Virus record (IMG/VR): IMGVR_UViG_3300037010_002261
Location: 1-64,000 of that record
Source: a virus
Strand: one strand, 5' to 3'
Length of the DNA: 64,000 nucleotides
In this document: piece after piece, positions 1 to 64,000 of the stretch
How positions within the stretch are numbered: the stretch's first letter is position 1
How the letters are laid out: each line of letters opens with the position of its first letter
Notes under the pieces: generated by a model
Seen by the model: the letters and a program-made list of their open reading frames with translations, nothing else
Told to the model about the DNA's origin: nothing
Database searches by the model: none
Translations under genes and position numbers: made by a program

Positions 1-2
1 CT

Positions 3-179
3 GACCCCGAGGCGCTGGACATCATGACCCTGCCGCACGCCGTCCGTGTCGAGACGGCGTTCCCCTGCGGATGGGCGCCGAAGCGCTACTGCAAGGGGTA
101 TTGTGATCAAATGGGCATCACAAATTCAGACCTGGAAAGTTTACAGGCACGAGAAGGCCGATTACAATCCGCACCATGA
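3..179 (+). CDS. C-terminal fragment of an unknown protein
   Basis: Open from the left edge of the window to a TGA that overlaps the ATG of the next gene (ATGA). The last 58 codons include a short Cys cluster (CGWAPKRYCKGYC). Nothing else is recognisable and the start lies outside the window. Confidence 0.5.
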   Translation, partial: DPEALDIMTLPHAVRVETAFPCGWAPKRYCKGYCDQMGITNSDLESLQAREGRLQSAP

Positions 180-688
180 TAAAAGTACACGAAGAATCCC
201 TGATCGAGGAGCTCCACCTGGACTTGGACGGCTTGTTCGCCGACTTTGACCTGCGCGTGACCGAGTTGTCCGGAGGCCGCCACCCAAAGCACTTGGAGAA
301 GAAGCACCTGTGGGCCACGATCCACAGGGACAAGCAGTTCTTCGCCAACCTGAAGCTGATCCCAGGCTCTGAACGCCTGTGGGCGGCGATCAAGGACTTG
401 TTGCCGGACCACAAGATCAAGTTTCTGACGGGAGCGCCGGCTTCGGTCGCCTCCCAGCAGCAGAAACGTGAGTGGGTCGCTAAGAAGTTCGGCCCGCAGT
501 ACGAGACCAACGTGGTCAAGCGACGCGACAAGCAGTTGTGGTCGAAGCCGTACCGTGTCCTCATCGATGACACCGAAGGCAACCTCCACGACTGGGTGGT
601 CAAGGGTGGCCACGGCATCCACCATGACGGTGACTTCGACAAGACCATCAAGGCCTTGCTCGAGTACCATGACGCCATCAAGGCTTGA
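176..688 (+). CDS. HAD-superfamily 5'(3')-nucleotidase-like hydrolase
   Basis: 170 aa. Seen: an N-terminal aspartate motif HLDLDGLFADFD near residues 14-25 (DxDG type), a central LTGAP (motif II-like Ser/Thr region) and a later VLIDDTEGN (motif IV-like acidic pair). This order is that of small HAD phosphatases, and the length fits the deoxyribonucleotidase (NT5C-like) branch. In a phage such an enzyme would trim nucleotide pools, which is inference. The start overlaps the upstream stop (ATGA). The substrate is unknown. Confidence 0.65.
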   Translation: MIKVHEESLIEELHLDLDGLFADFDLRVTELSGGRHPKHLEKKHLWATIHRDKQFFANLKLIPGSERLWAAIKDLLPDHKIKFLTGAPASVASQQQKREWVAKKFGPQYETNVVKRRDKQLWSKPYRVLIDDTEGNLHDWVVKGGHGIHHDGDFDKTIKALLEYHDAIKA

Positions 689-690
689 GC

Positions 691-929
691 ATGAAATACA
701 GCATAAGCGTCAACCTTCAGGTTGAAGCTGACACCCCCTGAGGCCGCTAAGGCTCAAGTAACGGCGCATTTGAAAGGCCAGCCTTGGGGGTGGGCTGTAT
801 ACAAACCGCAAACGGCTGCCCGCCGGTGAAGAGCTGTGGGCGGCCGATCCTAACTGCGAGCATGAGATCATTCACCCGTCAGACGGCGGTATCAAATGCC
901 GCAAGTACGGCGGCTGGTGCTGCTACTAG
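691..929 (+). pseudogene. Frame-disrupted small zinc-binding-like protein
   Basis: Three consecutive reading frames together look like one protein. An ATG at 691 gives MKYSISVNLQVEADTP, then TGA at 739. A +1 shift at the CCCCC run (734-738) continues sensibly as PEAAKAQVTAHLKGQPWGW up to about 826. A further +1 frame carries LPAGEELWAADPNCEHE and CRKYGGWCCY, ending at TAG 927. The last part has the C-x-H / CxxC-like pattern of small phage Zn proteins but no usable start codon. Possible causes are homopolymer indels, decay or +1 recoding. Confidence 0.4.
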
Positions 930-937
930 GAGCACAC

Positions 938-1177
938 ATGGTCAATCCTGACAAGGCTTGGACCGAACGTCTGGTCAACGAGCTCGAGGACCAGTACCTC
1001 GAAGTCAAGATTCTTCCTGACGGCAGCGTTGCTGCCTTGCAGGATCCGATCCTGCTCGGCGTCAACGAGCAAAGCTTTACCACCCACTTTGAGGATCGTT
1101 CCCTTGCTGACAAGCATTGGGACGAGCTGCAGACAGAGGATAACCAACTTGAAGGTTACACGGCTAGGAGGCCGTAA
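938..1177 (+). CDS. Hypothetical protein
   Basis: 79 aa, acidic. The ATG at 938 is preceded by AGGAG at 928-932, so I prefer it to the in-frame ATG at 896, which has no ribosome site. It ends one base before the next gene, whose AGGAGG lies inside this gene's tail, so translation is probably coupled. No domain recognised. Confidence 0.6.
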   Translation: MVNPDKAWTERLVNELEDQYLEVKILPDGSVAALQDPILLGVNEQSFTTHFEDRSLADKHWDELQTEDNQLEGYTARRP

Positions 1178-1178
1178 C

Positions 1179-3551
1179 ATGAAGCCAGTCTTTCCCTATA
1201 CGGTCTACAATGTCATCGGCCGCATGATCCAGCAGCCGAAGGTTGCCCAGCAGATCGCGCTTGATCAACAGCTCTTTGGCGCCTTCTTCTCGATGGCGCT
1301 GAAGGTTGTGGCCTTCCAGTCTGAAGCCGATGACGCGCTGCCGATCGACCGCGAGACGATGAGCCTTATCAACAAAGTCGCCCACATCGACTCGAAGTCC
1401 TTCTCGATGGATGAGCTTGCCGAGTCCACGAAGCTGGCCGACTCGATCCGCAAGACGTTGGGCCAGCACGTCACGTCGGAGTACCTGGGCAAGTTCCTGG
1501 CCTTCGCTGACCTCTTCCACTCGTTGTACCAAAAGCGCGAGGCCAAGGACATCCCGCCGGCCATCCAGGCCATCGGCGAGCACATCTGTGACTCCGCAAG
1601 GCAAGCCCGCGAGCGCGCCGATATCACGACCTCGATCGAAGCCAACGTGCTCAACGTCGCTCGCATCTATGACCTGTCCCAGGCTGAGACCTACGTCCTT
1701 GAGCATGCAACGGCGGTCACGATCGACCATGAAGCCTTCATCTTCCTGCAGCTGCTCGAGATGGCCGACGGCCGCAAGGGTGCTTTCCGCCAACAGCTCG
1801 AAGACGCCCTCACGTCCATCATCGTCTCCGACGCTGATGACCCCGGCGCTAGTATAAGCGCCGCGATGAAAGAGACCGAGCGCGTGCTCGCACATGACAC
1901 GTCCAAGCCGCTCGCATTCAACATCGTCAAGGTGACGACTGAGGGCCGCTTCCAACGGCTGAGCCAGTTCTGGAGCAAGGTCATCGGCTATGACCACAAA
2001 GACGGCATCGAAGGCTTTGACGCGCTCTTCGTCAACGCGGTCAAGCCACAGAAGACCTATTCGTCGGTCATCGCTCGTGTCAACGAGAAGATGATCACGC
2101 TGGCTCGCGACGTCTTCACAAAGGTCATCCACAAGGACCCGCTCTGCCAAGAACCTGGCGTCAACATCCTGGTCTACGGCCCGAGCAAGCTCGACAAGGA
2201 TCAAGCGCTGCAACGCGCTCTCGAAGGCATCGAGTTCGAGCTGTATGAGACGGTGGCACGTACTGACTCATGGGGTGACGAAGCCTCCATCACTTGGGCC
2301 GCTCAGCGGATCCTGGAAGGCCGTGCCGCCAAGGACGCCGATGTCAAGCACGTCCTGCTGGTGCGTGACGCCGCAGCGGTGCTGAGCAAAGGTGCCTCTC
2401 GCAGGTCCTTCGCCTCCCTCTTCGAGGACAAAGACTCGGCAAGCAATGAGAAAGTCGAGCTGGACTCTGATGAGCAGCTGCTGACCAAGTCCTGCATCGC
2501 TACCATCTGGTACACAGCCGACCCTCAACGCCTGTCCAAGGAAGCCGTCGGCAAGTTCATGCTTCACCTCGAGGTGATCCCGGGTACGCGTGCTGACCGC
2601 AAGCTCGAAGTCGAGAAGATCGCCAACAGCTTGAACCTGCCTGCTGAAGTGCGGCAGGCTCTGTCCAAGTACATGGAACTCGGCGCCGTGCAGGTCGAGA
2701 CAGCCGCCAAGGTGGTCCAGCTGCTCGAGCTGCAAGAACCTGGCAGCTACGACACGCTGCTGCAGCTGGTTGAAGAGAGCCAGCGTGCCTTGGGTCGTGA
2801 CAAGACTGAAGAGCTGCGCTCCTCCGTCACCAAGTATGACCTTGGCCTGCTGAACATCCGCAGCAAGTTCTCGCCTGAGCAGGTGATCGACGCCCTGAAG
2901 AAGAAGCCCCAAGCAACCCTCTGCTTCTACGGCTTGCCAGGCACCGGCAAGACCCAGCTGGCCGAGTACATCGCCGACAAGCTGGACAAGCCGTTGCTCG
3001 TCAAGCGGGCCTCGGACATCCTGTCCAAGTGGGTCGGTGAGAACGAGCAGAACCTGGCTGAGATGTTCCGTGAGGCCTCCGCTGAAGGCGCTATCCTCCT
3101 GCTGGACGAAGCCGACAGCTTCCTGCGTGACCGCGCCATGAGCAAGAACTCGTGGGAGGTGACCATGGTCAACGAGCTGCTGCAAGGCATGGAGCGCTTC
3201 AAGGGCATCTTCATCTGCGCCTCCAACTTATTCAGCCAGCTCGACGCTGCCGCGCTGCGCCGCTTCACGTTCAAGTTCAACTTCCTCGAGCTGACCGAGT
3301 CACAGCGCGTCAAGATGTTCGCAAACGAGTCGGGTGTCGAGCTGACGGTCGATGACCCGATGCACTTCGAGCTGTTGAAGATCGCTCACCTGACGCCTGG
3401 CGACTTCGCCACCGTCAAGCGGCAAGCGGCTCTGTTTGACGCAACGCTGTCGGCTAAAGATTGGCTGGCGCAGCTCGAAGAGGAAGCAAAGGCCAAGAAT
3501 GCAGGCCTGCGCAGGAACTTCGACAACCTTGAGAACTCTGACCGCATCTAA
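1179..3551 (+). CDS. Large AAA+ ATPase
   Basis: 790 aa from ATG 1179, which follows AGGAGG by 6 nt; the open frame extends further upstream but without a ribosome site. The C-terminal third holds one AAA+ module: Walker A GLPGTGKT near residue 584, a pore-loop-like KWVGENEQN, Walker B ILLLDEAD near 637 and a later arginine-rich ALRRF that could be an Arg finger. The N-terminal 500 residues are helical and unrecognised. Family knowledge: the module is of the classic Cdc48/katanin-like clade, which remodels or unfolds proteins. The target is unknown. A second AAA+ gene lies two genes downstream. Confidence 0.75.
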   Translation: MKPVFPYTVYNVIGRMIQQPKVAQQIALDQQLFGAFFSMALKVVAFQSEADDALPIDRETMSLINKVAHIDSKSFSMDELAESTKLADSIRKTLGQHVTSEYLGKFLAFADLFHSLYQKREAKDIPPAIQAIGEHICDSARQARERADITTSIEANVLNVARIYDLSQAETYVLEHATAVTIDHEAFIFLQLLEMADGRKGAFRQQLEDALTSIIVSDADDPGASISAAMKETERVLAHDTSKPLAFNIVKVTTEGRFQRLSQFWSKVIGYDHKDGIEGFDALFVNAVKPQKTYSSVIARVNEKMITLARDVFTKVIHKDPLCQEPGVNILVYGPSKLDKDQALQRALEGIEFELYETVARTDSWGDEASITWAAQRILEGRAAKDADVKHVLLVRDAAAVLSKGASRRSFASLFEDKDSASNEKVELDSDEQLLTKSCIATIWYTADPQRLSKEAVGKFMLHLEVIPGTRADRKLEVEKIANSLNLPAEVRQALSKYMELGAVQVETAAKVVQLLELQEPGSYDTLLQLVEESQRALGRDKTEELRSSVTKYDLGLLNIRSKFSPEQVIDALKKKPQATLCFYGLPGTGKTQLAEYIADKLDKPLLVKRASDILSKWVGENEQNLAEMFREASAEGAILLLDEADSFLRDRAMSKNSWEVTMVNELLQGMERFKGIFICASNLFSQLDAAALRRFTFKFNFLELTESQRVKMFANESGVELTVDDPMHFELLKIAHLTPGDFATVKRQAALFDATLSAKDWLAQLEEEAKAKNAGLRRNFDNLENSDRI

Positions 3552-4036
3552 TGAAAGCACAAGTCAACGAGCTGCTGCTTTACGCTCGCTTCCCTTTTCA
3601 CTTCTACACGGAGGTCGCCGGTGGGCGACCGCTGTGGGATAACCCTGGCAAGGCTATCCTCAGCCTCTGCGCGTTCAACCTGAGCCAGAATGTCGTCAAC
3701 CTCAAGGAGGCCGATGTCACGGTCTTCAACGAGTGCATGGCGTTCACGCAGAACAGCGAGAACTCGCTCGCTGCATGCGACTGGCTGCAGGAGCAGGTCA
3801 AGGTCCTCATCGACCGCGCCGCGCACACTGAGGCCGCAACGGCTGACGTTGTCAAGCTGACGGTCGCTGTCAACCAGCTTGGGACAGCGTTTGCCTCTCT
3901 CGGCGCGATCAGCCTGGCTGGGACGTTGAACCCGGGTGACAGCTCGGTCATCGCATTCCACCAGGGGCTGATTGACGCGAAGCAGCTGGTCGAGAACATC
4001 GAAGCGAACTTGCCTGAGCAACCATCAGCGTCGTGA
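3551..4036 (+). CDS. Hypothetical protein
   Basis: 161 aa, helical. Its start shares a base with the preceding AAA+ gene's stop (TAATG), so it is translationally coupled to that ATPase and may be its partner; this is inference from spacing only. No signal peptide or motif seen. Confidence 0.6.
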   Translation: MKAQVNELLLYARFPFHFYTEVAGGRPLWDNPGKAILSLCAFNLSQNVVNLKEADVTVFNECMAFTQNSENSLAACDWLQEQVKVLIDRAAHTEAATADVVKLTVAVNQLGTAFASLGAISLAGTLNPGDSSVIAFHQGLIDAKQLVENIEANLPEQPSAS

Positions 4037-4040
4037 ACCC

Positions 4041-4047
4041 TTAAATA
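4041..4047 (+). promoter_or_regulatory. Late-promoter-like box TTAAATA
   Basis: A TTAAATA heptamer 22 nt before the ATG of the 4069 gene, one variant of the recurrent TAAATA box of this genome that resembles the T4 late promoter TATAAATA. Confidence 0.35.
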
Positions 4048-4068
4048 GCTAAAACAGGAACACCTCCT

Positions 4069-5598
4069 ATGAAGCTATTTGAGATTCACGGCGGCCGCGA
4101 AGGCGCTTTCTCCCCCGAGACCATCCATCGTCTCGAACGCATCATCAAGACCAAGCTGGGCAAGATCTACCGCTACGGCGGTGAGACCGGTGTTCAGCAT
4201 GACGCGGCGGGTGACCTTGGCTATCTCTACTTCTTCGGCAGTAGGGCGTTCCGGCTTGACTACACCAAGCATGATCGTCGCATCGGCTACATCGACCTCT
4301 GGGACGAAGGCGCATCGGCTGTAGCAGGCCACGTGCCCGACTACCAGATCGAGCTGCCGGCCGATGTCTCCGTCTTCCGCATCCTGACTCAGGTCACGAA
4401 CTTCATCAAGCATCCGAAGGTCGGCGAGTATCCGGCTAAGGTTGACACCAATGTCAAGGAAGCTGTTGAGGTAGCGTCCTACCAAGACCTGCTCGAAGCG
4501 TCGCGCGTTAGCGTTGAGAAGTTCATCTCCGCCGCTAAGCAGTGGGCGATGAAAAACAACAAGACCGACCTACTGTTCACTTACCCTGAGCTCAAGCAAG
4601 TCGGCGCAGAGTATAACATGCTGCTGCCAGGCTCGTTCTATGACGTAGGCGTCGGCGGCCGCAGCGACACCCACTATGACTTGGCTCGCATCGAGCAGGA
4701 TCACACTGGCGCGATCATCACGGTCCACCCACCTGGTCAAGGCCATCACTTCAAGTTTGACGCGAGCGCGCCGATCTCAAAGGCCGACCAAAAGGCTCTT
4801 GAGCAAGCCATCGAGCCGATCTCAGCCCAAGAGCTGTTCGATGACCTCGAGCGCCTGACCAAGATGGTGATCAAGGGTGCTCGCCCTTCCCTCGTGGTCA
4901 TCGGTGGCCCAGGCACCGGTAAGACCAAGACAATCATGGACTGTATCCATGACGCTGGCTTGAAGAAGGGCTCCGGCTGGATCCAGGTCAAGGGTAAGAT
5001 TTCGCCGTTGACCCTGTACTCAACGATGTTCATCAACCGATCCAAGCTGCTGGTGTTTGACGACACCGACTCGCTGTGGGAGAATGATGACGCCGTCAAC
5101 ATCTTGAAGGCAGGCCTTGACTCAAGCCCTGTTCGCAACGTCTCGTGGGCCTCGCCGCTGACACAAGCCGTCACGCACATGACGGACGATGAGAAGAATG
5201 AGTACATCAAGCAGGTCGATGACGAGCTGAAGGCTAACGCTTCAGCCAAGGTTAAGTTCCCAAGCGAGTTTGACTTCACCGGCAGGATCATCTTCATCTC
5301 GAATAAGCCACACAGCGGGCTCGACTCGGCCGTGCTAAACCGCTCGATGTTCATTGACATGACCTTAACATCCAAGCAGGTGTTCGAGCGGATTGAAGGC
5401 ATCATGGATAAGCTGTCCGCGCCGAACTCGTTTGACATCACGATCGAGACGAAGCGCGAGGTGCTAGAGTACCTGCAAGAGCAGATAGCGTCGAAGAAGA
5501 TGAAGTATGTCTCCATCCGCACCTTCATCGGCGCACTGGGCGTAGCGTCGTCGGGCGATCCCGAGTGGAAGCGCTTGCTGAAGTACATGGGCGAATGA
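4069..5598 (+). CDS. Phage AAA+ ATPase
   Basis: 509 aa. Walker A GGPGTGKTK near residue 280 and a Walker-B-like LLVFDDTDSL follow a 270-residue N-terminal region without a known domain. A sensor-1-like IIFISNKPHS comes before LNRSMFIDM. The order P-loop, DDTD, N-bearing strand, Arg is that of AAA+ ATPases, and the acidic DDTD replaces the usual DExx. The N-terminus (MKLFEIHGG) only faintly resembles the leader of the internal-protein family at 10.9 and 53.6 kb. Role unknown; possibly a remodeller acting with the 1179 ATPase. Confidence 0.7.
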   Translation: MKLFEIHGGREGAFSPETIHRLERIIKTKLGKIYRYGGETGVQHDAAGDLGYLYFFGSRAFRLDYTKHDRRIGYIDLWDEGASAVAGHVPDYQIELPADVSVFRILTQVTNFIKHPKVGEYPAKVDTNVKEAVEVASYQDLLEASRVSVEKFISAAKQWAMKNNKTDLLFTYPELKQVGAEYNMLLPGSFYDVGVGGRSDTHYDLARIEQDHTGAIITVHPPGQGHHFKFDASAPISKADQKALEQAIEPISAQELFDDLERLTKMVIKGARPSLVVIGGPGTGKTKTIMDCIHDAGLKKGSGWIQVKGKISPLTLYSTMFINRSKLLVFDDTDSLWENDDAVNILKAGLDSSPVRNVSWASPLTQAVTHMTDDEKNEYIKQVDDELKANASAKVKFPSEFDFTGRIIFISNKPHSGLDSAVLNRSMFIDMTLTSKQVFERIEGIMDKLSAPNSFDITIETKREVLEYLQEQIASKKMKYVSIRTFIGALGVASSGDPEWKRLLKYMGE

Positions 5599-5671
5599 TG
5601 CGCACAAAAGAGACTAACAAGCTAGCGGCGCCCAACTAGTATACAATCCGCTCTTCCAAGAGGAGAGCAAT

Positions 5672-6256
5672 ATGAGGATGATTGTAGCGGTTGACGCTGA
5701 CAACGCAATTGGCTGGTCCGACGGTAGGTTGCCGTGGAAGTCAACGCGTGACATGAAGCGGTTCAAGGAGCTGACAAGCGCTCCTCGAGCTAACGGCGGC
5801 CAACCTACTGTGGTCATGGGCCGCAAGACCTTTGACTCAATCGGCAAGCCTCTGCCCAACCGTGTCAACTTCGTGCTAACGCGTGATCAGCACGCCTACA
5901 AGCGCATCGATGACGCTGGTGCTCAGGCGCTGTCTCAGAGCCTTAGCGAGTACGCCTTTGACAAAGAGGCATGGCTGATCGGCGGCGCATCGCTGTACGA
6001 CTACGCTCTCGACCACGGCTTGGTGACCAAGCTCTATATCACATGTGTCCACCTGCCCGGGCCGCAGCTAGGCCGCTTGACAGGCTCCTCTGGCGCGGAT
6101 GTTCGCCTCAAGCACAACCTCCACAACTGGGTCGACTTCATCAAGGCTGAGCAAGCCTTCGGTCGTACCTGGCTTGTGCGAGACATGAATTCCCCCACCA
6201 CACCCTATCCCGAAGAACCTGGCCTTACCTTCATCACCCTTGAGAGGATCTCATGA
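5672..6256 (+). CDS. frd: Dihydrofolate reductase
   Basis: 194 aa. Reduces dihydrofolate to tetrahydrofolate with NADPH, supporting thymidylate or hydroxymethyl-dUMP synthesis. Seen: N-terminal MIVAVDADNAIGWSDGRLPW (the family's A-x-N-x-I-G and L-P-W signatures), then VVMGRKTFDSIG (NADPH loop) and a C-terminal WLIGGASLYDYAL, all in the expected order. RBS AAGAGGAG precedes ATG 5672. A TACAAT box at 5642-5647 could be a -10, but no good -35 is visible. Its stop overlaps the next ATG. No thymidylate synthase lies in this window. Confidence 0.92.
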   Translation: MRMIVAVDADNAIGWSDGRLPWKSTRDMKRFKELTSAPRANGGQPTVVMGRKTFDSIGKPLPNRVNFVLTRDQHAYKRIDDAGAQALSQSLSEYAFDKEAWLIGGASLYDYALDHGLVTKLYITCVHLPGPQLGRLTGSSGADVRLKHNLHNWVDFIKAEQAFGRTWLVRDMNSPTTPYPEEPGLTFITLERIS

Positions 6257-7371
6257 CCAAGCTGCTTGTAACCATCGCCTTCATCATAGGCATGCTCTTC
6301 AGCGGGCACGTGCTCGCTGATCCACCCACCGCCAACGAGGTCCGCGTCGAGACGATCAAGGACCTGCACCTCAAGGGCATGCTGACAACCGAGCAAGAAG
6401 CTCAGGCGCTCAGCGAGGTGTATCAGAAGGCCGATGTGAAGCTACAAGAGGCATCGGAAACGTCATGGACCCGCTGGCTGTCATGGGTCAACCTGCTCAA
6501 GACAATCGCTATCGTGGCGCTCCTCATCTGCTTCTCGGGCATCATCAAGAACATGGTCAAAGCGTGCTGGTTCCTGATCACCGGCGTGCCGACTTGGCTC
6601 TATCAGCTCGTGCTGTTTGGAGTCACTACGCTGGGCCTAGCGGTGCCTGAAACCTTCTCGGTTAGCCAAAGCTTCTACATCGCGCTGTTCTGCGCCTTCG
6701 CGGCGCCGATGGTCGCTATCTGGACCATCACGACATACCCGAAGCTGACGGAGGCCGTGCTCAGGTTCTTCAGCCTAGGCATTCCTCCTAGCATCGTGGC
6801 TTCGTTCTACGCCGTGCTGTACTTCGGCGTCCTCACAGTCTGCTACGACTCGCAAATCTTCGGCTTCTTCGCTGCGGTTAGCTTCTCATCGCTCTTCGGC
6901 TTCGGCATGAGCTACCTGCCTGGCACACTCTATCTCGACATTCGGCGCAACTGGGCGCCTGTCGTCGTCTTCAGCCATACGCTCGTGCTGATGCTCTATG
7001 TCGCGCTGAAGCATGCTGGTGTGCCTTATGTCGCCTTGTTTGCTTCAGGCTTCGAGTACTACTGCTCGATCGCGCTCGGCATCGCGCTGCTGGTTGAAAT
7101 CTCGCCCTTCATGGACCGTATCAACGGCGGCGCTCTGCTTCGCGGGGCAACGGTGATCACATTGGCCAACTTTGGCTACAGCTACTTCGGTGAGCATGCC
7201 ATCGGCGCAATCATCGACGTGTGCGCTTTCCTCATCATCCTCGACTGGCTCCTCTGGGCAAGCTGGAAGACAGGCATGATCATCGGCACCGGCGTTACTG
7301 GCCTGCTGCTTTACTTTAGCGCTCTCGTGATGGAAAACCAGGGGCACCGCATCCTCGCGCTGTTCTCTTAA
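6253..7371 (+). CDS. Multi-pass inner membrane protein with signal sequence
   Basis: 372 aa. The N-terminus MTKLLVTIAFIIGMLFSGHV followed by LADPP looks like a cleavable signal peptide. A charged stretch to about residue 75 is followed by roughly eight hydrophobic helices to the C-terminus. No transporter or enzyme motif recognised. It overlaps the DHFR stop by ATGA and ends 21 nt before a strong terminator, so it closes the transcription unit. Confidence 0.6.
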   Translation: MTKLLVTIAFIIGMLFSGHVLADPPTANEVRVETIKDLHLKGMLTTEQEAQALSEVYQKADVKLQEASETSWTRWLSWVNLLKTIAIVALLICFSGIIKNMVKACWFLITGVPTWLYQLVLFGVTTLGLAVPETFSVSQSFYIALFCAFAAPMVAIWTITTYPKLTEAVLRFFSLGIPPSIVASFYAVLYFGVLTVCYDSQIFGFFAAVSFSSLFGFGMSYLPGTLYLDIRRNWAPVVVFSHTLVLMLYVALKHAGVPYVALFASGFEYYCSIALGIALLVEISPFMDRINGGALLRGATVITLANFGYSYFGEHAIGAIIDVCAFLIILDWLLWASWKTGMIIGTGVTGLLLYFSALVMENQGHRILALFS

Positions 7372-7392
7372 GCCTCATCGCTTAATCCTCAA

Positions 7393-7417
7393 ACGGGCCT
7401 GCGGGCCTGTTTTCTTT
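7393..7417 (+). terminator. Rho-independent terminator
   Basis: Stem ACGGGCC / GGCCTGT (one G-T pair) around loop TGCG, followed by TTTCTTTT. It sits just after the membrane protein gene. Confidence 0.85.
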
Positions 7418-7421
7418 TGTC

Positions 7422-7439
7422 GGTTCATCTAGATGAACC
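7422..7439. promoter_or_regulatory. 18-bp perfect palindrome, operator candidate
   Basis: GGTTCATCTAGATGAACC is perfectly self-complementary. Half-site-like GATGAA/GATGAAC words recur at about 7454 and 7478, just upstream of the 7491 promoter of the helicase gene. No regulator is assigned. Confidence 0.45.
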
Positions 7440-7490
7440 CCTGTTGTAATCTTTGATGAATTGAGTATGTAATCGCGGATGAACTTTTTG

Positions 7491-7520
7491 TTTACATGAG
7501 AATTACATTGGTGTTAAAAT
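7491..7520 (+). promoter_or_regulatory. Sigma70-type promoter
   Basis: TTTACA (7491-7496), 18 bp, TAAAAT (7515-7520). It is upstream of the helicase gene in a 260-bp gap that also holds TACAAT at 7603-7608 and GATAGCAAGCTA/TATAGAAAGCTATA-like repeats. Confidence 0.6.
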
Positions 7521-7635
7521 GTTGTTAAACAGCAAGCCACGGTGATAGCAAGCTACCATGGCAACTTCGGACAGGTAATTGGGGCATTATGACAATCCGT
7601 GATACAATTGAAGAGTCACGGTATAGAAAGCTATA

Positions 7636-9384
7636 ATGCTCCAGCATCACCCGCTCGTCTTCTTTGAAACTCACAAACTCAGCATCCGTCCTCAGCAAAA
7701 GCAGGTTGTTGAGACGATTGACTCAAGCTGGGACAAGTACAAGTACTTCATCGTCAACGCCCCGACTGGTGTTGGCAAGACGTACATCACGTGCTCGATA
7801 GCGGACCGCCTCTCAGGTCGCGCTTATATCCTCACTTCGACGTTGCAGCTGCAGGACCAGTACGAGTCCTCCTGGAAGAAGATCGTCAACCTGAAAGGGC
7901 GCGGCAACTACCAGTGCAACGTCAACCCCAACTTCACCGTTGACGCCGCACCGTGCAGCGCCAATGACGCTTTGAAGAAGGACTGCATGATCAATGAGAC
8001 GTGCTCCTACTACAACCAGAAAAACAAGGCGCTGCGCTCGCAGGCGATGATCACCAACCCGCTGTTCCTCCTCTACAGCGCCCATTGCGGGTTCGCTAAG
8101 GACGGCGAGGAGGCTCCTGAGCAGGATGAGAACGGCTGGGTCGCCCGTGAAGCGATGATCGTCGACGAGGCTCACAACCTCGAGCAGCACCTGGTCTCCT
8201 TCGCCGAGACCAAGATTGACCCTGAGCTGATCGCCCAGGAGCACGGCGTCAACCTCAAGGGTATCAAGTTTACCGGCGACCTGGCGAACGACTATGAGAA
8301 GCTGCAGGTTCTCAAAGGCAAGCTCGAAGAGAAGGCTGCCGAGTACAAGGAGAAGCTCGACACCGAGTTCCCACAACGCGGCTCGCATGACAACTTTAGC
8401 ACCAAGAGCTGGGCTCGAGGCTTCGACGCCAAGATCGCCGAGAAGGTCAAGAAGCTGAATGCGAAGATCTACGCTCTCGACAAGTCAATTCAGCCGCTCA
8501 ATATCTTCTTCGGCACTCACAGCTCGGTTGAAGAGCTGCAACGCCGTTGGCTGATTCACGCCGACGTTGAGGCCAACACGATCCAGCTGAGCCCGATCAC
8601 AGCAGACTTCCTCTTCCACGAGTACTTCGGCCGCCTCGCTGACAAGTTCATCTTCATGTCCGCGACGCTGGGCACGAAGGCCGCTCTGTGCGCCGAACTA
8701 GGCATCCCAGAGGAACAGGCGCTCTACATCGAGGTGGATACACCGTTCGCGGCTGAGAAGTCGCCTATCATCGCCACGCCGATGCTGGACCTGACCTACA
8801 GCAACAAGCGCGTCAACATTCCGAAGATCGGCCCGATTGTGGACATGCTGCTCGACGAGCACGCTGAGCAGCGCGGCATCATCCACTCCGCCACCTACGA
8901 GTTTGGCGGCGAGCTCTACAAGCAGGTGAGCCAGAAGCATCGTGACCGCCTCCTCTACAAGGACATGGAGGTTCTAGACGGCTCGCTGCAGGGCAAGGCC
9001 TCCAAGTACGGCCGTAGGTTCAGCAATACGGAGCTGCTGCAGATGCACTCCGAAAGCGAGAAGCACAAGCATAGCGTGCTGGTCTCGCCCTCGATGATGG
9101 AAGGTGTCGACTTGTTCGATGACCTCTCTGAATTCCAGATCATCCTTAAGATGCCGTGGGCCAGCTTAGCTGACCCGCGTGTCAAGCAGAAGAAGAACTT
9201 GGACTCCAACTGGTACACCAACAAGGTGTGGATCAGCATCATGCAAGCCAGCGGCAGAAGCACGCGGCACGAGTCCGACGAGTCGGTGACTTACATCCTC
9301 GATGAGTCTTTTCCAAGGTCGTTCAAGGCCTGGAAGCATATGCTTCCAAAGTGGTTTACGAGCAGGGTAATTTTGGGTAGCTAA
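7636..9384 (+). CDS. XPD/DinG-type superfamily 2 helicase
   Basis: 582 aa. Walker A APTGVGKT near residue 42, then KGRGNYQC and three further Cys (C..C..C) between residues about 95 and 125, the arrangement of an Fe-S cluster domain. DEAH box VDEAHN near 177. C-terminal motifs include SATLG, PSMMEGVDL and QASGRSTR (motif VI). Known family: 5'-3' DNA helicases with a 4Fe-4S domain (XPD, DinG), used in repair and R-loop removal. In the phage it probably serves replication or recombination. No clear ribosome site precedes the ATG, so the start is moderately sure. Confidence 0.85.
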   Translation: MLQHHPLVFFETHKLSIRPQQKQVVETIDSSWDKYKYFIVNAPTGVGKTYITCSIADRLSGRAYILTSTLQLQDQYESSWKKIVNLKGRGNYQCNVNPNFTVDAAPCSANDALKKDCMINETCSYYNQKNKALRSQAMITNPLFLLYSAHCGFAKDGEEAPEQDENGWVAREAMIVDEAHNLEQHLVSFAETKIDPELIAQEHGVNLKGIKFTGDLANDYEKLQVLKGKLEEKAAEYKEKLDTEFPQRGSHDNFSTKSWARGFDAKIAEKVKKLNAKIYALDKSIQPLNIFFGTHSSVEELQRRWLIHADVEANTIQLSPITADFLFHEYFGRLADKFIFMSATLGTKAALCAELGIPEEQALYIEVDTPFAAEKSPIIATPMLDLTYSNKRVNIPKIGPIVDMLLDEHAEQRGIIHSATYEFGGELYKQVSQKHRDRLLYKDMEVLDGSLQGKASKYGRRFSNTELLQMHSESEKHKHSVLVSPSMMEGVDLFDDLSEFQIILKMPWASLADPRVKQKKNLDSNWYTNKVWISIMQASGRSTRHESDESVTYILDESFPRSFKAWKHMLPKWFTSRVILGS

Positions 9385-9387
9385 ATA
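9381..9387 (+). promoter_or_regulatory. CTAAATA box
   Basis: GCTAAATAGGAGA. The TAA also ends the helicase gene and the box runs straight into the AGGAGA ribosome site of the 9400 gene. Confidence 0.4.
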
Positions 9388-9399
9388 GGAGACGACAAC

Positions 9400-9876
9400 G
9401 TGATCACTCGAGAAGTTACGAAGATGAACCAAGGTACCGACTTGATCGGCGCGGCAGCAGATGGCTTCAAGCGCTGGTTGACTATCCCTGAGCTCAAGGA
9501 GCATGTGGAGGCTGAGCGCGAGCGTGTGAGCAAAGTACCTGAGCTTTTTGCTGTTGCTTATAACCAGCGCGCCGGCTACATCAAGCTTGACCTAGGTATC
9601 ATCAAGATGACAGCCGAAGTCAACGAGGAGGGCAAGCTGCTCGACATCGAGCTGCAGACCATCTGCGACTCGTTCTCAGAGCCTGTCAAGATCTACGCCT
9701 CGGTCTTTCAGCCTGGCCACACTCAGATCCAATTCTGCCGCATCTTCGCTACAGCGAGCGACCGGAACTCCTACTACGAGGACATCCGCTTCATCTCCGA
9801 GCTGCAGAACGACTACACCGTCGCCAACATCAACCAGATGCGCAGGCAAGCAGGCCGCAGGCAAACAGGCAAGTGA
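9400..9876 (+). CDS. Hypothetical protein
   Basis: 158 aa from GTG 9400, chosen because AGGAGA lies 7 nt upstream. Mixed alpha/beta composition with a basic tail (QMRRQAGRRQTGK). No domain recognised. The stop overlaps the next ATG (TGATG). Confidence 0.6.
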   Translation: MITREVTKMNQGTDLIGAAADGFKRWLTIPELKEHVEAERERVSKVPELFAVAYNQRAGYIKLDLGIIKMTAEVNEEGKLLDIELQTICDSFSEPVKIYASVFQPGHTQIQFCRIFATASDRNSYYEDIRFISELQNDYTVANINQMRRQAGRRQTGK

Positions 9877-10046
9877 TGGACAGCCCTGTCTTTCAGACGA
9901 TCTTTTACTCGGGCTGCGGCGGCATCTGTGGCTCGATGGTTGCAGGCATGTTTGACGATGCTTATCGCAGCGAAGGCTTCTGGATTGGAGCAGTCATGAT
10001 GCTCTGCTTCGAGCTCTACATTCGGGTTTACAAAAAGCGCCGTTAG
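9876..10046 (+). CDS. Small membrane protein
   Basis: 56 aa, MDSPVFQTIFYSGC... with two hydrophobic stretches (about residues 8-25 and 34-48) and a basic end YKKRR. Coupled to the upstream gene by TGATG. The tail of this gene contains the -35 of the 10027 promoter. Confidence 0.5.
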   Translation: MDSPVFQTIFYSGCGGICGSMVAGMFDDAYRSEGFWIGAVMMLCFELYIRVYKKRR

Positions 10047-10055
10047 CGGTACAAT
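10027..10055 (+). promoter_or_regulatory. Sigma70-type promoter of the TTTACA/TACAAT family
   Basis: TTTACA (10027-10032), 17 bp, TACAAT (10050-10055), 21 nt before the YqeY-like gene. Confidence 0.7.
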
Positions 10056-10076
10056 GGAACTTTCCACGGAGGTTCC

Positions 10077-10526
10077 ATGTCTGACCTGTACGCTGCTATC
10101 AAGGAAGCCCAGCTCGCCGCTCGCAAGCTGCGCGACGCTGCCATCGTCAACCCGTTGACCACCTTGATGGGTGACATCGGCACGCTGGCCAAGAACGCCA
10201 ACCGTGCCGTCACCGACGCTGACGTTGTCGGCAAGCTGAAGACCTTCCGTGACAACGTCAACCAGACCATCGACCAGGTCGCTGACGAAGCCACCAAACA
10301 GGTGCTGCAGGCTGAGAAGGCGCTGTATGAAAAGTTCTTACCGACGCAGATGAACGAGCAGGAGCTGACAGCTGCGATCAAGGCAATCATCGCCGACGTG
10401 CAGGGCGCCAACCCGGTGGACTACAAGGTCAAGATCAGCGACGTGATGCCGCGCCTGAAGGAGAAGCACGCGGGGCTCTACGACGGCGCCATGGCCTCCT
10501 TCATCATCAAGGTCCAGCTGCTGTGA
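10077..10526 (+). CDS. GatB/YqeY-domain protein
   Basis: 149 aa, the size of free-standing YqeY. Helical N-terminal half, then EKALYEKFLPTQMNEQELTA, the conserved E-x-F-L-P-x-Q-x(2)-E-E-L block of YqeY, and a C-terminal MPRLKEKHAGLYDG in place of the usual M...K.....D. Family knowledge: YqeY resembles the tRNA-binding tail of GatB; its cellular role is unsettled. It has its own promoter and a GGAGG site. Possible link to tRNA use, given the tRNA-rich genome (inference). Confidence 0.75.
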   Translation: MSDLYAAIKEAQLAARKLRDAAIVNPLTTLMGDIGTLAKNANRAVTDADVVGKLKTFRDNVNQTIDQVADEATKQVLQAEKALYEKFLPTQMNEQELTAAIKAIIADVQGANPVDYKVKISDVMPRLKEKHAGLYDGAMASFIIKVQLL

Positions 10527-10858
10527 GCCTATCAGGACCTCCTGTCAAACCTAACAGAGATTGGCGAGAGGTCCTGCTCAAAGTCCAACAGCTGCTCATC
10601 GAGCGTGGCTTGGAGGCTACACTCCATGACCTGCGGCGCTATGACGAGACCGAAGGCTATACAGCGACAGCTGACTTAACAGTCAACAGGCATGTCTGGG
10701 CTATCGGCTTCGGCCTGCGGGAAGCAGGCGGTCATGCCGTTAGGCGCTCTCGTCACGAGTACCTCGACTTCACGAATGCTGAGAGCCTCTACAACCTGAT
10801 TGCCGGCGATCGCGTGCTCGCCTACACGCTAGAGCGTCTCGACCGAGCGGCTTGCTAA
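10523..10858 (+). CDS. Hypothetical protein
   Basis: 111 aa from GTG 10523 overlapping the YqeY stop (GTGA). Its N-terminal KVQQLLIERGLEATLHDLR is reminiscent of the L-x-x-Q-Q-x block of the paralogue family on the opposite strand, but the match is weak. It converges with the 10855 gene, their ends overlapping by 4 nt. Confidence 0.55.
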   Translation: MSLSGPPVKPNRDWREVLLKVQQLLIERGLEATLHDLRRYDETEGYTATADLTVNRHVWAIGFGLREAGGHAVRRSRHEYLDFTNAESLYNLIAGDRVLAYTLERLDRAAC

Positions 10859-11226
10859 TCGCTCTCGTGCCGTTGACTACGGTCAACCGTTAGCATTAGC
10901 TTAACAGTTTTCACTAAGCCTTCAGCATTGCTGAAATGGCCTGCATTTGAGTGGCTAAAGTTATTGATGTCATGTGGGTCACCGTTTGTATACGGCGCCA
11001 CCCAGATATCGTTGGGAGCCCCATCTGTTGGGTCCTCTGATACCCAATAGAAGCAAGCAACAAACGGCTCCCCGTTGGCTTCAAAGTAGCGCAATTGAGT
11101 CTTGTCATCTTGCTCGTCATGCTTTGTCAGCTTGACATCGATGTCAACGTCGCTTGCTAGCTGTTGAAACTTGAGCATGAGCCGTCTGATGTTGAAGGCC
11201 TCTTCGAGCAGTTGGCTAAGCTTCAT
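10855..11226 (-). CDS. Putative internal head protein, leader family
   Basis: 123 aa. N-terminal MKLSQLLEEAFNIRR resembles capsid-targeting leaders of T4 internal proteins (hydrophobic-x-x-(F/L)-(L/I)-x-E-A). It is followed by LMLKFQQLASDVDIDVKLTK, a block shared with the 11252 and 11438 neighbours and weakly with the 26566 and 53612 genes. The rest is unrecognised. An AAAAATACC word 13 nt upstream may be a degraded late box. Packaging in the head is inference from the leader. Confidence 0.6.
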   Translation of the reverse strand: MKLSQLLEEAFNIRRLMLKFQQLASDVDIDVKLTKHDEQDDKTQLRYFEANGEPFVACFYWVSEDPTDGAPNDIWVAPYTNGDPHDINNFSHSNAGHFSNAEGLVKTVKLMLTVDRSQRHESD

Positions 11227-11251
11227 GGCGCTCCCGTATAGGTATTTTTCC

Positions 11252-11438
11252 TCACCGAACTCTCCCTTTTAACACGAAGAAGGCATTTACATGATGCCCG
11301 CCGTCAGCATGATCGGTGAGCATCTTGGTTAGCTTGACATCGAGCTCGGCATCCTCCGCGAGCTGTTGAAACTTCAGCATAAACTTGCGTGCGTTGAACG
11401 CCTGAGACTCGACGAGCTGTTGTAGCAGGGCAAAACAT
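11252..11438 (-). pseudogene. Frame-disrupted, shortened paralogue of the leader family
   Basis: The stop of the 11438 gene and an ATG overlap (TGATG), but from that ATG the frame gives nonsense after MF. Skipping one T of the TTTT run at 11432-11435 restores ALLQQLVESQAF, KFMLKFQQLAEDAELDVKLT and a short tail ending at TGA 11254-11252. So this is a third copy, about 61 aa, either mutated, mis-sequenced or frameshifted. Confidence 0.55.
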
Positions 11439-11797
11439 CATTCCTCCAGCGAGTCTAGGTTGAGCTTGATCATCTTCACGATGTCAGCTGCAACAGCAGG
11501 CTCAAAGACGCAGTCGCCGTCAACGTCGTAGTTATTATCGCCGTCCCAGTCAATGGCCAGCACGACTAGGTTCTCTGCCCGCCCGCCTAACCACTCGTTT
11601 GGTGCATGCATGCACATCTTGAGGCTAGTATCTGCCTTTGACGCAGTGAAGTTTGAGCTCGGGCCATCCTCGTCGCCGAACTTGGTCAGCTTGACATCGA
11701 TGTCAGCGTCCTCGCATTCTTGCTGGACACGCAGCATTAGCGACTTGAACTTCTGCTTCTCGAAGCTTTCGCTGAGCTGTTGTAACAGCTGAAACAT
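11438..11797 (-). CDS. Putative internal head protein, leader family
   Basis: 119 aa. N-terminal MFQLLQQLSESFEKQ (leader-like, with S-E-S in place of x-E-A), then FKSLMLRVQQECEDADIDVK and LTK, clearly paralogous to the 10855 protein. The start overlaps the PAS gene's stop (TGATG). The C-terminal part (YDVDGDCVFEPAVAADIVK) differs from the sister copy, so only the first 45 residues are conserved. Confidence 0.6.
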   Translation of the reverse strand: MFQLLQQLSESFEKQKFKSLMLRVQQECEDADIDVKLTKFGDEDGPSSNFTASKADTSLKMCMHAPNEWLGGRAENLVVLAIDWDGDNNYDVDGDCVFEPAVAADIVKMIKLNLDSLEE

Positions 11798-12477
11798 CAG
11801 ATTTCTACGCGTGCGTGCTCGTAAGTTGGGGCAGGTGAGCCAGCGATCTGCGCGATCTTGCAGAGGAAGGTCACGTCCTCAAGCTCCTTAGGCTGTGTGT
11901 CTAGCAAGGAGATGATGACGCGCAGCGGGTGGATTGAGTCGCCTGACTTGAGCACGATGCAGACAGGCTCGTCAAGGTGCATCGCTACCTCCTGCGTCTT
12001 TAGCAGGTACGCCGTGCGAGCGGTGTCGCATAGCTCATTGTAGGTGCAGACATCGCTTTCCTTGACCTTGCTGATGATCAGCTTAGAGCATTCAGCGATT
12101 GAGATCCGCTTGCGGCGGGAGCCTGTCAGGATGTGGTCAATGCGCTTCCCGATGATTTCGGTAATGGGCCTGTTTAGTAGCTCGGCGCCCGCGTGATTGA
12201 CATGGATGATATCACCCTTAAAGTCGACAAAGGCTACGCCTTCGTCCTTCATTGTGGTGAATAGCCCGATGCTTTGATCGAGCTTTTTGAGGCCAGACTT
12301 AAGCTTCTCAGAAACTTCAGCGATAACGGCAATGGTCTCTTCAGTAGACTTATTCAACGCAGCGTTATCGGCAAGCAGAGCTTGCTTCAGCACTTGCAAA
12401 CGTTGACGTTGTTGAGCCATCGTTGCGCTAACCGCTAGGTCTTGCAGCTTTGCGCTGCGGTCTTTCTTAAAGATCAT
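11797..12477 (-). CDS. PAS-domain protein
   Basis: 226 aa. A coiled-coil-like N-terminus (residues about 10-75) precedes a PAS-like core: EGVAFVDFKGDIIHVNHAG, then LLNRPITEIIGKRIDHIL. No kinase, cyclase or DNA-binding domain follows, so it is a bare sensor or scaffold. Terminal residues overlap the next gene's start. In a phage it could sit in the same late operon as the internal proteins downstream; function unknown. Confidence 0.65.
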   Translation of the reverse strand: MIFKKDRSAKLQDLAVSATMAQQRQRLQVLKQALLADNAALNKSTEETIAVIAEVSEKLKSGLKKLDQSIGLFTTMKDEGVAFVDFKGDIIHVNHAGAELLNRPITEIIGKRIDHILTGSRRKRISIAECSKLIISKVKESDVCTYNELCDTARTAYLLKTQEVAMHLDEPVCIVLKSGDSIHPLRVIISLLDTQPKELEDVTFLCKIAQIAGSPAPTYEHARVEI

Positions 12478-12503
12478 GTCATCTCCAGTGTGTATCAGTA
12501 GGA

Positions 12504-12525
12504 AAGGGCCTCAGCTGAGGCCCTT
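12504..12525 (-). terminator. Palindromic terminator
   Basis: AAGGGCCTCAGCTGAGGCCC + TT is a perfect 22-bp inverted repeat. On the minus strand it follows the 12544 gene and continues into TCC, so the T-tract is weak. Confidence 0.55.
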
Positions 12526-12543
12526 ATGCTAAGCAAAACCTTT

Positions 12544-12831
12544 TTAGAGCTTTGCGCCGATCGTGGCGACAAGCACCTTGATCTCATTTATAGCCTCTAC
12601 CGTTTTTAGGTTACTTTCTTGGTAGCGCTCAATGATGTCAATCAGCTCGCGGTGGTCGGACTCGATCTGCTTCTGAAACAATTCGATCAGCTCCTTACGT
12701 TCCTCCTTAGCCGACTTTTGGCCTGTGAAGTACATGTAGCCGAGACCAGCTGAGACGAGAAGCAGGATCGCCTTGATGGCTCCTGCACCATCAGTGAAGA
12801 TTTGATGAATTAGTTCTGTGACCCATTCCAT
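12544..12831 (-). CDS. Holin-like small membrane protein
   Basis: 95 aa. An amphipathic start (MEWVTELIHQIF), one membrane helix (about residues 18-37, AIKAILLLVSAGLGYMYF) and a long charged coiled coil to the end. This plan suits phage holins or membrane-anchored scaffolds; no lysin lies next to it. RBS GGGAG precedes the ATG. A TTAAATA box is 23 nt upstream. Confidence 0.5.
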   Translation of the reverse strand: MEWVTELIHQIFTDGAGAIKAILLLVSAGLGYMYFTGQKSAKEERKELIELFQKQIESDHRELIDIIERYQESNLKTVEAINEIKVLVATIGAKL

Positions 12832-12854
12832 GAGGGACTCCCTTCTCGTGTTGA

Positions 12855-12861
12855 TATTTAA
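12855..12861 (-). promoter_or_regulatory. Late-promoter-like box TTAAATA
   Basis: On the minus strand CTTAAATATC lies 23 nt before the holin-like gene, with the ribosome site in between. This is the spacing expected for a T4-type late promoter. Confidence 0.45.
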
Positions 12862-12933
12862 GAGCTAAATGCTCTCTAAGAGCTTTTTGTGTTAAGATCA
12901 AAATCGTATTTCCAGCAAGGTATGCCAAACCCC

Positions 12934-12962
12934 TTGCAATAGCGGCAACACCCGCTTGTAAT
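12934..12962 (+). promoter_or_regulatory. Sigma70-type promoter
   Basis: TTGCAA (12934-12939), 17 bp, TGTAAT (12957-12962), 31 nt before the PrkA gene. The 160-bp gap also holds GAGCTAAATGCTC-type hairpins at about 12863-12895. Confidence 0.5.
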
Positions 12963-12993
12963 AGGCCGTAATCTCATAGGAAGACCACATCAC

Positions 12994-14925
12994 ATGACGA
13001 CCCTTCTAGAAGACTTCGACACATCCTTCAGCAAGTCCCGGAAAGAGGAGACCCTTACCTTCACCGAGTTCCTCCAACTGGCAAAGAAGGACCCATCGGT
13101 CTATGCTTCGCCGGCGCAACGGATGCTGAAGGCTATCGGAGAGCCCTCCCTGATTGACACCCGCAACGACCCGCGGCTGAGCCAGATCTTCTCCAACAAG
13201 ACCATCAAGGTCTATCCCGCCTTCGCCAACTTCTACGGCATGGAGGACGCGGTCGAACAGATCGTGGCCTACTTCCGGTCGGCGGCTGACGGCCTCGAAG
13301 AGTCCAAGCAGATCTTGTACCTGCTGGGCCCGGTCGGCGGCGGCAAGAGCTCGATTGCGACTCGCCTCCGCGAGCTGATGGAGCAGGAGCCTGTCTACGT
13401 CATTGACGGCTCGCCTGTCTTCGAGAGCCCACTGTCCATCTTCAACACCCCTGAGCTGCAAGACAAGCTCGAAGCTGACTTTAACATCTCGCGCACGGCC
13501 ATCCGCACCATTCCGTCTCCGTGGCTGATCAAAAAGCTCGAAGAGGTCGGCAGCATCGGCAGGCTGAAGGTCCGCAAGCTCTACCCGTCGCAGCTGCGTC
13601 AGCAAGCTTCGATGCGCGTCGAGCCGGGCGACGAGAACAATCAGGACGTCAGCGCGATGGTCGGCAAGCTGAACATTCGCATGATTGAGAAGTTCGAGCA
13701 GGACCACCCATACGCCTACAGCTTCTCAGGCGGCTTGAACCGCGGCAACAACGGCATCGTCGAGATGGTCGAGATGTTCAAGGCGCCGATCAAGATGCTG
13801 CACCCATTGCTGACCGCGACCCAGGAGCGCATGTACGCCGGCACCGAAGCCATCGGCTCCATCCCGTTCGACGGTATCATCCTGGCCCACAGCAACGAGA
13901 GCGAGTGGTCCACCTTCCGCAACAATAAGAACAACGAGGCCTTCCTGGACCGCGTCTGCATCGTCAAGGTCCCGTACTGCCTGCGCGTCACCGAAGAGCA
14001 GCAGATCTACGAGAAGCTCATCCGCAACTCCGAAGTCGGCCGCACCGCCAGCATCGCTCCAGGCACCCTGAAGATGTTGGCTGAGTTCTGCGTCATGTCC
14101 CGCCTGATTGTGCCGCAGAACAGCACGCTCTTCTCGAAGCTGCGCGTCTATGACGGCATCAACATCAAGGCCGAGGACCCGAAGGCAAAGCCCATCCAAG
14201 AGTACCGCGATGATGCGGGCGTCAAGGAAGGCATGGAGGGCCTGAGCACCCGCTTCGCCTTCAAGATGCTGTCGAAGACCCTGGCGTTCGACAACGAGGA
14301 GAAGGCAGCCAACCCAATCCACCTGATGTACGTGCTGAAGACCCAGATCCCGCAGGAGCAGTTCCCGAAGGAGAAGGAGCAAGGCCTGATCGAGCTGATC
14401 GACGGCGTGCTGCAGGAGAAGTACCTCGAGTTCCTGGAGAAGGACATCACCACGGCCTTCCTGGACAGCTACAGCGAGCTGTGCCAGAACATGCTCGAGC
14501 AGTACTACTACTACGCTGACGCTTGGGTGCAAGGCAAGGACGACTACCGTGACCCGTCGACCAACTCGGTCCTCGAGCGCGAAGACCTCGACCGCGAGCT
14601 GAGCAAGACGGAGAAGCCCGCAAGCATCTCCAACCCCAAGGACTTCCGGAACGACATCGTCAACTTCATCATCCGCTACCAAGCGCAACATGGTGGGAAG
14701 CTGCCGGCTTGGAACTCCTACGAGAAGATCCGCAGCGCAATCGAGAAGCGCGTGATCGGCAACATCGACGAGCTGCTGCCCGTCATCTCGTTCGCGCCGA
14801 AGCGCACCGAAGAGGACACGAAGAAGCATCGCGACTTCCTGTCTCGCATGCGGACCCGCGGCTACACCGAGCGTCAAACTCGCATCCTGTGCGAGTGGTT
14901 CATGCGCGTGCGCAAGTCGAGCTAA
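12994..14925 (+). CDS. prkA: PrkA-type serine protein kinase (YeaG-like)
   Basis: 643 aa, the size of bacterial PrkA. Seen: an AAA+ part with Walker A GPVGGGKSS near residue 111, SPLSIFNTPELQ, a conserved block VEMFKAPIKMLHPLLTATQE and IPFDGIILAHSNESEW; then the C-terminal kinase-like region with FDNEEKAANP and a final basic stretch. Known: PrkA (E. coli YeaG) is a nutrient-stress kinase encoded with YeaH, and SpoVR/YcgB is its usual third partner. Both partners occur downstream here (16662 and 18548), so the phage carries the complete module. Its use in infection is unknown. Confidence 0.9.
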   Translation: MTTLLEDFDTSFSKSRKEETLTFTEFLQLAKKDPSVYASPAQRMLKAIGEPSLIDTRNDPRLSQIFSNKTIKVYPAFANFYGMEDAVEQIVAYFRSAADGLEESKQILYLLGPVGGGKSSIATRLRELMEQEPVYVIDGSPVFESPLSIFNTPELQDKLEADFNISRTAIRTIPSPWLIKKLEEVGSIGRLKVRKLYPSQLRQQASMRVEPGDENNQDVSAMVGKLNIRMIEKFEQDHPYAYSFSGGLNRGNNGIVEMVEMFKAPIKMLHPLLTATQERMYAGTEAIGSIPFDGIILAHSNESEWSTFRNNKNNEAFLDRVCIVKVPYCLRVTEEQQIYEKLIRNSEVGRTASIAPGTLKMLAEFCVMSRLIVPQNSTLFSKLRVYDGINIKAEDPKAKPIQEYRDDAGVKEGMEGLSTRFAFKMLSKTLAFDNEEKAANPIHLMYVLKTQIPQEQFPKEKEQGLIELIDGVLQEKYLEFLEKDITTAFLDSYSELCQNMLEQYYYYADAWVQGKDDYRDPSTNSVLEREDLDRELSKTEKPASISNPKDFRNDIVNFIIRYQAQHGGKLPAWNSYEKIRSAIEKRVIGNIDELLPVISFAPKRTEEDTKKHRDFLSRMRTRGYTERQTRILCEWFMRVRKSS

Positions 14926-14929
14926 AGCT

Positions 14930-15250
14930 ATGCCACTCCAGTATGACGACGTCCCAGGCAGCTGGGGCACAGGCTCTCGGGAGTGGCCTGCCCTTGTCTT
15001 CCCTACGAGCGACCTTGCTCGTAGGGCCTACATCGCTTGCACTAAGGCGAACGTAGTCCCCTACGGCAGCTACGTGCTGATGGATGACACGAACTATCCA
15101 CGCCAGTGGAAGAACGGCAAGGCTACCACTGAGCTGCGGATCGAAACGATTCCGCTCCGCGACAAGCTGGAGGAGTACCTCTATGCAAGCCCCTACAAGA
15201 CCTATGAGGACTTGAGGGATCACTACATCAAAGAAGGACTCTGGAAATGA
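14930..15250 (+). CDS. Hypothetical protein
   Basis: 106 aa, starts 4 nt after the PrkA stop. Contains GSYVLMDDTNYPRQWKNGKA and ends with YEDLRDHYIKEGLWK. No domain recognised. Same operon as PrkA by spacing. Confidence 0.55.
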   Translation: MPLQYDDVPGSWGTGSREWPALVFPTSDLARRAYIACTKANVVPYGSYVLMDDTNYPRQWKNGKATTELRIETIPLRDKLEEYLYASPYKTYEDLRDHYIKEGLWK

Positions 15251-15366
15251 GCAACACAACCCTCCTCACCGTCGCCGCCTTAGGCGTCATCATAGTCGGC
15301 GCCCTCGCCGCATGTGTCAACATCATGCTTGGCCGTTACAAAAGCTACGACGGCTCTGGAGATTGA
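15247..15366 (+). CDS. Single-pass membrane microprotein
   Basis: 39 aa: MSNTTLLTVAALGVIIVGAL then ACVNIML and a polar tail. One transmembrane helix. ATG overlaps the upstream stop (ATGA). A Cys after ALAA could be a lipobox-like site, but no proper N-terminal charge precedes it. Confidence 0.45.
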   Translation: MSNTTLLTVAALGVIIVGALAACVNIMLGRYKSYDGSGD

Positions 15367-15403
15367 GGATGTGATACAATTGGCAATGTCTTAGGAGATC
15401 GCC

Positions 15404-15595
15404 ATGTACATCCTCATCTTTGTCGTCACCTTCATGTCTACCGTTCAAGGTCCGTCCAACAGTCAGCTGACCACGGCCACGATTCAGCAACAGCATGGGT
15501 CCAAGGACCGATGCGAAGCCGCTCTCAAGCAGCTGAGGCTGAACATCGAAGGCACCGGCTCCCAAGTTCGCATCGCTCAATGCACTCAGATGTAA
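15404..15595 (+). CDS. Small secreted or membrane-anchored protein
   Basis: 63 aa with a hydrophobic N-terminus (MYILIFVVTFMSTVQG) that could be a signal or anchor, and two Cys in the polar remainder. TACAAT at 15375-15380 followed by TTAGGAG gives a plausible start region, though no -35 is visible. Confidence 0.45.
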   Translation: MYILIFVVTFMSTVQGPSNSQLTTATIQQQHGSKDRCEAALKQLRLNIEGTGSQVRIAQCTQM

Positions 15596-16020
15596 AGTAC
15601 GACCGGCATTACCTAACCGTTGACGCGGCTAGGAGCTTCAAGCTAGCCATCGCCGACTGTCAAGCTAGCTGCCCAGAAGACGTAGACCCTCGGTTGCATG
15701 AACTGCAGCTCGAGGGCATGAATAGCCAGCTAGAATCGTTGCTCGCTGAGCTCGACGAGCTTGAGGCTGAGCTGATCGCACCCTGCTCGCACTGTGGGCG
15801 TGTGCCCAGCGAGGACCTCTCTGACACTACCTACCCTGCTGGCCGTGACGGCACTTGGCTTGTCTGCTGTTCCTTTCCAGAAGGTGGCTGTGACGTTGAA
15901 GCTCGAGGACCCACGCGTACAGCAGCAATCGAAAATTGGAACAATGGACTCGCGCATGCACAACCCCCTCTCGACGAAGCACAATCTCCGCGTCGTAACT
16001 GGCGGCCAAACCGGGGTTGA
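15580..16020 (+). CDS. Lar-like zinc-ribbon protein
   Basis: 146 aa from ATG 15580. A helical N-terminal half with an E-rich coiled coil (LESLLAELDELEAELIAPC) leads into CSHCGR ... WLVCCSFPEGGCDVEARG and TAAIENWN. The CxxC ... C...C and final A-x-x-x-W-N match the Lar/restriction-alleviation-like zinc ribbon seen in many phages. Anti-restriction function is only suggested. Its end overlaps the next gene by 77 nt. Confidence 0.5.
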   Translation: MHSDVKYDRHYLTVDAARSFKLAIADCQASCPEDVDPRLHELQLEGMNSQLESLLAELDELEAELIAPCSHCGRVPSEDLSDTTYPAGRDGTWLVCCSFPEGGCDVEARGPTRTAAIENWNNGLAHAQPPLDEAQSPRRNWRPNRG

Positions 16021-16624
16021 CCTCGCAGGCCTGCGAGCCGCACAATGCGTAGGCCTTCGCACAGGTGGCCTCGCCCCGACTGGCTTTAAAACCACAGCCG
16101 GCGGCAAGCCTGCGCTGGCAAAGACATTCGGCCTGACCGAATGCCACGGTGGCTATAGCTACCGCACTCGCAAGAACGTGCAGGAGAGCGACGCAACGCT
16201 TATCATCGCGCACGACATGGAGTCGAGCGGCACAAGGCTAACAATCGCCGCAGCAGAGACCTCGCAGAAGCCGATCTACAAGCTCGTGCTAGGTGGTGAC
16301 GGGTGGCGAACAATGGTCAAGCAAGACACGGTCAACGCCGCTGTCGCTTGGCTGCTTGCTGAGATCGCCGATCGCGAGGACTTCACGCTCAACGTTGCTG
16401 GCAACAGCTCGCTGACTTGCTCAGGCATCTTCATCCCAGCGTTCCTTCACTTGCTCAAGATTTTTGAAGCCGCTGCGCTGAAGGTTGACGCCGAGGCCGC
16501 ACAACCGATTCAGGTTCTTGTACAGCGCTACTTCCAAGACGGTCACCTCACGCAGGCGCTGAATGACAACTTTGACTACCACGGTGAGCTTGATCCCCGT
16601 GGGTTAAGGGGACTGATTGTCTAA
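15944..16624 (+). CDS. Putative molybdenum-carrier/SLOG-fold protein
   Basis: 226 aa from ATG 15944 (ATG 15956 is an alternative). The N-terminal 110 residues carry VVTGGQTGVDLAGLRAAQCV, GLAPTG and a later ESSGTRLTIAAAE, the signature of the putative molybdenum-carrier/lysine-decarboxylase-like SLOG family that binds nucleotide-type ligands. The last 100 residues are unrecognised. It sits between PrkA and YeaH genes. Molybdenum binding is a database family name, not something I can show; a nucleotide-sensing role is equally possible. Confidence 0.65.
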   Translation: MDSRMHNPLSTKHNLRVVTGGQTGVDLAGLRAAQCVGLRTGGLAPTGFKTTAGGKPALAKTFGLTECHGGYSYRTRKNVQESDATLIIAHDMESSGTRLTIAAAETSQKPIYKLVLGGDGWRTMVKQDTVNAAVAWLLAEIADREDFTLNVAGNSSLTCSGIFIPAFLHLLKIFEAAALKVDAEAAQPIQVLVQRYFQDGHLTQALNDNFDYHGELDPRGLRGLIV

Positions 16625-16661
16625 GCAATAGATACAATCATACCAGAGGAATAGGAAGACC

Positions 16662-17972
16662 ATGGCAATCATCATCGATCGCAGGAAGGCCGCAAACCGC
16701 GACCGAACCTCTGAAAATCGCGGCAGGCTGCTGCGGCGCTACAAGGGTGCAATCAAAGAGCAGCTGCCGAAGATCCTAGGCGATCGCAAGCTGCTCGACT
16801 CGATCAAGGGAGGCGGCGGCAAGGTCACCGTTCCCAAGCGTGACCTCTCTGAGCCCCAGTTCACTTACGGTGAAGGCGGCATGAAAGACACGGTCCTGCC
16901 AGGCAACAAGGACTGGGTCGAGTACGACACAGTGCCTAAGCCTGAGAGCGGCGAAAGCGGTGGGGCAGGTGACGGTCCTGACGGCATGGACGAGTTTAGC
17001 ATAGTGCTGTCCCGTGACGAGTTCCTCAACATGCTCTTCGAGGACTGCGAGCTGCCGTTTATGCTCGAGACCCTGCTGGCTAAGCAGACGGAAACCGTGC
17101 ATGAGAACGCAGGCTTCCAAGTTGCAGGCTCGCCCAACCGGCTGTCGGTGATCCGCTCCTACAAGAACTCGAAGGCCCGCCGCTTGAGCTCGGGCGCTAT
17201 GATCGGCGCTGAGTTGAAGGAGCTCGAAGAGGAATTCAACAGGCTCACGGCTGAAATGGTCGATAACGACCTACCGCTTGACCATCCGACATCGAAGCGC
17301 GTGTTCGAGCTACGTGACCAGATCGCTGAGCTGTTGCGCCGTAAAACCGTCTTGCCGCTCTTTGACTCATCTGACCTCCGCTTTCGGACTCGAATCGAGA
17401 AGAAGGTGCCGAAGACGCATGCTACGATGTTCATGCTGATGGACAACTCGGGCTCAATGGGTGAACGCGAGAAGACCATCGCCCGCAAGTTCTTCATCCT
17501 GCTGTACCTCTTCCTCGACCGCAACTACGATCAGATCGACCTGCGCTTCATCTCACACACGACTGAAGCCGAAGAGCTGCCCGAGGATGAGTTCTTCAAC
17601 ACCCACAAGAACGGCGGCACGATCGTGTCGTCGGCGCTCGACCTGCTAATTAAGTGCATCGAGTCCCTGAGAGGCAAGACCAACATCTACGTTGCGCAGG
17701 TCTCCGACGGCGACAACACAGGCACCGACAACGGCACTTGCAGCGAGCTGCTGATCGATGACATCCTGCCGTATGTCAACTACTTCGCCTACGTGCAGGT
17801 AGAGCAGGAAGGAGCACAGAACAGCTCGCCGTCCTACTACTCGCGCAATAGCCTCTGGTCAACCTACTCGGCGCTCAGCGATGCGCACCCCAACCACGCT
17901 TCCAAGCAAGTCTACCATGAGCGGGACATCTTCGGCGTTTTCCACGCATTCTTCTCCACCACCAAGACATGA
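16662..17972 (+). CDS. yeaH: YeaH/YhbH-family (DUF444) VWA protein
   Basis: 436 aa, matching the family size. N-terminal MAIIIDRRKAANRDRTSENR and LLRRYKGAIKEQ are hallmarks of YeaH. A von Willebrand A core follows near residue 260: MLMDNSGSMGEREKTIARKF (MIDAS DxSGSM), then HTTEAEELPEDEFF and GGTIVSSAL. Known: encoded with PrkA in bacteria and thought to act with it in stress adaptation. GAGGA precedes the ATG. A TACAAT at 16633-16638 may be a -10 without a clear -35. Confidence 0.9.
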   Translation: MAIIIDRRKAANRDRTSENRGRLLRRYKGAIKEQLPKILGDRKLLDSIKGGGGKVTVPKRDLSEPQFTYGEGGMKDTVLPGNKDWVEYDTVPKPESGESGGAGDGPDGMDEFSIVLSRDEFLNMLFEDCELPFMLETLLAKQTETVHENAGFQVAGSPNRLSVIRSYKNSKARRLSSGAMIGAELKELEEEFNRLTAEMVDNDLPLDHPTSKRVFELRDQIAELLRRKTVLPLFDSSDLRFRTRIEKKVPKTHATMFMLMDNSGSMGEREKTIARKFFILLYLFLDRNYDQIDLRFISHTTEAEELPEDEFFNTHKNGGTIVSSALDLLIKCIESLRGKTNIYVAQVSDGDNTGTDNGTCSELLIDDILPYVNYFAYVQVEQEGAQNSSPSYYSRNSLWSTYSALSDAHPNHASKQVYHERDIFGVFHAFFSTTKT

Positions 17973-18178
17973 AAATCCAACTCACCGCATTGACCGTCAA
18001 GCACATCTTCGGTCGCTCCCTTGTCACTTGTGTTCCCAGGGACGAGAACGGCAAGATGCTCGGAGCTGAACAGCCGCTCGCTTCATACCTCAACGAGATT
18101 AAGAAGTCCGATTACGAGATCATCAACGCCCAAGAGGTACTTCAATGCGTCGTCGCGCAGTATGGCTTTGGTGCCTAG
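17969..18178 (+). CDS. Hypothetical protein
   Basis: 69 aa, ATG overlapping the YeaH stop (ATGA). Unrecognised. Its last 34 nt overlap the lipoprotein gene. Confidence 0.55.
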   Translation: MKIQLTALTVKHIFGRSLVTCVPRDENGKMLGAEQPLASYLNEIKKSDYEIINAQEVLQCVVAQYGFGA

Positions 18179-18555
18179 CGCTCCTTGTTGGCTGCGAGGC
18201 CAGCATCAATGTTGAAAGTCATCCGATCGTTGCAGCTCCGCAAGCTACCGTTCGCAATGGCATCGTCGAGCTTCGCAAGGACAACCTCTTGGCTCACGTC
18301 ACGGTAGCTCGAGGCGGTAAGGTTCCCATTACGTTCACGTTGCTCGAGAACCTTGACGACAAGACCAGCTACGTCTCGCGGACTGAGCATGACTGCAAGG
18401 CCCGCACCTCTACCATCAAGTTCCTCGTGGCTTATGACGCCGACTCAAATGCGGTGCAAGAGTCCACGATGAACACCAAGATCGTGATGGAGCCTGGCTC
18501 TATCAGCGAAGCTCAGCTCAATCTCGCCTGCCCCAAGGAGGGTCCCAATGTCTGA
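18145..18555 (+). CDS. Predicted lipoprotein
   Basis: 136 aa. N-terminus MRRRAVWLWCLALLVGCEAS is a basic n-region, hydrophobic core and lipobox LVGC, so Cys17 should be lipidated and the protein anchored in a membrane. The rest is beta-rich (KVPITFTLLENL). It lies inside the YeaH-SpoVR interval and overlaps SpoVR by 8 nt. A surface exclusion role is a guess from location in phages. Confidence 0.6.
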   Translation: MRRRAVWLWCLALLVGCEASINVESHPIVAAPQATVRNGIVELRKDNLLAHVTVARGGKVPITFTLLENLDDKTSYVSRTEHDCKARTSTIKFLVAYDADSNAVQESTMNTKIVMEPGSISEAQLNLACPKEGPNV

Positions 18556-20125
18556 AGATAGCAAGCTCCTGTTCACGTCGGGCGCCGACTGGAATGAAGA
18601 GCTCCTCCGACGCTGCTGGGAGGAGTGCAAGGTCATCGCGCAAGAGGACATGCGCCAGACCTACTACGAGCCTCAGATTGAAGTGGTCTCGGCCGCACAG
18701 ATGCTCGAAGCTTATACCTCAAGCGGCTTGCCGGTCTGGTACTCGCACTGGTCATACGGCAAGGAGCTGGTCAAGTCGGAGGCAGACTACAAGAAGGGCC
18801 TCATGGGCCTGGCGTACGAGATCGTCATCAACTCGAATCCCTGCATCGCCTACCTGATGGAGGAGAACAACGCGTTGGTCCAACTGTTGGTCATCGCGCA
18901 CGCATCGATCGGCCACTCCGCTGTCTTCAAGAACAACTTCATGTTCAAGAACTACACGGACGCGGCGGGCATCGTCAGCTACCTGAGCTTCGCTCGCCGT
19001 TACATCTTGATGTGCGAAGAGCGCTACGGCGTTGACGAAGTCGAAGCGGTGCTTGACGCGTGCCATGCACTGAGCCTGTACGGCACAGACAGCGCTAAGC
19101 GGAACCGCGCTCTGAACTCTGAGCAAGAGGAGAAGAAGGCCATCGAGCGCTTTGCTCAGCAGCTGTATGACTATGACGCTGTGTGGCAGAAGGTCGGCAA
19201 AGGCTTGGTCGACAAGGCAAAGGCTGACCAAGCACCGCCTGCCGAGGATGACGAAGAAGGCTTGCTCGCAGAGCCGCAAGAGAACCTCCTCTACTTCATC
19301 GAGAAGCACGGCAAGATCCCAGCGTGGAAGAAGGAGCTCATCCGCATCAACCGGATGATCGCTCAGTACTTTGACCCACAACGCAAGACCAAGGTGCTGA
19401 ATGAGGGCTACGCTACCTTCACTCACTACTACATCCTCAACAGGCTGTATGACAAGGGCCTAATCGACGAAGGTTCGATGCATGAGTTCTTCCGAATGCA
19501 CTCGGGCGTCATCGCGCAGCGTGCGCAAGCCGCCTTCAACCCGTACAAGCTCGGCTTTGAGATCTTCATGTCCCTCAAGGCTGCCTGCGAGGATGGCTGC
19601 AAGGACCCCGATGACGAGCCGTACCACGGCCACTTGAAGGGGCAACCGTGGCAGGATGTCTTGCAAGAAGCCATGATGAACTATACCGATGAGACCTTCA
19701 TCCTGCAGTTCTTGGCGCCGTCGGTAGCGAAGAAGCTCGAGATGTTTGCGATCCGTGACCACGGACTCTATGACGAAGAGTACCTAATCACCGAGGTGGC
19801 TCGTCCTGAGTCCTTCCGTGAACTGCGCGCTAAGCTGGCCGCACAGTACCACATCTCGCGCTACAAGCCTGACATCCAGGTCATCGGAAACGACGATGAC
19901 GTGCTAAGGTTGAAGCACTTCGTTGTCAACAACCGCCCCCTCAACGAAGAGCAAGCCAATGACGTGATCGCGCATGCCTCCTACCTTTGGGGCGGCACGG
20001 TCAAGCTGACGATGTACATCGATGACGGCGACGGTGAAACCAGCGTGCCGCATGTCATCATGGCCCTCAACGGCGCAAGGGTTGAGAACAGCATCGATAT
20101 CGGCTGGGGCGTGTTTACATTCTGA
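18548..20125 (+). CDS. SpoVR-family protein (YcgB-like)
   Basis: 525 aa, as in the family. Signature stretches: LPVWYSHWSYGKELVKSEAD, YEIVINSNPCIAYLMEENN, VIAHASIGHSAVFKNN, GTYFTHYYI-like YATFTHYYILNRLYDKG, and a C-terminal REL...YHISRYKPDIQV. Known: SpoVR is a spore-cortex protein in Bacillus, and its YcgB homologue works with PrkA and YeaH in enterobacteria. It completes the phage module. The start overlaps the lipoprotein gene. Confidence 0.9.
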   Translation: MSEDSKLLFTSGADWNEELLRRCWEECKVIAQEDMRQTYYEPQIEVVSAAQMLEAYTSSGLPVWYSHWSYGKELVKSEADYKKGLMGLAYEIVINSNPCIAYLMEENNALVQLLVIAHASIGHSAVFKNNFMFKNYTDAAGIVSYLSFARRYILMCEERYGVDEVEAVLDACHALSLYGTDSAKRNRALNSEQEEKKAIERFAQQLYDYDAVWQKVGKGLVDKAKADQAPPAEDDEEGLLAEPQENLLYFIEKHGKIPAWKKELIRINRMIAQYFDPQRKTKVLNEGYATFTHYYILNRLYDKGLIDEGSMHEFFRMHSGVIAQRAQAAFNPYKLGFEIFMSLKAACEDGCKDPDDEPYHGHLKGQPWQDVLQEAMMNYTDETFILQFLAPSVAKKLEMFAIRDHGLYDEEYLITEVARPESFRELRAKLAAQYHISRYKPDIQVIGNDDDVLRLKHFVVNNRPLNEEQANDVIAHASYLWGGTVKLTMYIDDGDGETSVPHVIMALNGARVENSIDIGWGVFTF

Positions 20126-20133
20126 GCGTCGTG

Positions 20134-20271
20134 ATGGCCGATAGGTTGAGTAGATTGTGCCGCAAGGAGATGCGCCTACGAGAGCAACAGCTCAAGCAGG
20201 CGTATGAGCTCAAGGAGCTGCTTCGACAGCTCCGCGAGGACATCGTCAAGCTCCAAAGGCTGCAAGCATGA
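20134..20271 (+). CDS. Small coiled-coil protein
   Basis: 45 aa, MADRLSRLCRKEMRLREQQ then KQAYELKELLRQL and DIVKLQRLQA: one continuous amphipathic, leucine-zipper-like helix. Starts 8 nt after SpoVR and overlaps the Nudix ATG (ATGA). Confidence 0.5.
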   Translation: MADRLSRLCRKEMRLREQQLKQAYELKELLRQLREDIVKLQRLQA

Positions 20272-20702
20272 ACTACGAGAATCCCACACCTGTCGCGGTC
20301 AACATGGTAAGAGTCCTTGACAGTGACCTCAATGTCATCGGCCTGCTGGGGATCGAACGGGGCATCGAGCCACAGCTAGGCGGGCTGGCGATGCCTGGTG
20401 GCTACGTCGACAAGCTTGAGTCCATCGAGCAAGCCGCTTCGCGCGAATTTGCGGAGGAGGTAGGCATCTCCTTCTCCCCTAGTATGTGGAGGCTGTCTCA
20501 CTCTGAGATTACGGCTACAAACCGTGTGCTGATCTTCTGCGAGGCAATAGTATGCATTCCCGAGCCGAAGATCGCTGAGCTCAAGCCTAACCGAGAGGTG
20601 CGGCGCTTTTGCGTGCTGACACGCGAGTCAAAGCTGTGCTTCCCGCTTCATCAGAAAGCTCTCGACGCTTACTTTAACAAGCAGGTGCATGATGATCGCT
20701 GA
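20268..20702 (+). CDS. Nudix hydrolase
   Basis: 144 aa. Nudix box GGYVDKLESIEQAASREFAE then EVGI (G-x5-E-x7-R-E-x-x-E-E-x-G-hydrophobic) at residues about 44-67. Cleaves nucleoside diphosphate linked compounds; the exact substrate cannot be read. It overlaps the NADAR gene by 14 nt, which hints at a shared ADP-ribose or NAD theme. Confidence 0.85.
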   Translation: MNYENPTPVAVNMVRVLDSDLNVIGLLGIERGIEPQLGGLAMPGGYVDKLESIEQAASREFAEEVGISFSPSMWRLSHSEITATNRVLIFCEAIVCIPEPKIAELKPNREVRRFCVLTRESKLCFPLHQKALDAYFNKQVHDDR

Positions 20703-21141
20703 GTTCAAGGGTGAACACCGTTGGCTGAGCAACTTTTGGCCTTGCACCGTCAAGTACAAGGACGTGCTCTTCCCGTCATCGGAGCATGCTTATGTCATGG
20801 CCAAAGTCGAGCCGCACCTTTGGCCCGCGGTCTTGGACCTGGTCCTTGAAGCAAAGACAGCGGGTCAAGTCAAGCGGCTCGGGCGCAAGCTGCCGCTTCG
20901 ACCTGACTGGGACCTGGTCAAGGTGCAGGTGATGCGTGACATCCTTGAAAGCAAGTTCTCAAACACCGGCCTTGCGGCGATGCTGCTAACCACGGGTGAT
21001 GAGGAGCTTGTGGAGGGAAACCACTGGGGTGACACCTTCTGGGGCGTCTGTGACGGCGTCGGTCAAAACTGGCTAGGTCGGCTGCTGATGGGAATCAGGG
21101 CTGATCTGGCAAGTAAGCGAGCGTCTCCCGAAGCTCCTTAA
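20689..21141 (+). CDS. NADAR-family protein (YbiA-like)
   Basis: 150 aa. Family blocks are clear: WLSNFWPCTV, PSSEHAYVMAK, VKVQVMRDILESKF, TGDEELVEGNHWGDTFWGV and GQNWLGRLLMGIR. Known: NADAR proteins act on ADP-ribose-linked substrates, and some reverse ADP-ribosylation of nucleic acid bases. Paired with a Nudix gene here and with an ART-like gene at 42214 elsewhere in the window, it may protect against or recycle ADP-ribosylation (inference). Starts ATGATG; either M is possible. Confidence 0.88.
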   Translation: MMIAEFKGEHRWLSNFWPCTVKYKDVLFPSSEHAYVMAKVEPHLWPAVLDLVLEAKTAGQVKRLGRKLPLRPDWDLVKVQVMRDILESKFSNTGLAAMLLTTGDEELVEGNHWGDTFWGVCDGVGQNWLGRLLMGIRADLASKRASPEAP

Positions 21142-21262
21142 CCACTTCGTGCAGCTTGTCGGCGATCCGACGAATGCGCGCCTCCACGCCCGGATCATCA
21201 ATGTTCCGAGCGAGTTCATGCAGCGCAATCACTGCGCTCTGGAGCGTCAGCAGGTCTTTCAT
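21095..21262 (-). CDS. Small helical protein, antisense to the NADAR gene end
   Basis: 55 aa: MKDLLTLQSAVIALHELARN then a charged helix ending AYLPDQP. It overlaps the NADAR 3' end by 47 nt on the other strand. A CTAAATA box sits 5 nt before the ATG, like many late genes here, which supports it; no ribosome site is visible. Confidence 0.45.
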   Translation of the reverse strand: MKDLLTLQSAVIALHELARNIDDPGVEARIRRIADKLHEVVKELRETLAYLPDQP

Positions 21263-21284
21263 AGAAGTATTTAGCCAAGACCTG

Positions 21285-21313
21285 TTTACCTGGACATTTG
21301 AAAGGGATACAAT
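21285..21313 (+). promoter_or_regulatory. Sigma70-type promoter of rIIA
   Basis: TTTACC (21285-21290), 17 bp, TACAAT (21308-21313), 36 nt before the rIIA-like gene, with TTAAGGA as ribosome site. Confidence 0.65.
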
Positions 21314-21349
21314 CATTCCTATCGAAACTCGGATACTTAAGGAAGCGAA

Positions 21350-23950
21350 ATGAAGCTGCTCGAGGAAGAGATCAAGTTCGAAGGCAACCTCCCCCAGGAT
21401 GACCGCTTGACCTTCAAGCTGAAGTCCAACCCGAAGATGTTCGCGATCCTGTCGGACGGCATCTACACCGACAAGATTATGGCCGTCATCCGCGAGCTGA
21501 GCTGCAACGCTCGTGACTCCGCGGTCATGGCTGCCATCGCCGACCCGGATCCTGCTCGCAAGTTCGGCTTCATGGTCAACGTGCCGACCACGCTCGACAA
21601 CAACTTCTGGGTCGAGGACGTCGGCCTGGGCATCGACCCCGACCACATCGTCGACATCTTCTGGACCTACGGCGCATCGACCAAGACCCACACGAATGAC
21701 GCCATCGGCGCTCTCGGCCTCGGCTCGAAGAGCCCGTTCGCCTACACGAAGAGCTCGTTCCTCGTCATCAACCGATACAACGGCGTCGAGTACAAGTACT
21801 TCTGCTTCATCAACGAAGGCGGCGTGCCGGACGGCAAGCTGGTCTTCCAAGCTCCTACTGACTTGCCTAACGGCGTCCGTGTCGAGCTCGCGGTTCGCAT
21901 CGATGACATCAAAGCCTTCCGCCAACGGATCATCCGCTTCTACAGCTACTGGAACCCCGCTGACCTGCCCACCTTCCAAGGCGATACCTCGGTGGTCAAG
22001 GCCATCGAAGAGGCCCGCGGCAACCCGATCTCTACCGGCAGCGACTGGAACCTCCGCAAGTACAGCCATGACAACGCCGGCCCGGTCGCCGTCATGGGCG
22101 GCGTGCCCTACCGCATCACGGCCCAGTCCTTGCCCCGTGTTTCAGATCGCGCTCGCGCCATCCTGAACCAGCCGATCACGATCACCTTCCCCATTGGCGC
22201 CTTGAGCTTCCAGGCTTCGCGCGAGGAGCTCAGCTATGACGAGCCGACGTGCAAGGTCTTGAGCGTTGCATTTGACCGGATCGCTGGCGAGCTGGTTGAA
22301 AAGTCCAAGTCGGACCTGCACAACATGGACTCGCCGAACGCTTTCCTCAAGAAGTTCAACGAGAAGTACCGCCTGCTGTACGAAAGCTTCCCGTTTGTCG
22401 CTCAAATCATCATGGGCGAGACCTTCAAGCTGGCCGACGGCCGCGAGGTCGTGCCGAGCAAGCTGCGCACCGACCGCATTCATGTCAGCAAGGGAGAGCA
22501 CCTGCTATTCAATGTCCAGTTGATCTCCGCGGACTACAAGATATACGTCAAGGGGCCGCAGCGCTTCGGCCTGACGGCGATCTCCTTCGTGATGGTGGAG
22601 CATCCTGGCACGGTTGACCCGAAGACCAAGCGCACGGTCGGTGCCCAGAACAACACGATCGACTGGTTCTCGCCGGCGCTCGAGCCGAAGCCGTTGCTGA
22701 ACGTCAACATGAAGCGGCGGGCGGCGAACTACCTGCATGAAGGCCACAAGGTCACAAACACCAACTTTGACCTGTACACGCGCGAAGGCAACATCGCCTT
22801 CATCATCAATGACCTAGGCGAGCGTGGCTCGGAAGGCATCCGCTTCTACGCTGAACAGTTCAACGACCCTGACCTGATCCGAGCCTACCAGAGCGCCGCT
22901 CTGTACTTCATCGACGGCTTCGGCGGCGGCTTGAGCGCAGCGGACACTCTGGTCAAGTTCAGCGAGCATGTCAAGGGCACGATCGCGGACGGCGCTAAGG
23001 TCGTGCTGCTGAGCACGCTGCCGAAGTTCAAGTTCCCTGAGCCACCGAAGCGTGACTTCGTAGCAGCAAAGAAGCCTGCGCAGAAGGGCACGATCGAGCA
23101 GCGCTTCGACATGTACACCTTCCCCGTTGACCAAGCCGGCAAGCACATTCAGCGCGAGCTCTACAAGCTGGATGGCCTGATCAACCTGAGCTTCTACAAG
23201 CCCACCCACAGCCGTGACTATGCACGTCACGAGCTGAAGCGGCCAATGCTGTACGTGCCCACCGTGCACGGTCAACCGCTGGGCGTGCACAAGCAGTTGA
23301 TCGAGAACGAGCTGGTCGGCGCCTTGTTCACGCTCGGCTTGCTCGAGCCTTTCATGACAGACGGCAAGCCATTGATGATCGGCTTGCTGTCTGACCGGCA
23401 GCAAGAGGAATGCAAGAACAAAGGCGTAGAGCTTGTCGACATGGCTGAGCTGCTCAAGCCGATCAAGGACATGGTAACAGCCGACGCCGGCTTGCTCAAG
23501 GCAATGCAAAGCCGGTTAAACGCCCTTGACCGGTCGGACGGCGCGCGGATCGCTAAGGCCTTCATCAATGAATCCAAGTTTGTCAAGGCGATGGGGCCGC
23601 TCGGCCCGAACAACGTCTTTGTTAAGCTGCGGGGCATCACAAACGTGGTCAAGAGCGCGCTGATCGGCAACACGAAGCGCTCGGCGCTCGTGTACGTGGT
23701 CCACACGATCGAGCGTCAGTTCGATGACATGCGAACCCTGCTAGAAGGCAAGGTGCGCCTTGCCGACGTGCTCAAGGCTTACCCGCTGCTCGAGCACCTG
23801 GGCGATGAGCTCTACGATCGCAAGGAGCCCTTCTTCCACCAAGTTGTTGCCTACTTGGTGGGTGTTGACCGCACGATCGCTGAAGCTGAAGCCCAAGCAC
23901 GACGCGACACCGAAGCTGCTTACTGGGCCGAAGCTTTGCTGACCGCTTAA
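21350..23950 (+). CDS. rIIA: rIIA-like protein with GHKL ATPase domain
   Basis: 866 aa. The N-terminal third is a GHKL fold: N-box IRELSCNARDSAVMAA (residues about 46-61), G1-like VEDVGLGIDPD and G2-like IGALGLGSKSPFAYTK. T4 rIIA has the same start and size class, and the next gene is rIIB-like, which supports the name. Known: rIIA/rIIB are membrane-associated and overcome Rex exclusion in lambda lysogens and other abortive systems. Strong private promoter upstream, so early expression is likely. Confidence 0.85.
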   Translation: MKLLEEEIKFEGNLPQDDRLTFKLKSNPKMFAILSDGIYTDKIMAVIRELSCNARDSAVMAAIADPDPARKFGFMVNVPTTLDNNFWVEDVGLGIDPDHIVDIFWTYGASTKTHTNDAIGALGLGSKSPFAYTKSSFLVINRYNGVEYKYFCFINEGGVPDGKLVFQAPTDLPNGVRVELAVRIDDIKAFRQRIIRFYSYWNPADLPTFQGDTSVVKAIEEARGNPISTGSDWNLRKYSHDNAGPVAVMGGVPYRITAQSLPRVSDRARAILNQPITITFPIGALSFQASREELSYDEPTCKVLSVAFDRIAGELVEKSKSDLHNMDSPNAFLKKFNEKYRLLYESFPFVAQIIMGETFKLADGREVVPSKLRTDRIHVSKGEHLLFNVQLISADYKIYVKGPQRFGLTAISFVMVEHPGTVDPKTKRTVGAQNNTIDWFSPALEPKPLLNVNMKRRAANYLHEGHKVTNTNFDLYTREGNIAFIINDLGERGSEGIRFYAEQFNDPDLIRAYQSAALYFIDGFGGGLSAADTLVKFSEHVKGTIADGAKVVLLSTLPKFKFPEPPKRDFVAAKKPAQKGTIEQRFDMYTFPVDQAGKHIQRELYKLDGLINLSFYKPTHSRDYARHELKRPMLYVPTVHGQPLGVHKQLIENELVGALFTLGLLEPFMTDGKPLMIGLLSDRQQEECKNKGVELVDMAELLKPIKDMVTADAGLLKAMQSRLNALDRSDGARIAKAFINESKFVKAMGPLGPNNVFVKLRGITNVVKSALIGNTKRSALVYVVHTIERQFDDMRTLLEGKVRLADVLKAYPLLEHLGDELYDRKEPFFHQVVAYLVGVDRTIAEAEAQARRDTEAAYWAEALLTA

Positions 23951-23966
23951 ATACATCACGGACTTG

Positions 23967-23995
23967 TTTACACCGGATCCGCTTCAGTATACAAT
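23967..23995 (+). promoter_or_regulatory. Sigma70-type promoter of rIIB
   Basis: TTTACA (23967-23972), 17 bp, TACAAT (23990-23995), 27 nt before the rIIB-like gene. So rIIA and rIIB each have their own promoter. Confidence 0.7.
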
Positions 23996-24021
23996 TCACA
24001 TACCACAACACGGAGAGAGCC

Positions 24022-25194
24022 ATGGCAATCGATGCAAAGAGCGCGCCGCAGGTCTTCTGGACCAAGAACGCAGTCGGTCTGACCCTGATCGTCAACGGAG
24101 TGCCGGCGGTCGTTGACACGACCAACCCGAACTTCGACCTGATCGAGCAGGAGCTGCGCGCCGGCAAGTACGACCGAGTCCTGGCTCTCGCCAATGTCAA
24201 GCGTACGGTCGCCGAAGCGATCACCAACGCTAACGCTCGCGTGCGCTTCGTTGATGGTGAGCTCTACTGGGAAGGCCCGAAGGGCCCCGAGAAGATCGCC
24301 GGTCCACTCGTGGACCGCATCATCGCCTCTGTCCGCAACGGCAGCACGGCCGAGTCCATTCAGCCGCTGGTCCTGCTGCTGCAGAACATCAGCCGTAACA
24401 AGAAGAAGGACCTCCGCGAGGAGCTGTACCAGTTCCTGATGAGCGGCAAGATGCCCATCACGAAGGACGGTTGCTTCCTGGCCTACAAGAAGGTCGCGCG
24501 AAACTTCAAGGACATCTACACCGGCACGCTGGACAACAGCCCCGGCAAGCTGGTCGCCATGGACCCGGACAAGGTCGACGTCAACCGTCACCAGACCTGC
24601 TCCGTGGGCCTGCACTTCTGCTCGCGCTCCTACCTGAGCCAGTACCGCAGCGATGTCAGCTCACGCACCGTCATCGTCAAGGTCAACCCGCGCTTCGTGT
24701 TCGCCATCCCGACGGACTACCAGAACACCAAGGGTCGTGCCTCCGAGTACTTCGTCGTCGGCGAAGCTCTGGGCGATGCGGCCAAGGACGAGCTGTTCCT
24801 GCAGCCCTTCATCTTCGACGAGAACATGAAGGACGCCGCACCGCAAGTCAAGTTCGTGGAGCAAGGTCCGGAAGGCGCCAAGCAGAAGGCCCGCAAGAAC
24901 GTGGCGCAGCCGAAGGAGACCGTCTCCATCGGCAACCTGAAGCCTTCGCTGAAGGTCCTGGCCGAAGGCTACGGCCTGGCAAAGAACGGCAAGGCCTGGG
25001 TCCGCTTCCAGGACTCCAAGGGGCCGCTGCCGGCTGAGAAGTACACGATCGCCTTCGAGCAAGACGGCACCTACATCTCCTCGATCACTGGCAAGCCGGT
25101 GCCGAAGAGCGACCTGAAACAGCTGTCGGTCGAGACCAAGTCGGTCCGCTCTGCAATGGTCCGCGCCGTGGCCAAGCGCCGCGGCCGCGCCTAA
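24022..25194 (+). CDS. rIIB: rIIB-like protein
   Basis: 390 aa. Middle blocks LVLLLQNISRN, FLMSGKMPITKDGCFLAYKK and GLHFCSRSYLSQY are those of rIIB-type proteins. The basic C-terminus (VAKRRGRA) follows a less conserved linker. Partner of rIIA by family and position; acts in exclusion escape and lysis timing in T4. GGAGAG site before the ATG. Confidence 0.82.
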   Translation: MAIDAKSAPQVFWTKNAVGLTLIVNGVPAVVDTTNPNFDLIEQELRAGKYDRVLALANVKRTVAEAITNANARVRFVDGELYWEGPKGPEKIAGPLVDRIIASVRNGSTAESIQPLVLLLQNISRNKKKDLREELYQFLMSGKMPITKDGCFLAYKKVARNFKDIYTGTLDNSPGKLVAMDPDKVDVNRHQTCSVGLHFCSRSYLSQYRSDVSSRTVIVKVNPRFVFAIPTDYQNTKGRASEYFVVGEALGDAAKDELFLQPFIFDENMKDAAPQVKFVEQGPEGAKQKARKNVAQPKETVSIGNLKPSLKVLAEGYGLAKNGKAWVRFQDSKGPLPAEKYTIAFEQDGTYISSITGKPVPKSDLKQLSVETKSVRSAMVRAVAKRRGRA

Positions 25195-25205
25195 GGAGAC
25201 GCTCT

Positions 25206-25700
25206 GTGAAAGCCAACAGCTGGCACGGGCGTCTCGCCTTCTATTACCACAGCGCCAACCTACACCCTGAGGTGCAGGTGGACATCTGCACCTACTCACA
25301 CTGGGTGTTCTGGGGTACGGTCAAGGCTCTGCTCATTACAGCCTACGGCGGCCTCATCGCCTTCCTTGCAGGTCATGACATAGCTTGGGTTGCAGCGCTT
25401 GTGAAACTCAGAGCTTTGCCTGACGCCGGCGACTTGCTCGCAATCGTCCTGGTCCTGCCGCTCATGGCAGCGGTCTCCCTCTTCGTTGTCGGCTTTGTCT
25501 TCGGCAGCTACCACTATGGCGAGTGGAAGAAGGCCAAGCGAAAGGCCAAGAAAGCCGTGGAGCCCGAGCCCTACGAGCCCGACTTCTTGACCAAGCTCTG
25601 GGAGTCCTGGTCCGGCAAGATGTGCTTCCGCGTGGACTTCTCCGACCGTACCGAGCTGCCTACATGGGTTGACCGTACGCGCAGCCGCCGCTACTACTGA
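25206..25700 (+). CDS. Two-helix membrane protein
   Basis: 164 aa from GTG 25206 (AAGGAGA 5 nt upstream, just after the rIIB stop). Hydrophobic stretches near residues 33-54 and 78-100, then a basic KKAKRKAKKAV linker and a soluble tail. No domain recognised. Probably cotranscribed with rIIB. Confidence 0.55.
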   Translation: MKANSWHGRLAFYYHSANLHPEVQVDICTYSHWVFWGTVKALLITAYGGLIAFLAGHDIAWVAALVKLRALPDAGDLLAIVLVLPLMAAVSLFVVGFVFGSYHYGEWKKAKRKAKKAVEPEPYEPDFLTKLWESWSGKMCFRVDFSDRTELPTWVDRTRSRRYY

Positions 25701-25732
25701 TCCTCCCTCCGGCGTCATGCAACGACGCTTTC

Positions 25733-25765
25733 ACCGCCCGGCCTAACAGCTGGGCGGTTTTTTCT
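25733..25765 (+). terminator. Rho-independent terminator
   Basis: Stem ACCGCCC (25733-25739) / GGGCGGT (25752-25758) with a 12-nt loop and TTTTTTCTT after it; ends the rIIB unit. Confidence 0.88.
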
Positions 25766-25776
25766 TGCGCGCTTGG

Positions 25777-25805
25777 TTTACATTCTGTAGAGGTCCGGGT
25801 ACAAT
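25777..25805 (+). promoter_or_regulatory. Sigma70-type promoter with long leader
   Basis: TTTACA (25777-25782), 17 bp, TACAAT (25800-25805). It is followed by CATAAATA at 25806-25813, so early and late boxes abut. An 80-nt leader separates it from the HNH gene. Confidence 0.7.
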
Positions 25806-25887
25806 CATAAATACCGCCTGCAAGGCGCCAAAGCGGACGTAGGAAGATAGGTTTAGCCGCACCTGCTGGAAACTAGAGGAGAACATC

Positions 25888-26517
25888 ATGCAGCATCAAG
25901 TTCTGGTACTCGACAAGTCTTGGACCCCTCACGAGTGGATCACCCGTGACGAGGCCATCATGTGCGAAGCCAAGGGCCAAGTCCTGGATCACCTGGGCGA
26001 TGACCTCATCACCTACCGTGGTGGTGACAACTCCGTGACCAAGTCCCAGTCCGAGCTGATGACGGCTTCGATCATCGTCATCAAGGGCGAGTCAACGGTC
26101 AAGCGGGTTAAGCCGTCTGCGCTGACGAACTCCTCACTGTTCCAGCGTGACCGCTACATGTGCGCCTACTGCTCTGGCTTGTTCACGAGCCATGACCTGA
26201 CTCGTGACCACATCATGCCGGTGTCGAAGGGCGGCCCGGACGTGTGGATGAACGTGGTCACGGCCTGCAAGGCCTGCAACAACCTGAAGGGTGACTTGCT
26301 GCCAGGCAAGCCGCTGCCGCATGGACAGTACAGCCCGCAAGGCACTCGGACCATGGATCCGCTCTACCTGCCGTACATCCCGTGCAAGGCCGAAGCCATG
26401 ATCATGCGCAACCGCAACATCCAGGCTGATCAGATGGCCTTCTTGTTGGGACGGATCGCCAACAAGGACCGCAGCCGCGTGTACCGTGACTTGGCTCCGA
26501 AGTTCATCACGAGCTGA
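25888..26517 (+). CDS. HNH endonuclease
   Basis: 209 aa. A zinc-binding CAYC (near residue 92), HDLTRDHIMPVSKGGPD (the H and DH of HNH), then VTACKACNNLKGD (second CxxC plus the catalytic N/H region) in the order typical of stand-alone HNH nucleases. Base composition matches its neighbours, unlike the 28187 HNH, so it is probably a resident gene (packaging or DNA-processing nuclease) and not a recent homing element. Ribosome site GAGGAG. Confidence 0.8.
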   Translation: MQHQVLVLDKSWTPHEWITRDEAIMCEAKGQVLDHLGDDLITYRGGDNSVTKSQSELMTASIIVIKGESTVKRVKPSALTNSSLFQRDRYMCAYCSGLFTSHDLTRDHIMPVSKGGPDVWMNVVTACKACNNLKGDLLPGKPLPHGQYSPQGTRTMDPLYLPYIPCKAEAMIMRNRNIQADQMAFLLGRIANKDRSRVYRDLAPKFITS

Positions 26518-26529
26518 GTTCAAGCTCGG

Positions 26530-26536
26530 CTAAATA
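26530..26536 (+). promoter_or_regulatory. CTAAATA box
   Basis: GGCTAAATAAGG, 29 nt before the 26566 gene and not part of a stop codon in the reading frame used upstream. It immediately precedes the hairpin at 26538. Confidence 0.45.
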
Positions 26537-26537
26537 A

Positions 26538-26560
26538 GGGTGGCATTTGCCACCCCCTTT
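26538..26560 (+). terminator. Hairpin, terminator-like
   Basis: GGGTGGCA / TGCCACCC with a TT loop, then CCTTTATT. It could end HNH transcription, or cap the 5' end of a transcript from the CTAAATA box just before it. Confidence 0.55.
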
Positions 26561-26565
26561 ATTCT

Positions 26566-27249
26566 ATGCTAGTCGAAGATGTGTTCACCAACCGAGATAG
26601 GTCACCCCGCACCGCTGCGCTAAAGCTTCAGCAGGCGATGGCTGACTACCCGCTTGACCTTCACATCACCCTCGCCCCCACAGAGGTGTACGGCAAGGCT
26701 AAGGAAGCCGGTAAGGCTGGCGTACGGCTCTCCTACACAGACACACACGGCTTAGTCAAAGGCTGGGTTGACCTGCTACCGTCACCGACTCTACCCGAAG
26801 AGTATGTCGTCGTGGCGGCTGCGAGCGGTAGCGTCTTTTCGGGGGAGAAGTTTGACATTCCGAAAATCTTCAAGGTCATGCAGCGAGACTTCATGTTCAA
26901 GGTGTTTGAGCAGCAGCTGAAGTCAGCCTTAGGTGTGACATCAATTGACCAACGGCAAGGCATCGGTGAGGACAACGACTACGTTGCGCACTGGGACATC
27001 TTCCCGCCGTTCAACCTGCCAGGTCACCAGGTGTATGACCAGTACATCGTCTCTCACATCAACATCAACATCACCACCCATTCGACGGTCCGAGTCTGGA
27101 TCTATGATGTCAACGGCGATGACGCCGCAAAAGCCGAAGCAACCGACCTCCATGAAGCGCTAAAAGAGGCCGCGGAGGCGATCAAGCAAATGACGCCTGA
27201 CGACATGCAAGATCCAAGCCACAACCTAAAGCCATATAAGCGGTTCTGA
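26566..27249 (+). CDS. Hypothetical protein, distant leader-family member
   Basis: 227 aa. After MLVEDVF it has AALKLQQAMADYPLDLHITL, aligning with the L-x-L-x-Q-Q-x-x-x-D...D-I/L block of the 10855/11438/53612 proteins. The remaining 190 residues are unrecognised, with a helical end rich in Ala and Glu (LHEALKEAAEAIKQM). The late-type box upstream suits a virion protein. The leader itself is less convincing than in its relatives. Confidence 0.5.
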   Translation: MLVEDVFTNRDRSPRTAALKLQQAMADYPLDLHITLAPTEVYGKAKEAGKAGVRLSYTDTHGLVKGWVDLLPSPTLPEEYVVVAAASGSVFSGEKFDIPKIFKVMQRDFMFKVFEQQLKSALGVTSIDQRQGIGEDNDYVAHWDIFPPFNLPGHQVYDQYIVSHININITTHSTVRVWIYDVNGDDAAKAEATDLHEALKEAAEAIKQMTPDDMQDPSHNLKPYKRF

Positions 27250-27252
27250 CAG

Positions 27253-27259
27253 CTAAATA
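27253..27259 (+). promoter_or_regulatory. CTAAATA box
   Basis: AGCTAAATACTAGG, three bases after the 26566 stop and 34 nt before the next ATG. Confidence 0.45.
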
Positions 27260-27293
27260 CTAGGCACGGCAAGCTCGCCGTTCGGAGACCGCC

Positions 27294-27485
27294 ATGTGGG
27301 ACATCCTCACCTTCATCCTTAACTTCCTCACCCACCCGTTCCTGGTGGGCGCATTCGTCGGCGCTGCAGTCGGCGCCTGGTTCTACCGCTGGATGCTGAA
27401 GCGTAACCCAGCAAAGCTCGAGCAGTGGGCTCAAGAAGCGAACGGCCTGGCCGCTCTCGCTAAGTCCAAGTTGGACAACAAGTAA
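27294..27485 (+). CDS. Small membrane protein
   Basis: 63 aa: MWDILTFILNFLTHPFLVGA and FVGAAVGAWFYRW form one or two membrane helices, followed by a charged helix (LEQWAQEANGLAALAKSKL). Late-type box upstream. Confidence 0.55.
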   Translation: MWDILTFILNFLTHPFLVGAFVGAAVGAWFYRWMLKRNPAKLEQWAQEANGLAALAKSKLDNK

Positions 27486-27517
27486 CGGTACAAGTAGGAT
27501 TGTTACACTTTAGCCGG

Positions 27518-27546
27518 TTTACAACGACTTCGACTGTAAATACAAT
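27518..27546 (+). promoter_or_regulatory. Sigma70-type promoter of the tRNA cluster
   Basis: TTTACA (27518-27523), 17 bp, TACAAT (27541-27546). No protein gene follows for 640 bp, so it should drive the tRNAs through the hairpin region at 27587-27690. Confidence 0.7.
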
Positions 27547-27586
27547 TCTACCATCATGAAGAACACCTCCCTATCATATTTGAGCT

Positions 27587-27616
27587 CCTCATCGCTTTAT
27601 AGCGATGGAGGCTTTT
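27587..27616 (+). terminator. First leader hairpin, terminator-like
   Basis: Stem CCTCATCGCT / AGCGATGGAGG (one bulged G) around loop TTAT, followed by CTTTTG. See the second hairpin for the competing pairing. Confidence 0.55.
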
Positions 27617-27655
27617 GCATGATCGGGTAAGACAGAACTTCTACCTTCACACCTA

Positions 27656-27690
27656 GCAAAAGCCTCCGACCGAAAGGTCCGAGGCTTTTT
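27656..27690 (+). terminator. Second leader hairpin, bidirectional terminator
   Basis: GCCTCCGACC GAAA GGTCCGAGGC (one C-C mismatch) flanked by AAAA and TTTTT, so it can terminate both ways. Its left arm GCAAAAGCCTCC (27656-27667) is a perfect 12-nt complement of 27607-27618 in the first hairpin. Confidence 0.75.
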
Positions 27691-27732
27691 CTCATTGGTG
27701 TGACGCTCTTTAACAATTCGCGCTTTACTTTT

Positions 27733-27817
27733 GGGGTCGTAGACAGTAATGGCTTCTGCCCGGCCTGTAAACCCGGTGTCCCTGACCAACAAGGTTCGAT
27801 TCCTTGCGGCCCCACCA
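27733..27817 (+). tRNA. tRNA-Tyr (GTA)
   Basis: Acceptor GGGGTCG / CGGCCCC, discriminator A and encoded CCA. Anticodon loop CTGTAAA with GTA, one mismatch at the base of the loop (C31-C39). Variable arm GTC-CCT-GAC, as in class II. T-arm CAAGG TTCGATT CCTTG. Confidence 0.85.
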
Positions 27818-27825
27818 AAAGTAAT

Positions 27826-27906
27826 GGATCAGCTGGGTGAGACGAGCCCAGGAGCCAGTTTGGGCTCCCGCGAAAGCTACGTAGGTTCGACTCCTATCCT
27901 GATCCA
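27826..27906 (+). tRNA. tRNA-like element, identity undetermined
   Basis: Acceptor GGATCAG / CTGATCC + A, T-arm GTAGG TTCGACT CCTAT (one extra C before the acceptor), a D-arm-like CTGGG...CCCAG and a small variable hairpin GC-GAAA-GC. The anticodon stem is GGAGC(C)/(G)GCTCC, giving a loop of 6 or 8 nt (AGTTTG within CAGTTTGG) in which no anticodon is in register. No CCA. Either a degenerate tRNA or a tRNA-like RNA with another use. Confidence 0.45.
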
Positions 27907-27920
27907 CCCGTAAGACCCTT

Positions 27921-28001
27921 GGAGGTATAGACGCCTATGGAGAGCGCCCGGACTGTAACCCCGGTACTTCGGTCATGAAGGTTCGATTCCTTCTACCTCC
28001 A
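27921..28001 (+). tRNA. tRNA-Tyr (GTA), second copy
   Basis: Acceptor GGAGGTA / TACCTCC, loop CTGTAAC with GTA, variable arm AC-TTCG-GT, T-arm GAAGG TTCGATT CCTTC. Same mismatch position in the anticodon stem as the first copy (A31-C39). The 3' end reads ACCC, so CCA must be added. Confidence 0.75.
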
Positions 28002-28007
28002 CCCACC

Positions 28008-28086
28008 GCCCTGGTGATGAAATCTTGGTAAACATGTCCGCCTCAGAAGCGGAATTCTGCGGGTTCGAGTCCCGCCTAGGGCACCA
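28008..28086 (+). tRNA. tRNA-Leu (CAG) with short variable loop
   Basis: Acceptor GCCCTGG / CTAGGGC, Leu-type D-arm (ATG AAATCTTGGTAAA CAT), stem TCCGC loop CTCAGAA stem GCGGA, then only ATTCT before T-arm GCGGG TTCGAGT CCCGC. CCA encoded. A normal bacterial tRNA-Leu has a long variable arm here; this one has five bases. Confidence 0.8.
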
Positions 28087-28089
28087 TAT

Positions 28090-28172
28090 GCACACGTGAT
28101 GGAATTGGTATACATCACAGCCTCAGACACTGTGGCCTTCGGGATTGGGAGTTCAAGTCTCCCCCGTGTGCA
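28090..28172 (+). tRNA. tRNA-Leu (CAG), second copy
   Basis: Acceptor GCACACG / CGTGTGC, loop CTCAGAC (CAG), a longer variable arm around GGCCTTCGGGATT, T-arm GGGAG TTCAAGT CTCCC. Mismatch C-A at the loop-closing pair. The CTAAATA box of the next gene starts two bases later. Confidence 0.78.
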
Positions 28173-28173
28173 C

Positions 28174-28180
28174 CTAAATA
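28174..28180 (+). promoter_or_regulatory. CTAAATA box
   Basis: ACCTAAATAGG, ending 6 nt before the HNH start. Confidence 0.4.
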
Positions 28181-28186
28181 GGCAGC

Positions 28187-28696
28187 ATGAAACGCGGACC
28201 TAAACCAGCTACACCAATTTCAACGGCACACATGTGTGCTTACGACTGTGGGCAAACTGCCCTATTCATTAGTGCAAGTGGAAAGTACATTTGCTGCAAG
28301 AGCGCTAATCAATGCTTAGCAAATCGAGCTAGAAGCAGTGCTACATTGAGAGCTGGCTATCAAGCAGGAAGACCTACTGCAGGGCCGATGCGCGAAGATA
28401 GAATCAAGGGCGGTTTAATGGCCGCACGTATTGCAAAAGACAAACGGCAGCACCACTTAACAGATGCACCATGGCACGAAGTTCCTAAGAGCTGCTTCCA
28501 TGAGCGCGTGTTGTTAGAGCAAGGCGGCATTTGTAAAGAATGCGGCCTTGGACAAACTTGGAATGGCAAGCCCTTAGTGTTTCAGCTTGATCACGCTAAT
28601 GGTGATAACAAGGACAATCGGCGTGAAAACTTACGCATGATCTGTCCCAACTGTCACACACAAACTCCAACGTGGGGTTTTAAGAAACGTACTTAG
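28187..28696 (+). mobile_element. HNH homing endonuclease gene in the tRNA cluster
   Basis: 169 aa CDS. N-terminal Cys pairs (CAYDCG, CCKSANQC) and a C-terminal HNH core: CKECGLGQ, FQLDHANGDNKDNRRENLR and MICPNCHTQTPTW. Codon use is visibly more AT-rich than the neighbours, as expected for a recently acquired selfish gene. It interrupts the run between two tRNA-Leu genes. Confidence 0.85.
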
Positions 28697-28700
28697 TCAC

Positions 28701-28785
28701 GCGCCCGTGGCGGAATGGGTAGACGCGGCAGACTCAAAATCTGTTGCCGCAAGGCGTGTCGGTTCGAGTCCGACCGGGCGCACCA
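28701..28785 (+). tRNA. tRNA-Leu (CAA)
   Basis: Acceptor GCGCCCG / CGGGCGC, encoded CCA, loop CTCAAAA in stem GCAGA/TCTGT, long variable arm (TGCCGCAAGGCG), T-arm TCGG TTCGAGT CCGA. Confidence 0.9.
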
Positions 28786-28789
28786 AGTG

Positions 28790-28818
28790 TTTACAAGCGG
28801 ATCGTGATGATGTACAAT
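28790..28818 (+). promoter_or_regulatory. Sigma70-type promoter
   Basis: TTTACA (28790-28795), 17 bp, TACAAT (28813-28818), followed by CAT. The further downstream words CCGATACTTAGGAG recur after the 31359 and 33351 promoters. Confidence 0.75.
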
Positions 28819-28854
28819 CATTCCATTCTGCCAACCGATACTTAGGAGCACAGC

Positions 28855-29112
28855 ATGACCTTCCCGACACAAATTGTAGTCACAAAAGACGGCGTCGAGG
28901 TGTTCAACGCGGTCGCAGGAATTCATCGCGGCCAACCGCTGACCTACCCAGGCTGCGAGGACTCTGCTGCGCGAGGCTTCATCTGCTTTGCAAGCCCACT
29001 CATTGGTTGCGCTTACCACTACACCAGTTACATCGAAGCCGCTGAGCGCATCGCCCGCATGGGTTACATTACGACCATCACGGAAGCCGGCGCCGACAAG
29101 GTGATTCAATGA
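28855..29112 (+). CDS. Hypothetical protein
   Basis: 85 aa. Contains ICFASPLIGCAYHYTSYIEA and ends with TEAGADKVIQ. No domain recognised. First gene of a four-gene ATGA/GTGA-coupled early unit. Confidence 0.6.
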   Translation: MTFPTQIVVTKDGVEVFNAVAGIHRGQPLTYPGCEDSAARGFICFASPLIGCAYHYTSYIEAAERIARMGYITTITEAGADKVIQ

Positions 29113-29399
29113 GCTGCGTTCACAACTACAAGCCGGTCGAAGGCGTCCGCGCCGTCTACCGCTGCCCAAGCTGCGGCATCTTTGCGCACAAGAGCAAGGC
29201 TCGCATCGGTCATGGCTCAAGCACCGAACTGACACCCTACAAGTGCCACCGCACAGGGTGCGATCAGCCGGTTGTCGTGCTGTACCCGGTTGTCAAGGGA
29301 CGGAAGCGCTCACAACCTAGCTGCACCTTCCACCGCAAGGACCAAGAGATCGCAGAGCTCGGGCCGCTGTCCGACGCCATCCGAAACTTCAAGCGGTGA
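29109..29399 (+). CDS. Small zinc-finger-like protein
   Basis: 96 aa. YRCPSCGIFAHK gives one CxxC; KCHRTGCDQ and a later C-x-F-H could complete metal sites. No family name. Overlaps both neighbours. Confidence 0.5.
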   Translation: MSCVHNYKPVEGVRAVYRCPSCGIFAHKSKARIGHGSSTELTPYKCHRTGCDQPVVVLYPVVKGRKRSQPSCTFHRKDQEIAELGPLSDAIRNFKR

Positions 29400-29617
29400 A
29401 GCTCGAGTACCTGACCGATAAGGCAAGGCACCTCATCTGCTTGCCCTACTCAATCGAGAACCTGCACCTGATGGCGCAGGAGCTCAACATCGCTCGCTGC
29501 TGGTTCCACAAGGACCACTACGACATTCCCAAGCGCCGCATCGCTGAGATCGAAGCGAAGTGCCGGATCGTGACCAGCCAGGACATCGTCCGGATCGCGA
29601 GGCACGGTGGCGACTAA
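29396..29617 (+). CDS. DUF4031-like protein
   Basis: 73 aa from GTG 29396 (GTGA overlap). Core CLPYSIENLHLMAQELNIAR, WFHKDHYDIPKRR and a final I-V-T match the small DUF4031 fold (start of domain shortened). Function of the family is unknown. Confidence 0.6.
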   Translation: MKLEYLTDKARHLICLPYSIENLHLMAQELNIARCWFHKDHYDIPKRRIAEIEAKCRIVTSQDIVRIARHGGD

Positions 29618-29620
29618 ATA
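29614..29620 (+). promoter_or_regulatory. CTAAATA box
   Basis: GACTAAATACC. TAA is the stop of the previous gene; the box ends 6 nt before the ATG at 29626. Confidence 0.35.
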
Positions 29621-29625
29621 CCAGC

Positions 29626-30186
29626 ATGAAGTGCTGGCATGAACTGACTATCCCGACAGCGGGCGCCCTAAGACCTGGTTGGACGCTCCCCGCTGACCCC
29701 AAGCCCTGGGCTATCTATGACCCTACGCTGACCGACATCTTCACCGATGATTGGTTACGCTGGATGACCTTGATCGGCCTGCCGGTCTGCCAGGCTATCT
29801 TGTTCTACAAGCAGCCTTGGGCTCGAAGCCCCATCGCGCACATCGACATGAGCACGCCGACTAGGCCGAAAGCATTTGCTTTTAACTGGGTCCTAGGCGG
29901 CAAGGGGAGCAAGATGCTGTGGTACACAGGGCATGAGGGCAAAGCAGGTGCCGCAAGCCTGACCATGGTCGAGACAGACTACCTCTCATGGCCTAAGACG
30001 GAGCTCACGCTTATTGACAGCCATGAGGTCAAGCAAGAGCTTACGCTCGTGCGCACGGACGTTCCGCACTCCATTGACGTGGAGGCTGAGCCTCGGTGGT
30101 GCATTAGCGTAAGGGTTCCTGACAGCGTCATTGGGGCCTCTTGGAACGAAGCTGTAGCTAAGCTGCAGCACCTCATCATCGGATGA
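29626..30186 (+). CDS. 2-oxoglutarate/Fe(II) oxygenase-like protein
   Basis: 186 aa from ATG 29626; the frame opens earlier, but the CTAAATA box and CCAGC context favour this start. Seen: AHIDM (H-x-D), FNWVLGG, a distal RTDVPHSID with the second His and RWCISVR with the 2OG-binding Arg position. This H-x-D...H...R order is that of jelly-roll oxygenases common in phages. Substrate unknown; base or protein hydroxylation is possible. The last 6 nt are also the start of tRNA-Ser. Confidence 0.5.
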   Translation: MKCWHELTIPTAGALRPGWTLPADPKPWAIYDPTLTDIFTDDWLRWMTLIGLPVCQAILFYKQPWARSPIAHIDMSTPTRPKAFAFNWVLGGKGSKMLWYTGHEGKAGAASLTMVETDYLSWPKTELTLIDSHEVKQELTLVRTDVPHSIDVEAEPRWCISVRVPDSVIGASWNEAVAKLQHLIIG

Positions 30187-30271
30187 TAAACCGGGCGGGC
30201 GTCCGGGGCCGCCTTGAAAGCGGTACGGTTCGGCTAGTACCCGGGCTGGGGTTCGAGTCCTCTGTCATCCG
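30181..30271 (+). tRNA. tRNA-Ser (TGA)
   Basis: Acceptor GGATGAT / GTCATCC with discriminator G, anticodon stem GCCGC loop CTTGAAA stem GCGGT, long variable arm, T-arm GGGG TTCGAGT CCTC. Its first six bases include the stop codon of the 29626 gene. Confidence 0.85.
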
Positions 30272-30321
30272 CCGCTTTATATCACCTTGGCCGAAAAGGT
30301 AATATAATGCAAACACATCAC

Positions 30322-30404
30322 GCCCTCGTGATAAATGCAAATTGGTACAGCTACTAGCTTGAGATGCTAGATTTTTGCGGGTTCGAGTCCCGCCGAGGGC
30401 ACCA
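30322..30404 (+). tRNA. tRNA-Leu (GAG) with short variable loop
   Basis: Acceptor GCCCTCG / CGAGGGC + ACCA, stem CTAGC loop TTGAGAT stem GCTAG, then only ATTTTT before T-arm GCGGG TTCGAGT CCCGC. The D-arm has about six extra bases before GCAAATTGGTAC. TATAAT lies just upstream (30303-30308). Confidence 0.72.
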
Positions 30405-30550
30405 AGGTGACATGCTGAAAATTGGTAGACAGCGTCGCGGTCAAGTCAAGACGGAGAGGCCTTATCACCCTCGCATGCCCATGGCAGGAACCGATGGCAT
30501 AAGCTAGCATGACAGACTATGCATCGTAGGTTCGAGTCCTACTGTCACCT
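30405..30550 (+). tRNA. Expanded tRNA-Leu-like gene, about 146 nt
   Basis: Perfect 8-bp ends AGGTGACA / TGTCACCT, a Leu-type D-arm (GCTG AAAATTGGTAGA CAGC) and a canonical T-arm GTAGG TTCGAGT CCTAC. Between them are about 93 nt in place of about 45. A loop GTCAAGT with CAA lies at the right place, but its stem GTCGCG/CAAGAC has two mismatches. The extra RNA can form GATGgCAT/ATGCATC and TGCC-CAT-GGCA hairpins. Could be a Leu tRNA with a giant variable insertion, or a decayed gene. Confidence 0.45.
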
Positions 30551-30553
30551 TAC

Positions 30554-30642
30554 GGAAGATGAACCGGACAGGGTCCGGACCTGCTTCGAAAGCAGTGGGA
30601 GTCACAGAGATGTGGCTTGGGGTTCAAGTCCTCCGTCTTCCA
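30554..30642 (+). tRNA. tRNA-Ser (CGA)
   Basis: Acceptor GGAAGAT / GTCTTCC, loop TTCGAAA in stem CCTGC/GCAGT, long variable arm, T-arm TGGGG TTCAAGT CCTCC-like. Adjacent to the next tRNA by two bases. Confidence 0.85.
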
Positions 30643-30644
30643 CC

Positions 30645-30730
30645 GCCCCGTTGGCGAAATTGGTAGACGCAGCAGGCTTAAACTCTGCCGCCTCGGAAGA
30701 GGCGTACCGGTTCGAGTCCGGTACGGGACA
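30645..30730 (+). tRNA. tRNA-Leu (TAA)
   Basis: Acceptor GCCCCGT / ACGGGAC (one C-A mismatch), loop CTTAAAC in stem GCAGG/TCTGC, variable arm CCGCCTCGGAAGAGGCG, T-arm TACCGG TTCGAGT CCGGTA. Confidence 0.87.
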
Positions 30731-30733
30731 CAT

Positions 30734-30828
30734 GGATAGTTAACCGGTTAGGTGACCGGACCTGCTTGGAAAGCAGTGGGATTCTTCGGTAACGAGGGAT
30801 TGGGTTTCGAGTACTCAACTATCCGCCA
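30734..30828 (+). tRNA. tRNA-Ser (GGA)
   Basis: Acceptor GGATAGT / ACTATCC, discriminator G, encoded CCA. Loop TTGGAAA in stem CCTGC/GCAGT, long variable arm, T-arm TGGGT TTCGAGT ACTCA. The last A of CCA is the A of the next gene's ATG. Confidence 0.87.
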
Positions 30829-31226
30829 TGATAGCACACAACGACATTACCGGCGATGCCCTCAAGTCCAAGTCAACTACCGACTCCTACCGTAGCGGGT
30901 GGGACCGAATCTTTGGCAAGAAGGCTGAAGAACAAGAGCCAGCTGCAGAAGCACTTGGCAAGGAAAAGCGGTACATTGTCCGTGTTGGGCTTGACGCAAA
31001 GTACTCGCCCGAAACCGCCGCAAGGCTAATCAATGCAGAGTACGGCACGGTGCTTCGCGCGTCTGGTCAAAGCTTGCTTATCACGCTGCGTGACGCTCCC
31101 GACACGCTCAACCACCTGAAGGAGGCTACAGGTTGCGCTGTGTCCGAGGAGGTGCTGTACAAACGGCCTGACGCACGCTTACATGTACGGCTCTACGACG
31201 ACCCGCTCGAAGATCATCACGACTGA
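30828..31226 (+). CDS. Conserved phage protein with YRxGWDRIFG motif
   Basis: 132 aa. N-terminal NDITGDALKSKSTTDSYRSG then WDRIFGKK resembles a motif I recall from many tailed-phage proteins of unknown role. The ATG overlaps the CCA end of tRNA-Ser, so the mRNA start must be inside or before a tRNA; no separate ribosome site is visible. Confidence 0.6.
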   Translation: MIAHNDITGDALKSKSTTDSYRSGWDRIFGKKAEEQEPAAEALGKEKRYIVRVGLDAKYSPETAARLINAEYGTVLRASGQSLLITLRDAPDTLNHLKEATGCAVSEEVLYKRPDARLHVRLYDDPLEDHHD

Positions 31227-31243
31227 GTAAAGCGCGAATTCAT

Positions 31244-31339
31244 GGAAGGTTAACCAGGTAGGTGCCTGGACCGGATTGCTAATCCGAGGGTCTCGCTCTC
31301 AACAAGCGGGATGGGTTTCGAGTACTCAGCCTTCCGCCA
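31244..31339 (+). tRNA. tRNA-Ser (GCT)
   Basis: Acceptor GGAAGGT / GCCTTCC, discriminator G and encoded CCA, loop TTGCTAA in stem CGGA/TCCG, long variable arm, T-arm TGGGT TTCGAGT ACTCA as in the GGA isoacceptor. Confidence 0.87.
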
Positions 31340-31358
31340 TCTTTTTGTCTCTCGAGTG

Positions 31359-31387
31359 TTTACACGGAGGCCGTACTGGTGTACAAT
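31359..31387 (+). promoter_or_regulatory. Sigma70-type promoter
   Basis: TTTACA (31359-31364), 17 bp, TACAAT (31382-31387), followed by CATCATATCGGCAACAGTGA, nearly the same leader as at 33381. Confidence 0.75.
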
Positions 31388-31423
31388 CATCATATCGGCA
31401 ACAGTGATACTTGGAGATGCAAG

Positions 31424-31768
31424 ATGCTCAAATCGCTCAATGATTCCAACCTTTGCGCCCTGCATGCAGGCGCCACGAAGGTCTGGTACTACAAGCCCGC
31501 GGTCGCCCGCTACATCACCTTCGGCGAGGTCAAGGTTGACCCGAAGAACCTGGAGGCAACGCACGTGCTGTTGGGCTCCATCGCCGAAACCCACCTCGAA
31601 GCTATCTTCGGCTCTCTCCAAGGTGAATGCTGGTCCCCGAACGGCGAAGCCCGCGAGCTAATCACGAGCAAGGAGCTGAACCACACCTCGATGTCCGTCG
31701 GTGACGTGATCGAGGTCAACGGCCGCGCCTACGAGTGCAAGCCGTTTGGCTTTGCGGAGCTGGTATGA
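31424..31768 (+). CDS. YodL-like hypothetical protein
   Basis: 114 aa from ATG 31424, which follows CTTGGAG and lies behind the promoter leader; an upstream in-frame ATG at 31379 overlaps the promoter. The C-terminus MSVGDVIEVNGRAYECKPFG + FAELV matches the small YodL-like motif (S-V-G-D-V...FGF). Function unknown. Confidence 0.55.
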   Translation: MLKSLNDSNLCALHAGATKVWYYKPAVARYITFGEVKVDPKNLEATHVLLGSIAETHLEAIFGSLQGECWSPNGEARELITSKELNHTSMSVGDVIEVNGRAYECKPFGFAELV

Positions 31769-31998
31769 CCTACTCATCCATCTGCTGTGCCTCTAACCGG
31801 GGCGGCTGCGGCCACACCTTCACGCCGGCGCGCGAGTTCCAAAAAGCTTGCTCCCGTGACTGTGCTTCGCGCATGATCGGCCAAGTCACTGAAGAGCTGC
31901 GGCTGGCTCGCCGGCAGTACTACATCGAGCGACAAGCAACGCTCTCAGATCTGGTCCCTAAGCCGAAGCGCAAGCGCGCTCGTCGGCGCAGGAAGTAG
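31765..31998 (+). CDS. Small zinc-finger protein with basic tail
   Basis: 77 aa from ATG 31765 (ATGA overlap). CCASNRGGCGHTFTP ... CSRDCAS gives a four-Cys site; the tail PKPKRKRARRRRK is strongly basic, suggesting nucleic-acid binding. Confidence 0.5.
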   Translation: MTYSSICCASNRGGCGHTFTPAREFQKACSRDCASRMIGQVTEELRLARRQYYIERQATLSDLVPKPKRKRARRRRK

Positions 31999-31999
31999 C

Positions 32000-32542
32000 A
32001 TGAGCAATTCGTCTGACATGCGACGAGCTCTCCTCATCATGCAGCAAGCCTGCATCGATGATGGCCATGAGCTGACCTTCAAACGAGTCAAAGCGCGGAC
32101 AGTCAAGGTCACAGTGGTCAACGCCGGCGACACCTTGACGATGACCTGGGAGGCCTACAAGACAGGCTTCCTTAGCATCGAGTGCGGTGACCAAAGCCGC
32201 ATGTATCCAGTCGGGTACGATCCTGTTCCCACAGCGGCTGCTGAGCTCAGGGCGCTAGACTGGAGCTTCAGGGTCATGCGCGCTCCGACTTTGGAGCTAA
32301 AGTCTTTCGTGAGCGAGCGTAAGGCCAATGCGGCTCCGACCAAGCATGTCATGAACAAGCATGAGCGCAAGCTCATGACGCAGCTGCGGCAAAGTCAGGC
32401 AAGACCGAAGCCGAGGTGCGGCGGGACCCGACCGCCCGCCGGCAGCTGGCCGAGGCTCGCAAGCTTGGCAACAAGCCGGCGGGCGACCACGTGTTCGACG
32501 GTCGTAACTGGCTCACGCCTCACCAAGCGGCCAGCCGGGTAG
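32000..32542 (+). CDS. Hypothetical protein, probably frame-disrupted near 32390
   Basis: 180 codons as read, but the tail after about residue 131 is Arg/Pro/Thr-rich nonsense typical of a wrong frame. A -1 shift at CGG-CAA-AG (32387-32394) joins HERKLMTQLRQ to KSGKTEAEVRRDPTARRQLA, giving a coherent protein of about 207 aa ending at 32622. So this and the next entry are probably one gene, either interrupted or frameshifted. Confidence 0.45.
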   Translation: MSNSSDMRRALLIMQQACIDDGHELTFKRVKARTVKVTVVNAGDTLTMTWEAYKTGFLSIECGDQSRMYPVGYDPVPTAAAELRALDWSFRVMRAPTLELKSFVSERKANAAPTKHVMNKHERKLMTQLRQSQARPKPRCGGTRPPAGSWPRLASLATSRRATTCSTVVTGSRLTKRPAG

Positions 32543-32622
32543 TCGAGCGCGCTCGCCTGAAAGGCGTCACCAAGCCGATCTACGCTGATGAGCTTGCCAA
32601 GGCTCTGAAGAGGGCAAAATGA
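32416..32622 (+). CDS. Downstream part of the 32000 gene, or a separate GTG-start gene
   Basis: 68 aa if started at GTG 32416: RRDPTARRQLAEARKLGNKP then a C-terminal VTKPIYADELAKALKRAK. The same frame is open from 32365, before any start codon, which favours a fused or frameshifted origin. No ribosome site. Confidence 0.45.
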   Translation: MRRDPTARRQLAEARKLGNKPAGDHVFDGRNWLTPHQAASRVVERARLKGVTKPIYADELAKALKRAK

Positions 32623-32951
32623 ACAACACCCACCGCATCACGTACGTTGTTCACGCTCTCGTAGACCTGGTTCAGCTCAAGCTGGAATACTCCATGGACC
32701 AGCGCGAGGAGGCCGAGGCTTTAGCTGGCTCCTTCAAACGTGTCGGCTTCCAGGTCCAACTCGGCCGTGTCATGTCACCTACAGCGGCAACACCGTGCGG
32801 GAGGAGCTGGACATTCAGAGCACTCCCGCGCTCACGCTCACCCAAACAAGGAGCTCATGATGATCTACCAAGCCTGCGGCGCTATCACCGCCTTCTCCCT
32901 CCTTGCCATGGGCCTGATCACCTTCGATGCTCTCGACGGACCTGTGTATGA
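32619..32951 (+). CDS. Hypothetical protein, probably frame-disrupted near 32771
   Basis: ATGA-coupled to the previous gene. The first 50 residues (NNTHRITYVVHALVDLVQLK...) look real; the tail to 32951 is out-of-frame composition. A -1 shift at GTC/CAT (32769-32773) gives HVTYSGNTVREELDIQSTPA + LTLTQTRSS with a TGA at 32858-32860 that overlaps the next ATG, the spacing typical of this operon. So the true product is probably about 80 aa. Confidence 0.45.
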   Translation: MNNTHRITYVVHALVDLVQLKLEYSMDQREEAEALAGSFKRVGFQVQLGRVMSPTAATPCGRSWTFRALPRSRSPKQGAHDDLPSLRRYHRLLPPCHGPDHLRCSRRTCV

Positions 32952-33072
32952 CCGACTCAACACGGCTCTCAAGCGCCTGAACGGGCGCCATGCAGGCATC
33001 GCCCTGCTCTTGGGCTGCGTCGCCCTGCTGAGCTTTTTGATCGCTTTGCTTGCTAAAGGAGCAACACCATGA
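32857..33072 (+). CDS. Two-helix membrane protein
   Basis: 71 aa from ATG 32857 (AAGGAGC 7 nt upstream). Hydrophobic segments near residues 5-23 and 48-66 separated by a basic loop (TALKRLNGRH). Overlaps the next gene by ATGA. Confidence 0.6.
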   Translation: MMIYQACGAITAFSLLAMGLITFDALDGPVYDRLNTALKRLNGRHAGIALLLGCVALLSFLIALLAKGATP

Positions 33073-33344
33073 GCCAAGACTTTGACGAGATCAACCCAGC
33101 ACCCGAGGTGTCCTACATCCCGCGCTGGTCCTTCACCTTGAGCAAGAAGGACGCGCTGCTGGTCCTCAAGGCCCTGGGTGGCCGCTTGACCGATGTCGAG
33201 GTCAAGGAGGCCAAGGAGCTTGGCGACCGCTTGACCGAGCTGCGGCAAGCCACCGGTCAGGACTACCAGAACTCCTTGGACCGTGCGGCACGCGCCGCGG
33301 CTGAAGGCTTCACCGGCAAGCGGAACGTAGCTCCAAAGAGCTGA
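33069..33344 (+). CDS. Hypothetical protein
   Basis: 91 aa. DVEVKEAKELGDRLTELRQA is a helical stretch; ends GFTGKRNVAPKS. No domain recognised. Last gene of the unit before a new promoter. Confidence 0.6.
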   Translation: MSQDFDEINPAPEVSYIPRWSFTLSKKDALLVLKALGGRLTDVEVKEAKELGDRLTELRQATGQDYQNSLDRAARAAAEGFTGKRNVAPKS

Positions 33345-33350
33345 AAGCCG

Positions 33351-33380
33351 TTTACATCACGGTCCGAATGGGTGTACAAT
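33351..33380 (+). promoter_or_regulatory. Sigma70-type promoter
   Basis: TTTACA (33351-33356), 18 bp, TACAAT (33375-33380). The following leader matches that of the 31359 promoter (CAT-x-x-TATCG-x-CAACAGTGATACTT). Confidence 0.75.
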
Positions 33381-33416
33381 CATCTTATCGACAACAGTGA
33401 TACTTAAGGAGACGGC

Positions 33417-33683
33417 ATGAGCCTCCAATTTGCATTTCTCGAGATCGCCTACGACAATGGCTGCGTCAATAGGTCCATGCCCGAGAGCAAGGTCCTGGAC
33501 AAGATGTGGGGCGTTGTACGCCTCAAGTTTGACTCGAAGGTCATCGCTGACGTCGACAAGGAGCTCTCTGCCATGCCTCGGCACGCTTTGGAGGAGCTTT
33601 GCTCTGGCGAGGAGTCCGAGCAACCGAGCGTGTCGCAAAACGCGCGCGACATCCTGGAACACGCTTTCAACCACATGGTGTGA
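33417..33683 (+). CDS. Hypothetical protein
   Basis: 88 aa: EIAYDNGCVNRSMPESKVLD, RLKFDSKVIADVDKEL and a helical end. Early promoter upstream, TTAAGGAGA ribosome site. Unrecognised. Confidence 0.6.
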   Translation: MSLQFAFLEIAYDNGCVNRSMPESKVLDKMWGVVRLKFDSKVIADVDKELSAMPRHALEELCSGEESEQPSVSQNARDILEHAFNHMV

Positions 33684-33685
33684 TC

Positions 33686-33802
33686 ATGAGCCTCCTGTCC
33701 CTCTACCTCTGCCTCAGCTTCGTGATGTTCGGCTTCCTCATGGTGATCTGGAACCGCAGCGACCCGTTCAACCTCATCCTCAAGGTAGCCTTCGGGCGTT
33801 GA
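33686..33802 (+). CDS. Membrane microprotein
   Basis: 38 aa with one transmembrane helix (LLSLYLCLSFVMFGFLMVIW). Followed by an overlapping TTG-start frame of 19 codons (33799-33858, LTGLAAFVVLTHFGYIIKA) that is again hydrophobic; the pair may be two parts of one membrane protein or two micro-genes. Confidence 0.45.
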   Translation: MSLLSLYLCLSFVMFGFLMVIWNRSDPFNLILKVAFGR

Positions 33803-33868
33803 CCGGGCTCGCCGCCTTCGTCGTCCTCACCCACTTCGGCTACATCATCAAAGCCTGACAACTTTTTG

Positions 33869-33897
33869 TTTACAACTTGCTTGGCAGGTGTTACTAT
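33869..33897 (+). promoter_or_regulatory. Sigma70-type promoter
   Basis: TTTACA (33869-33874), 17 bp, TACTAT (33892-33897), 29 nt before the 33926 gene with AGGAAAGGA as ribosome site. Confidence 0.65.
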
Positions 33898-33925
33898 CTA
33901 GACCACAATAGGAAAGGAAATCCCG

Positions 33926-36007
33926 ATGACCCACGTGCTGAACTTCAACGTCTTCAAGAAGGCGATCCAGAAGCGCTTCGCGGAGATGACGGCCAACAAC
34001 GCCGCTCTGTTCCGCGTCAGCATCCCGAAGGATGAGACCGGTGCCAAGAGCGACCTGCTCTGGAACACCTACTTGGGCGCCTTCCCGGAAGGCACCAACC
34101 CGATGTACCGTGAGCGCACGGAGCACGACTGTACCTGCTGCCGCCACTTCATCCGTGACGTTGGCGACGTCGTGACGATCAACGCCGACGGCTCGCTCAC
34201 GTCCATCTGGGACATCGACATCGCCGCCAAGGAGCCGGCTTACCAAACTGTTGCCAACGCGCTGTCCGCGACCGTCAAGGCTCACGCCATCGGCGACGTG
34301 TTCCTGCACTACCTGGACAAGGCCGGCACCGACCGCAGCTTCGAGCAGCTGGTCAACGGCGGTCAGCAAGCCTGGGATCACTTCTTCGTCAACATCCCGC
34401 GCGCTTACGTGGTGGGCAAGGACCATGTCGCGACCAAGCTGAGCGAAGACCGCTCGGCCCGTGACTCCCTGCACCGCAGCCTGACCGACCTGAGCATCGA
34501 GAACATCGACGCGGTGCTGGAGCTGATCACGCAGGGCTCGATCTACCGCGGTGACCAGTTCAAGGGCGCCGTCACCTCCTTCCGTGAGCTGAAGGCCGCT
34601 TTCGACAAGCTGTCGGCTGACCGACAAGCGCTCTTCGCCTGGACCAAGTTCAAGGCAGCAGGCGCACTGTGCGGCTTCCGCACTTCGGTCATCGGCACGT
34701 TGGTCGAGGACTTGGCCATGAAGGAGCTGGATGACGCCGTCAAGATCTACGAGTCCAAGACCGCCCCGCAGAACTACAAGCGTCCGACGGCGCTGGTTAC
34801 CAAGGGCATGATCGAGAAGGCCAAGGGCGAGCTGCAGAAGCTGGGCTTGGTCTCGGCCCTGGAACGCCGCTTCGCAGTCCTGACGGACATCACGGTCAAC
34901 AACGTGTTGTTCGCCAACCGCGACGCCAAGGCGACCATGACCGGCGACGTGTTCGATGACCTGGTGGGTGACGCCAAGGTCTCGACCAGGTCCTTCGACA
35001 AGATCGAGGAGGTGGGCATCGAGAAGTTCCTGAAGGACATCCTGCCGACGGCCAAGTCGATCGAGCTGCTGTTGGAGAACAAGCACACCAACCGCCTGGT
35101 CAGCCTGATCGCTCCAACCGACCCGACGGCTGGCAAGCTGTTTGCTTGGGACAACTCCTTCAGCTGGTCCTACACCGGCGACGTGACGGACTCGATCAAG
35201 GAACGTGTTAAGAGCGCCGGCGGCCAAGTGGTCGGCGAGCTGTGCTGCCGCCTGGCCTGGGACTACACCGATGACCTGGATTTCCACATGGTCGAGCCGG
35301 GCGGCTCCGAGATCTACTACGGCAGCTACCGGCTGAAGGGTGGCCGTAGCCTGTCTCCGTGCGGTGGCGAGCTGGACCTGGACGCCAACGGCGTTGACGG
35401 CATGAAGAACGAGCCGTGCGAGAACATCTACTACGCCAACCGCAACCGCATGAAAGAAGGCGTCTACGAGCTGTTCATCAACAACTTCGTCAAGCGGTCG
35501 ACGGACGGCAAGGGCTTCGGCGTCGACATCGAGTTCGACGGCGTGACCACGACGATCTACTACGATCGCGCGATCCCGTCTCGGTCGAACCTGACCGTGG
35601 CGAAGATCAAGTACTCGAAGAAGGACGGCTTCACGATCATCGAGTCGCTGCCGAGCACGAGCACGACGAAGGATGTCTGGGGCCTGAAGACCCAGACCTT
35701 CCAGCAAGTCAACGTCGTGATGCTGTCACCGAACCACTGGGATGACCAGAAGGGCGCCGGCAACAAGCACTACTTCTTCATGCTGCAAGGCTGTGCCAAT
35801 GACGGCACCGCCCGTGGCTTCTACAACGAGTTCCTGACCCCGGAGCTGAACAAGCACCGCAAGGTCCTGGAGATGGTCGGCTCCAAGCTGAAGGTCGCCA
35901 AGGCGTCCGAACAGCTGTCGGGCCTGGGCTTCTCGTCCACGGTACGCGACACCGTGGTCGTGCGTGTCAAGGGCGCTCTCAACCGCGTCATCCGAGTCGC
36001 ATTCTGA
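33926..36007 (+). CDS. Large conserved phage protein with DUF2135-like C-terminal domain
   Basis: 693 aa. Early Cys/His pair (HDCTCCRHF, about residue 70). The region from about residue 440, CRLAWDYTDDLDFHMVEPGG then SEIYYG, GGELDLDANGVDG and GVYELFINNF, resembles the YfaP/DUF2135 beta-sandwich that accompanies VWA proteins. The 250-residue middle is helical. Family role unknown. Coding composition is very regular and its promoter is strong, so it is likely abundant early in infection. It pairs with the 36040 gene. Confidence 0.65.
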   Translation: MTHVLNFNVFKKAIQKRFAEMTANNAALFRVSIPKDETGAKSDLLWNTYLGAFPEGTNPMYRERTEHDCTCCRHFIRDVGDVVTINADGSLTSIWDIDIAAKEPAYQTVANALSATVKAHAIGDVFLHYLDKAGTDRSFEQLVNGGQQAWDHFFVNIPRAYVVGKDHVATKLSEDRSARDSLHRSLTDLSIENIDAVLELITQGSIYRGDQFKGAVTSFRELKAAFDKLSADRQALFAWTKFKAAGALCGFRTSVIGTLVEDLAMKELDDAVKIYESKTAPQNYKRPTALVTKGMIEKAKGELQKLGLVSALERRFAVLTDITVNNVLFANRDAKATMTGDVFDDLVGDAKVSTRSFDKIEEVGIEKFLKDILPTAKSIELLLENKHTNRLVSLIAPTDPTAGKLFAWDNSFSWSYTGDVTDSIKERVKSAGGQVVGELCCRLAWDYTDDLDFHMVEPGGSEIYYGSYRLKGGRSLSPCGGELDLDANGVDGMKNEPCENIYYANRNRMKEGVYELFINNFVKRSTDGKGFGVDIEFDGVTTTIYYDRAIPSRSNLTVAKIKYSKKDGFTIIESLPSTSTTKDVWGLKTQTFQQVNVVMLSPNHWDDQKGAGNKHYFFMLQGCANDGTARGFYNEFLTPELNKHRKVLEMVGSKLKVAKASEQLSGLGFSSTVRDTVVVRVKGALNRVIRVAF

Positions 36008-36039
36008 TCCACCCGTGCAACACTGAAAGGAAGCACATC

Positions 36040-36462
36040 ATGACAACCAACATCGACAACCTGCTGCTGCAGGCCTCCCGCCAGAAGTGGCGCTTCGACA
36101 CGCCGAAGGGCGCGCTGGCCATCGAGGACCTGTGGGACCTGCCGCTGACCTCGGGCACCGGCAAGGCCAACCTGGACGACATCGCCAAGTCTCTGTTCCG
36201 CAAGGCCAAGGCCGACAATGACGAGCCGACCAGCTTCGTCACGGCCAGCGCCAAGCCGGCTGACGTCGTCACGCCGCTGAAGCTCGAGGTCGTCAAGTAC
36301 GTCATCGACGTCATCTCGACCGAACGCACGGCCGCCGCCAACGCCGCCGCTCGCGCCGCTCAGCGCCAGCTGGTGATGAAGGCCATCGACGACAAGAAGG
36401 CCAACGCCATCAACGACATGTCCGTCGAGGACCTGCAGGCCCTGCTGGAATCGCTGAAGTAA
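36040..36462 (+). CDS. Conserved phage protein next to the DUF2135-like gene
   Basis: 140 aa. IDNLLLQASRQKWRFDTPKG, ALAIEDLWDLPL, LEVVKYVIDVI and a helical Ala-rich end; I recall the same neighbour pair from other large phages. AAAGGAAG ribosome site, 32 nt after the upstream gene. Function unknown. Confidence 0.6.
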   Translation: MTTNIDNLLLQASRQKWRFDTPKGALAIEDLWDLPLTSGTGKANLDDIAKSLFRKAKADNDEPTSFVTASAKPADVVTPLKLEVVKYVIDVISTERTAAANAAARAAQRQLVMKAIDDKKANAINDMSVEDLQALLESLK

Positions 36463-36482
36463 GCTTCGGCCTGGATGATGTG

Positions 36483-36510
36483 TTTACAAGGCTTGGCTTT
36501 GTGATACAAT
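36483..36510 (+). promoter_or_regulatory. Sigma70-type promoter
   Basis: TTTACA (36483-36488), 16 bp, TACAAT (36505-36510), then CATCCTACCG as in its relatives. Confidence 0.72.
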
Positions 36511-36542
36511 CATCCTACCGAATCCCAAACAGCGAGACTGCC

Positions 36543-36842
36543 ATGCAATACCCAAGCAACCTGTTCAACTTCAGCAAGCACTTGGGTATGCTGGTAACAC
36601 GTGCTGGCGTCCTGCAGCACGCCGCTCGAGGCCTCCCGATCTTCGAGCCTGTCAATGACCGCACCGCCGATGAAGGCATGCACGTCATCTCGACAGGCTC
36701 GGGCGAGGAGGCCTCGTTCTATGTCAGCCATGTTGACAAGAAGCATGACGGCACCGTCAAGAGCTGGCTGCTGAAGCCCACGCTCGACACCGTGATCCGC
36801 CTGCCACAGCTCAGCAAGGCCAAGATTCTGGTGGTCGCATGA
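36543..36842 (+). CDS. Hypothetical protein
   Basis: 99 aa from ATG 36543; an earlier in-frame ATG lies before the promoter -10 and is excluded. LFNFSKHLGMLVTRAGVLQH, then ISTGSGEEASFYVSHVDKK. Unrecognised. Confidence 0.58.
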   Translation: MQYPSNLFNFSKHLGMLVTRAGVLQHAARGLPIFEPVNDRTADEGMHVISTGSGEEASFYVSHVDKKHDGTVKSWLLKPTLDTVIRLPQLSKAKILVVA

Positions 36843-37063
36843 GCTCGTTCAAAGAGGCGTTGTTGGTTCTCCCTGAAGCGGACCTGGTCCTGATGGCCGA
36901 GTCCCTGCTCGGGAACGAGCTGTTCAGCATCGTCGTTGACGCTGAGACCAACCCGCTGGTGCTGAAGCACCAGAGCCACACAGCGCTCGACGAGCTCAGC
37001 AAGCGGCCGTACGTTCAAGCATTACCTGAAGCCAGCAAGGTTAAAGATCCTCGAGCTGGTTGA
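36839..37063 (+). CDS. Hypothetical protein
   Basis: 74 aa, ATGA-coupled to the previous gene. SFKEALLVLPEADLVLMAES, then TNPLVLKHQSHTALDELSKR. Unrecognised. The 180 bp that follow hold no gene I can support, only a TATACT word near 37170. Confidence 0.55.
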   Translation: MSSFKEALLVLPEADLVLMAESLLGNELFSIVVDAETNPLVLKHQSHTALDELSKRPYVQALPEASKVKDPRAG

Positions 37064-37242
37064 GCAAGCACGTCATCCCATCGACGCAACCGATGAGTAA
37101 CCAGCCGATGGAGGCTATCATGTAGCGCAAGCTATGCATATGATCACACAATAGAGAACTCATCTTTTATACTGTCCAGGAAAGATGGTTGGGCTTACGT
37201 ATATGGCGAAAGCCTGGGCTTGACACAGGACTTTCCAAAAGC

Positions 37243-37329
37243 GCGCCCGTGGTGAAATTGGTAGACACACCAGGTTTAGGTCCTGACGCCAGCAGTGGCG
37301 TGCCGGTTCGAGTCCGGCCGGGCGCACCA
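37243..37329 (+). tRNA. tRNA-Leu (TAG)
   Basis: Acceptor GCGCCCG / CGGGCGC as in tRNA-Leu(CAA), encoded CCA, loop TTTAGGT in stem CAGG/CCTG, long variable arm (GCCAGCAGTGGC), T-arm GCCGG TTCGAGT CCGGC. The final A of CCA starts the next ATG. Confidence 0.88.
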
Positions 37330-37607
37330 TGAGAGACAATCTGTTCACCGAGATCTTCGCCGACCTTTCGAGCCCGCCATACGTCGCGTTCGGCGGCAAG
37401 GCTCCCGAGCCTCAAGAGCCTGGGGCTCACGCCATCGCGGACGCAGTCTGCGAGATGCTGCAGGCTCGCATCCAGCTCCGGCAAGCTCAAGCCAAGGTGC
37501 CGAGCTACACCGGGCAGTGGAGCGACCAGGACTACTGGCAAACGGAGCTCGGCCAGTATAACGCCGCATGCGATAAGCTGGCGAAAGCCTTGCGAAGCGG
37601 GCCGTGA
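37329..37607 (+). CDS. Hypothetical protein
   Basis: 92 aa starting on the CCA end of tRNA-Leu. PGAHAIADAVCEMLQARIQL then a helical end. No ribosome site except tRNA sequence, so translation probably needs the unprocessed transcript or another signal. Confidence 0.55.
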   Translation: MRDNLFTEIFADLSSPPYVAFGGKAPEPQEPGAHAIADAVCEMLQARIQLRQAQAKVPSYTGQWSDQDYWQTELGQYNAACDKLAKALRSGP

Positions 37608-37918
37608 ACCGCGCCTTCTGCCTCCAGCTGCAAGACGCATTGCTGACGGCAGGCTATGATGACGCTTCGCTGAAGTACCTGAGCGACAGCATCGCGACCT
37701 TCACGCTGTCGCACAAAGGCGTCATTCGGCGCATGGGCATCGAGGTGACGGTTCCTGGGCACGCTCGTGTGCATGAAGGGCATGACCCTGACAGAGAGCC
37801 GCTCCTCATCGACTACGAGACGGTCGCTGAGCTTGCAACCGCGATCTTTGACCGTGACCCAGGCGCGCATGACGTGCCTGACTTCAAGCACTTCACAGGA
37901 CTCAACGATGAAACGTGA
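37604..37918 (+). CDS. Hypothetical protein
   Basis: 104 aa from GTG 37604 (GTGA overlap). FCLQLQDALLTAGYDDASLK and a mixed alpha/beta remainder. Unrecognised. Confidence 0.55.
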   Translation: MNRAFCLQLQDALLTAGYDDASLKYLSDSIATFTLSHKGVIRRMGIEVTVPGHARVHEGHDPDREPLLIDYETVAELATAIFDRDPGAHDVPDFKHFTGLNDET

Positions 37919-38213
37919 ACAGCTGCTGGCGCTTGATACGCTACTCAGCTCCTACAAGGACAACCTGCACGCGATGACCTCAAAGGCCATGGCGAAGATC
38001 GAGTACGCCAAGGTTGCGGTTCTCTACGAGCTGTTCGAGCTCGCCACCGACGAGCAGTGCGAGGGCTTCCTCAACCTGTACAAGGACGGCGTGACGGACA
38101 AGAACATCATGACCGCTTTGGCGCTGTGCGAGCGTACGGTGACCGACATGCACAAACGGCCGCTGACCTACATGGTCATCAACGGCGTGCACCACAAGCT
38201 GGTGCATGCATGA
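37908..38213 (+). CDS. Helical hypothetical protein
   Basis: 101 aa from ATG 37908, overlapping the previous gene by 11 nt. Almost all helix: LLALDTLLSSYKDNLHAM, then EYAKVAVLYELFELATDEQ. Unrecognised. Confidence 0.55.
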   Translation: MKREQLLALDTLLSSYKDNLHAMTSKAMAKIEYAKVAVLYELFELATDEQCEGFLNLYKDGVTDKNIMTALALCERTVTDMHKRPLTYMVINGVHHKLVHA

Positions 38214-38410
38214 TCAGCGTTCCCTCAAACCTCTACGACGCCATTCACGAGCTGTTGACTGAGCGGCACTTCCGGTTTCGGTCGATCAGCAGCCCGTATG
38301 CCAGCTTCAGCTTCAGCACGCCTGAGCTCGAGCAGGCGGCTGGGCTGCTGATCACCGACAAGTACGGCGCCGCCGTCATGACACAGTCGGTCGAGGGTGA
38401 GCATGCCTGA
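38210..38410 (+). CDS. Hypothetical protein
   Basis: 66 aa, ATGA overlap with the previous gene; ends eight bases inside the glycosylase gene. Ser/Phe-rich centre (SSPYASFSFSTPEL). Unrecognised. Confidence 0.55.
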   Translation: MISVPSNLYDAIHELLTERHFRFRSISSPYASFSFSTPELEQAAGLLITDKYGAAVMTQSVEGEHA

Positions 38411-39338
38411 AGGTCCAGAGGTTAAGCGCAACGCCGACCTGCTCGACGAGCTAGTGATCGGCAACACCCTCGAACGCATCGAGTTGGTCTCAGGCAAGCT
38501 GCTCAAGAAAGGCATCCCAGGCCTTGACAAATTCAAGCCAGGCGTGGTCACACAAGTGCGGGCCCACGGCAAACTCATCAAGCTCACGCTTGACAACGGC
38601 GGCGAGCTGACGTCCACTCTGGGCATGAGCGGTTGGTGGTACCCGGCCTCCGACAGCATCCATGTCGCTCACAACAACCAGAAGGCCTATGTCGGCGGCG
38701 CTCTAGTGCCGATGCGTGACATCATCAACTCGGCGTTGAAGCATGCCAGAGTCCAGCTTCGCGGCGACTACGGCCTGCATAAGGACGAGGTTCACGCTGT
38801 CTACACCGACATGCGCAACTTTGGCAACATGGAGTACTGGCCTGACGGCATGCCCGAAGCTGAGCTGAAGCGCCGCATCGGCTTTGACCTGCTCAATGAG
38901 CTGCCGAAGCTGATGACCGACATGGCGGTGGCCAAAGGCACGGTCGTTGCGCTCAAGGAGGGCGCGCCGAAGCGGGTGCAGAACATGCGAATGGGCGATG
39001 TCGCTCTCGAGCAAAGCTTCATCGCTGGCTTAGGCAACATCTACCGGGCGGAAACCTTCTGGCTGACAGGCATCAACCCGCATGTTAGGCTGAAAGACCT
39101 CCCGACGGAGGACTGGCTGAAGTTCTGCGAGGTTGCCATGGTGGTGCTGCAGATCGCCTACATGTACAGCGGCTCGATGCGCTATCGCATGGACTTCATC
39201 CATGAGGTGACCGGCATCATCCTGCCTGCCGACCATCGTGGCCACTTGGCCTACGGGCGCACACATGACATCTGCAGGCGGCCGATCATCCGCGATGACT
39301 CATTTGCGCGCCCGCTGTGGCGCTTGGAGACCGCATGA
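38403..39338 (+). CDS. Fpg/Nei-family DNA glycosylase
   Basis: 311 aa from ATG 38403, which gives MPEGPEVKRNADLL: Pro2 is the catalytic nucleophile and Glu3 the acid of the family, so the GTG two codons earlier is not the start. Other blocks: ALEQSFIAGLGNIYRAE (helix-two-turn-helix) and HGKLIKLTLDNGGELTSTLG + MSGWW. The C-terminal zinc finger that normally has four Cys is reduced to CRRPII. Excises oxidised bases; could also protect or edit modified phage DNA. ATGA overlap downstream. Confidence 0.85.
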   Translation: MPEGPEVKRNADLLDELVIGNTLERIELVSGKLLKKGIPGLDKFKPGVVTQVRAHGKLIKLTLDNGGELTSTLGMSGWWYPASDSIHVAHNNQKAYVGGALVPMRDIINSALKHARVQLRGDYGLHKDEVHAVYTDMRNFGNMEYWPDGMPEAELKRRIGFDLLNELPKLMTDMAVAKGTVVALKEGAPKRVQNMRMGDVALEQSFIAGLGNIYRAETFWLTGINPHVRLKDLPTEDWLKFCEVAMVVLQIAYMYSGSMRYRMDFIHEVTGIILPADHRGHLAYGRTHDICRRPIIRDDSFARPLWRLETA

Positions 39339-39610
39339 TGTCCTTAGACAGCACAGTAGAAACCGTCGAATTTCCCTCTAGTGTCATGACACTTACCCAG
39401 AAGCGCGTGCTAACGGTGCTGTCTAGAATCAAGGACCAAATAGTTAGCGATCATGATGACGCCCTCGCTTACTCTGAAGCGCTAAATGACATCCTCGATG
39501 AGCTGGGCCAAGCTGACTTCTTCGGCACCGAAGGGCAGAATGACCCACGCGGGGACCAACGCAACGGCCTCTGGACCATGGGGCGCGTTGAAGGCGTAGA
39601 CCCGCGATGA
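39335..39610 (+). CDS. Hypothetical protein
   Basis: 91 aa from ATG 39335 (ATGATG, overlapping the glycosylase stop). YSEALNDILDELGQADFFGT then a polar end. Unrecognised. Confidence 0.55.
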   Translation: MMSLDSTVETVEFPSSVMTLTQKRVLTVLSRIKDQIVSDHDDALAYSEALNDILDELGQADFFGTEGQNDPRGDQRNGLWTMGRVEGVDPR

Positions 39611-40047
39611 TCCGCCGCATCGGCTCCGTGGATGTGGGCTGGCCGCTTCGCCAAGCGGCCAACGAGATCAGGTACCTGAGCTACAAGGTCAACACGCCGA
39701 AGCGGTTTCAAACGCATCAGCTTCATAATCTTGCCGCTCAGCACCTGATGACGCACCTGAGCTACATCGCAGGCGTGCCGGTTGAGAAGCTCGACTTCGT
39801 CTACTTCTCAGTCTGCGCCGGCGCTGAGGAGCACGTTGACGAGCTCGACCTCGAGCGGTTCACGGACCGCACACTCGTTGTGCCCCTCATCCTGCCTAGC
39901 GGCGTCTCAACCATCACGGCCGACGGCGTCACGATGCAGGTAGAGCTTGACAAGGTCTACGAGTTCAACCATCAGCGGCCCCACCGCATGGACCTCGAGG
40001 ATACCCAATCCGGGTGCGTTGTGCTGATGGTAGCGGTGCTGAAATGA
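39607..40047 (+). CDS. 2OG/Fe(II) oxygenase- or cupin-like protein
   Basis: 146 aa. EEHVDELD gives an H-x-D; LVVPLILPSGV, MQVELDKVYEFNHQRPHRMD gives the distal His on a jelly-roll strand. A conserved Arg in place is unclear. Probably a small beta-barrel oxygenase related in plan to the 29626 protein; reaction unknown. Confidence 0.42.
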   Translation: MIRRIGSVDVGWPLRQAANEIRYLSYKVNTPKRFQTHQLHNLAAQHLMTHLSYIAGVPVEKLDFVYFSVCAGAEEHVDELDLERFTDRTLVVPLILPSGVSTITADGVTMQVELDKVYEFNHQRPHRMDLEDTQSGCVVLMVAVLK

Positions 40048-40319
40048 GCAAGAACAAGCTCCTGGAGCTTCAACAAACGTTCATCGACCGACTTGCGCTT
40101 GACTATGACGTGGTCCTGCGGGACAAGAAGCTGCACGTGATGCGGGGCACACGGATCATGATCCACGCTGTCTTCATGGAGACCGTGGATCAGGTGATGC
40201 TGGCGTTCTTCACCGGCAACCCGATCTTCTTCGTGTGGTCAGAGGATGGGCCTGCTTACATCGCCAAGATCGGCGTTGAGCGTTTGCACAAAGAGCTCGA
40301 CAAGAATCCGTGGAAGTAA
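40044..40319 (+). CDS. Hypothetical protein
   Basis: 91 aa, ATGA-coupled. KLLELQQTFIDRLALDYDVV then a beta-rich half. Similar in opening pattern to the 41189 protein (LLLAQQELVDKLDDSYDVRI), so the two are likely paralogues. Confidence 0.55.
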   Translation: MSKNKLLELQQTFIDRLALDYDVVLRDKKLHVMRGTRIMIHAVFMETVDQVMLAFFTGNPIFFVWSEDGPAYIAKIGVERLHKELDKNPWK

Positions 40320-40322
40320 ATA
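40316..40322 (+). promoter_or_regulatory. GTAAATA box before the tmRNA
   Basis: Late-type box overlapping the stop of the 40044 gene and lying directly upstream of the tmRNA acceptor piece. Confidence 0.4.
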
Positions 40323-40324
40323 AG

Positions 40325-40586
40325 AGCTGAACAGCGTAAACTGAAGGTAAGAAAAGCGGCGACACCCGGGTTCAATTCCCGGCACCTCCACCCAAGCACA
40401 TATCATGTGTTCTTCGGTGGGGGTGACTTGGCGATCGACCGACGCGTAGTATGACCATAGGCGCTCGATAGGTGACTGCCGTAAGCAGCGCAAAGCATTA
40501 CAAACGCAAACGACTCTGTCTACGCGATGGCGGCCTAATAAGCCTTCGGAGTTCGTAGCCGTACTTGGCAACAGAAACGGCTACAC
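40325..40586 (+). ncRNA. ssrA: Circularly permuted (two-piece type) tmRNA
   Basis: The tRNA-like 3' end comes first: T-arm CCGGG TTCAATT CCCGG (40366-40382), acceptor CACCTCC (40383-40389), A, CC. A short spacer with hairpin CACAT/ATGTG follows, then the mature 5' end GGGGGTG (40419-40425), which pairs perfectly with CACCTCC and forms a G3-U70 wobble, the alanine identity pair. Next comes TGGCGATCGACCGACG, like the tmRNA 5' consensus. The tag frame 40506-40538 reads ANDSVYAMAA then TAATAA. A stem CTGC-CGTAA-GCAG (PK1-like) precedes the tag, and GTAGCCGT/ACGGCTAC (40555-40584) closes it. Exact ends and helix P2 are not resolved. Known: rescues stalled ribosomes with SmpB;permuted genes give two RNA pieces. 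Confidence 0.9.
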
Positions 40587-41081
40587 CCCTTCAGGATATA
40601 CCCACGTCCTCTTACCGTCAACGACGGCAATTTTCCTGCCTGTAATTGTCTTAGACAATTTTTCAGCTGACTTGCGTCCATTTTCAGCTGCATTGGGATT
40701 CTTTACCCCTTTGTTCCAGGCAGGTTTCCCCGTGCCTTTCCCCTTTCGGCCTTCGCTGATAGCTTTACAATAGTCTTCAGACATTGTCTTGCCTGCATTC
40801 CATGGCAATTGACCTTTCTTGCGACCGACTTTCTGATTGTAGTACTTGGTATTGTACTCACAGTCCTTAATTCTGGCTAGTAGATCCCATTCTAGCTTTC
40901 GAATCTCTTCAATGTCGCTGATCTTAAGGATTCGACGCTTGAAGTCTTGAGGTCGATAGTGATATTCACCATTGAACCAACGCGACGATGAGGTGTAGCT
41001 GTCTGTCGGTACTCCTTCATGAGAGCCGATGTAGTACATGTTACGCAACGAGTCGCGCCAGAGATAGATGAAGCCTTGCAT
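40581..41081 (-). mobile_element. GIY-YIG homing endonuclease gene
   Basis: 166 aa CDS. MQGFIYLWRD...NMYYIGSHEG is the GIY-YIG motif, with the R and E of the core in FKRRILKISDIEEIRKLEWD. The C-terminal half has NUMOD3-like repeats (LPWNAGKTMSE, PAWNKGVKNPNA). AT-rich compared with neighbours. Its stop lies inside the closing hairpin of the tmRNA, so the element sits against that gene. Confidence 0.88.
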
Positions 41082-41153
41082 GAGTACTATGTATCCACTT
41101 AGGTGTAGCTGCCTAACGCGCGCCTTGGCCCGTTCTTTTTGCTGTAACCGATG

Positions 41154-41182
41154 TTTCTTTTTGGAATCGAAGTGGATATAAT
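41154..41182 (+). promoter_or_regulatory. Probable promoter with TATAAT
   Basis: TTTCTT (41154-41159), 17 bp, consensus TATAAT (41177-41182). The ATG of the next gene begins 7 bp later, so the transcript would start at or near the start codon. Confidence 0.5.
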
Positions 41183-41188
41183 GTGCTC

Positions 41189-41491
41189 ATGGACATTAAA
41201 CCGCTTCGGCCAATCTTGCTGCTAGCACAGCAAGAGCTGGTCGACAAGCTCGATGACTCGTACGATGTACGCATTGAGGCTGTCTCTGAACCGAAGGTGC
41301 CCACGCTTATCATCAGGCAACACCGAAGAGCCATCTTCAAGGTCTACCCGATGAAAGAAGGTCGCTTCCGGATCCTCGACATCGAGGAATCAAAGCGCTT
41401 GAAGGAGCAGGTGTTTACCTATGTCAATGGAAAGCACCTGATGGTTAACCTCCTGATGAGCCGAATCGAATATCAAAGTTATGCCTTCTAA
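41189..41491 (+). CDS. Hypothetical protein, possibly leaderless
   Basis: 100 aa from ATG 41189 (GTG 41183 is less likely because it overlaps the -10 boundary). RPILLLAQQELVDKLDDSYD then beta-rich segments; opening similar to the 40044 protein. TATAAT ends 6 bp before the ATG and no ribosome site is present. Confidence 0.55.
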   Translation: MDIKPLRPILLLAQQELVDKLDDSYDVRIEAVSEPKVPTLIIRQHRRAIFKVYPMKEGRFRILDIEESKRLKEQVFTYVNGKHLMVNLLMSRIEYQSYAF

Positions 41492-41559
41492 TAAATGCCA
41501 CGGCAGAACGGTATGTGGTAAAATGAATTTCGCCCCTCTTCAGGCCTAAAACCTGATGT

Positions 41560-41583
41560 CTCACCCAAAAGGTGAGTTGCTTT
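41560..41583 (+). terminator. Terminator-like hairpin
   Basis: CTCACC-CAAAA-GGTGAG followed by TTGCTTT. A second small hairpin CAGG-CCTAAAA-CCTG lies 20 nt upstream. Confidence 0.5.
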
Positions 41584-41598
41584 ACTCGAAGCTTGCAG

Positions 41599-41937
41599 AT
41601 GCACACCGAGTCATGCACACCATTTTCTTTTATCATCAACCAACTTACTGCTGCTGAGCAGGAGCGAACCTTAGAAAACATCGAACCGCCTAAACGTCAG
41701 CGCGGCCGCCCTGCAAAACCCGTTGAGGAACCCATCGCTCCCAACGCACATCGCCATCACCTGAGCGATGCCGACCCAGAGTGCTGCAAGCTAGGCAAGG
41801 ATGACCGGCGCAAGATCCGCCTCGAGTACGCCGATCTCATGCGCACAGGCATGACAACCCCCAACGCAATCCGCAAGCTGTTGCGCCGCTATGAGGTGAC
41901 CTACAAGGAAGCCTTTGACATCTGCAGGGCCGCATGA
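41599..41937 (+). CDS. Basic DNA-binding-like protein
   Basis: 112 aa from ATG 41599; the frame also has a GTG at 41572, inside the terminator stem, which I doubt. The middle holds PPKRQRGRPAKPVEEP, an AT-hook (R-G-R-P). The second half is helical (DLMRTGMTTPNAIRKLLRRY) and could be a helix-turn-helix. Start uncertain. Confidence 0.5.
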   Translation: MHTESCTPFSFIINQLTAAEQERTLENIEPPKRQRGRPAKPVEEPIAPNAHRHHLSDADPECCKLGKDDRRKIRLEYADLMRTGMTTPNAIRKLLRRYEVTYKEAFDICRAA

Positions 41938-41981
41938 GCTATAAGCCAGTGCTTCGCTTTAGCAAGAGCGGCTACCAATGA
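41934..41981 (+). CDS. Micro-ORF with ATGA overlaps on both sides
   Basis: 15 aa, MSYKPVLRFSKSGYQ. Its ATG overlaps the previous stop and its stop overlaps the next ATG. The double overlap suggests it is translated, at least as a coupling device. Confidence 0.3.
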   Translation: MSYKPVLRFSKSGYQ

Positions 41982-42196
41982 GACACGTTGTCTTACAAGC
42001 CGCAGGCGGCAGGTGGCACGCCGTCTACAAGCTAGCAGCTGGGTCTTATGGGAGCGTCGGTGACGCCCCGACCCAACGAGCCGCGCAGGAGCTAGCTGAT
42101 GAGGCCAACAAGGCTTATGCCGCAGAGATCAAGTTGATCATGCGGGACGCGAAGCTGCGGGGTCTAACCTTCATCGAGCCTTCAGCCGACATCTAG
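41978..42196 (+). CDS. Hypothetical protein
   Basis: 72 aa: LQAAGGRWHAVYKLAAGSYG then a helix AAQELADEANKAYAAEIKL. Unrecognised. Confidence 0.55.
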   Translation: MRHVVLQAAGGRWHAVYKLAAGSYGSVGDAPTQRAAQELADEANKAYAAEIKLIMRDAKLRGLTFIEPSADI

Positions 42197-42201
42197 GCTT
42201 T

Positions 42202-42208
42202 GTAAATA
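42202..42208 (+). promoter_or_regulatory. GTAAATA box
   Basis: TTTGTAAATAGGAGC: the box merges with the ribosome site of the 42214 gene and is not a stop codon of an upstream gene. Confidence 0.45.
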
Positions 42209-42213
42209 GGAGC

Positions 42214-42687
42214 ATGAAGCTCTCGCAAATCATTGAGTCTTATAAGTATGAGGCTCCAAGCCCTGACGCTAAAAGCGTTCAGGATGCTAAGCTTAGATTC
42301 AAAAAATTGATTGCAGCTGGAGTTCTCTATCATCAAACACGTAAAGAAAACGTTGAGTCAATCTTGGCTAACGGTTTCGTAAAGAACTCTTTCTTTAGCT
42401 TTAATAAAGTAAATCTGCTTAAGCATGAAGACTGGGTGACGCTTAGCGTGAAAGGCAGTGATGTCGCCGATGACATCCTTCCCGACCCCGAACACATGTA
42501 CGCTAGCCATTGGATTAGCGATCTAATGACCGTGAATGGCTGGTCTAGCATAGAATTTGAGCGCGTCATTACTGTCATTGACAAAGATATCTTGCCGTGG
42601 ATATTTTTTGGCATTCAAAAGAAAATATCTACTGGCTTTTGGCTAGTTTGCAGCAAGCCAATTGACCCCAAGCTTATTATCAAATGA
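42214..42687 (+). CDS. ADP-ribosyltransferase-like protein with virion leader
   Basis: 157 aa. Leader-like MKLSQIIESYKYEA, then from residue 38 GVLYHQTRKENVESILANGF, the R/H-x-T...I...G-F start seen in ART-fold enzymes (KptA, DarT, phage Alt-like). Later FSFNKVNLL and EFERVITVI could carry the strand and catalytic Glu, but no E-x-E is certain. AT-richer than neighbours. If injected like T4 Alt, it would modify host targets on entry (inference). Overlaps the next gene by ATGA. Confidence 0.5.
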   Translation: MKLSQIIESYKYEAPSPDAKSVQDAKLRFKKLIAAGVLYHQTRKENVESILANGFVKNSFFSFNKVNLLKHEDWVTLSVKGSDVADDILPDPEHMYASHWISDLMTVNGWSSIEFERVITVIDKDILPWIFFGIQKKISTGFWLVCSKPIDPKLIIK

Positions 42688-44474
42688 CTTTCAAGACCTT
42701 CCTCTCCGAAGCCCTCATCCTTGAAGGCGGCGCCGCTATCAAGGGCTCCCACCCGCTGACCCAAGCCGAGGCTCGGGAGATCGGCATGCAGGTCATCTGT
42801 GACCTCAAGGTCAAGCTTAACCTCCCGTCATCAGCTATCGCGCTTGTCGGCAGCGCCGGTTTGAAGGAGCCCGACCAGCTCTCAGGTGATATCGACGTCG
42901 CGGTGGAGGCTGATGTTACGCTCGTCAAAACCGCCGTAGAGCAGCTGGCTTTGAACGGCCAATTCCGCCACATGCCGGGCCTTAATGTCTACAGCTTTGC
43001 GCGGCTCCATGGGTCAAAGATAGCCCAAGTTGACATCATCCCTACAACGAACCTCAAGCTAGCGAAGTGGGCCTACTACAACGCCCCGAACGACCTGAAG
43101 CTAGGCTTGAAGGGCTCTCACCGCAATGAGCTGCTGTTTGCAATCGCGAAGTATGCGGAGTACAAGGTGACGGCCAGGGCGGCAGACGGCCAAGAGACGG
43201 CAAGGAGTAGGCTTGCATTCGATCTAAGCCGTGGGCTCTATAGGTCAACACAGGACAAGGCAGGAAAACGCGGGATCACGAAGTCCTTCAAGACCACGGG
43301 CAAGAGCCTGATCACCAGCGACCCTGACAAGATCTGCACCATCCTCTTCGGCTCAAGCGTGAGCGCGAAGCAGGTCATGACCTACGGCGACGCCTTCAAG
43401 CTAATGATGTCATCAAGCTTCCCGCACAAGGCACAGCTGAAGGAGATCCTGAAGCGAGCCGTTGAGGGCTTGGAAAGCAAGAAGCTGGTCGTACCTGCTG
43501 AGCTACGCCAGGCGTGTACAAGTAAGCTCAATGAAGCCAGCACGTTGCGGTCACGGGCTCTCTTGATCCAGCAGGCTATCGTTGACGCGCTGCCTAAGCA
43601 CAATGTCAAGATTGAAGATGGCGGCAAGGAGGTCGTCGTCTATGATCACCTCGGCGACAAGCTCTACGACGTAAGCATCGCGAACCTCTTGGGTGATGAT
43701 GCCGCTCTACCTCACTGGGTCGCGAACCTCTTGGGTGATGATGCCGCTCTACCTCACTGGGTCAAGCTACATGTTGCTTATGCGGAACGTACTGCGTTCT
43801 TGAAGATCATCACAGCGGCAGGCTTTAAGCGGAACCACGTTAACTACACGCAGGAGTACGAGCTTACTCTTGATGATCGACGGCTCATCGCAACGACTAA
43901 GCATCCGCTAACAATCTATGTGAGCACGCTTGACCGCTTCAGCGTTGAGCGAGTCCGAGTGCGTGACGTTGAGCAAACAAGAGAGGCCATCGCTTACTCT
44001 AAGACAGTCCACCTCGACGACAACGTGATCCAACGGACTATCGCCGACGGCCCTGTTGAGAAGATCTTTGAAGAGGTTGAATACAGCAAGCGCGTGATGC
44101 TTTCGCTTCAGCAGAAGTTCATCGGCTTTGAGACGCCTAGAGGCCGTGAGTTTGACGACGTCAAGATGAGTGGCGGCGTACTGCATGCATGCCTTAGATG
44201 CCAGCACTACAATTGGACATTCGGCGCATCGCACGTGCCGTACTCAGGCAACAGGGACAGGTTGAGGGTCACCTTGAAAGCCAGCGGCGGTGACTATGAC
44301 ACCGAATGCTCGTACATCATCCGCCGGGTGCCTAACGAAGAACGCATCCTGATGTTTGTTGACGGCGGCGCGCTCACCGACGGCGAGGACGAAGCTGTGT
44401 TTGATACTTGGGAGCAAGCTCTCAATAAGCTCATGTCAGAGCTAACTGCCATCTTCAGCGACCAAGACGAGTGA
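42684..44474 (+). CDS. Nucleotidyltransferase-fold protein with virion leader
   Basis: 596 aa. N-terminus MTFKTFLSEALILEGG is very like T4 internal-protein leaders (x-F-x-x-F-x-x-E-A) with a possible prohead-protease site after ILE. A Pol-beta-type NTase core follows: IALVGSAGLKEPDQLSGDID + VAVE (GS...DxD) near residue 52 and the third Asp in KIAQVDIIPT. Residues 340-596 are unrecognised. A 14-residue in-frame duplication (43680-43763) lies between. The substrate could be tRNA, protein or nucleotide; not decided. Confidence 0.6.
   Translation: MTFKTFLSEALILEGGAAIKGSHPLTQAEAREIGMQVICDLKVKLNLPSSAIALVGSAGLKEPDQLSGDIDVAVEADVTLVKTAVEQLALNGQFRHMPGLNVYSFARLHGSKIAQVDIIPTTNLKLAKWAYYNAPNDLKLGLKGSHRNELLFAIAKYAEYKVTARAADGQETARSRLAFDLSRGLYRSTQDKAGKRGITKSFKTTGKSLITSDPDKICTILFGSSVSAKQVMTYGDAFKLMMSSSFPHKAQLKEILKRAVEGLESKKLVVPAELRQACTSKLNEASTLRSRALLIQQAIVDALPKHNVKIEDGGKEVVVYDHLGDKLYDVSIANLLGDDAALPHWVANLLGDDAALPHWVKLHVAYAERTAFLKIITAAGFKRNHVNYTQEYELTLDDRRLIATTKHPLTIYVSTLDRFSVERVRVRDVEQTREAIAYSKTVHLDDNVIQRTIADGPVEKIFEEVEYSKRVMLSLQQKFIGFETPRGREFDDVKMSGGVLHACLRCQHYNWTFGASHVPYSGNRDRLRVTLKASGGDYDTECSYIIRRVPNEERILMFVDGGALTDGEDEAVFDTWEQALNKLMSELTAIFSDQDE
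43680..43763 (+). repeat. 42-bp exact tandem duplication inside the NTase gene
   Basis: Two identical 42-bp units (43680-43721, 43722-43763) starting GCGAACCTCTTGGGTGATGA and encoding ANLLGDDAALPHWV twice. The frame is kept. Perfect identity suggests a recent event or an assembly artefact. Confidence 0.9.
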
Positions 44475-45602
44475 TCAGAACTCGAGCAGGTCGAGCCTGA
44501 ACGGCGGTTCCGGCTTCATGTCCACGGTCTTGCCGTAGTCACCCGTTGGGATGTCATCGGCCGCAACACCCTGCTCCCGCAGCTTAAACGGCGTCAGGTC
44601 GTAGGTCACGTCCTTGCGCCGCTTCATCGCCTCAGGCTCCTTGAGGAACTTGTTGTAGACGCTGCACTGGCACAAACCTACCTCTAAGCTGTTGGCCGTA
44701 TAGAAGGTTTGGTCCTTCTTGAGAATCTTGCCGTCCCAGCCGTCCAAGTTTTGGAACTCAACCGGCACCTTGACATCAGGCATCAGAGTGTCTTGATGCT
44801 CAACGAGGAGGTTAATGAGCTTATTGGGATTCAGCTTGACGCCGGCGCTCTTCATCGGCTCAAACAGCCAGTCAAGCGTGGCGATCGCGCCGCCGCCAGC
44901 TGCGCAGAAGCTTTCTTCGTGCGAGTATGCGGCTTCCTTGAGGTTGGCGGCCATCATGACAGCGTTGCCGCCGAAGTACGGGCCTACACCTCGAGGCTCG
45001 CAGTAAGCCTTGTAAGCGTCTTCGAGGGTCTTCGCCTCGATGACCTTCTTCACCCAGCCGTTACGCTTGAGGTGAGCCATCCACTCGACGATGTCCAACG
45101 AGTCAGCCTTGCGGGCCGGGTCGTTGTACTTCTGCTTGCAGTAGTTGCGGCCTTCTGTCTGGATCGACGTGTGTAGCTCAGTCGTAGTCCAGATGGGATG
45201 CTTGTGCTTGCGGGCAAAGGCGATGTTGGCTCGCAGGGACTCGACGTAGTCCTGGTCATCGTAGACACGGTCAAAGTCTATGTGCGCCTTGGCTGTGTCG
45301 GTGATCCCGGTCAAGTAGGTCAGGATGTAGGTCGGGCCATACCAGTAAGACAACGACGCGTTGCAGACCTTGTCCTCGGGTGAGAGCTGGCTTGACGGAA
45401 CGCCGATGATGTCGCGCGCCAGCATCCGGCGGTCAGACGGCGCTAAGACCAGCGGCTGGAAGTACATAACGTCCGGCGAGAGGGCCGTGGTGTAGCTGTA
45501 GGTCTTGTTGTAGTGAGCCGCAAGACCTCGGACGTTCATCTGCTTGAGGAAGTAGCAGAACTGGTCCCAGCGGGAGCGGTCAAGGTAGTTGAGGACTGTC
45601 AT
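44475..45602 (-). CDS. DNA-hypermodification-type helical protein (AGPT/HMUDK_hel-like)
   Basis: 375 aa. Near residues 205-250 it has PRGVGPYFGGNAVMMAANLK ... FCAAGGGAIATLDWLF, matching the G-(I/V)-G-P-(F/Y)...GPGA..G...LF pattern I recall for the glycosylase-like alpha-glutamyl/putrescinyl-thymine pyrophosphorylase and hmdU-kinase helical families. The rest is helical with several conserved-looking Tyr and Trp. Inferred role: thymine hypermodification of phage DNA. It converges with the 42684 gene without any gap. Confidence 0.5.
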   Translation of the reverse strand: MTVLNYLDRSRWDQFCYFLKQMNVRGLAAHYNKTYSYTTALSPDVMYFQPLVLAPSDRRMLARDIIGVPSSQLSPEDKVCNASLSYWYGPTYILTYLTGITDTAKAHIDFDRVYDDQDYVESLRANIAFARKHKHPIWTTTELHTSIQTEGRNYCKQKYNDPARKADSLDIVEWMAHLKRNGWVKKVIEAKTLEDAYKAYCEPRGVGPYFGGNAVMMAANLKEAAYSHEESFCAAGGGAIATLDWLFEPMKSAGVKLNPNKLINLLVEHQDTLMPDVKVPVEFQNLDGWDGKILKKDQTFYTANSLEVGLCQCSVYNKFLKEPEAMKRRKDVTYDLTPFKLREQGVAADDIPTGDYGKTVDMKPEPPFRLDLLEF

Positions 45603-45829
45603 GGGTGCGGCTCAAATCCGTGTGCTTGCAGGTTGCCAACGCAAGACAGCAGCGTCGTCTTGCCGTCAAGGCGGCGCATGCCGTAGTAATAGTCATCCTT
45701 GCCGTGCACCAAGCCGTAGAGGACCCAGATGTAGCCGTCATCGTCGATGAACTTGGTGTCGAGCAGCGGTTCAACTTCGGCGACAATAGCGCGCCAGTTG
45801 CCTTTGCCTTTGCAAATGCAGTCAGTCAT
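45599..45829 (-). CDS. Hypothetical protein
   Basis: 76 aa: CICKGKGNWRAIVAEVEPLL then IWVLYGLVHGKDDYYYGMRR. ATGA overlap with the 45602 start. A CTAAATA box 5 nt upstream also contains the stop of the previous gene. Unrecognised. Confidence 0.55.
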   Translation of the reverse strand: MTDCICKGKGNWRAIVAEVEPLLDTKFIDDDGYIWVLYGLVHGKDDYYYGMRRLDGKTTLLSCVGNLQAHGFEPHP

Positions 45830-45836
45830 TGGCTAT

Positions 45837-46286
45837 TTAGGGTAGCGGCCGGCGGTAGGCGGTGAGGGTGTCAATGACCGTCTTCCAGTCGGTCTCGGCG
45901 TCAAAGCCAGCCTTGTCATCTAGCAGGACGTTGAAGTAGAACTTCTGGTTAAAGCTTGCGTACTCGGTCTCACCGCACTCGGGATTGCAGTTGAGGTAGA
46001 CGCAGTCCTGCTCCTTGGGAGAGAAGATGTCCTTGAAGATGTGGTCCTTGTGCCGCTGCATGTCTTCTGGGCTGAGGGAGGACCAAAGGATGATCCGTGA
46101 CTCAGGGAAGCTGAGGATCAGCTTCAAGCTTTCAATCACCAGCGGGTAGTGAACGCCCAGGACCTTGCTGTCATATGACGGCACGAGGATGGTCTCGTGG
46201 ATGTCAATCGCCCAGTAGATGCGGTCCCACTTACGAGCTGCAGCTTTCTTGTAAGCCAGCTTGATAACGTTGGTCAGCGATTTCAT
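45837..46286 (-). CDS. HAD-like phosphatase
   Basis: 149 aa from ATG 46286. WAIDIHETILVPS (motif I, D-x-H-x-T/S), RIILWSSLSPED (motif II) and VLLDDKAGFDAETDWK (motif IV). The second Asp of motif I is replaced by His, as in some phage HAD proteins. Position in the DNA-modification-like cluster suggests a nucleotide substrate; unproven. Confidence 0.6.
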   Translation of the reverse strand: MKSLTNVIKLAYKKAAARKWDRIYWAIDIHETILVPSYDSKVLGVHYPLVIESLKLILSFPESRIILWSSLSPEDMQRHKDHIFKDIFSPKEQDCVYLNCNPECGETEYASFNQKFYFNVLLDDKAGFDAETDWKTVIDTLTAYRRPLP

Positions 46287-46287
46287 G

Positions 46288-46515
46288 TTAGAAGGGATAG
46301 GGCGGCCGTTTCGCAGCGCGCGCAATCATGGCAGGAGTCGGGTTGAGCACTGGGTTGAAGGTTTCGAACTTCATGCTGTGCATGTCAACCGAGGTGACGG
46401 TGCCGTCCTCGAGCTCGATGATGGTGCCAAAGCCCATGAAGGCAGCGCGAAAAGGTGATTCTCACGGCTGCCCCTTGCGAGGCAGGAAGACGATGACCAC
46501 ACGTTGTTCAGCCAT
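46288..46515 (-). pseudogene. Small protein gene with an in-frame TGA
   Basis: From ATG 46515 the frame reads MAEQRVVIVFLPRKGQP, TGA (46464-46462), then ESPFRAAFMGFGTIIELEDG and on to TAA at 46290-46288. Both sides have sensible composition and the codon before E would suit Trp (TGG to TGA). Alternatives: readthrough, a nonsense mutation, or two products of which the second starts at ATG 46437 (49 aa). Confidence 0.5.
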
Positions 46516-46516
46516 G

Positions 46517-47665
46517 TCAGAACTCCAAGAGGTTTGAAACGACGGGGACTACCTTCTGGTGGACGGGGTTGGGCCTGTTGCCCTTCAAGTCCCAACGGTA
46601 GTTGCACCAGCCAAGGTGGACCGAACGTGGGCGCTCCATGAACTTCATGAAGTCCACTGGGTCCATGGCGTACCAGCTCTCAGGCCAGCTGAACACCGTC
46701 CAGCTGTTGCGAGCGGCGATGTCATGTAGCCCAGCGATGAACTGGTCCAGCACCGCTTTACGCTCGAGGCGGGTGCCGAAGAACGGCGTGCCCTTGTACC
46801 AGCCCATCTTCGGAACCACGCGGGACTCGTCCTCGATGGGCAGCGGAGTCACCAGCTCAATCGGCCGCCCGGCCAGGAGGAGGGCCTGCTCGTAGTCGGC
46901 CAGCAGCTTGGCGCATGCGGCTTTGGGGTCAGGGTCACGGCAAAGGTGGTGACGAATGTCGATGCTGCCGTAGTAGCAGGTCAGCGTGTCGATGTCAGCC
47001 AGGTCAAAGCCTGCGCCGGTGATCTCATTGAGAAGTCCCTTCTTGATGACGCCGGCGAGCGTGCGCCCGTCCTTGCGCAGCACCATTGAGCCTGCCTTGT
47101 AGGCCGAGTGAGCGTGCGAGTCGCCCATGACCAGGTGCCTAACCTTGCCCTTGGCGTAGGTGAAGCCTGGGTCAAGCACGTACTCGTCGGCCAGGATCTG
47201 GTCGCACTTCTCCTGGTACTTCTCCCAGTCGGTGGCGCGCCAGGCGTCGGAGCAGACCGGGCGTGTAGACTTGTAACGGCCACGCTTACCGTAGTCGAGC
47301 ATCGGCCAATCAAGCGACACGATCTTGATGTGCTTGTGCTTGTCCCACATAATCCGCTGGAAGTACCACGCGGACTTGTCCAAGCCGATGTCGTAGACGT
47401 TGACGATGTTGCTGTCGACGAAGTTCTGCATCGCCATGTCCTGGTAGAGCAGGATGACGTCATACTGATCCCAAGCCGTGTACTCGGCTTCAGGCTTGCT
47501 GCCTTCATGGATGGTCTCGCAGTCAACGCCGAGGTTGACCATCTGGTTGGATCGGAGCTGAGCCCACGAGTTGCCGTGCGAGTGCTCGTCATCGGTCAGG
47601 CGTCGTTGCAGGAGGTCGATGCCGACCTTCTTGCCCTTAAAGTCATCGAGGGTCCAAATTGCCAT
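46517..47665 (-). CDS. Large protein with GDSH motif, candidate DNA-modification enzyme
   Basis: 382 aa. No P-loop. HLVMGDSHAHSAYKAG near residue 175 resembles the GDSx/GDSH block of SGNH-type hydrolases, with DIRHHLCRD later. Ends VVPVVSNLLEF, similar to RLDLLEF of the 44475 protein. Its place in a cluster with glycosylase-like and UDG-like genes makes an amino acid:DNA transferase or deacylase role thinkable, but I cannot assign a family. Confidence 0.5.
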   Translation of the reverse strand: MAIWTLDDFKGKKVGIDLLQRRLTDDEHSHGNSWAQLRSNQMVNLGVDCETIHEGSKPEAEYTAWDQYDVILLYQDMAMQNFVDSNIVNVYDIGLDKSAWYFQRIMWDKHKHIKIVSLDWPMLDYGKRGRYKSTRPVCSDAWRATDWEKYQEKCDQILADEYVLDPGFTYAKGKVRHLVMGDSHAHSAYKAGSMVLRKDGRTLAGVIKKGLLNEITGAGFDLADIDTLTCYYGSIDIRHHLCRDPDPKAACAKLLADYEQALLLAGRPIELVTPLPIEDESRVVPKMGWYKGTPFFGTRLERKAVLDQFIAGLHDIAARNSWTVFSWPESWYAMDPVDFMKFMERPRSVHLGWCNYRWDLKGNRPNPVHQKVVPVVSNLLEF

Positions 47666-47666
47666 G

Positions 47667-47819
47667 TCAGCGCACCTTAACGATCATGTAGTAGAGGAAG
47701 GGTACAGCCGCAAGCATCAAGAGGACAATGTCATCTGCGAGCCACAACCTGAGGCAAGCAACAGCGGACGCTCCGTAGAGCACGACAACCGTCAGAAGGG
47801 TGTTGCGGAGGGTAAACAT
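47667..47819 (-). CDS. Membrane microprotein
   Basis: 50 aa from ATG 47819: MFTLRNTLLTVVVLYGASAV, then LLMLAAVPFLYYMIVKVR; two helices. The longer frame upstream runs into the UDG-like gene and is discounted. No ribosome site. Confidence 0.4.
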   Translation of the reverse strand: MFTLRNTLLTVVVLYGASAVACLRLWLADDIVLLMLAAVPFLYYMIVKVR

Positions 47820-47827
47820 GGTCTCGG

Positions 47828-47856
47828 ATTGTAACACAGCTTTGCCCGCAGGTGAA
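47828..47856 (-). promoter_or_regulatory. Possible sigma70 promoter
   Basis: On the minus strand TTCACC (47856-47851), 17 bp, TACAAT (47833-47828). The ATG at 47819 is 8 bp after the -10, so transcripts would be leaderless or nearly so. Confidence 0.4.
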
Positions 47857-48408
47857 CTATTGCGGCATGCCTTTAGTTGCAATTTGCAGTACCTGAATGA
47901 AGGGGTAAGGCTCTTTGCTCTTAAATCGCTTCCAGTATTGCGGGTGAGCGAAGGCTGTGTAAGGGACCTTGTGCTTCTCAAGCTGACGCTCAGCGACCTT
48001 GCCTAGGGCAAACACGAACTGCGGCTTGAGATAGCTGTACATCGCACCTAGGTCAACAGGCGTGCCGTCATTGTCAAGAGCGTTGACCCAGAAGAGATCC
48101 TTCTCGTCAATCTTAGCGTCGCAGAGCTGAGCGTTGAGCCAACCTGAGCAAGCCTTGATCGAACAGAACGGCGCATGGTACTTGTTGACCTCTGGGTGGC
48201 TGGTCTGCTCACCAATGATAAGTACCTTGACGCCAGGTGTATAGTTACCTGCACCAACTGGCGCCTTGGTCTTCGAGCCTAGCCTGAAGCGAGTCAGCAC
48301 CCTGTCACGCACTGACTCGTCCTTAGGCGAGGTAGGCTTAGGGATCATGCCGTTAGCCTGTAGGCGTTGCACGATCTCTTCAAACTCAGCACGGATGGCG
48401 TCAGTCAT
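47857..48408 (-). CDS. Uracil-DNA glycosylase superfamily-like protein
   Basis: 183 aa. VLIIGEQTSHPEV (motif 1, G-E-x-x-x-x-P region), then CSGWLNAQL, DLFWVNALDNDGTPVDL and a C-terminal FAHPQYWKRF in place of the H-P-S motif. This is the UDG fold layout of family 4/5-like enzymes. It may excise or process modified bases, or be inactive; the catalytic Asp/Asn is not clear. Coupled to the 48890 gene. Confidence 0.55.
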   Translation of the reverse strand: MTDAIRAEFEEIVQRLQANGMIPKPTSPKDESVRDRVLTRFRLGSKTKAPVGAGNYTPGVKVLIIGEQTSHPEVNKYHAPFCSIKACSGWLNAQLCDAKIDEKDLFWVNALDNDGTPVDLGAMYSYLKPQFVFALGKVAERQLEKHKVPYTAFAHPQYWKRFKSKEPYPFIQVLQIATKGMPQ

Positions 48409-48890
48409 CAGAGCACCATACGAGCGAAGTAATTCAAGTAGCCTTCGTGAGCGTACAGCTGGCCGTCATGCCAGGCGATACCACCCTCTATGGCACTGTT
48501 CTTTGATGAAAAAAGCGCCATGCGCAGCTCACCGACCGGTAGCTCTGGCGCATGCACATAGGTTATATCTTGCGAGCCGTGCTGTGTCTTCAGCAGTTCA
48601 ATGAACTCAGCGTCAGCCGTGAACAGTAGGTTGCCGAAGACTCGCCGGGACCGCGCGGCGATGCTGTTGCGCAGCACGTTGACGGCCCTGATGGCCGTGG
48701 TCACCGAGTCAGCGACTCGTTCGGGCACGACTTCAAACTCGCCCCACAGTTCATCAAAGGTCAGCTCTAATGGCTCACCTTTGCAAACCGTGATGGTAAG
48801 GTTGGTGACAGGACCGTCGGTGCTAGGAGCCGGGGTGCAGGCGATGAAGAACGGCTTGGTAGCGGAGCGAAAATACTCAAAGTAGTTCAT
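48408..48890 (-). CDS. Hypothetical protein
   Basis: 160 aa. RSRRVFGNLLFTADAEFIEL is reminiscent of capsid-fold segments in T4-like phages, but nothing else supports that. Overlaps both neighbours (ATGA). Confidence 0.5.
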   Translation of the reverse strand: MNYFEYFRSATKPFFIACTPAPSTDGPVTNLTITVCKGEPLELTFDELWGEFEVVPERVADSVTTAIRAVNVLRNSIAARSRRVFGNLLFTADAEFIELLKTQHGSQDITYVHAPELPVGELRMALFSSKNSAIEGGIAWHDGQLYAHEGYLNYFARMVL

Positions 48891-49465
48891 GCTGCCTTCT
48901 TGAAGTTTGCCTTCACCCAGTCCGTCTTGATCGGCTCGGTAAAGAGCTTGGTGATGTTGACGTACAACGGCTCGCTCAGACTTGCAATCTTGCTGTTGAG
49001 GTCATCGACCGCCGAATGGCACTCAGCCTTCGGCACGTCGTAGCAGAGCGAGACATGCGGGCTGAGCTCGGGGTAAGTGTGGGTGCAACCCAGATCCTTG
49101 CAAGCAGCGTGCAGCTGCATGAGCTCAGAACATTCAAGCTTCAGCACCAACGTGCTCACGTCATCGGCTCGGGTGCCGTCTTCGCGAGGCACGGCGTCAA
49201 AGGCTGCAGCTCCGATGATCTTGGCCTTGAGCGGCAGCTTGTAAGAGTCGAACGCAGGCTTGAGCAGGTCGGGCTCGACAACCGTGCCCTTGCTGTAGAC
49301 AACCGTGATGTGCAGCTTCTCGCTAGCTACCCTTGAACCTGCAATGCATGACAGGCTCTTGAACAGTGCACAGTGCTCGGCGTTGAAGTCTTCGACGTTG
49401 GCGCCGACATACGTGCCTCCGGGCGCGTCAGCCTTGTTGGCCAAGAAATTGAGGATGTTGCTCAT
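48887..49465 (-). CDS. 2H phosphoesterase, Acb1-like anti-CBASS candidate
   Basis: 192 aa. Two H-x-(T/S) motifs define the 2H fold: KLHITVVYS (about residues 50-58) and SPHVSLCYD (about 138-146). The opening GTYVGANVEDF before the first His resembles T4 Acb1 (gp57B), which degrades cyclic nucleotide signals of CBASS defence. Other 2H proteins ligate or cleave RNA ends, so the role needs assay. ATGA coupled to both neighbours. Confidence 0.6.
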   Translation of the reverse strand: MSNILNFLANKADAPGGTYVGANVEDFNAEHCALFKSLSCIAGSRVASEKLHITVVYSKGTVVEPDLLKPAFDSYKLPLKAKIIGAAAFDAVPREDGTRADDVSTLVLKLECSELMQLHAACKDLGCTHTYPELSPHVSLCYDVPKAECHSAVDDLNSKIASLSEPLYVNITKLFTEPIKTDWVKANFKKAA

Positions 49466-50052
49466 AGCGGAATAATATCTTTCAAGCTGATGAATTTTGA
49501 GATAGTGTCGCGCTTTGAGTCAATCCAAGATTGCTGTCGAGCATAAAACACTTGAGAGAGGGTTAATGCGCTCGCACCGCTGCATTCATCAAGTACTACG
49601 CGCACGTGGATCACGTTTGGATCCGTAGGTGGGGTGGGATTGCTCAACGAATCATACGAGCCAAAGATCGCCGCATGCTCGCTGTTCATGATAGACGTGG
49701 TGCCAGCATAAACCGACCGCTTAGACAACTTAACGTCAAGCTTCATCGGCTCATCATACGTAGCTACGATGATGTCATATGCGCCGGTGTTAGTGCTGCC
49801 AAAGCCCATCCAATGGGCGTTGAACCGATGAGCTACCAAGTAACGCCAGACGTTGACTTCAGCGACCGTCTCGAGGTATGCATCCTCATACTGAGGAATG
49901 TCACGATCCTCCTTACGCCGGCTGACAAGCTTCCACTTATGCAACGATTCAGCCGCGGCTGTGACGCTCGACTTAAGCTCGCTGGGTACTTCAATTAGCA
50001 TTGCTGTGCCGACAAGGCTCACAAGGCTTTGGCAAGCCACACGATGACTCAT
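49462..50052 (-). CDS. PD-(D/E)xK nuclease-like protein
   Basis: 196 aa from ATG 50052, 12 nt after the previous stop (ATG 50001 is an alternative). STNTGAYDIIVATYDEPMKL + DVKLSKRS gives D...(L)DVK, the spacing of a restriction-endonuclease-type active site, with an upstream Glu (YLETVAEVNVWRYL). AT-richer than neighbours. Host or rival DNA as target is conceivable. Confidence 0.45.
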   Translation of the reverse strand: MSHRVACQSLVSLVGTAMLIEVPSELKSSVTAAAESLHKWKLVSRRKEDRDIPQYEDAYLETVAEVNVWRYLVAHRFNAHWMGFGSTNTGAYDIIVATYDEPMKLDVKLSKRSVYAGTTSIMNSEHAAIFGSYDSLSNPTPPTDPNVIHVRVVLDECSGASALTLSQVFYARQQSWIDSKRDTISKFISLKDIIPL

Positions 50053-50063
50053 CGTCAGCGGCT

Positions 50064-50570
50064 TCAAATCAGCAGCTCCTGCGCGCTCATGTTGACCATG
50101 TGCTTGCCCAGGTCTTGCGGGCCGAGCAGGACGTTCATCGGCAAGTCCTTGCTCGACATGGTCTGCCCAACCGGATGACAGATCATGGTCAAGCGCGGGA
50201 TGGCCAGGTGAACAACAACGCCGTTGTAGTCCAAGTCCATCAGCTCGACAGCTACAGCTTCGTAGCGGTTCAGCCTTGGGTGCATCAAGTAAGCCTTGAA
50301 GGCCGAAGAGGCGCATTGAGTGATCGGCACCGTGTCTACGGTGCGCGTGTCGTCATCAACGATCAGTATGTACCAGCTCGCAGGCACTGAGATGACCGTG
50401 CCGTTGATCCGAGCGGTCACCGTCGGGCCGGTTGTCTCCTCAAGCATGTGAATCGGCCTGAGAAGAAAGTCATTTACCTGCACGTCGTAGAACCAAGCGT
50501 ACTTAGGAATAACGGGTGTTGTTACGTCATCGATGGCGAACGCAAAGCCGTAGTCAGGAAGAATTTGCAT
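50064..50570 (-). CDS. Hypothetical protein
   Basis: 168 aa, beta-rich: VSVPASWYILIVDDDT-like ISVPASWYILIVDDDT, LMDLDYNGVVVHLAIP, then GQTMSSKDLPMNVLLG. Unrecognised. Confidence 0.5.
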   Translation of the reverse strand: MQILPDYGFAFAIDDVTTPVIPKYAWFYDVQVNDFLLRPIHMLEETTGPTVTARINGTVISVPASWYILIVDDDTRTVDTVPITQCASSAFKAYLMHPRLNRYEAVAVELMDLDYNGVVVHLAIPRLTMICHPVGQTMSSKDLPMNVLLGPQDLGKHMVNMSAQELLI

Positions 50571-50590
50571 GTAGTCCTTGGATTATACCG

Positions 50591-51028
50591 CTAGAACGAA
50601 ACGAATTGAAAATTCATGCGGTGGTTTGCGTGGTGGTTAACGCTAATGACGGCGGCTTGGTAGAACATCAGCGAATGCTGATCCATCGTAATGACGTGCA
50701 CCTCGCTAGGATGGAAGGTCCGCACCTCTTCGTCCGTGACCGTGTAAGCCGAGTAAAGCTGATCCACCGGGATGACAGCTCTGAAGATATGAATCTCATA
50801 CTTGTCCTGCACCGTGAAAACACCGCACCTGGTGAGCTCAGAGGTCAGCAAATCGAGCCCCGATTCCTCGTGCACCTCGCGCACGGCAGCGTCCTCAATG
50901 GCTTCGCCTGGTTCTACCTTGCCGCCGATCCCGTTCCACTTACCTGCGAGGTAGTCAGGACGATTCTTCTTGATCAGAGCCACCCGTCCGTTAGGGTCAA
51001 AGGCGAAGACCATTGTGTAGAGCTGCAT
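50591..51028 (-). CDS. Nudix hydrolase (MutT-like)
   Basis: 145 aa. Nudix box GGKVEPGEAIEDAAVREVHE + ESGL at residues about 36-58, preceded by KWNGIGG. Looks like nucleoside triphosphate sanitising MutT-type enzymes, with the W-x-x-I-G-G that precedes the box. Second Nudix gene of the window. Confidence 0.85.
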   Translation of the reverse strand: MQLYTMVFAFDPNGRVALIKKNRPDYLAGKWNGIGGKVEPGEAIEDAAVREVHEESGLDLLTSELTRCGVFTVQDKYEIHIFRAVIPVDQLYSAYTVTDEEVRTFHPSEVHVITMDQHSLMFYQAAVISVNHHANHRMNFQFVSF

Positions 51029-51030
51029 GG

Positions 51031-51387
51031 TCAGACCAGGCGCTTGATGGCCGCTGCCCAGATCGCGTCTACCTCTCCTTGCGTCAGGCCGACGTCGAGG
51101 CTGTAGACCTGACGCTCAGCGCCTGGCTCAGCCTTCGCAAAGGTGCCAACCAAAGCCAGCGGATCTGCGAGCGTGTTGATCATGACGGTGAACGGCGTCT
51201 CTTGCTCGATCTGCTTGATGGCCTCAGGCGCGGGCACGAGCAGGACAGAGCCTTCATCTGGGTACTCAGCGACCCAGGCGTGGACGGAGCCGTCGGCAAA
51301 CTGCTTGATAGTGAGCTGGGTCTCATAGTCGCCGCCGAGGATGGCGACTGCTTGCTTCAGTTGGTGGAGGTCGAGATTGAGGGACAT
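51031..51387 (-). CDS. Hypothetical protein
   Basis: 118 aa: LNLDLHQLKQAVAILGGDYE then mostly strand. Starts 15 nt after UvsW and ends 2 nt before the Nudix gene. Unrecognised. Confidence 0.55.
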   Translation of the reverse strand: MSLNLDLHQLKQAVAILGGDYETQLTIKQFADGSVHAWVAEYPDEGSVLLVPAPEAIKQIEQETPFTVMINTLADPLALVGTFAKAEPGAERQVYSLDVGLTQGEVDAIWAAAIKRLV

Positions 51388-51402
51388 GGTGGGTTTCCTT
51401 GG

Positions 51403-52845
51403 TTAGCTAAGCAGCCCTGGCTTGGACGCTTCGGTGTACTTGACTTTGACAGGCTTGGAGATGGGGTATCCAGCCTCCTGGTAGTACTCTTTCCGCTTCT
51501 TGAAGTGCTTTTTACTGAACTTCAGCTTCGAGTGCACGTCATAGACTTCGATATGTTTCTTGTCACCCTTCTTTCGCAGGCCACGACCTACAGACTGGAT
51601 GCACTTAACGAATGACTTGCCGGTGTCGATAAGCCATTGGCAGAAGATGCGGTCGATCGAGATGCCGGTCGATGCGATGCCGACGGAGGCGATCAGGATG
51701 ATGTTGTCCCGCTCGGCGTACTCTTGGTAGTTCTGCTTCCGCAAGTCATTTTCAGACTCACCAAAGAGGAAGACAGCGCCTGGAATCAGCTCCTCGAGCG
51801 CCTGCCCCTGCACAATGCTGTTGACAAGCACCAGCGTGTTGCCGACCTCGTCGCGCTTCTGCATGATCAGCTTGGCGATCAGCTCAAGACGGTCGGTGTT
51901 CTTTGAAAGGTAAGCTCGCTCTGACTGATAGTCAGGGAACTCCTCCTCTACCAGGTCCTGAATCTCGATGTCGGTGATGTTGATGCTTGACAGGTAGCCC
52001 TGGCTGATCAGCCAAGCCGCATCAACCGTGACATGGATCGGCCCGATGGAGGTCCGCAGCGAGTACTGGTCTGTCTCAGGCTTCGGGAAGGTGCCGGTGA
52101 CGCCGTAGCGGTAGGCGATGTGCTTGCCGTGCTCGTTGATCAGCTTCTTGATAACATCGGCCTTAGCGCCGTGAGCCTCGTCTACGATGACCGCTTGGAA
52201 GTAGGCCATGTAGTGCGGGGCGTTCTGCAGGGACTGCCAGGTAGCAACAACGATCGGGTGGTCGATGTTCTTCTCGCTGCCTGAGTAGGAGCCGATGGTC
52301 AGGTCACCCTTGATGTTGACCAGCCTCTCCTCAAACTCAGTCACTGTTTGGGTGATCAGGTCGCCTGACGGTACGATGATGATGACCTGAAACCCCTGCT
52401 TGGCAAGCAGGTACGCCATCGCGGCGCACATTGAAGTCTTCCCTGAGCCCGTAGCACAGATGCCGAAGCCCGAGCCTTCTTGCAACAGCTTGTTGATGAC
52501 GTTGAGCTGGTACGGCCTGAACTTGAACTCGGTCTGGAACATGTCCTCGGTCGCCACCTCGGTGATGGCTTTGACCGGCAAGCGCCGATCATCGAAGTCG
52601 ATGTCATACTCCCAAACCACAAGGTAAGGGAGGATCTCGACAAGCAGCTTTGTGTAGGTCTTGCCTTGCTGGTCCATAAAATGGACCTTGCCACTCCACC
52701 TGCCCAGCTGAAATTGAGGCATATAACGGTAGCCTTCGACATAAAAGCCGAATTTGTTCCAAAGAACTTCAAGATGTCCGGGATGCAAACCACCGATTCG
52801 GCAATTTACTTCATCATCAATGACAATGGTACATTTTTTAGACAT
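51403..52845 (-). CDS. uvsW: UvsW-type helicase
   Basis: 480 aa, close to T4 UvsW. Walker A CATGSGKTS near residue 134, DEAH in IVDEAHGAK, GVTGTF (motif III-like), then LVNSIVQGQAL and the motif VI region SVGRGLRKKG. Known: UvsW is a 3'-5' SF2 helicase that unwinds R-loops and branched DNA and drives the switch to recombination-dependent replication. UvsX, UvsY and gp32 lie upstream in the same orientation, with two plus-strand genes inserted between. Confidence 0.9.
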   Translation of the reverse strand: MSKKCTIVIDDEVNCRIGGLHPGHLEVLWNKFGFYVEGYRYMPQFQLGRWSGKVHFMDQQGKTYTKLLVEILPYLVVWEYDIDFDDRRLPVKAITEVATEDMFQTEFKFRPYQLNVINKLLQEGSGFGICATGSGKTSMCAAMAYLLAKQGFQVIIIVPSGDLITQTVTEFEERLVNIKGDLTIGSYSGSEKNIDHPIVVATWQSLQNAPHYMAYFQAVIVDEAHGAKADVIKKLINEHGKHIAYRYGVTGTFPKPETDQYSLRTSIGPIHVTVDAAWLISQGYLSSINITDIEIQDLVEEEFPDYQSERAYLSKNTDRLELIAKLIMQKRDEVGNTLVLVNSIVQGQALEELIPGAVFLFGESENDLRKQNYQEYAERDNIILIASVGIASTGISIDRIFCQWLIDTGKSFVKCIQSVGRGLRKKGDKKHIEVYDVHSKLKFSKKHFKKRKEYYQEAGYPISKPVKVKYTEASKPGLLS

Positions 52846-52859
52846 CGTGCCTACATTCT

Positions 52860-52871
52860 AACTATATAGTT
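52860..52871. promoter_or_regulatory. Palindrome in the divergent UvsW/GIY-YIG gap
   Basis: AACTATATAGTT, a perfect 12-bp palindrome in a 29-bp intergenic gap, containing TATATA; possible shared promoter core. Confidence 0.35.
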
Positions 52872-52874
52872 GGT

Positions 52875-53582
52875 ATGGATGCTATTTATTTTGTCTACGT
52901 GATCGAGCTTTTGGACGGAACACCGCTGTACTTCGGAAAAGGTAAGAACAATAGGCCTGATGATCATTTTCACCCTAGAGCTACAAGCTACATCGCAAAT
53001 AAGATCCGTAAAGAAGGAAAAGAAAAAGTTCAAGTACGAAAGCTGCATGAACAGCTTGATCGCGATACAGCATTCGCTCTAGAGATGGCTTATATTGCTA
53101 AGCATGGTAGGAAAGACATCGGAACAGGAATTCTTTATAATCGGTCGATTGGTGGTGAAGGCAGTCGTGGTCATCGGATGACACCTGAAGGTATTGAACG
53201 CCTACGACAGCTTAATTTAGGGAAGAAGCTGTCAGTGGAAACTAAGGCTCTTCTTAGTAGCATGTTTAAGGGCCGTAAATGTACATGGGGTAACAAAATC
53301 GCGATCAGCTTAACAGGACAACAGCACACAGAAGAACGCAAGCGTAAGGTTTCAATAGCAGCTGTTACCCGATGCTCTAAGATGACAGCTGAGGAACGGA
53401 GGGAACGAATGAAGAGGGTAGCAGCCTGCATTGATCGAACGAAACCAAACCCGATGGCTAAGCGTTGCTCAGTCAATGGCATTGAATACGCAAACGTTTC
53501 AGAAGCCGCCCTAATGCTAAAATGGTCTCGAAGACGAGTAAGAGATCATGAGACCTTTTCTTACTTACATAGTATCTCATAA
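52875..53582 (+). mobile_element. GIY-YIG homing endonuclease gene
   Basis: 235 aa CDS. IYFVYVIELLDGTPLYFGKG (GIY-YIG with F in place of I), then R in FHPRATSY and E in FALEMAYIAKHGR. NUMOD-like motifs follow (RMTPEGIERLRQL, TWGNKIAISLTG) and a final helix-turn-helix-like segment (NVSEAALMLKWSRRRV). Clearly AT-rich. It lies in opposite orientation to the surrounding replication genes. Confidence 0.87.
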
Positions 53583-53585
53583 ATA
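53579..53585 (+). promoter_or_regulatory. ATAAATA late-type box
   Basis: TCATAAATAGC, the box nearest to T4 TATAAATA in the window, 26 nt before the transglycosylase-like gene. Confidence 0.5.
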
Positions 53586-53611
53586 GCACACCAGTCATTT
53601 TTGAACGGAAT

Positions 53612-55054
53612 ATGCTGCCTCTATTTAGCGAGCTCCTAGAAGCGAGAAAAGACGTGTTGCGTCTGCAGCAGGAGCTCATCGAGATCGAGCCGCGGTTGCA
53701 TTACAAGGTTGTAGATGATCAGCATATCCGTGTCGATGTCAAGTTTAGAGGCGAGACCCAAACTATCCTCTTTAGCATTGCTGCTTACGAGCCGTTTTCA
53801 GCTACGGTCGATATTTGCGACATGACCGCGAACGGTAAGTCTGTCAACGGTTTCTCGGCTTGGACTGATCATGCTGGCTTTCACCGCCATGTTAGCCGAA
53901 TGCTCCCGACCTTCGGTAACCTGCAAGATGGGAAGCTCGAAGAAGGCTTCAAGCATGCCGTGGCTGCCGGTGTCCTGGCCGCTGCTTCGCTGACCGGCAG
54001 CACGCTTAAGGCTCCCGCCCATGAGCCGGTCTCCGCCGCACAGAAGGCCGAGAACGACTCAGAGACCAAGCGCTTGACCATGAAGCAGCACATGGCTCAA
54101 GAGGACAACAAGAAGGAGGCTCGTGCTAAGGAGCTGGCTTCGATCGTTGTCGACAAGTACAAGGTCACCGATGACTTCGCCCTGAAGGTCGCTCGCCTCG
54201 CCGTCAAGCATGAGAAGCCGACCTTTCCGAAGGCGGAAGACATCCTCTCGGTTATCGGCATCGAGAGTTCGTTCAAGCCTAACGTGGTGTCAGGCTTGAA
54301 GCATGACCCGGCTGTAGGCCTGACACAGATCCGGCCGGGTGTTTGGGGCATCGACCCAAGCAAGCTAAAAGGCAACATCGAGAACCAGGTCAAGATTGGC
54401 GCCAACATCCTCAAGACCTACTACGACAAGGTCAAGTCGGTGCCTGACGCGCTGCATGCTTTTAACATCGGTATGACCAACTTCATGAAGAAGAAGGGCC
54501 TAAACCCGAAATACGTGCAGAAATTTGACGCCGAACGCGAGCTGTATGAAGCCGAAGATCCAGAGCTGCAAGCTTTGCTCAAGTGGCAGCAGGAGATCGC
54601 TGAGCACACTGATGTCAAAATCACGATTCCGCGGTCGAAGGAGGGCTTGATTGTGACTGGCCCCAACAACCTATTCAAGTGGTTGCTGGTCATCAGGGCC
54701 AACCCCAACTATGAGAGCGGCGCTGACGTTGAAGTTTACGAGAGCGGTGCCAAGAATAAGACTCGCCTGGCGTCACATGGCTTAGGCGAAATTATCTATG
54801 TGCTCAGGTCATACGAAGAGCTATGCGAACTTCTGCCAGCTGATCAGCTGAGTAAGTGCACGGCGACGCCGTGGAGTATCAAGATTCCAGGTCCGAACGG
54901 AGACAAGTTCATCATCAACTTTCAAACGCCCGATCAAGCCGATGCAAACATCATCTACGAGTTCGAGCACAAGAAAGGCAACAAGGTTCTTGATGGTGAT
55001 GCCGGCTACTATGCCAAAACCATCGCAGCAGAGCTGAAACGCTGCTTAGGCTAG
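53612..55054 (+). CDS. Leader-family protein fused to a lytic transglycosylase domain
   Basis: 480 aa. Leader MLPLFSELLEARKDVLRLQQ + ELIEIEPRL follows the pattern of the 10855/11438 proteins. An SLT domain lies near residues 190-310: IESSFKPNVVS with the catalytic Glu (E217 region), AVGLTQIRPGVWG and NIGMTNFMKK (N-x-G). The last 150 residues are unrecognised. Reading: a virion protein that is packaged and cuts peptidoglycan on DNA entry (inference). Late-type box upstream. Confidence 0.7.
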   Translation: MLPLFSELLEARKDVLRLQQELIEIEPRLHYKVVDDQHIRVDVKFRGETQTILFSIAAYEPFSATVDICDMTANGKSVNGFSAWTDHAGFHRHVSRMLPTFGNLQDGKLEEGFKHAVAAGVLAAASLTGSTLKAPAHEPVSAAQKAENDSETKRLTMKQHMAQEDNKKEARAKELASIVVDKYKVTDDFALKVARLAVKHEKPTFPKAEDILSVIGIESSFKPNVVSGLKHDPAVGLTQIRPGVWGIDPSKLKGNIENQVKIGANILKTYYDKVKSVPDALHAFNIGMTNFMKKKGLNPKYVQKFDAERELYEAEDPELQALLKWQQEIAEHTDVKITIPRSKEGLIVTGPNNLFKWLLVIRANPNYESGADVEVYESGAKNKTRLASHGLGEIIYVLRSYEELCELLPADQLSKCTATPWSIKIPGPNGDKFIINFQTPDQADANIIYEFEHKKGNKVLDGDAGYYAKTIAAELKRCLG

Positions 55055-55239
55055 TAGTTAGCCCAGTCGCGCTCAACTTGAGCGCCTTCAATGATCTTGA
55101 TCCAGCGCCTACGCATACGGTCACGTTGCGGCTTTGAGAGAGCCAGCATCATCGAGCCCATGTAGACCGAGTCGCTAATGTCCTCGAGGATCTTGTCGAC
55201 CACCGCCTCAGCGTCATTGACCTGAGGCTGGTCAGTCAT
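55051..55239 (-). CDS. Hypothetical protein
   Basis: 62 aa, acidic start (NDAEAVVDKILEDI), basic middle (DRMRRRWIKII). Its stop overlaps the end of the plus-strand 53612 gene by 4 nt. Unrecognised. Confidence 0.55.
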   Translation of the reverse strand: MTDQPQVNDAEAVVDKILEDISDSVYMGSMMLALSKPQRDRMRRRWIKIIEGAQVERDWANY

Positions 55240-55508
55240 GGCCTGCTGCCCAAGACGGTGCCTGGGGTTGCTGTGGTCCCGGACCCAACTGGAGCGTTGC
55301 TCAAACCGGCCGCAGAGAAGACGTTCAAGCCGTCAGGCGACAGCACTTGAATCTCAAGGCCGGTGATTGACGACGGCACGACGACAGCCTTCGCGTTGAA
55401 GACCGTGGTGATGTGCGTCTGCAGGTCAACAACCGCTTGCGAGCGCTCGAGGCCGTACTCCACGTGGATGACGACGATCGAGGAAGGTTGGATGTAGAAG
55501 TGGCTCAT
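55236..55508 (-). CDS. Hypothetical protein
   Basis: 90 aa: SIVVIHVEYGLERSQAVVDL, then a Ser/Gly/Thr-rich tail (SGTTATPGTV). ATGA overlaps on both sides. Unrecognised. Confidence 0.55.
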   Translation of the reverse strand: MSHFYIQPSSIVVIHVEYGLERSQAVVDLQTHITTVFNAKAVVVPSSITGLEIQVLSPDGLNVFSAAGLSNAPVGSGTTATPGTVLGSRP

Positions 55509-55966
55509 AGGATGACGTGGTCCGCTTGGGCGACTCGCAGCTTCGTGATGTTGCTGAGGGTCCAGCCCATTGACTCAAGCGCCGACACGATTGCTTCGAG
55601 GCTGCGCTTGACATGGTTGACTTCGATCAGGATGGTCTTGATCTCAATCGCCAACGGGTCGCTCTTCACATACTGTTTGAGCTCCGTGGCGCCGAGAGCG
55701 CGAGCCCCTGACTCGATGTACTTGCGGTAGAGCAGGCCTTCTTGCTCTTCCGCTTTGGCTTCGACATACTGCTCGATGGTCTTGCACTCTTGCAGCAGGA
55801 GGTTGTACATCGAGAGGTCCTGTGGGTGAGCCTTGCAGAGATCCTCGAGCCTGCGGCCCGACATCTCGAAAACAGGAGCTGATGATTGAATCACCATCTC
55901 GTATGTCGCCATCCGCTCAGCAATCTTTGAGAGCGGTTGGTTCTTCAGGCTACCCGTGAAGGACAT
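55505..55966 (-). CDS. uvsY: UvsY-like recombination mediator
   Basis: 153 aa, helical. EQEGLLYRKYIESGARALGA then ELKQYVKSDPLAIEIKTILI and a C-terminal ESMGWTLSNITKLRVAQ follow the T4-type UvsY plan (Y-Y-x-G, K-S-(E/D), L-x-x-R-x-(W/F)-x-(I)-x-(N)). Known: UvsY helps UvsX displace gp32. Position between UvsW and UvsX agrees. The N-terminal 60 residues are extra. Confidence 0.6.
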   Translation of the reverse strand: MSFTGSLKNQPLSKIAERMATYEMVIQSSAPVFEMSGRRLEDLCKAHPQDLSMYNLLLQECKTIEQYVEAKAEEQEGLLYRKYIESGARALGATELKQYVKSDPLAIEIKTILIEVNHVKRSLEAIVSALESMGWTLSNITKLRVAQADHVIL

Positions 55967-56299
55967 TTAGGTCGGGACTCGCTCGATGCCGAGGAGCGCC
56001 GAGCCGGCGACTACCCACATCTTCTGCTTGCCAAAGGCCAGCGGCATCGCCGAGCCAGCTGTCCAGCGGATGATGTCACCTTCCTTGATCGCAGGCATTT
56101 GAATCGGCAGGCCGTTGACCTGGTCACGCTTGCCTGGCCCAACAGCCAACACGATGCCGCGCGACGGAGCCTTCTGATTCTCGATCACAGTCAGCACGCC
56201 TTGCTGGCCCACCTTGGCGTCGGAGTAGAGCTCGTTGCTGTCATGGGCCAACGGCTGGACCCAGACTTGCTCGTTAAGAGGTTGCAGGTTGATGCTCAT
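55967..56299 (-). CDS. GroES-like cochaperonin
   Basis: 110 aa. NLQPLNEQVWVQPL (P-L-x-D/E-x-V-x-V), APSRGIVLAVGPGKRDQVNG (V-x-A-V-G-P-G) and EGDIIRWTAG are GroES signature positions; the mobile-loop region is DAKVGQQGVLTV. T4 has its own GroES substitute, gp31, needed to fold the capsid protein. Here the gene sits between uvsY-like and uvsX genes. TGATG-type coupling at both ends. Confidence 0.75.
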   Translation of the reverse strand: MSINLQPLNEQVWVQPLAHDSNELYSDAKVGQQGVLTVIENQKAPSRGIVLAVGPGKRDQVNGLPIQMPAIKEGDIIRWTAGSAMPLAFGKQKMWVVAGSALLGIERVPT

Positions 56300-56496
56300 A
56301 CTTTCCTCGCGAAGGTGATGTCCACGCCCAGGCCGCCGATCTCAGCCAGCACGAGCACCTGGTTGCTGTAGAAGGACTTCTTGATGGCCCTACGGACGCC
56401 TTGCAGGGTGGACCTGACTTGGTAAGGCGTGGCGCTGGGCATGACGCCCACTCGTGCGATGATCACGTCATCTGGCTTGTATTCGATGGTCTTCAT
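56296..56496 (-). CDS. Hypothetical protein
   Basis: 66 aa: DDVIIARVGVMPSATPYQVR and a beta-rich end. Between UvsX and GroES-like genes, overlapping both. Unrecognised. Confidence 0.55.
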   Translation of the reverse strand: MKTIEYKPDDVIIARVGVMPSATPYQVRSTLQGVRRAIKKSFYSNQVLVLAEIGGLGVDITFARKV

Positions 56497-57563
56497 GTTG
56501 CGAGTCCTTCTTCGGGTGTGTCTTCAACGTCAAGATCGAGCGAGCTGAAGCGCTCGTCAACGGCTTTGAGCTTCGGGTGGTTGAGGCAGAGCTCGACGAT
56601 CTCAGCCGTCAGCTCTTTGTCCATGAACTTGCGGCTGACGCCTTCATAGTCCAGGGTGTTCCAGGCCGCTGACTTGGTGATGACCTCGTCTTCGCGGAGA
56701 CGCTCCAGCAAGCCGCTGGTCGGGTCCAGGCCCACATCGTACGGCACTTCGAGCTCGACCTTTGAGCCGATGAGCGAGAAGCGCGACTTGAAGGTCTCAG
56801 CCTTGAGGCGAATGCCGATCGTCGTCTTGTTGCCCTTGGCGTCCTCGTCACGCAGCTTGAGCTTGGTGATGATTGGGATCTGGCTGCAAGCGTAGCGCAG
56901 GGACGGCGTCACAGAGTACATGCCTTCGCCCTTCAGCGGGTCGGCTGAGTAGACGTGCGCGGTTGTGACCAGCGTCATGTTGGTCATCTTCATCCGGGAG
57001 ACCATGGTCTTCAGGAAGTGCTTGATCTGCTTGGCTTGCTGACCTTGGTCGCCCTTCTGGTCGCCCTTGGAGAAGTTCTCGTTCTCCGCTTCCGTCAAAA
57101 GCATAGACAACGAGTCGATGCCCACAAAGACTTTGGGCGCCTCTGGATTGTACTTCCCGTAGTCCTTGAGGTATAGACCTACGAAGTCGGACAAAACATC
57201 GACCACGTCGTTCACCGTCACGACCTGCACAGGCTGGAAGTGATCCGGGCTCACGTTGACGCCGACGCGCTTAAGGTAGTTGTAGTCGAGCGCATTCTCG
57301 GTGTCGATGGCGAGCACGTATGCACCTTCGGCCTGAGCCTGCTTCATGCCGTTGGTCAGCAGGAAGGACTTGCCCGAGTCAGACGGGCCAGCCAGCGCGG
57401 TCACGCGGCCTTGCGGGAAGCCGAAGCGATAGCTTCCCGAGATAATCCGGTTCAACGCATAGTTGCCGGTGCTGTACCAGAACGCCGGCGGCTTGGCGTC
57501 CAGGTTAACGTTCTCGAGCTTCGAGGCGTTCTTGCGAAAGTCCTTGAGGAATTTCAGTGTCAT
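56493..57563 (-). CDS. uvsX: UvsX/RecA-type recombinase
   Basis: 356 aa. Walker A AGPSDSGKSFL near residue 59, AIDTENALD (catalytic Glu), Walker B VFVGIDSLSMLL and KQIKHFLKTMVSRMKMTNMT + LVTTAHVY. Known: forms filaments on single strands coated by gp32 and drives strand exchange. The acidic C-terminus (SLDLDVEDTPEEG) is typical. Confidence 0.93.
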   Translation of the reverse strand: MTLKFLKDFRKNASKLENVNLDAKPPAFWYSTGNYALNRIISGSYRFGFPQGRVTALAGPSDSGKSFLLTNGMKQAQAEGAYVLAIDTENALDYNYLKRVGVNVSPDHFQPVQVVTVNDVVDVLSDFVGLYLKDYGKYNPEAPKVFVGIDSLSMLLTEAENENFSKGDQKGDQGQQAKQIKHFLKTMVSRMKMTNMTLVTTAHVYSADPLKGEGMYSVTPSLRYACSQIPIITKLKLRDEDAKGNKTTIGIRLKAETFKSRFSLIGSKVELEVPYDVGLDPTSGLLERLREDEVITKSAAWNTLDYEGVSRKFMDKELTAEIVELCLNHPKLKAVDERFSSLDLDVEDTPEEGLAT

Positions 57564-57706
57564 TGGGCGAGGTTGTTGACGAAGGCCACCGCGAGAGCGA
57601 GGCCGCTGCTGTGCACGCCATACGGGCTGTGCGTCAGCGTAAAGGTTAACTGTGCCGAAGGTTGGCTAGCCGAGAGCCCATTGCAGGCTCCTGAGAGGGT
57701 GTTCAT
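57560..57706 (-). CDS. Small protein upstream of uvsX
   Basis: 48 aa: MNTLSGACNGLSASQPSAQL then GLALAVAFVNNLAQ. ATGA overlap with UvsX supports translation. Unrecognised. Confidence 0.45.
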   Translation of the reverse strand: MNTLSGACNGLSASQPSAQLTFTLTHSPYGVHSSGLALAVAFVNNLAQ

Positions 57707-57721
57707 ATGCTATGCTTCCAG

Positions 57722-57749
57722 AGAAGAGAAAGGGAGGCCGAAGCCTCCC
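57722..57749 (-). terminator. Terminator after the gp32-like gene
   Basis: On the minus strand GGGAGGC TTCG GCCTCCC then TTTCTCTTCTC. It separates gp32 from uvsX transcription, at least partly. Confidence 0.75.
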
Positions 57750-57760
57750 TCATTGCGAGC

Positions 57761-58657
57761 TTACTTAGCTGCGCGGTCCTTGTTGATGCGAGCCAGCAGG
57801 GCGCGGGCGCGATCGGAAGCAGAGCCGCCTTCAGCCGGAGGAGCGCCGTCAGCGGCCGGAGTTGCGGCCGACAGCACTGGGGTTTCCTTCGGAGAGTCCA
57901 CGTTCGGCGAGCCGGTGGTGTCGCCTTCGCGCGAGTCCTCGTAGGACTTGCCGGTCAGGAAGGCCTCGATTTGGGCCTGCATGACATCAGCTTCCACACG
58001 AGCGAAGCGGAACTTGTTAAGGTCCACCAGCTCCAGACGGGAGAGGATGTTCTCTGGGATCGCCGAAGCCTTCCGCACGAACTCCGAAGAGGAGTAGTCG
58101 GCGTACTCGCCCTGCTTCGTCTTCATGATCTTGAAGTCGAAGCCTTCCAGGAGGTCATACGGAGCGACATCGAAGTCGCCGCTTGCGATCGAGGTCTCGA
58201 CACGCTTGAAGAGCTTCGGGCCTAGGGAGACCAGGCGGACCGGGTTGTCTTCGGGCTTGATCGGGTACTCGAACGGGGAATGCATCACCAGGCCGGCGCC
58301 GATGTAGTCGATCTTGCGCCAGAAGAGCTTGCCCATCTTCTCGTCGCCGAGCTCGTTGTAGTACTTCGCCGAAGCGGCGCACGCCGGGCAGTGAGCCTCG
58401 TGGCCGTCATGCATCTTCAGGCAAGCGATGCGCTTCTTCTTGCCGTTGATCGTGAACTCGTGGTACTTGTTTTCGACGATGAAGCCCAGCGGGTTTTCTT
58501 CATTTGCGTCAGGGAGGAAACGGAAGAGAGCCGTTTCACCGAAGCCCATCTTGTAGAATGGGTAGAACTTGTCCCAGAAGCCGGTGTTTTCGTTGGAACC
58601 ACCGCCAGTGGTGCGCTTGCCGAATGCAGCCTTGAGTTGGTCGAATGAGAGAGCCAT
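57761..58657 (-). CDS. 32: gp32-type single-stranded DNA-binding protein
   Basis: 298 aa (T4 gp32 is 301). ACLKMHDGHEAHCPAC (C..H....C..C zinc site, residues about 79-94), the OB-fold region after it (KYYNELGDEKMGKLFWRKID, YIGAGLVM) and an acidic, Ser-rich C-terminus that recruits partners, ending RALLARINKDRAAK. Known role: coats ssDNA in replication and recombination. Near to UvsX and UvsY genes as in T4 relatives. Confidence 0.9.
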   Translation of the reverse strand: MALSFDQLKAAFGKRTTGGGSNENTGFWDKFYPFYKMGFGETALFRFLPDANEENPLGFIVENKYHEFTINGKKKRIACLKMHDGHEAHCPACAASAKYYNELGDEKMGKLFWRKIDYIGAGLVMHSPFEYPIKPEDNPVRLVSLGPKLFKRVETSIASGDFDVAPYDLLEGFDFKIMKTKQGEYADYSSSEFVRKASAIPENILSRLELVDLNKFRFARVEADVMQAQIEAFLTGKSYEDSREGDTTGSPNVDSPKETPVLSAATPAADGAPPAEGGSASDRARALLARINKDRAAK

Positions 58658-58713
58658 GATGTTTACCTGTTACCTTATAAAAAGATCAGCAATATCAGTT
58701 ATGCTGAACGCTA

Positions 58714-58721
58714 TATTTATA
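58714..58721 (-). promoter_or_regulatory. TATAAATA late promoter-like octamer
   Basis: Exact T4 late consensus TATAAATA on the minus strand, inside the palindrome GCTATA-TT-TATAGC, 57 nt before the gp32-like gene. A TATAAG word lies nearer the gene. Confidence 0.5.
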
Positions 58722-58779
58722 GCCGAGTTGATTATATGATCCTTCCGTTTGCCCATGCATTTTGGAAAGAGCGGGATAT

Positions 58780-59133
58780 TTACCGTGCTTCAATGTCAGC
58801 CAAAAAGGCAACGAGCTGCTCGAGCACGGCTTGAATGTCAGGCCGAATGAAGTGCAGCTGAGCAATAGCCGAACGGGCGATAGCCGCATCCTTGATCCCA
58901 TGCTTAGCCAGCATCTTGCGAGCACCGTGCTTTGCCGATGCGATGACCTGCTTGCTAGAACAGGCGATACAGTATGACCTGCCTTCAACGGGAGTCGTCT
59001 CGCACATCACGCACAGCCCAAGCAACTTAAGTCGTTGATAGCGCCCTTTATGCGACTGAGACTGATTCTGGTCTTTGCTAACCTTTTGGGTACGGCGATC
59101 ACCCGAATCGGGCTTGATAAGTTCAACGCTCAT
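58780..59133 (-). CDS. Small zinc-ribbon protein
   Basis: 117 aa from ATG 59133 (the frame also has TTG 59145). LGLCVMCETTPVEGRSYCIA + C gives C-x2-C...C-x2-C, followed by a helical half (ARKMLAKHGIKDAAIARSAI). TATAAT lies upstream at 59193-59188 on the minus strand. Unknown role. Confidence 0.55.
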   Translation of the reverse strand: MSVELIKPDSGDRRTQKVSKDQNQSQSHKGRYQRLKLLGLCVMCETTPVEGRSYCIACSSKQVIASAKHGARKMLAKHGIKDAAIARSAIAQLHFIRPDIQAVLEQLVAFLADIEAR

Positions 59134-59234
59134 GAGCTTGTCCAATTAAGGCAGCCAATCTAGTTGATTGGGCGGGTACCAAGAATCATTATATACTCAA
59201 ATGCCCGCTCAGAGGCCATTTTGGCCAAGCAACT

Positions 59235-60845
59235 TTAGAGGATCGCCATCGGCATCGGCTCCATGTCCCTGCCTGCATACTCGCCCATGCCCAGCTCCTC
59301 GCCCGTGCCTTGACGGCTGCGGTACAGCCGATCGAAGGCGTCATCGTCGTAAGCGGTTACGTACTTGAACAAGCGCGTGATGATCAAGCAAGCTGAGACG
59401 CAGTCATCGGTCGCGCCCGGTTTGGCAGCGTAGATGCCGTCGGTTCGGCTTTGAGCGTAGTTCTTGAACTCGTTGATCAGGTCCTTGGAGCGGACAGTCA
59501 TCGAGCCTGACTCAAGCAGGCGCTTCAGGTCTTTGGAGGCCTCCTTCTTAGTGGAGGCGTTGGTGTTCATGCCGAGCTTCTCACCAACGCTGATCAGCTC
59601 GCCTTCGCCTGGGAACTTCTCATCCTTGTAGTAGAGGGTCGAGATGACCTTGCCGCATGAGTTGTTCTCGTAAGACCACATCAGCTTAGCCTTGTTGCTG
59701 GTCAGGTAGTTGATGATCCACTTGATCTTGTCGAACAGCTCCGCTTCACTTACCTTGTTAGAGCGGAACTCGGCTACCTGCACAAGTCTAGTGTCAAAGA
59801 CCTCGACGACGGACGAGTCCTGACCCAGGCCCTCTGCCACGTCACAGCCAACCAAGTACTCCTTGCGAGGGTCGATGCGTTCATAGAAGTTGAAGCCGTT
59901 GTCCTTGAACAACGGGTCTTGGGACTTCCAGCTGTTAGCTATTAGTGAGCTAATCAGCAGCGGGTCATTGGATAGGAACTCGCACGCGTACTCTTGGCGG
60001 AACATCAGCTCGCCGACCTTGGCGATCATTCGCTTCTTGTAGAGGATGCCCTCCTTAGAGGTTTCATCGCCGGCGCCCCGGTCCGGGTGGTCATACCACG
60101 GCGCAAAGACCGGATGGAAGTTGATGTCGATCTCCTCTTCGTCATTAACGACCGTCGTCTCTTCAGCCATGCCTTGCCGCCACAACTGAGCAAACATGTC
60201 CGAGTCGCCGTTAGGCGTTGAGGAGATGATGCATCGGCCACCTGTTGACAGGGTTGGCGCAAGCGAAGTCCACATCGCTTGCTGGATTTGCCGGTTGACA
60301 AAAGCCAGCTCGTCAATCATCAGGAGCGAGATCGAGCGACCGCGACCCGTGCCTTCGGTGGTAGCCGATGACTTGATGGTTGAGCCATTGTCGAGAGCGA
60401 TCTCGTGGCGGTTGAAGTAGATGCAGCCTGGCTTGAGCCACATCGGGAGCTCTTCATAGGAGAACCGGATCCGGTTCAGCACGTCCATAGCAGCGTCATT
60501 GTCCTTGGACGCCACCAGGATGTAGTTGGAGGAATCTTCGCCGGCGGCTACCGATGGGTCACGATAGAAGCAGGCAAACCAGAGGAGGAAAGCGGCAATA
60601 ACCGTGGTCTTGCCCATCTGCCGACCCAGCATAACGATGCTGTCCTTGTGGTTCATGAAGGACCTGACGGCCTTCTCTTGATAGTCGTACATCAAGAACG
60701 GAATCGAACCTCGGACCGGGTGCTGCACCTTCATGTACGTGCGCATGAAGTAGATCGGATCATTCATGCAACGAGCCAGCTCCATGACCTGCTGGTGGGT
60801 GTAGTTTTCTACCTGGTTGGGCTTCTTGATGAACTCGCTTTTCAT
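59235..60845 (-). CDS. 17: Terminase large subunit (gp17-like)
   Basis: 536 aa from ATG 60845. Walker A LGRQMGKTTV near residue 73, Walker B LLMIDELAF near 178, coupling SSTPNG, then the RNase-H-like nuclease with VGCDVAEGLGQD (first Asp), MWSYENNSCG and a final TDDCVSACLI. Known: packages DNA into the prohead and cuts concatemers. The open frame extends 71 codons upstream across a terminator and the CTAAATA box, so those codons are not used. Confidence 0.93.
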   Translation of the reverse strand: MKSEFIKKPNQVENYTHQQVMELARCMNDPIYFMRTYMKVQHPVRGSIPFLMYDYQEKAVRSFMNHKDSIVMLGRQMGKTTVIAAFLLWFACFYRDPSVAAGEDSSNYILVASKDNDAAMDVLNRIRFSYEELPMWLKPGCIYFNRHEIALDNGSTIKSSATTEGTGRGRSISLLMIDELAFVNRQIQQAMWTSLAPTLSTGGRCIISSTPNGDSDMFAQLWRQGMAEETTVVNDEEEIDINFHPVFAPWYDHPDRGAGDETSKEGILYKKRMIAKVGELMFRQEYACEFLSNDPLLISSLIANSWKSQDPLFKDNGFNFYERIDPRKEYLVGCDVAEGLGQDSSVVEVFDTRLVQVAEFRSNKVSEAELFDKIKWIINYLTSNKAKLMWSYENNSCGKVISTLYYKDEKFPGEGELISVGEKLGMNTNASTKKEASKDLKRLLESGSMTVRSKDLINEFKNYAQSRTDGIYAAKPGATDDCVSACLIITRLFKYVTAYDDDAFDRLYRSRQGTGEELGMGEYAGRDMEPMPMAIL

Positions 60846-60850
60846 GCGGC

Positions 60851-60857
60851 TATTTAG
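60851..60857 (-). promoter_or_regulatory. CTAAATA box before terminase
   Basis: GTGCTAAATAGCCGCATG on the minus strand: the box ends 5 nt before the ATG, with no stop codon there and no ribosome site. Shows that the box is not just a stop codon. Confidence 0.5.
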
Positions 60858-60865
60858 CACGCATG

Positions 60866-60890
60866 AAAAAAAAGGACCCGCAGGTCCTTT
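60866..60890 (-). terminator. Rho-independent terminator
   Basis: Minus strand AAAGGACC TGCG GGTCC followed by TTTTTTTT. It ends transcription coming from the 61505 gene, just before the terminase box. Confidence 0.85.
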
Positions 60891-61109
60891 CAAAATGTAA
60901 CTGTTGAGGGTTGAGTCTGAGCACATAGCAGCGTCAAGCACTACTTGCTCAAACCCGCGCTTCACCCACTTTTCATGGCCTTCATCAGGGTTACGAATTC
61001 CATCGAAGGCTCTGTGTTTGTGCCCCATATGTAAGAGTAAGCACGCCATACAGCGCACACCCCAAGTCTGTCCGCCGGTTGTAAACTCGAGCGAAACACA
61101 GAGCCTCGC
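60891..61109. other. Region without a supported gene
   Basis: 219 bp between the terminator and the 61110 gene. An open minus frame runs through it into the terminase, but it crosses the terminator. A TGTAAA (TTTACA on the minus strand) at 61080-61085 has no -10 at the right distance. Confidence 0.4.
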
Positions 61110-61505
61110 TCACAGGGCCTCAAACGTGACGAAGCGTGGCAGGAACTCGGTGTGGATGACGTTGATCGGCTTATCCTGCACCAGCGCGTCAAGCTCATCA
61201 TCGGTGAAGGTAGACGGGCTAAGGGTGAATGCAGGGCCTGAGTTCTTGGTGATAATCATCACCTTTGACGGGCTCTTGTAGAGCACGGTGCCAGGGGTCG
61301 CCGTGACTTTCTCGACACGGACACCGTTCTCGCCGTCCTCAGTCTTGAACGGCGTGCCGTCATGATCAAGGGTGTACTTGTAGTACTTGTTCTTGCCCTT
61401 CTCGACGCATGCGGACTCGACGACCTTGCAGACGCACCGGTCTCTGGGATGACCTTTGGAGAAGAAGACCACCTGGGTGCCTGTGGGGTACAGCTCGAGC
61501 GCCAT
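61110..61505 (-). CDS. Hypothetical protein under an operator-like palindrome
   Basis: 131 aa, beta-rich: LYPTGTQVVFFSKGHPRDRC, YYKYTLDHDGTPF and an acidic end. Ribosome site AGGAG. It has its own strong promoter with a 19-bp palindrome on the start site, so its expression is probably controlled. Function unknown. Confidence 0.6.
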   Translation of the reverse strand: MALELYPTGTQVVFFSKGHPRDRCVCKVVESACVEKGKNKYYKYTLDHDGTPFKTEDGENGVRVEKVTATPGTVLYKSPSKVMIITKNSGPAFTLSPSTFTDDELDALVQDKPINVIHTEFLPRFVTFEAL

Positions 61506-61522
61506 GACTGACTCCTAAGTTT

Positions 61523-61541
61523 CTAACTAACGGTTAGTTAG
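61523..61541. promoter_or_regulatory. 19-bp perfect palindrome, operator candidate
   Basis: CTAACTAACGGTTAGTTAG: 9-bp arms around one G, starting directly after the -10 box and covering the expected start of transcription. Confidence 0.6.
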
Positions 61542-61570
61542 ATTGTAACCCAAGAGTCAGCTCGTGTAAA
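61542..61570 (-). promoter_or_regulatory. Sigma70-type promoter, minus strand
   Basis: TTTACA (61570-61565), 17 bp, TACAAT (61547-61542), same class as the plus-strand early promoters. Confidence 0.75.
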
Positions 61571-61573
61571 CAC

Positions 61574-62368
61574 CTATTGCGGGCACGATGTCGCCTTGAG
61601 GGCGGCAGCGGATGTCGGGGTCGCCCACAGCTGTGGGTAGCTCACGTTAGCTGGCATCGGGAAGGTGACGCTTGTCTGGCGCTGGACCTCTGGCAAGCTC
61701 GACTTGAAGGTTTCAATGCCGGCATGCTTGCCATCTTCGTGCTTGAACAGGAAGACCTGCGCCTCGCCGGTCATGATGTCCACAATGACCTTGTAGAAGG
61801 CGTGCGGCACCACGACACGGTTCTTGCCGATCGTGCTGTCTTGCACGCCATAGACTGGACCCACGTAGATAAGCAGCGGGTGCAGGCGTGAGACTGACCA
61901 GCTACGTGTCGTGCTTTCAAGGGCTTTCCACACGCCGCGGTTGAATGACGGCAGCTGAGGTGCCATGTTGGTTAAGTAGAACGACTCGCGCTCTGCCTCA
62001 ACGTCCCAACGCATGTCGCTGTTGTTAGCCATGTGGCCTGTGTCATAGCCGCTCTTGTTGTAGTCAGCGAGCGATGCACGGTCAGCCTTCTTGAGGCTTT
62101 GGTCAACAGCGAAGGCATTGGTCCGCTTGCCACAGCCTACGCTGTTTGTAGGCACCAGCACGTAGGAGACCCACACCGGTACCTTAGCCTGCGGGTCATA
62201 CTCGACCGCATAAGCCTTGCGGCACTGACCTAATGTGCGCTGCTTACGGCCCTTAGGAGCGCCGTAGGGTAGCTGGTCCTTGCATTCGCTTAGCGGCCGA
62301 GGTGGCTGCTGGGGAGCCGCTTGTACGGCTCCTACTAACAGCGCGAGCGAGAGGAGCCAAGCCTTCAT
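61574..62368 (-). CDS. Secreted DNA/RNA non-specific endonuclease (NUC1-like)
   Basis: 264 aa. Signal peptide MKAWLLSLALLVGAVQA. Core DTGHMANNSDMRW in place of DRGH, with the catalytic His kept, then YLTNMAPQLPSFNRGVWKAL + E (N and E that bind metal). Family: beta-beta-alpha metal nucleases such as Serratia nuclease. Export suggests action in the periplasm or outside, perhaps on competing or free DNA. ATGA-coupled to the next secreted gene. Confidence 0.82.
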   Translation of the reverse strand: MKAWLLSLALLVGAVQAAPQQPPRPLSECKDQLPYGAPKGRKQRTLGQCRKAYAVEYDPQAKVPVWVSYVLVPTNSVGCGKRTNAFAVDQSLKKADRASLADYNKSGYDTGHMANNSDMRWDVEAERESFYLTNMAPQLPSFNRGVWKALESTTRSWSVSRLHPLLIYVGPVYGVQDSTIGKNRVVVPHAFYKVIVDIMTGEAQVFLFKHEDGKHAGIETFKSSLPEVQRQTSVTFPMPANVSYPQLWATPTSAAALKATSCPQ

Positions 62369-63207
62369 TGCAGCTTCGGCTCACAAACGGACACTGAGTA
62401 CTGGTAGCTAGGCGATTCATTGATCGCACAGTACTGACGACCGGTATCAATGGAGCGCCACAGGTTGCAATAGCAAGCTGCTCCGACCTTGACCGAACCG
62501 GTCACCTTCGGGTCCAACTTGCCATTGAGGGGCGTAGATGAGTATGTCGGGCGTGTCGCGGCGGTGCCGTTGAGCGGCACGGTGTAGCCGGTGAACATGT
62601 CAACGCCTACCAACCTGTAGAGCTCAGCTGGGATGTTGTCAGGGTTATCCTTGACCTTCGCGGTCCACAGCGCGTTGAGCGCGGTCACCGGCGAGGTTGA
62701 CGCAAGCACGGCTGCCATGTCATTGAAGAAGGTCGAGTTTGAGTAGGTCAGCTTCGAGACCACGACAAACTGAGGCTCGTACATGACCTTGTTGGAGCAA
62801 TACCACCAAGCCCAAACGCCCGTATCAGACGAGTTAGTTCGGAGCCTAGTGCCCGTACCGATCGGCTTCGGCCAGCACTTCGGCAGGGGCGCTACGGCGG
62901 AACCTGATGCTGGCGTGCTCGGCGGGGTTACAGCTCCGGCTTGCTTATAGTAGCAAGCCTTAGCGGCTCCGTGAGCCGGGTCCATGAAGTAGTCATTGGA
63001 GCAAGCGATCGACCCTGACAGGCCCTGCTTGACAGTGAACATACCCTCGATGCCATATGACACGTCATACGTACCTGCAAACGGTAACACGCATGTTTCA
63101 TTTTCGGCTGAACAGTACACGCCGGCGCTGGTTTGCGGCGTTGTTGAGCCTTGGGCTGCGGCGAAGCCTGAGACGGCGAGGAGAGCTATAGCTATGAGAT
63201 GCTTCAT
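62365..63207 (-). CDS. Secreted cysteine-rich protein
   Basis: 280 aa. Signal peptide MKHLIAIALLAVSGFAAAQG, then about 13 Cys in the mature part (CSAENETCVLPF, SIACSNDYF, ACYYK, CWPKP, CYCNLW, CEPKL), Thr/Pro linker in the middle. Probably disulphide-rich and periplasmic or extracellular. Cotranscribed with the secreted nuclease; could be a partner. No family recognised. Confidence 0.6.
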   Translation of the reverse strand: MKHLIAIALLAVSGFAAAQGSTTPQTSAGVYCSAENETCVLPFAGTYDVSYGIEGMFTVKQGLSGSIACSNDYFMDPAHGAAKACYYKQAGAVTPPSTPASGSAVAPLPKCWPKPIGTGTRLRTNSSDTGVWAWWYCSNKVMYEPQFVVVSKLTYSNSTFFNDMAAVLASTSPVTALNALWTAKVKDNPDNIPAELYRLVGVDMFTGYTVPLNGTAATRPTYSSTPLNGKLDPKVTGSVKVGAACYCNLWRSIDTGRQYCAINESPSYQYSVSVCEPKLQ

Positions 63208-63211
63208 GTTT

Positions 63212-63892
63212 TTAGGCTAGGTTTTCAAGCTTGTATTTCGTCCTGTACACGAGGGCTTGAACCTCGTCTACCAGGTTGTGAATGAAAGTTTCAGCAGGGC
63301 TAAATGCGTGGTGGCCTGCTGCACACACAGCGGTGAGCGCGTCCATGAACAGCCTGATCTCCTCGTCTACAGTGTCAGCGTGCGAGGTCATGCTCTGCAC
63401 GTCACCCATGACAGGGCCCATGATTCCGTGAACGCCTTGCACAACTTCAGCGATCTCGTCAGCCTTGTCGATCAGCCCTTGGTACAGGTCGCCGAGGGCA
63501 ACATGCTTTGAGAAGGACTTGGTCCGTAGGTGCAGCTGATGCGCACGGTCCCGAGCGCTGAAGAGGATCGAGATGAAGTCACGAGCGGTCGACGCCAACT
63601 CAGCGCCAGCAGGAGTAGGCGGCAGCTCTGGCTCAACTGTAGGCAAAGGCTCTGGGTCAACAGCGGTAGGCGGCAGGATCGCCGAAGCTGACGGGTACTT
63701 ATGTTGATTGTCACAGATGTCATTACCGTTCGGCCGCTTCTCGCGCGCAACACCCGGAGAGCCGCACTGTGGGCAAAAACCGTAGACAGCTGCGAACGGT
63801 TCTGGTTCAGGCAAAGCAGGCGCGTCAAACTGAGTCAAGTCAACGACGGGTTCGCCGTCAGCGAGATGTTGGAGTACGTCTAGGATAGGCAT
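63212..63892 (-). CDS. Zinc-ribbon plus ferritin-like (DUF5856-type) protein
   Basis: 226 aa. N-terminal FCPQCGSPG ... NDICDNQHKY (C-x2-C...C..H), a Pro/Glu-rich linker (residues about 70-95), then a helical bundle with LHLRTKSFSKHVALGDLYQG and DKADEIAEVVQG, the H...H..L..LY..L...D...E pattern of small ferritin-like phage proteins. Role unknown. Ribosome site GAGGAA. Confidence 0.6.
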   Translation of the reverse strand: MPILDVLQHLADGEPVVDLTQFDAPALPEPEPFAAVYGFCPQCGSPGVAREKRPNGNDICDNQHKYPSASAILPPTAVDPEPLPTVEPELPPTPAGAELASTARDFISILFSARDRAHQLHLRTKSFSKHVALGDLYQGLIDKADEIAEVVQGVHGIMGPVMGDVQSMTSHADTVDEEIRLFMDALTAVCAAGHHAFSPAETFIHNLVDEVQALVYRTKYKLENLA

Positions 63893-63913
63893 GGAATGTT
63901 CCTCTAGACTTAC

Positions 63914-64000
63914 TTATAGTAACCATGACGGCAGCTCATCAACGCCATAGAGGAACATGGGAACATTAGCAATGTCAATCCGTCCAAGAAAGTCCAACCC
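63914..64000 (-). CDS. C-terminal fragment of an unknown protein
   Basis: Open to the right edge. Last residues GLDFLGRIDIANVPMFLYGV + DELPSWLL before TAA (63916-63914). Start outside the window. Confidence 0.45.
   Translation of the reverse strand, partial: GLDFLGRIDIANVPMFLYGVDELPSWLL

Follow-up and report, generated by a model that had tools for sequence, protein, structure and literature searches.

A circularly permuted tmRNA gene of the betaproteobacterial type in a T4-related phage

Introduction

The mycobacteriophages Bxz1 and Wildcat encode a tmRNA, and in both the gene has the standard one-piece order. Among bacteria, two-piece tmRNAs, which are encoded by circularly permuted genes, have been described mainly from three clades (PMC11915505). 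They are also present in phages; a count of phage tmRNAs gave 53 two-piece forms among 133 unique structures, and a two-piece tmRNA has been published for the T4-like Methylophilales phage Melnitz (PMC9004378). When the Melnitz genome (MZ577097) was checked, its tmRNA was found to be of the alphaproteobacterial type (RF01849, 106.7 bits), with the tag ANDNYVPVDYALAA and a glutamine riboswitch at the tmRNA end. The gene of Caulobacter phage CcrPW is also alpha-type. Mycobacteriophage DS6A carries a TLD-only RNA, which is without a tag frame (PMC4131195).

The betaproteobacterial type is represented in bacteria by the Rfam families RF01850 and RF04321 (Rhodocyclales, Cupriavidus and relatives). 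Among phages, a beta-type permuted gene is found in the T4-like Stenotrophomonas phage Marzo and its relatives (Menderavirus), where it is annotated as tmRNA; Mendera and Moby are described as T4-like. The beta-type gene is also found in Alcaligenes phage QDWS595 and in Xanthomonas phage XacN1, in whose record it is unannotated and whose paper leaves a tmRNA unmentioned (PMC5852040). Near the XacN1 gene are two CTA-anticodon tRNAs (36047-36205 and 37201-37621) that are program-called as tRNA-Pyl/Sup.

Results

Architecture of the gene

The DNA analysed here, referred to as the window, is a stretch of 64,000 nucleotides that forms part of a 90,151-base IMG/VR virus record. At positions 40333-40590 the window encodes a tmRNA of the betaproteobacterial type, in circularly permuted (two-piece) form (Table 1). 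A first-pass annotation, made from the sequence alone, had read a permuted tmRNA at this locus and had proposed a covariance-model check. With all Rfam 15 models searched against the stretch 40325-40586, this check gave matches above cut-off, and well outside what chance would produce, to both tmRNA_permuted (RF04321; 96.7 bits, cut-off 47, E 1.5e-17 for the 64-kb window) and beta_tmRNA (RF01850; 86.7 bits, cut-off 84, E 1e-24). ARAGORN also calls a permuted tmRNA, with the tag ANDSVYAMAA followed by two stops, and the codon positions bear out this tag as it was first read.

Table 1. Features of the tmRNA gene and its immediate surroundings (window coordinates)
Feature	Position	Strand	Basis
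GTAAATA box, possible late-type promoter	40316..40322	+	sequence, TAAATA enrichment
Acceptor RNA piece (3′ tRNA half, first in gene)	40328..40392, 5′ end approximate	+	Rfam alignments, ARAGORN
Outer inter-piece helix P2, 5′ strand AGCGU (partner 40461-40465)	40333..40337	+	Rfam alignment
Inner inter-piece helix P2, 5′ strand GCGGCGA (partner 40439-40445)	40356..40362	+	covariation alignment
T-arm, 5-bp stem CCGGG/CCCGG, 7-nt loop UUCAAUU	40366..40382	+	sequence, fold, covariation alignment
Acceptor stem 3′ strand CACCUCC, U70 = 40387	40383..40389	+	sequence, fold
Discriminator A (40390) and encoded CC (40391-40392) of CCA end	40390..40392	+	sequence
Intervening loop, 26 nt, predicted excised; hairpin extending acceptor stem	40393..40418	+	fold, alignment
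Acceptor stem 5′ strand GGGGGUG, G3 = 40421; coding piece begins here	40419..40425	+	sequence, fold
Inner P2 helix, 3′ strand CCGACGC	40439..40445	+	covariation alignment
Outer P2 helix, 3′ strand GCGCU	40461..40465	+	Rfam alignment
Tag reading frame ANDSVYAMAA (GCA..GCC, 40506-40535) and two UAA stops (TAA TAA, 40536-40541)	40506..40541	+	ARAGORN
3′-terminal hairpin of coding piece, GUAGCCGU/ACGGCUAC, loop ACUUGGCAACAGAA	40555..40584	+	Rfam alignment, fold
Homing-endonuclease-like ORF (GIY-YIG/NUMOD3 type), neighbour outside the RNA	40581..41081	-	phrog_314 E 2.4e-10; weak NUMOD3

The 3′ tRNA half comes first in the gene, followed by the intervening loop and the 5′ tRNA half. Sequence, ARAGORN and the Rfam alignments agree on this permuted order, in which the T-arm and the acceptor 3′ half precede the 5′ half. 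The acceptor stem forms all seven pairs at the positions originally proposed, including G40421-U40387, the G3-U70 pair, and the T stem is paired at 5/5 positions. The CCA tail is encoded only in part, with ACC followed by C and the final A absent; bacterial beta-type genes are likewise incomplete, whereas Marzo encodes CCA. A loop hairpin that extends the acceptor stem is present in the window copy and in relatives; at alignment pair 65/96 the relatives show UA/CG/GC/AU covariation, and the window has a C-C mismatch. The loop of the terminal hairpin resembles that of the beta model.

The window gene shares with the RF01850/RF04321 family its gene order, the G3-U70 acceptor stem, the loop hairpin, P2, a ten-residue tag starting with AND, the terminal hairpin and the incompletely encoded CCA. 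It differs from the bacterial genes in its phage location, in its strongly diverged sequence, and in having ANDSVYAMAA in place of ANDERFALAA. The Menderavirus and XacN1 genes are also beta-type permuted tmRNAs of T4-related phages, but have longer excised loops and the tags VAANDDSYTVRIAA and ANANTFDYALAA. Melnitz shares a permuted tmRNA in a T4-like phage and differs in type, tag and riboswitch. With Bxz1 and Wildcat the likeness is that of a phage-encoded tmRNA, and the DS6A RNA differs in being without a tag frame.

Pairing between the two pieces

In the window, the P2 helix that joins the two pieces is paired at 5/7 positions in its inner part and at 5/5 in its outer part, with bases that differ from those of relatives. 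The outer helix in relatives is UGUUGU/ACAACA or UGCUGU/ACAGCA; the inner helix is GCGGCGA/CCGACGC in the window where it is otherwise UGUUCAA/UUGGGCA.

Covariation was assessed in alignment A1, which holds 19 permuted tmRNAs from viral contigs. Helix cells are paired in 94.2% of cases, against 39-50% with slid partners, a control that keeps the relatedness of the sequences. Cells changed on both sides number 67, against 18.2 in shuffles, and 0/500 shuffles reached 67; the shuffle control ignores relatedness. In the inner P2 helix no pair is invariant, and still 97.7% of the cells are paired; 6/7 pairs are changed on both sides among the 19 sequences. The search pattern itself set the acceptor stem, which adds no covariation evidence. 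These comparisons indicate that the helices of viral permuted tmRNAs are held by compensatory changes.

P2 is absent from the minimum-energy fold of the window sequence. The folding energy of the window core is no better than that of shuffles (z -0.8 to -1.1), and several relatives have z near -4. Since folding energy fails to separate the window sequence from shuffles, covariation was relied upon.

The tag

The MAA end of the tag, which the first-pass annotation had pointed out as unusual and as a possible influence on proteolysis, is present in the ARAGORN call, but it is no oddity. ANDERFAMAA is the tag in a Rhodocyclaceae bacterium (L056), and ANDEAFLMAA and ANDEKFLMAA are found in other viral contigs. 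The bacterial beta-type tags recovered in this analysis have the form ANDERFA[L/V/I/M]AA and end in LAA, VAA, IAA or MAA, and a hydrophobic substitution at the third-last residue is therefore probably tolerated.

Other tags in the collection depart further from the common form. A viral tmRNA at 5085-5412 of contig L014 has the tag ANDSVYARAA, in which arginine replaces the hydrophobic third-last residue. A Bacteriovoracaceae contig (L114) has a standard-order tmRNA call with the tag VESNDFSYAMAA, also with an MAA end. Some viral permuted tmRNAs (L003, L013, L017, L021, L038, L004, L026 and L031) are read with tags of 24-33 residues; several show a second ANDxxFALAA-like stretch, and others an LAV or FAV end. 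These may be either long tags or the result of a misplaced resume codon.

Relatives in viral and bacterial DNA

A word-11 blastn search with the window locus against 50,697 phage records gave no match. Relatives were therefore sought by a structural pattern composed of the T-loop, the acceptor strands and the loop. This search yielded 38 viral contigs, with an RF01850 match in 37/38 (above cut-off in 32) and ARAGORN tags read in most. The same pattern in bacterial genomes is found mostly in Rhodocyclales and other Betaproteobacteria.

A tree was built on a short core of ~140 bases, and its use is limited to the separation of viral from bacterial copies, the support for the exact neighbours of the window copy being 0.63. 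Two tmRNAs from the viral collection (L008 and L033) group with bacterial copies, and these contigs are probably bacterial DNA. None of the remaining viral copies is placed within the cluster of bacterial ones, and the window copy, whose beta-model score is modest, has the longest branch among them. In all, a beta-type permuted tmRNA is present in ~35 viral contigs. Judged by these sequences, such tmRNAs have a wide distribution among phages, and those infecting Xanthomonas and Stenotrophomonas are included.

The ANDSVYAMAA tag also occurs in L028/L125, but this copy was rejected as a case of independent conservation, as it is 100% identical to the window over 13 kb. The sole further instance of this tag thus belongs to the same phage and gives no independent sign of selection on the window sequence itself.

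The carrier phage

The window phage has genes for RIIA, RIIB, UvsX, gp32 and a T4-type TerL, and also DNA helicases. The T4 major capsid protein, gp23, is found only in a longer record of 113 kb, in which the 13 kb compared show 100% identity. By TerL, the nearest named phages are Xanthomonas phage XacN1 (39.7%, the nearest), Stenotrophomonas phages CM1/RAS14 and Pseudomonas phage PA5oct. Gene content and TerL similarity thus place the phage among T4 relatives, and by its inferred size it is probably a jumbo phage. Together with ARAGORN and the Rfam models, the T4-type genes uphold the first reading, in which a T4-related phage encodes a permuted tmRNA of its own. The suggestion that such a gene is new to T4 relatives does not hold, given that of Melnitz (PMC9004378) and the beta form in T4-like Stenotrophomonas phages.

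SmpB was not found in the window's record or in 45 others, in a search that was positive in 10/14 control genomes. The phage RNA would therefore need SmpB of the host. Elsewhere in the window (12994-20125), genes for PrkA kinase, DUF444 (YeaH) and SpoVR lie side by side, so that the phage carries a cluster of host stress type.

Sequences adjoining the gene

The T4 late promoter is a TATAAATA box used by the late sigma factor. A GTAAATA sequence lies directly upstream of the tmRNA gene, where it had first been noted. Its TAA (40317-40319) also terminates the preceding ORF, and the sequence aligns to the part 'gUAuAAU' of the beta_tmRNA model, so that the copy at 40317 sits at the model's -10-like UAuAAU. 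TAAATA is found at 20 sites in the window against 4.6 expected, with no shuffle reaching 20, and some of these copies include stop codons. The motif often stands just before genes. Owing to this enrichment and placement, TAAATA may be a late-promoter element of the phage, and the GTAAATA at 40316 is a plausible candidate for a late-type box; late transcription of the tmRNA is plausible too.

On the other side of the gene, the homing-endonuclease-like ORF, on the opposite strand, shares its 3′ end with the final bases of the tmRNA's terminal hairpin. Its product may home into the tmRNA locus.

Discussion

We consider it very probable that the locus is a functional beta-type permuted ssrA of a large T4-related phage, which would trans-translate during infection. 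This reading starts from the observed gene architecture, model matches, pairing conserved among relatives and T4-related context; expression, processing, charging, tagging and benefit are what we infer. Against it count the divergence of the window copy (longest viral branch, modest beta score) and its folding (P2 outside the minimum-energy fold, core energy no better than shuffles). A single precursor would begin with the 3′ tRNA half and the short hairpin loop, continue with the 5′ tRNA half and then the tag, and end in the terminal hairpin. Host RNase P and tRNA 3′-end enzymes would excise the 26-nt loop and complete the CCA, and the two mature pieces would be held together by the acceptor stem and P2. 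Host alanyl-tRNA synthetase would charge the RNA via G3-U70, host SmpB, EF-Tu and ribosomes would serve trans-translation in the infected cell, and ANDSVYAMAA would be added to stalled chains. Charging via G3-U70, SmpB binding and tagging are expected because they are established tmRNA biology. A likely benefit to the phage would be that ribosomes and amino acids are kept available during degradation of host transcripts.

The phage RNA might instead bind SmpB and alanyl-tRNA synthetase as a decoy, damping host trans-translation without tagging by itself. A molecule similar to the DS6A TLD-only RNA inhibits tmRNA, perhaps by SmpB titration (PMC4131195), and a decoy role fits with the negative searches for a phage SmpB. 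However the tag frame, the resume region, the two stops and the 3′ hairpin are all retained, none of which a decoy would need, and intact tags recur in related phages; we regard this explanation as unlikely. Slightly less likely again is a decaying gene, taken from a host or another phage, that has lost its function. Its long branch, the C-C mismatch in the loop stem, the P2 mismatches, a folding energy near that of shuffles and the adjoining homing endonuclease gene could all be seen in this light, but neither the seven acceptor pairs nor the T-arm nor any part of the tag is damaged, and both Rfam cut-offs are passed. In addition, P2 bases have changed on both strands while 5/7 and 5/5 positions are still paired, which is unexpected from decay.

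A misclassified or chimeric contig with the ssrA of a bacterium is a reading that is largely refuted, and we give it next to no weight. The viral collection does hold contigs whose tmRNA groups with bacteria, such as L008 and L033, but phage genes lie on both flanks of the tmRNA across the window, the window tmRNA groups with phage copies rather than bacterial ones, and the identical longer record has gp23.

The ssrA of Xanthomonas and Stenotrophomonas is held to be one-piece. The two-piece form in phages of these hosts therefore suggests a beta-type lineage owned by phages rather than recent capture from a host, as judged from a handful of named phages. A wider proposal, which we offer tentatively and consider rather doubtful, is that large phages maintain their own beta-type two-piece lineage and so deliver a second rescue RNA to one-piece hosts, with a tag set and control that are the phage's own.

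In view of Melnitz, Menderavirus, XacN1 and the other cases, the window tmRNA is a divergent addition to the phage-encoded two-piece tmRNAs. Phages commonly have the betaproteobacterial form, and among them are cultured phages of Xanthomonas and Stenotrophomonas. Laboratory phage-host pairs can thus serve to test whether ribosome rescue is run by the phage during infection, and for what reason in the split form.
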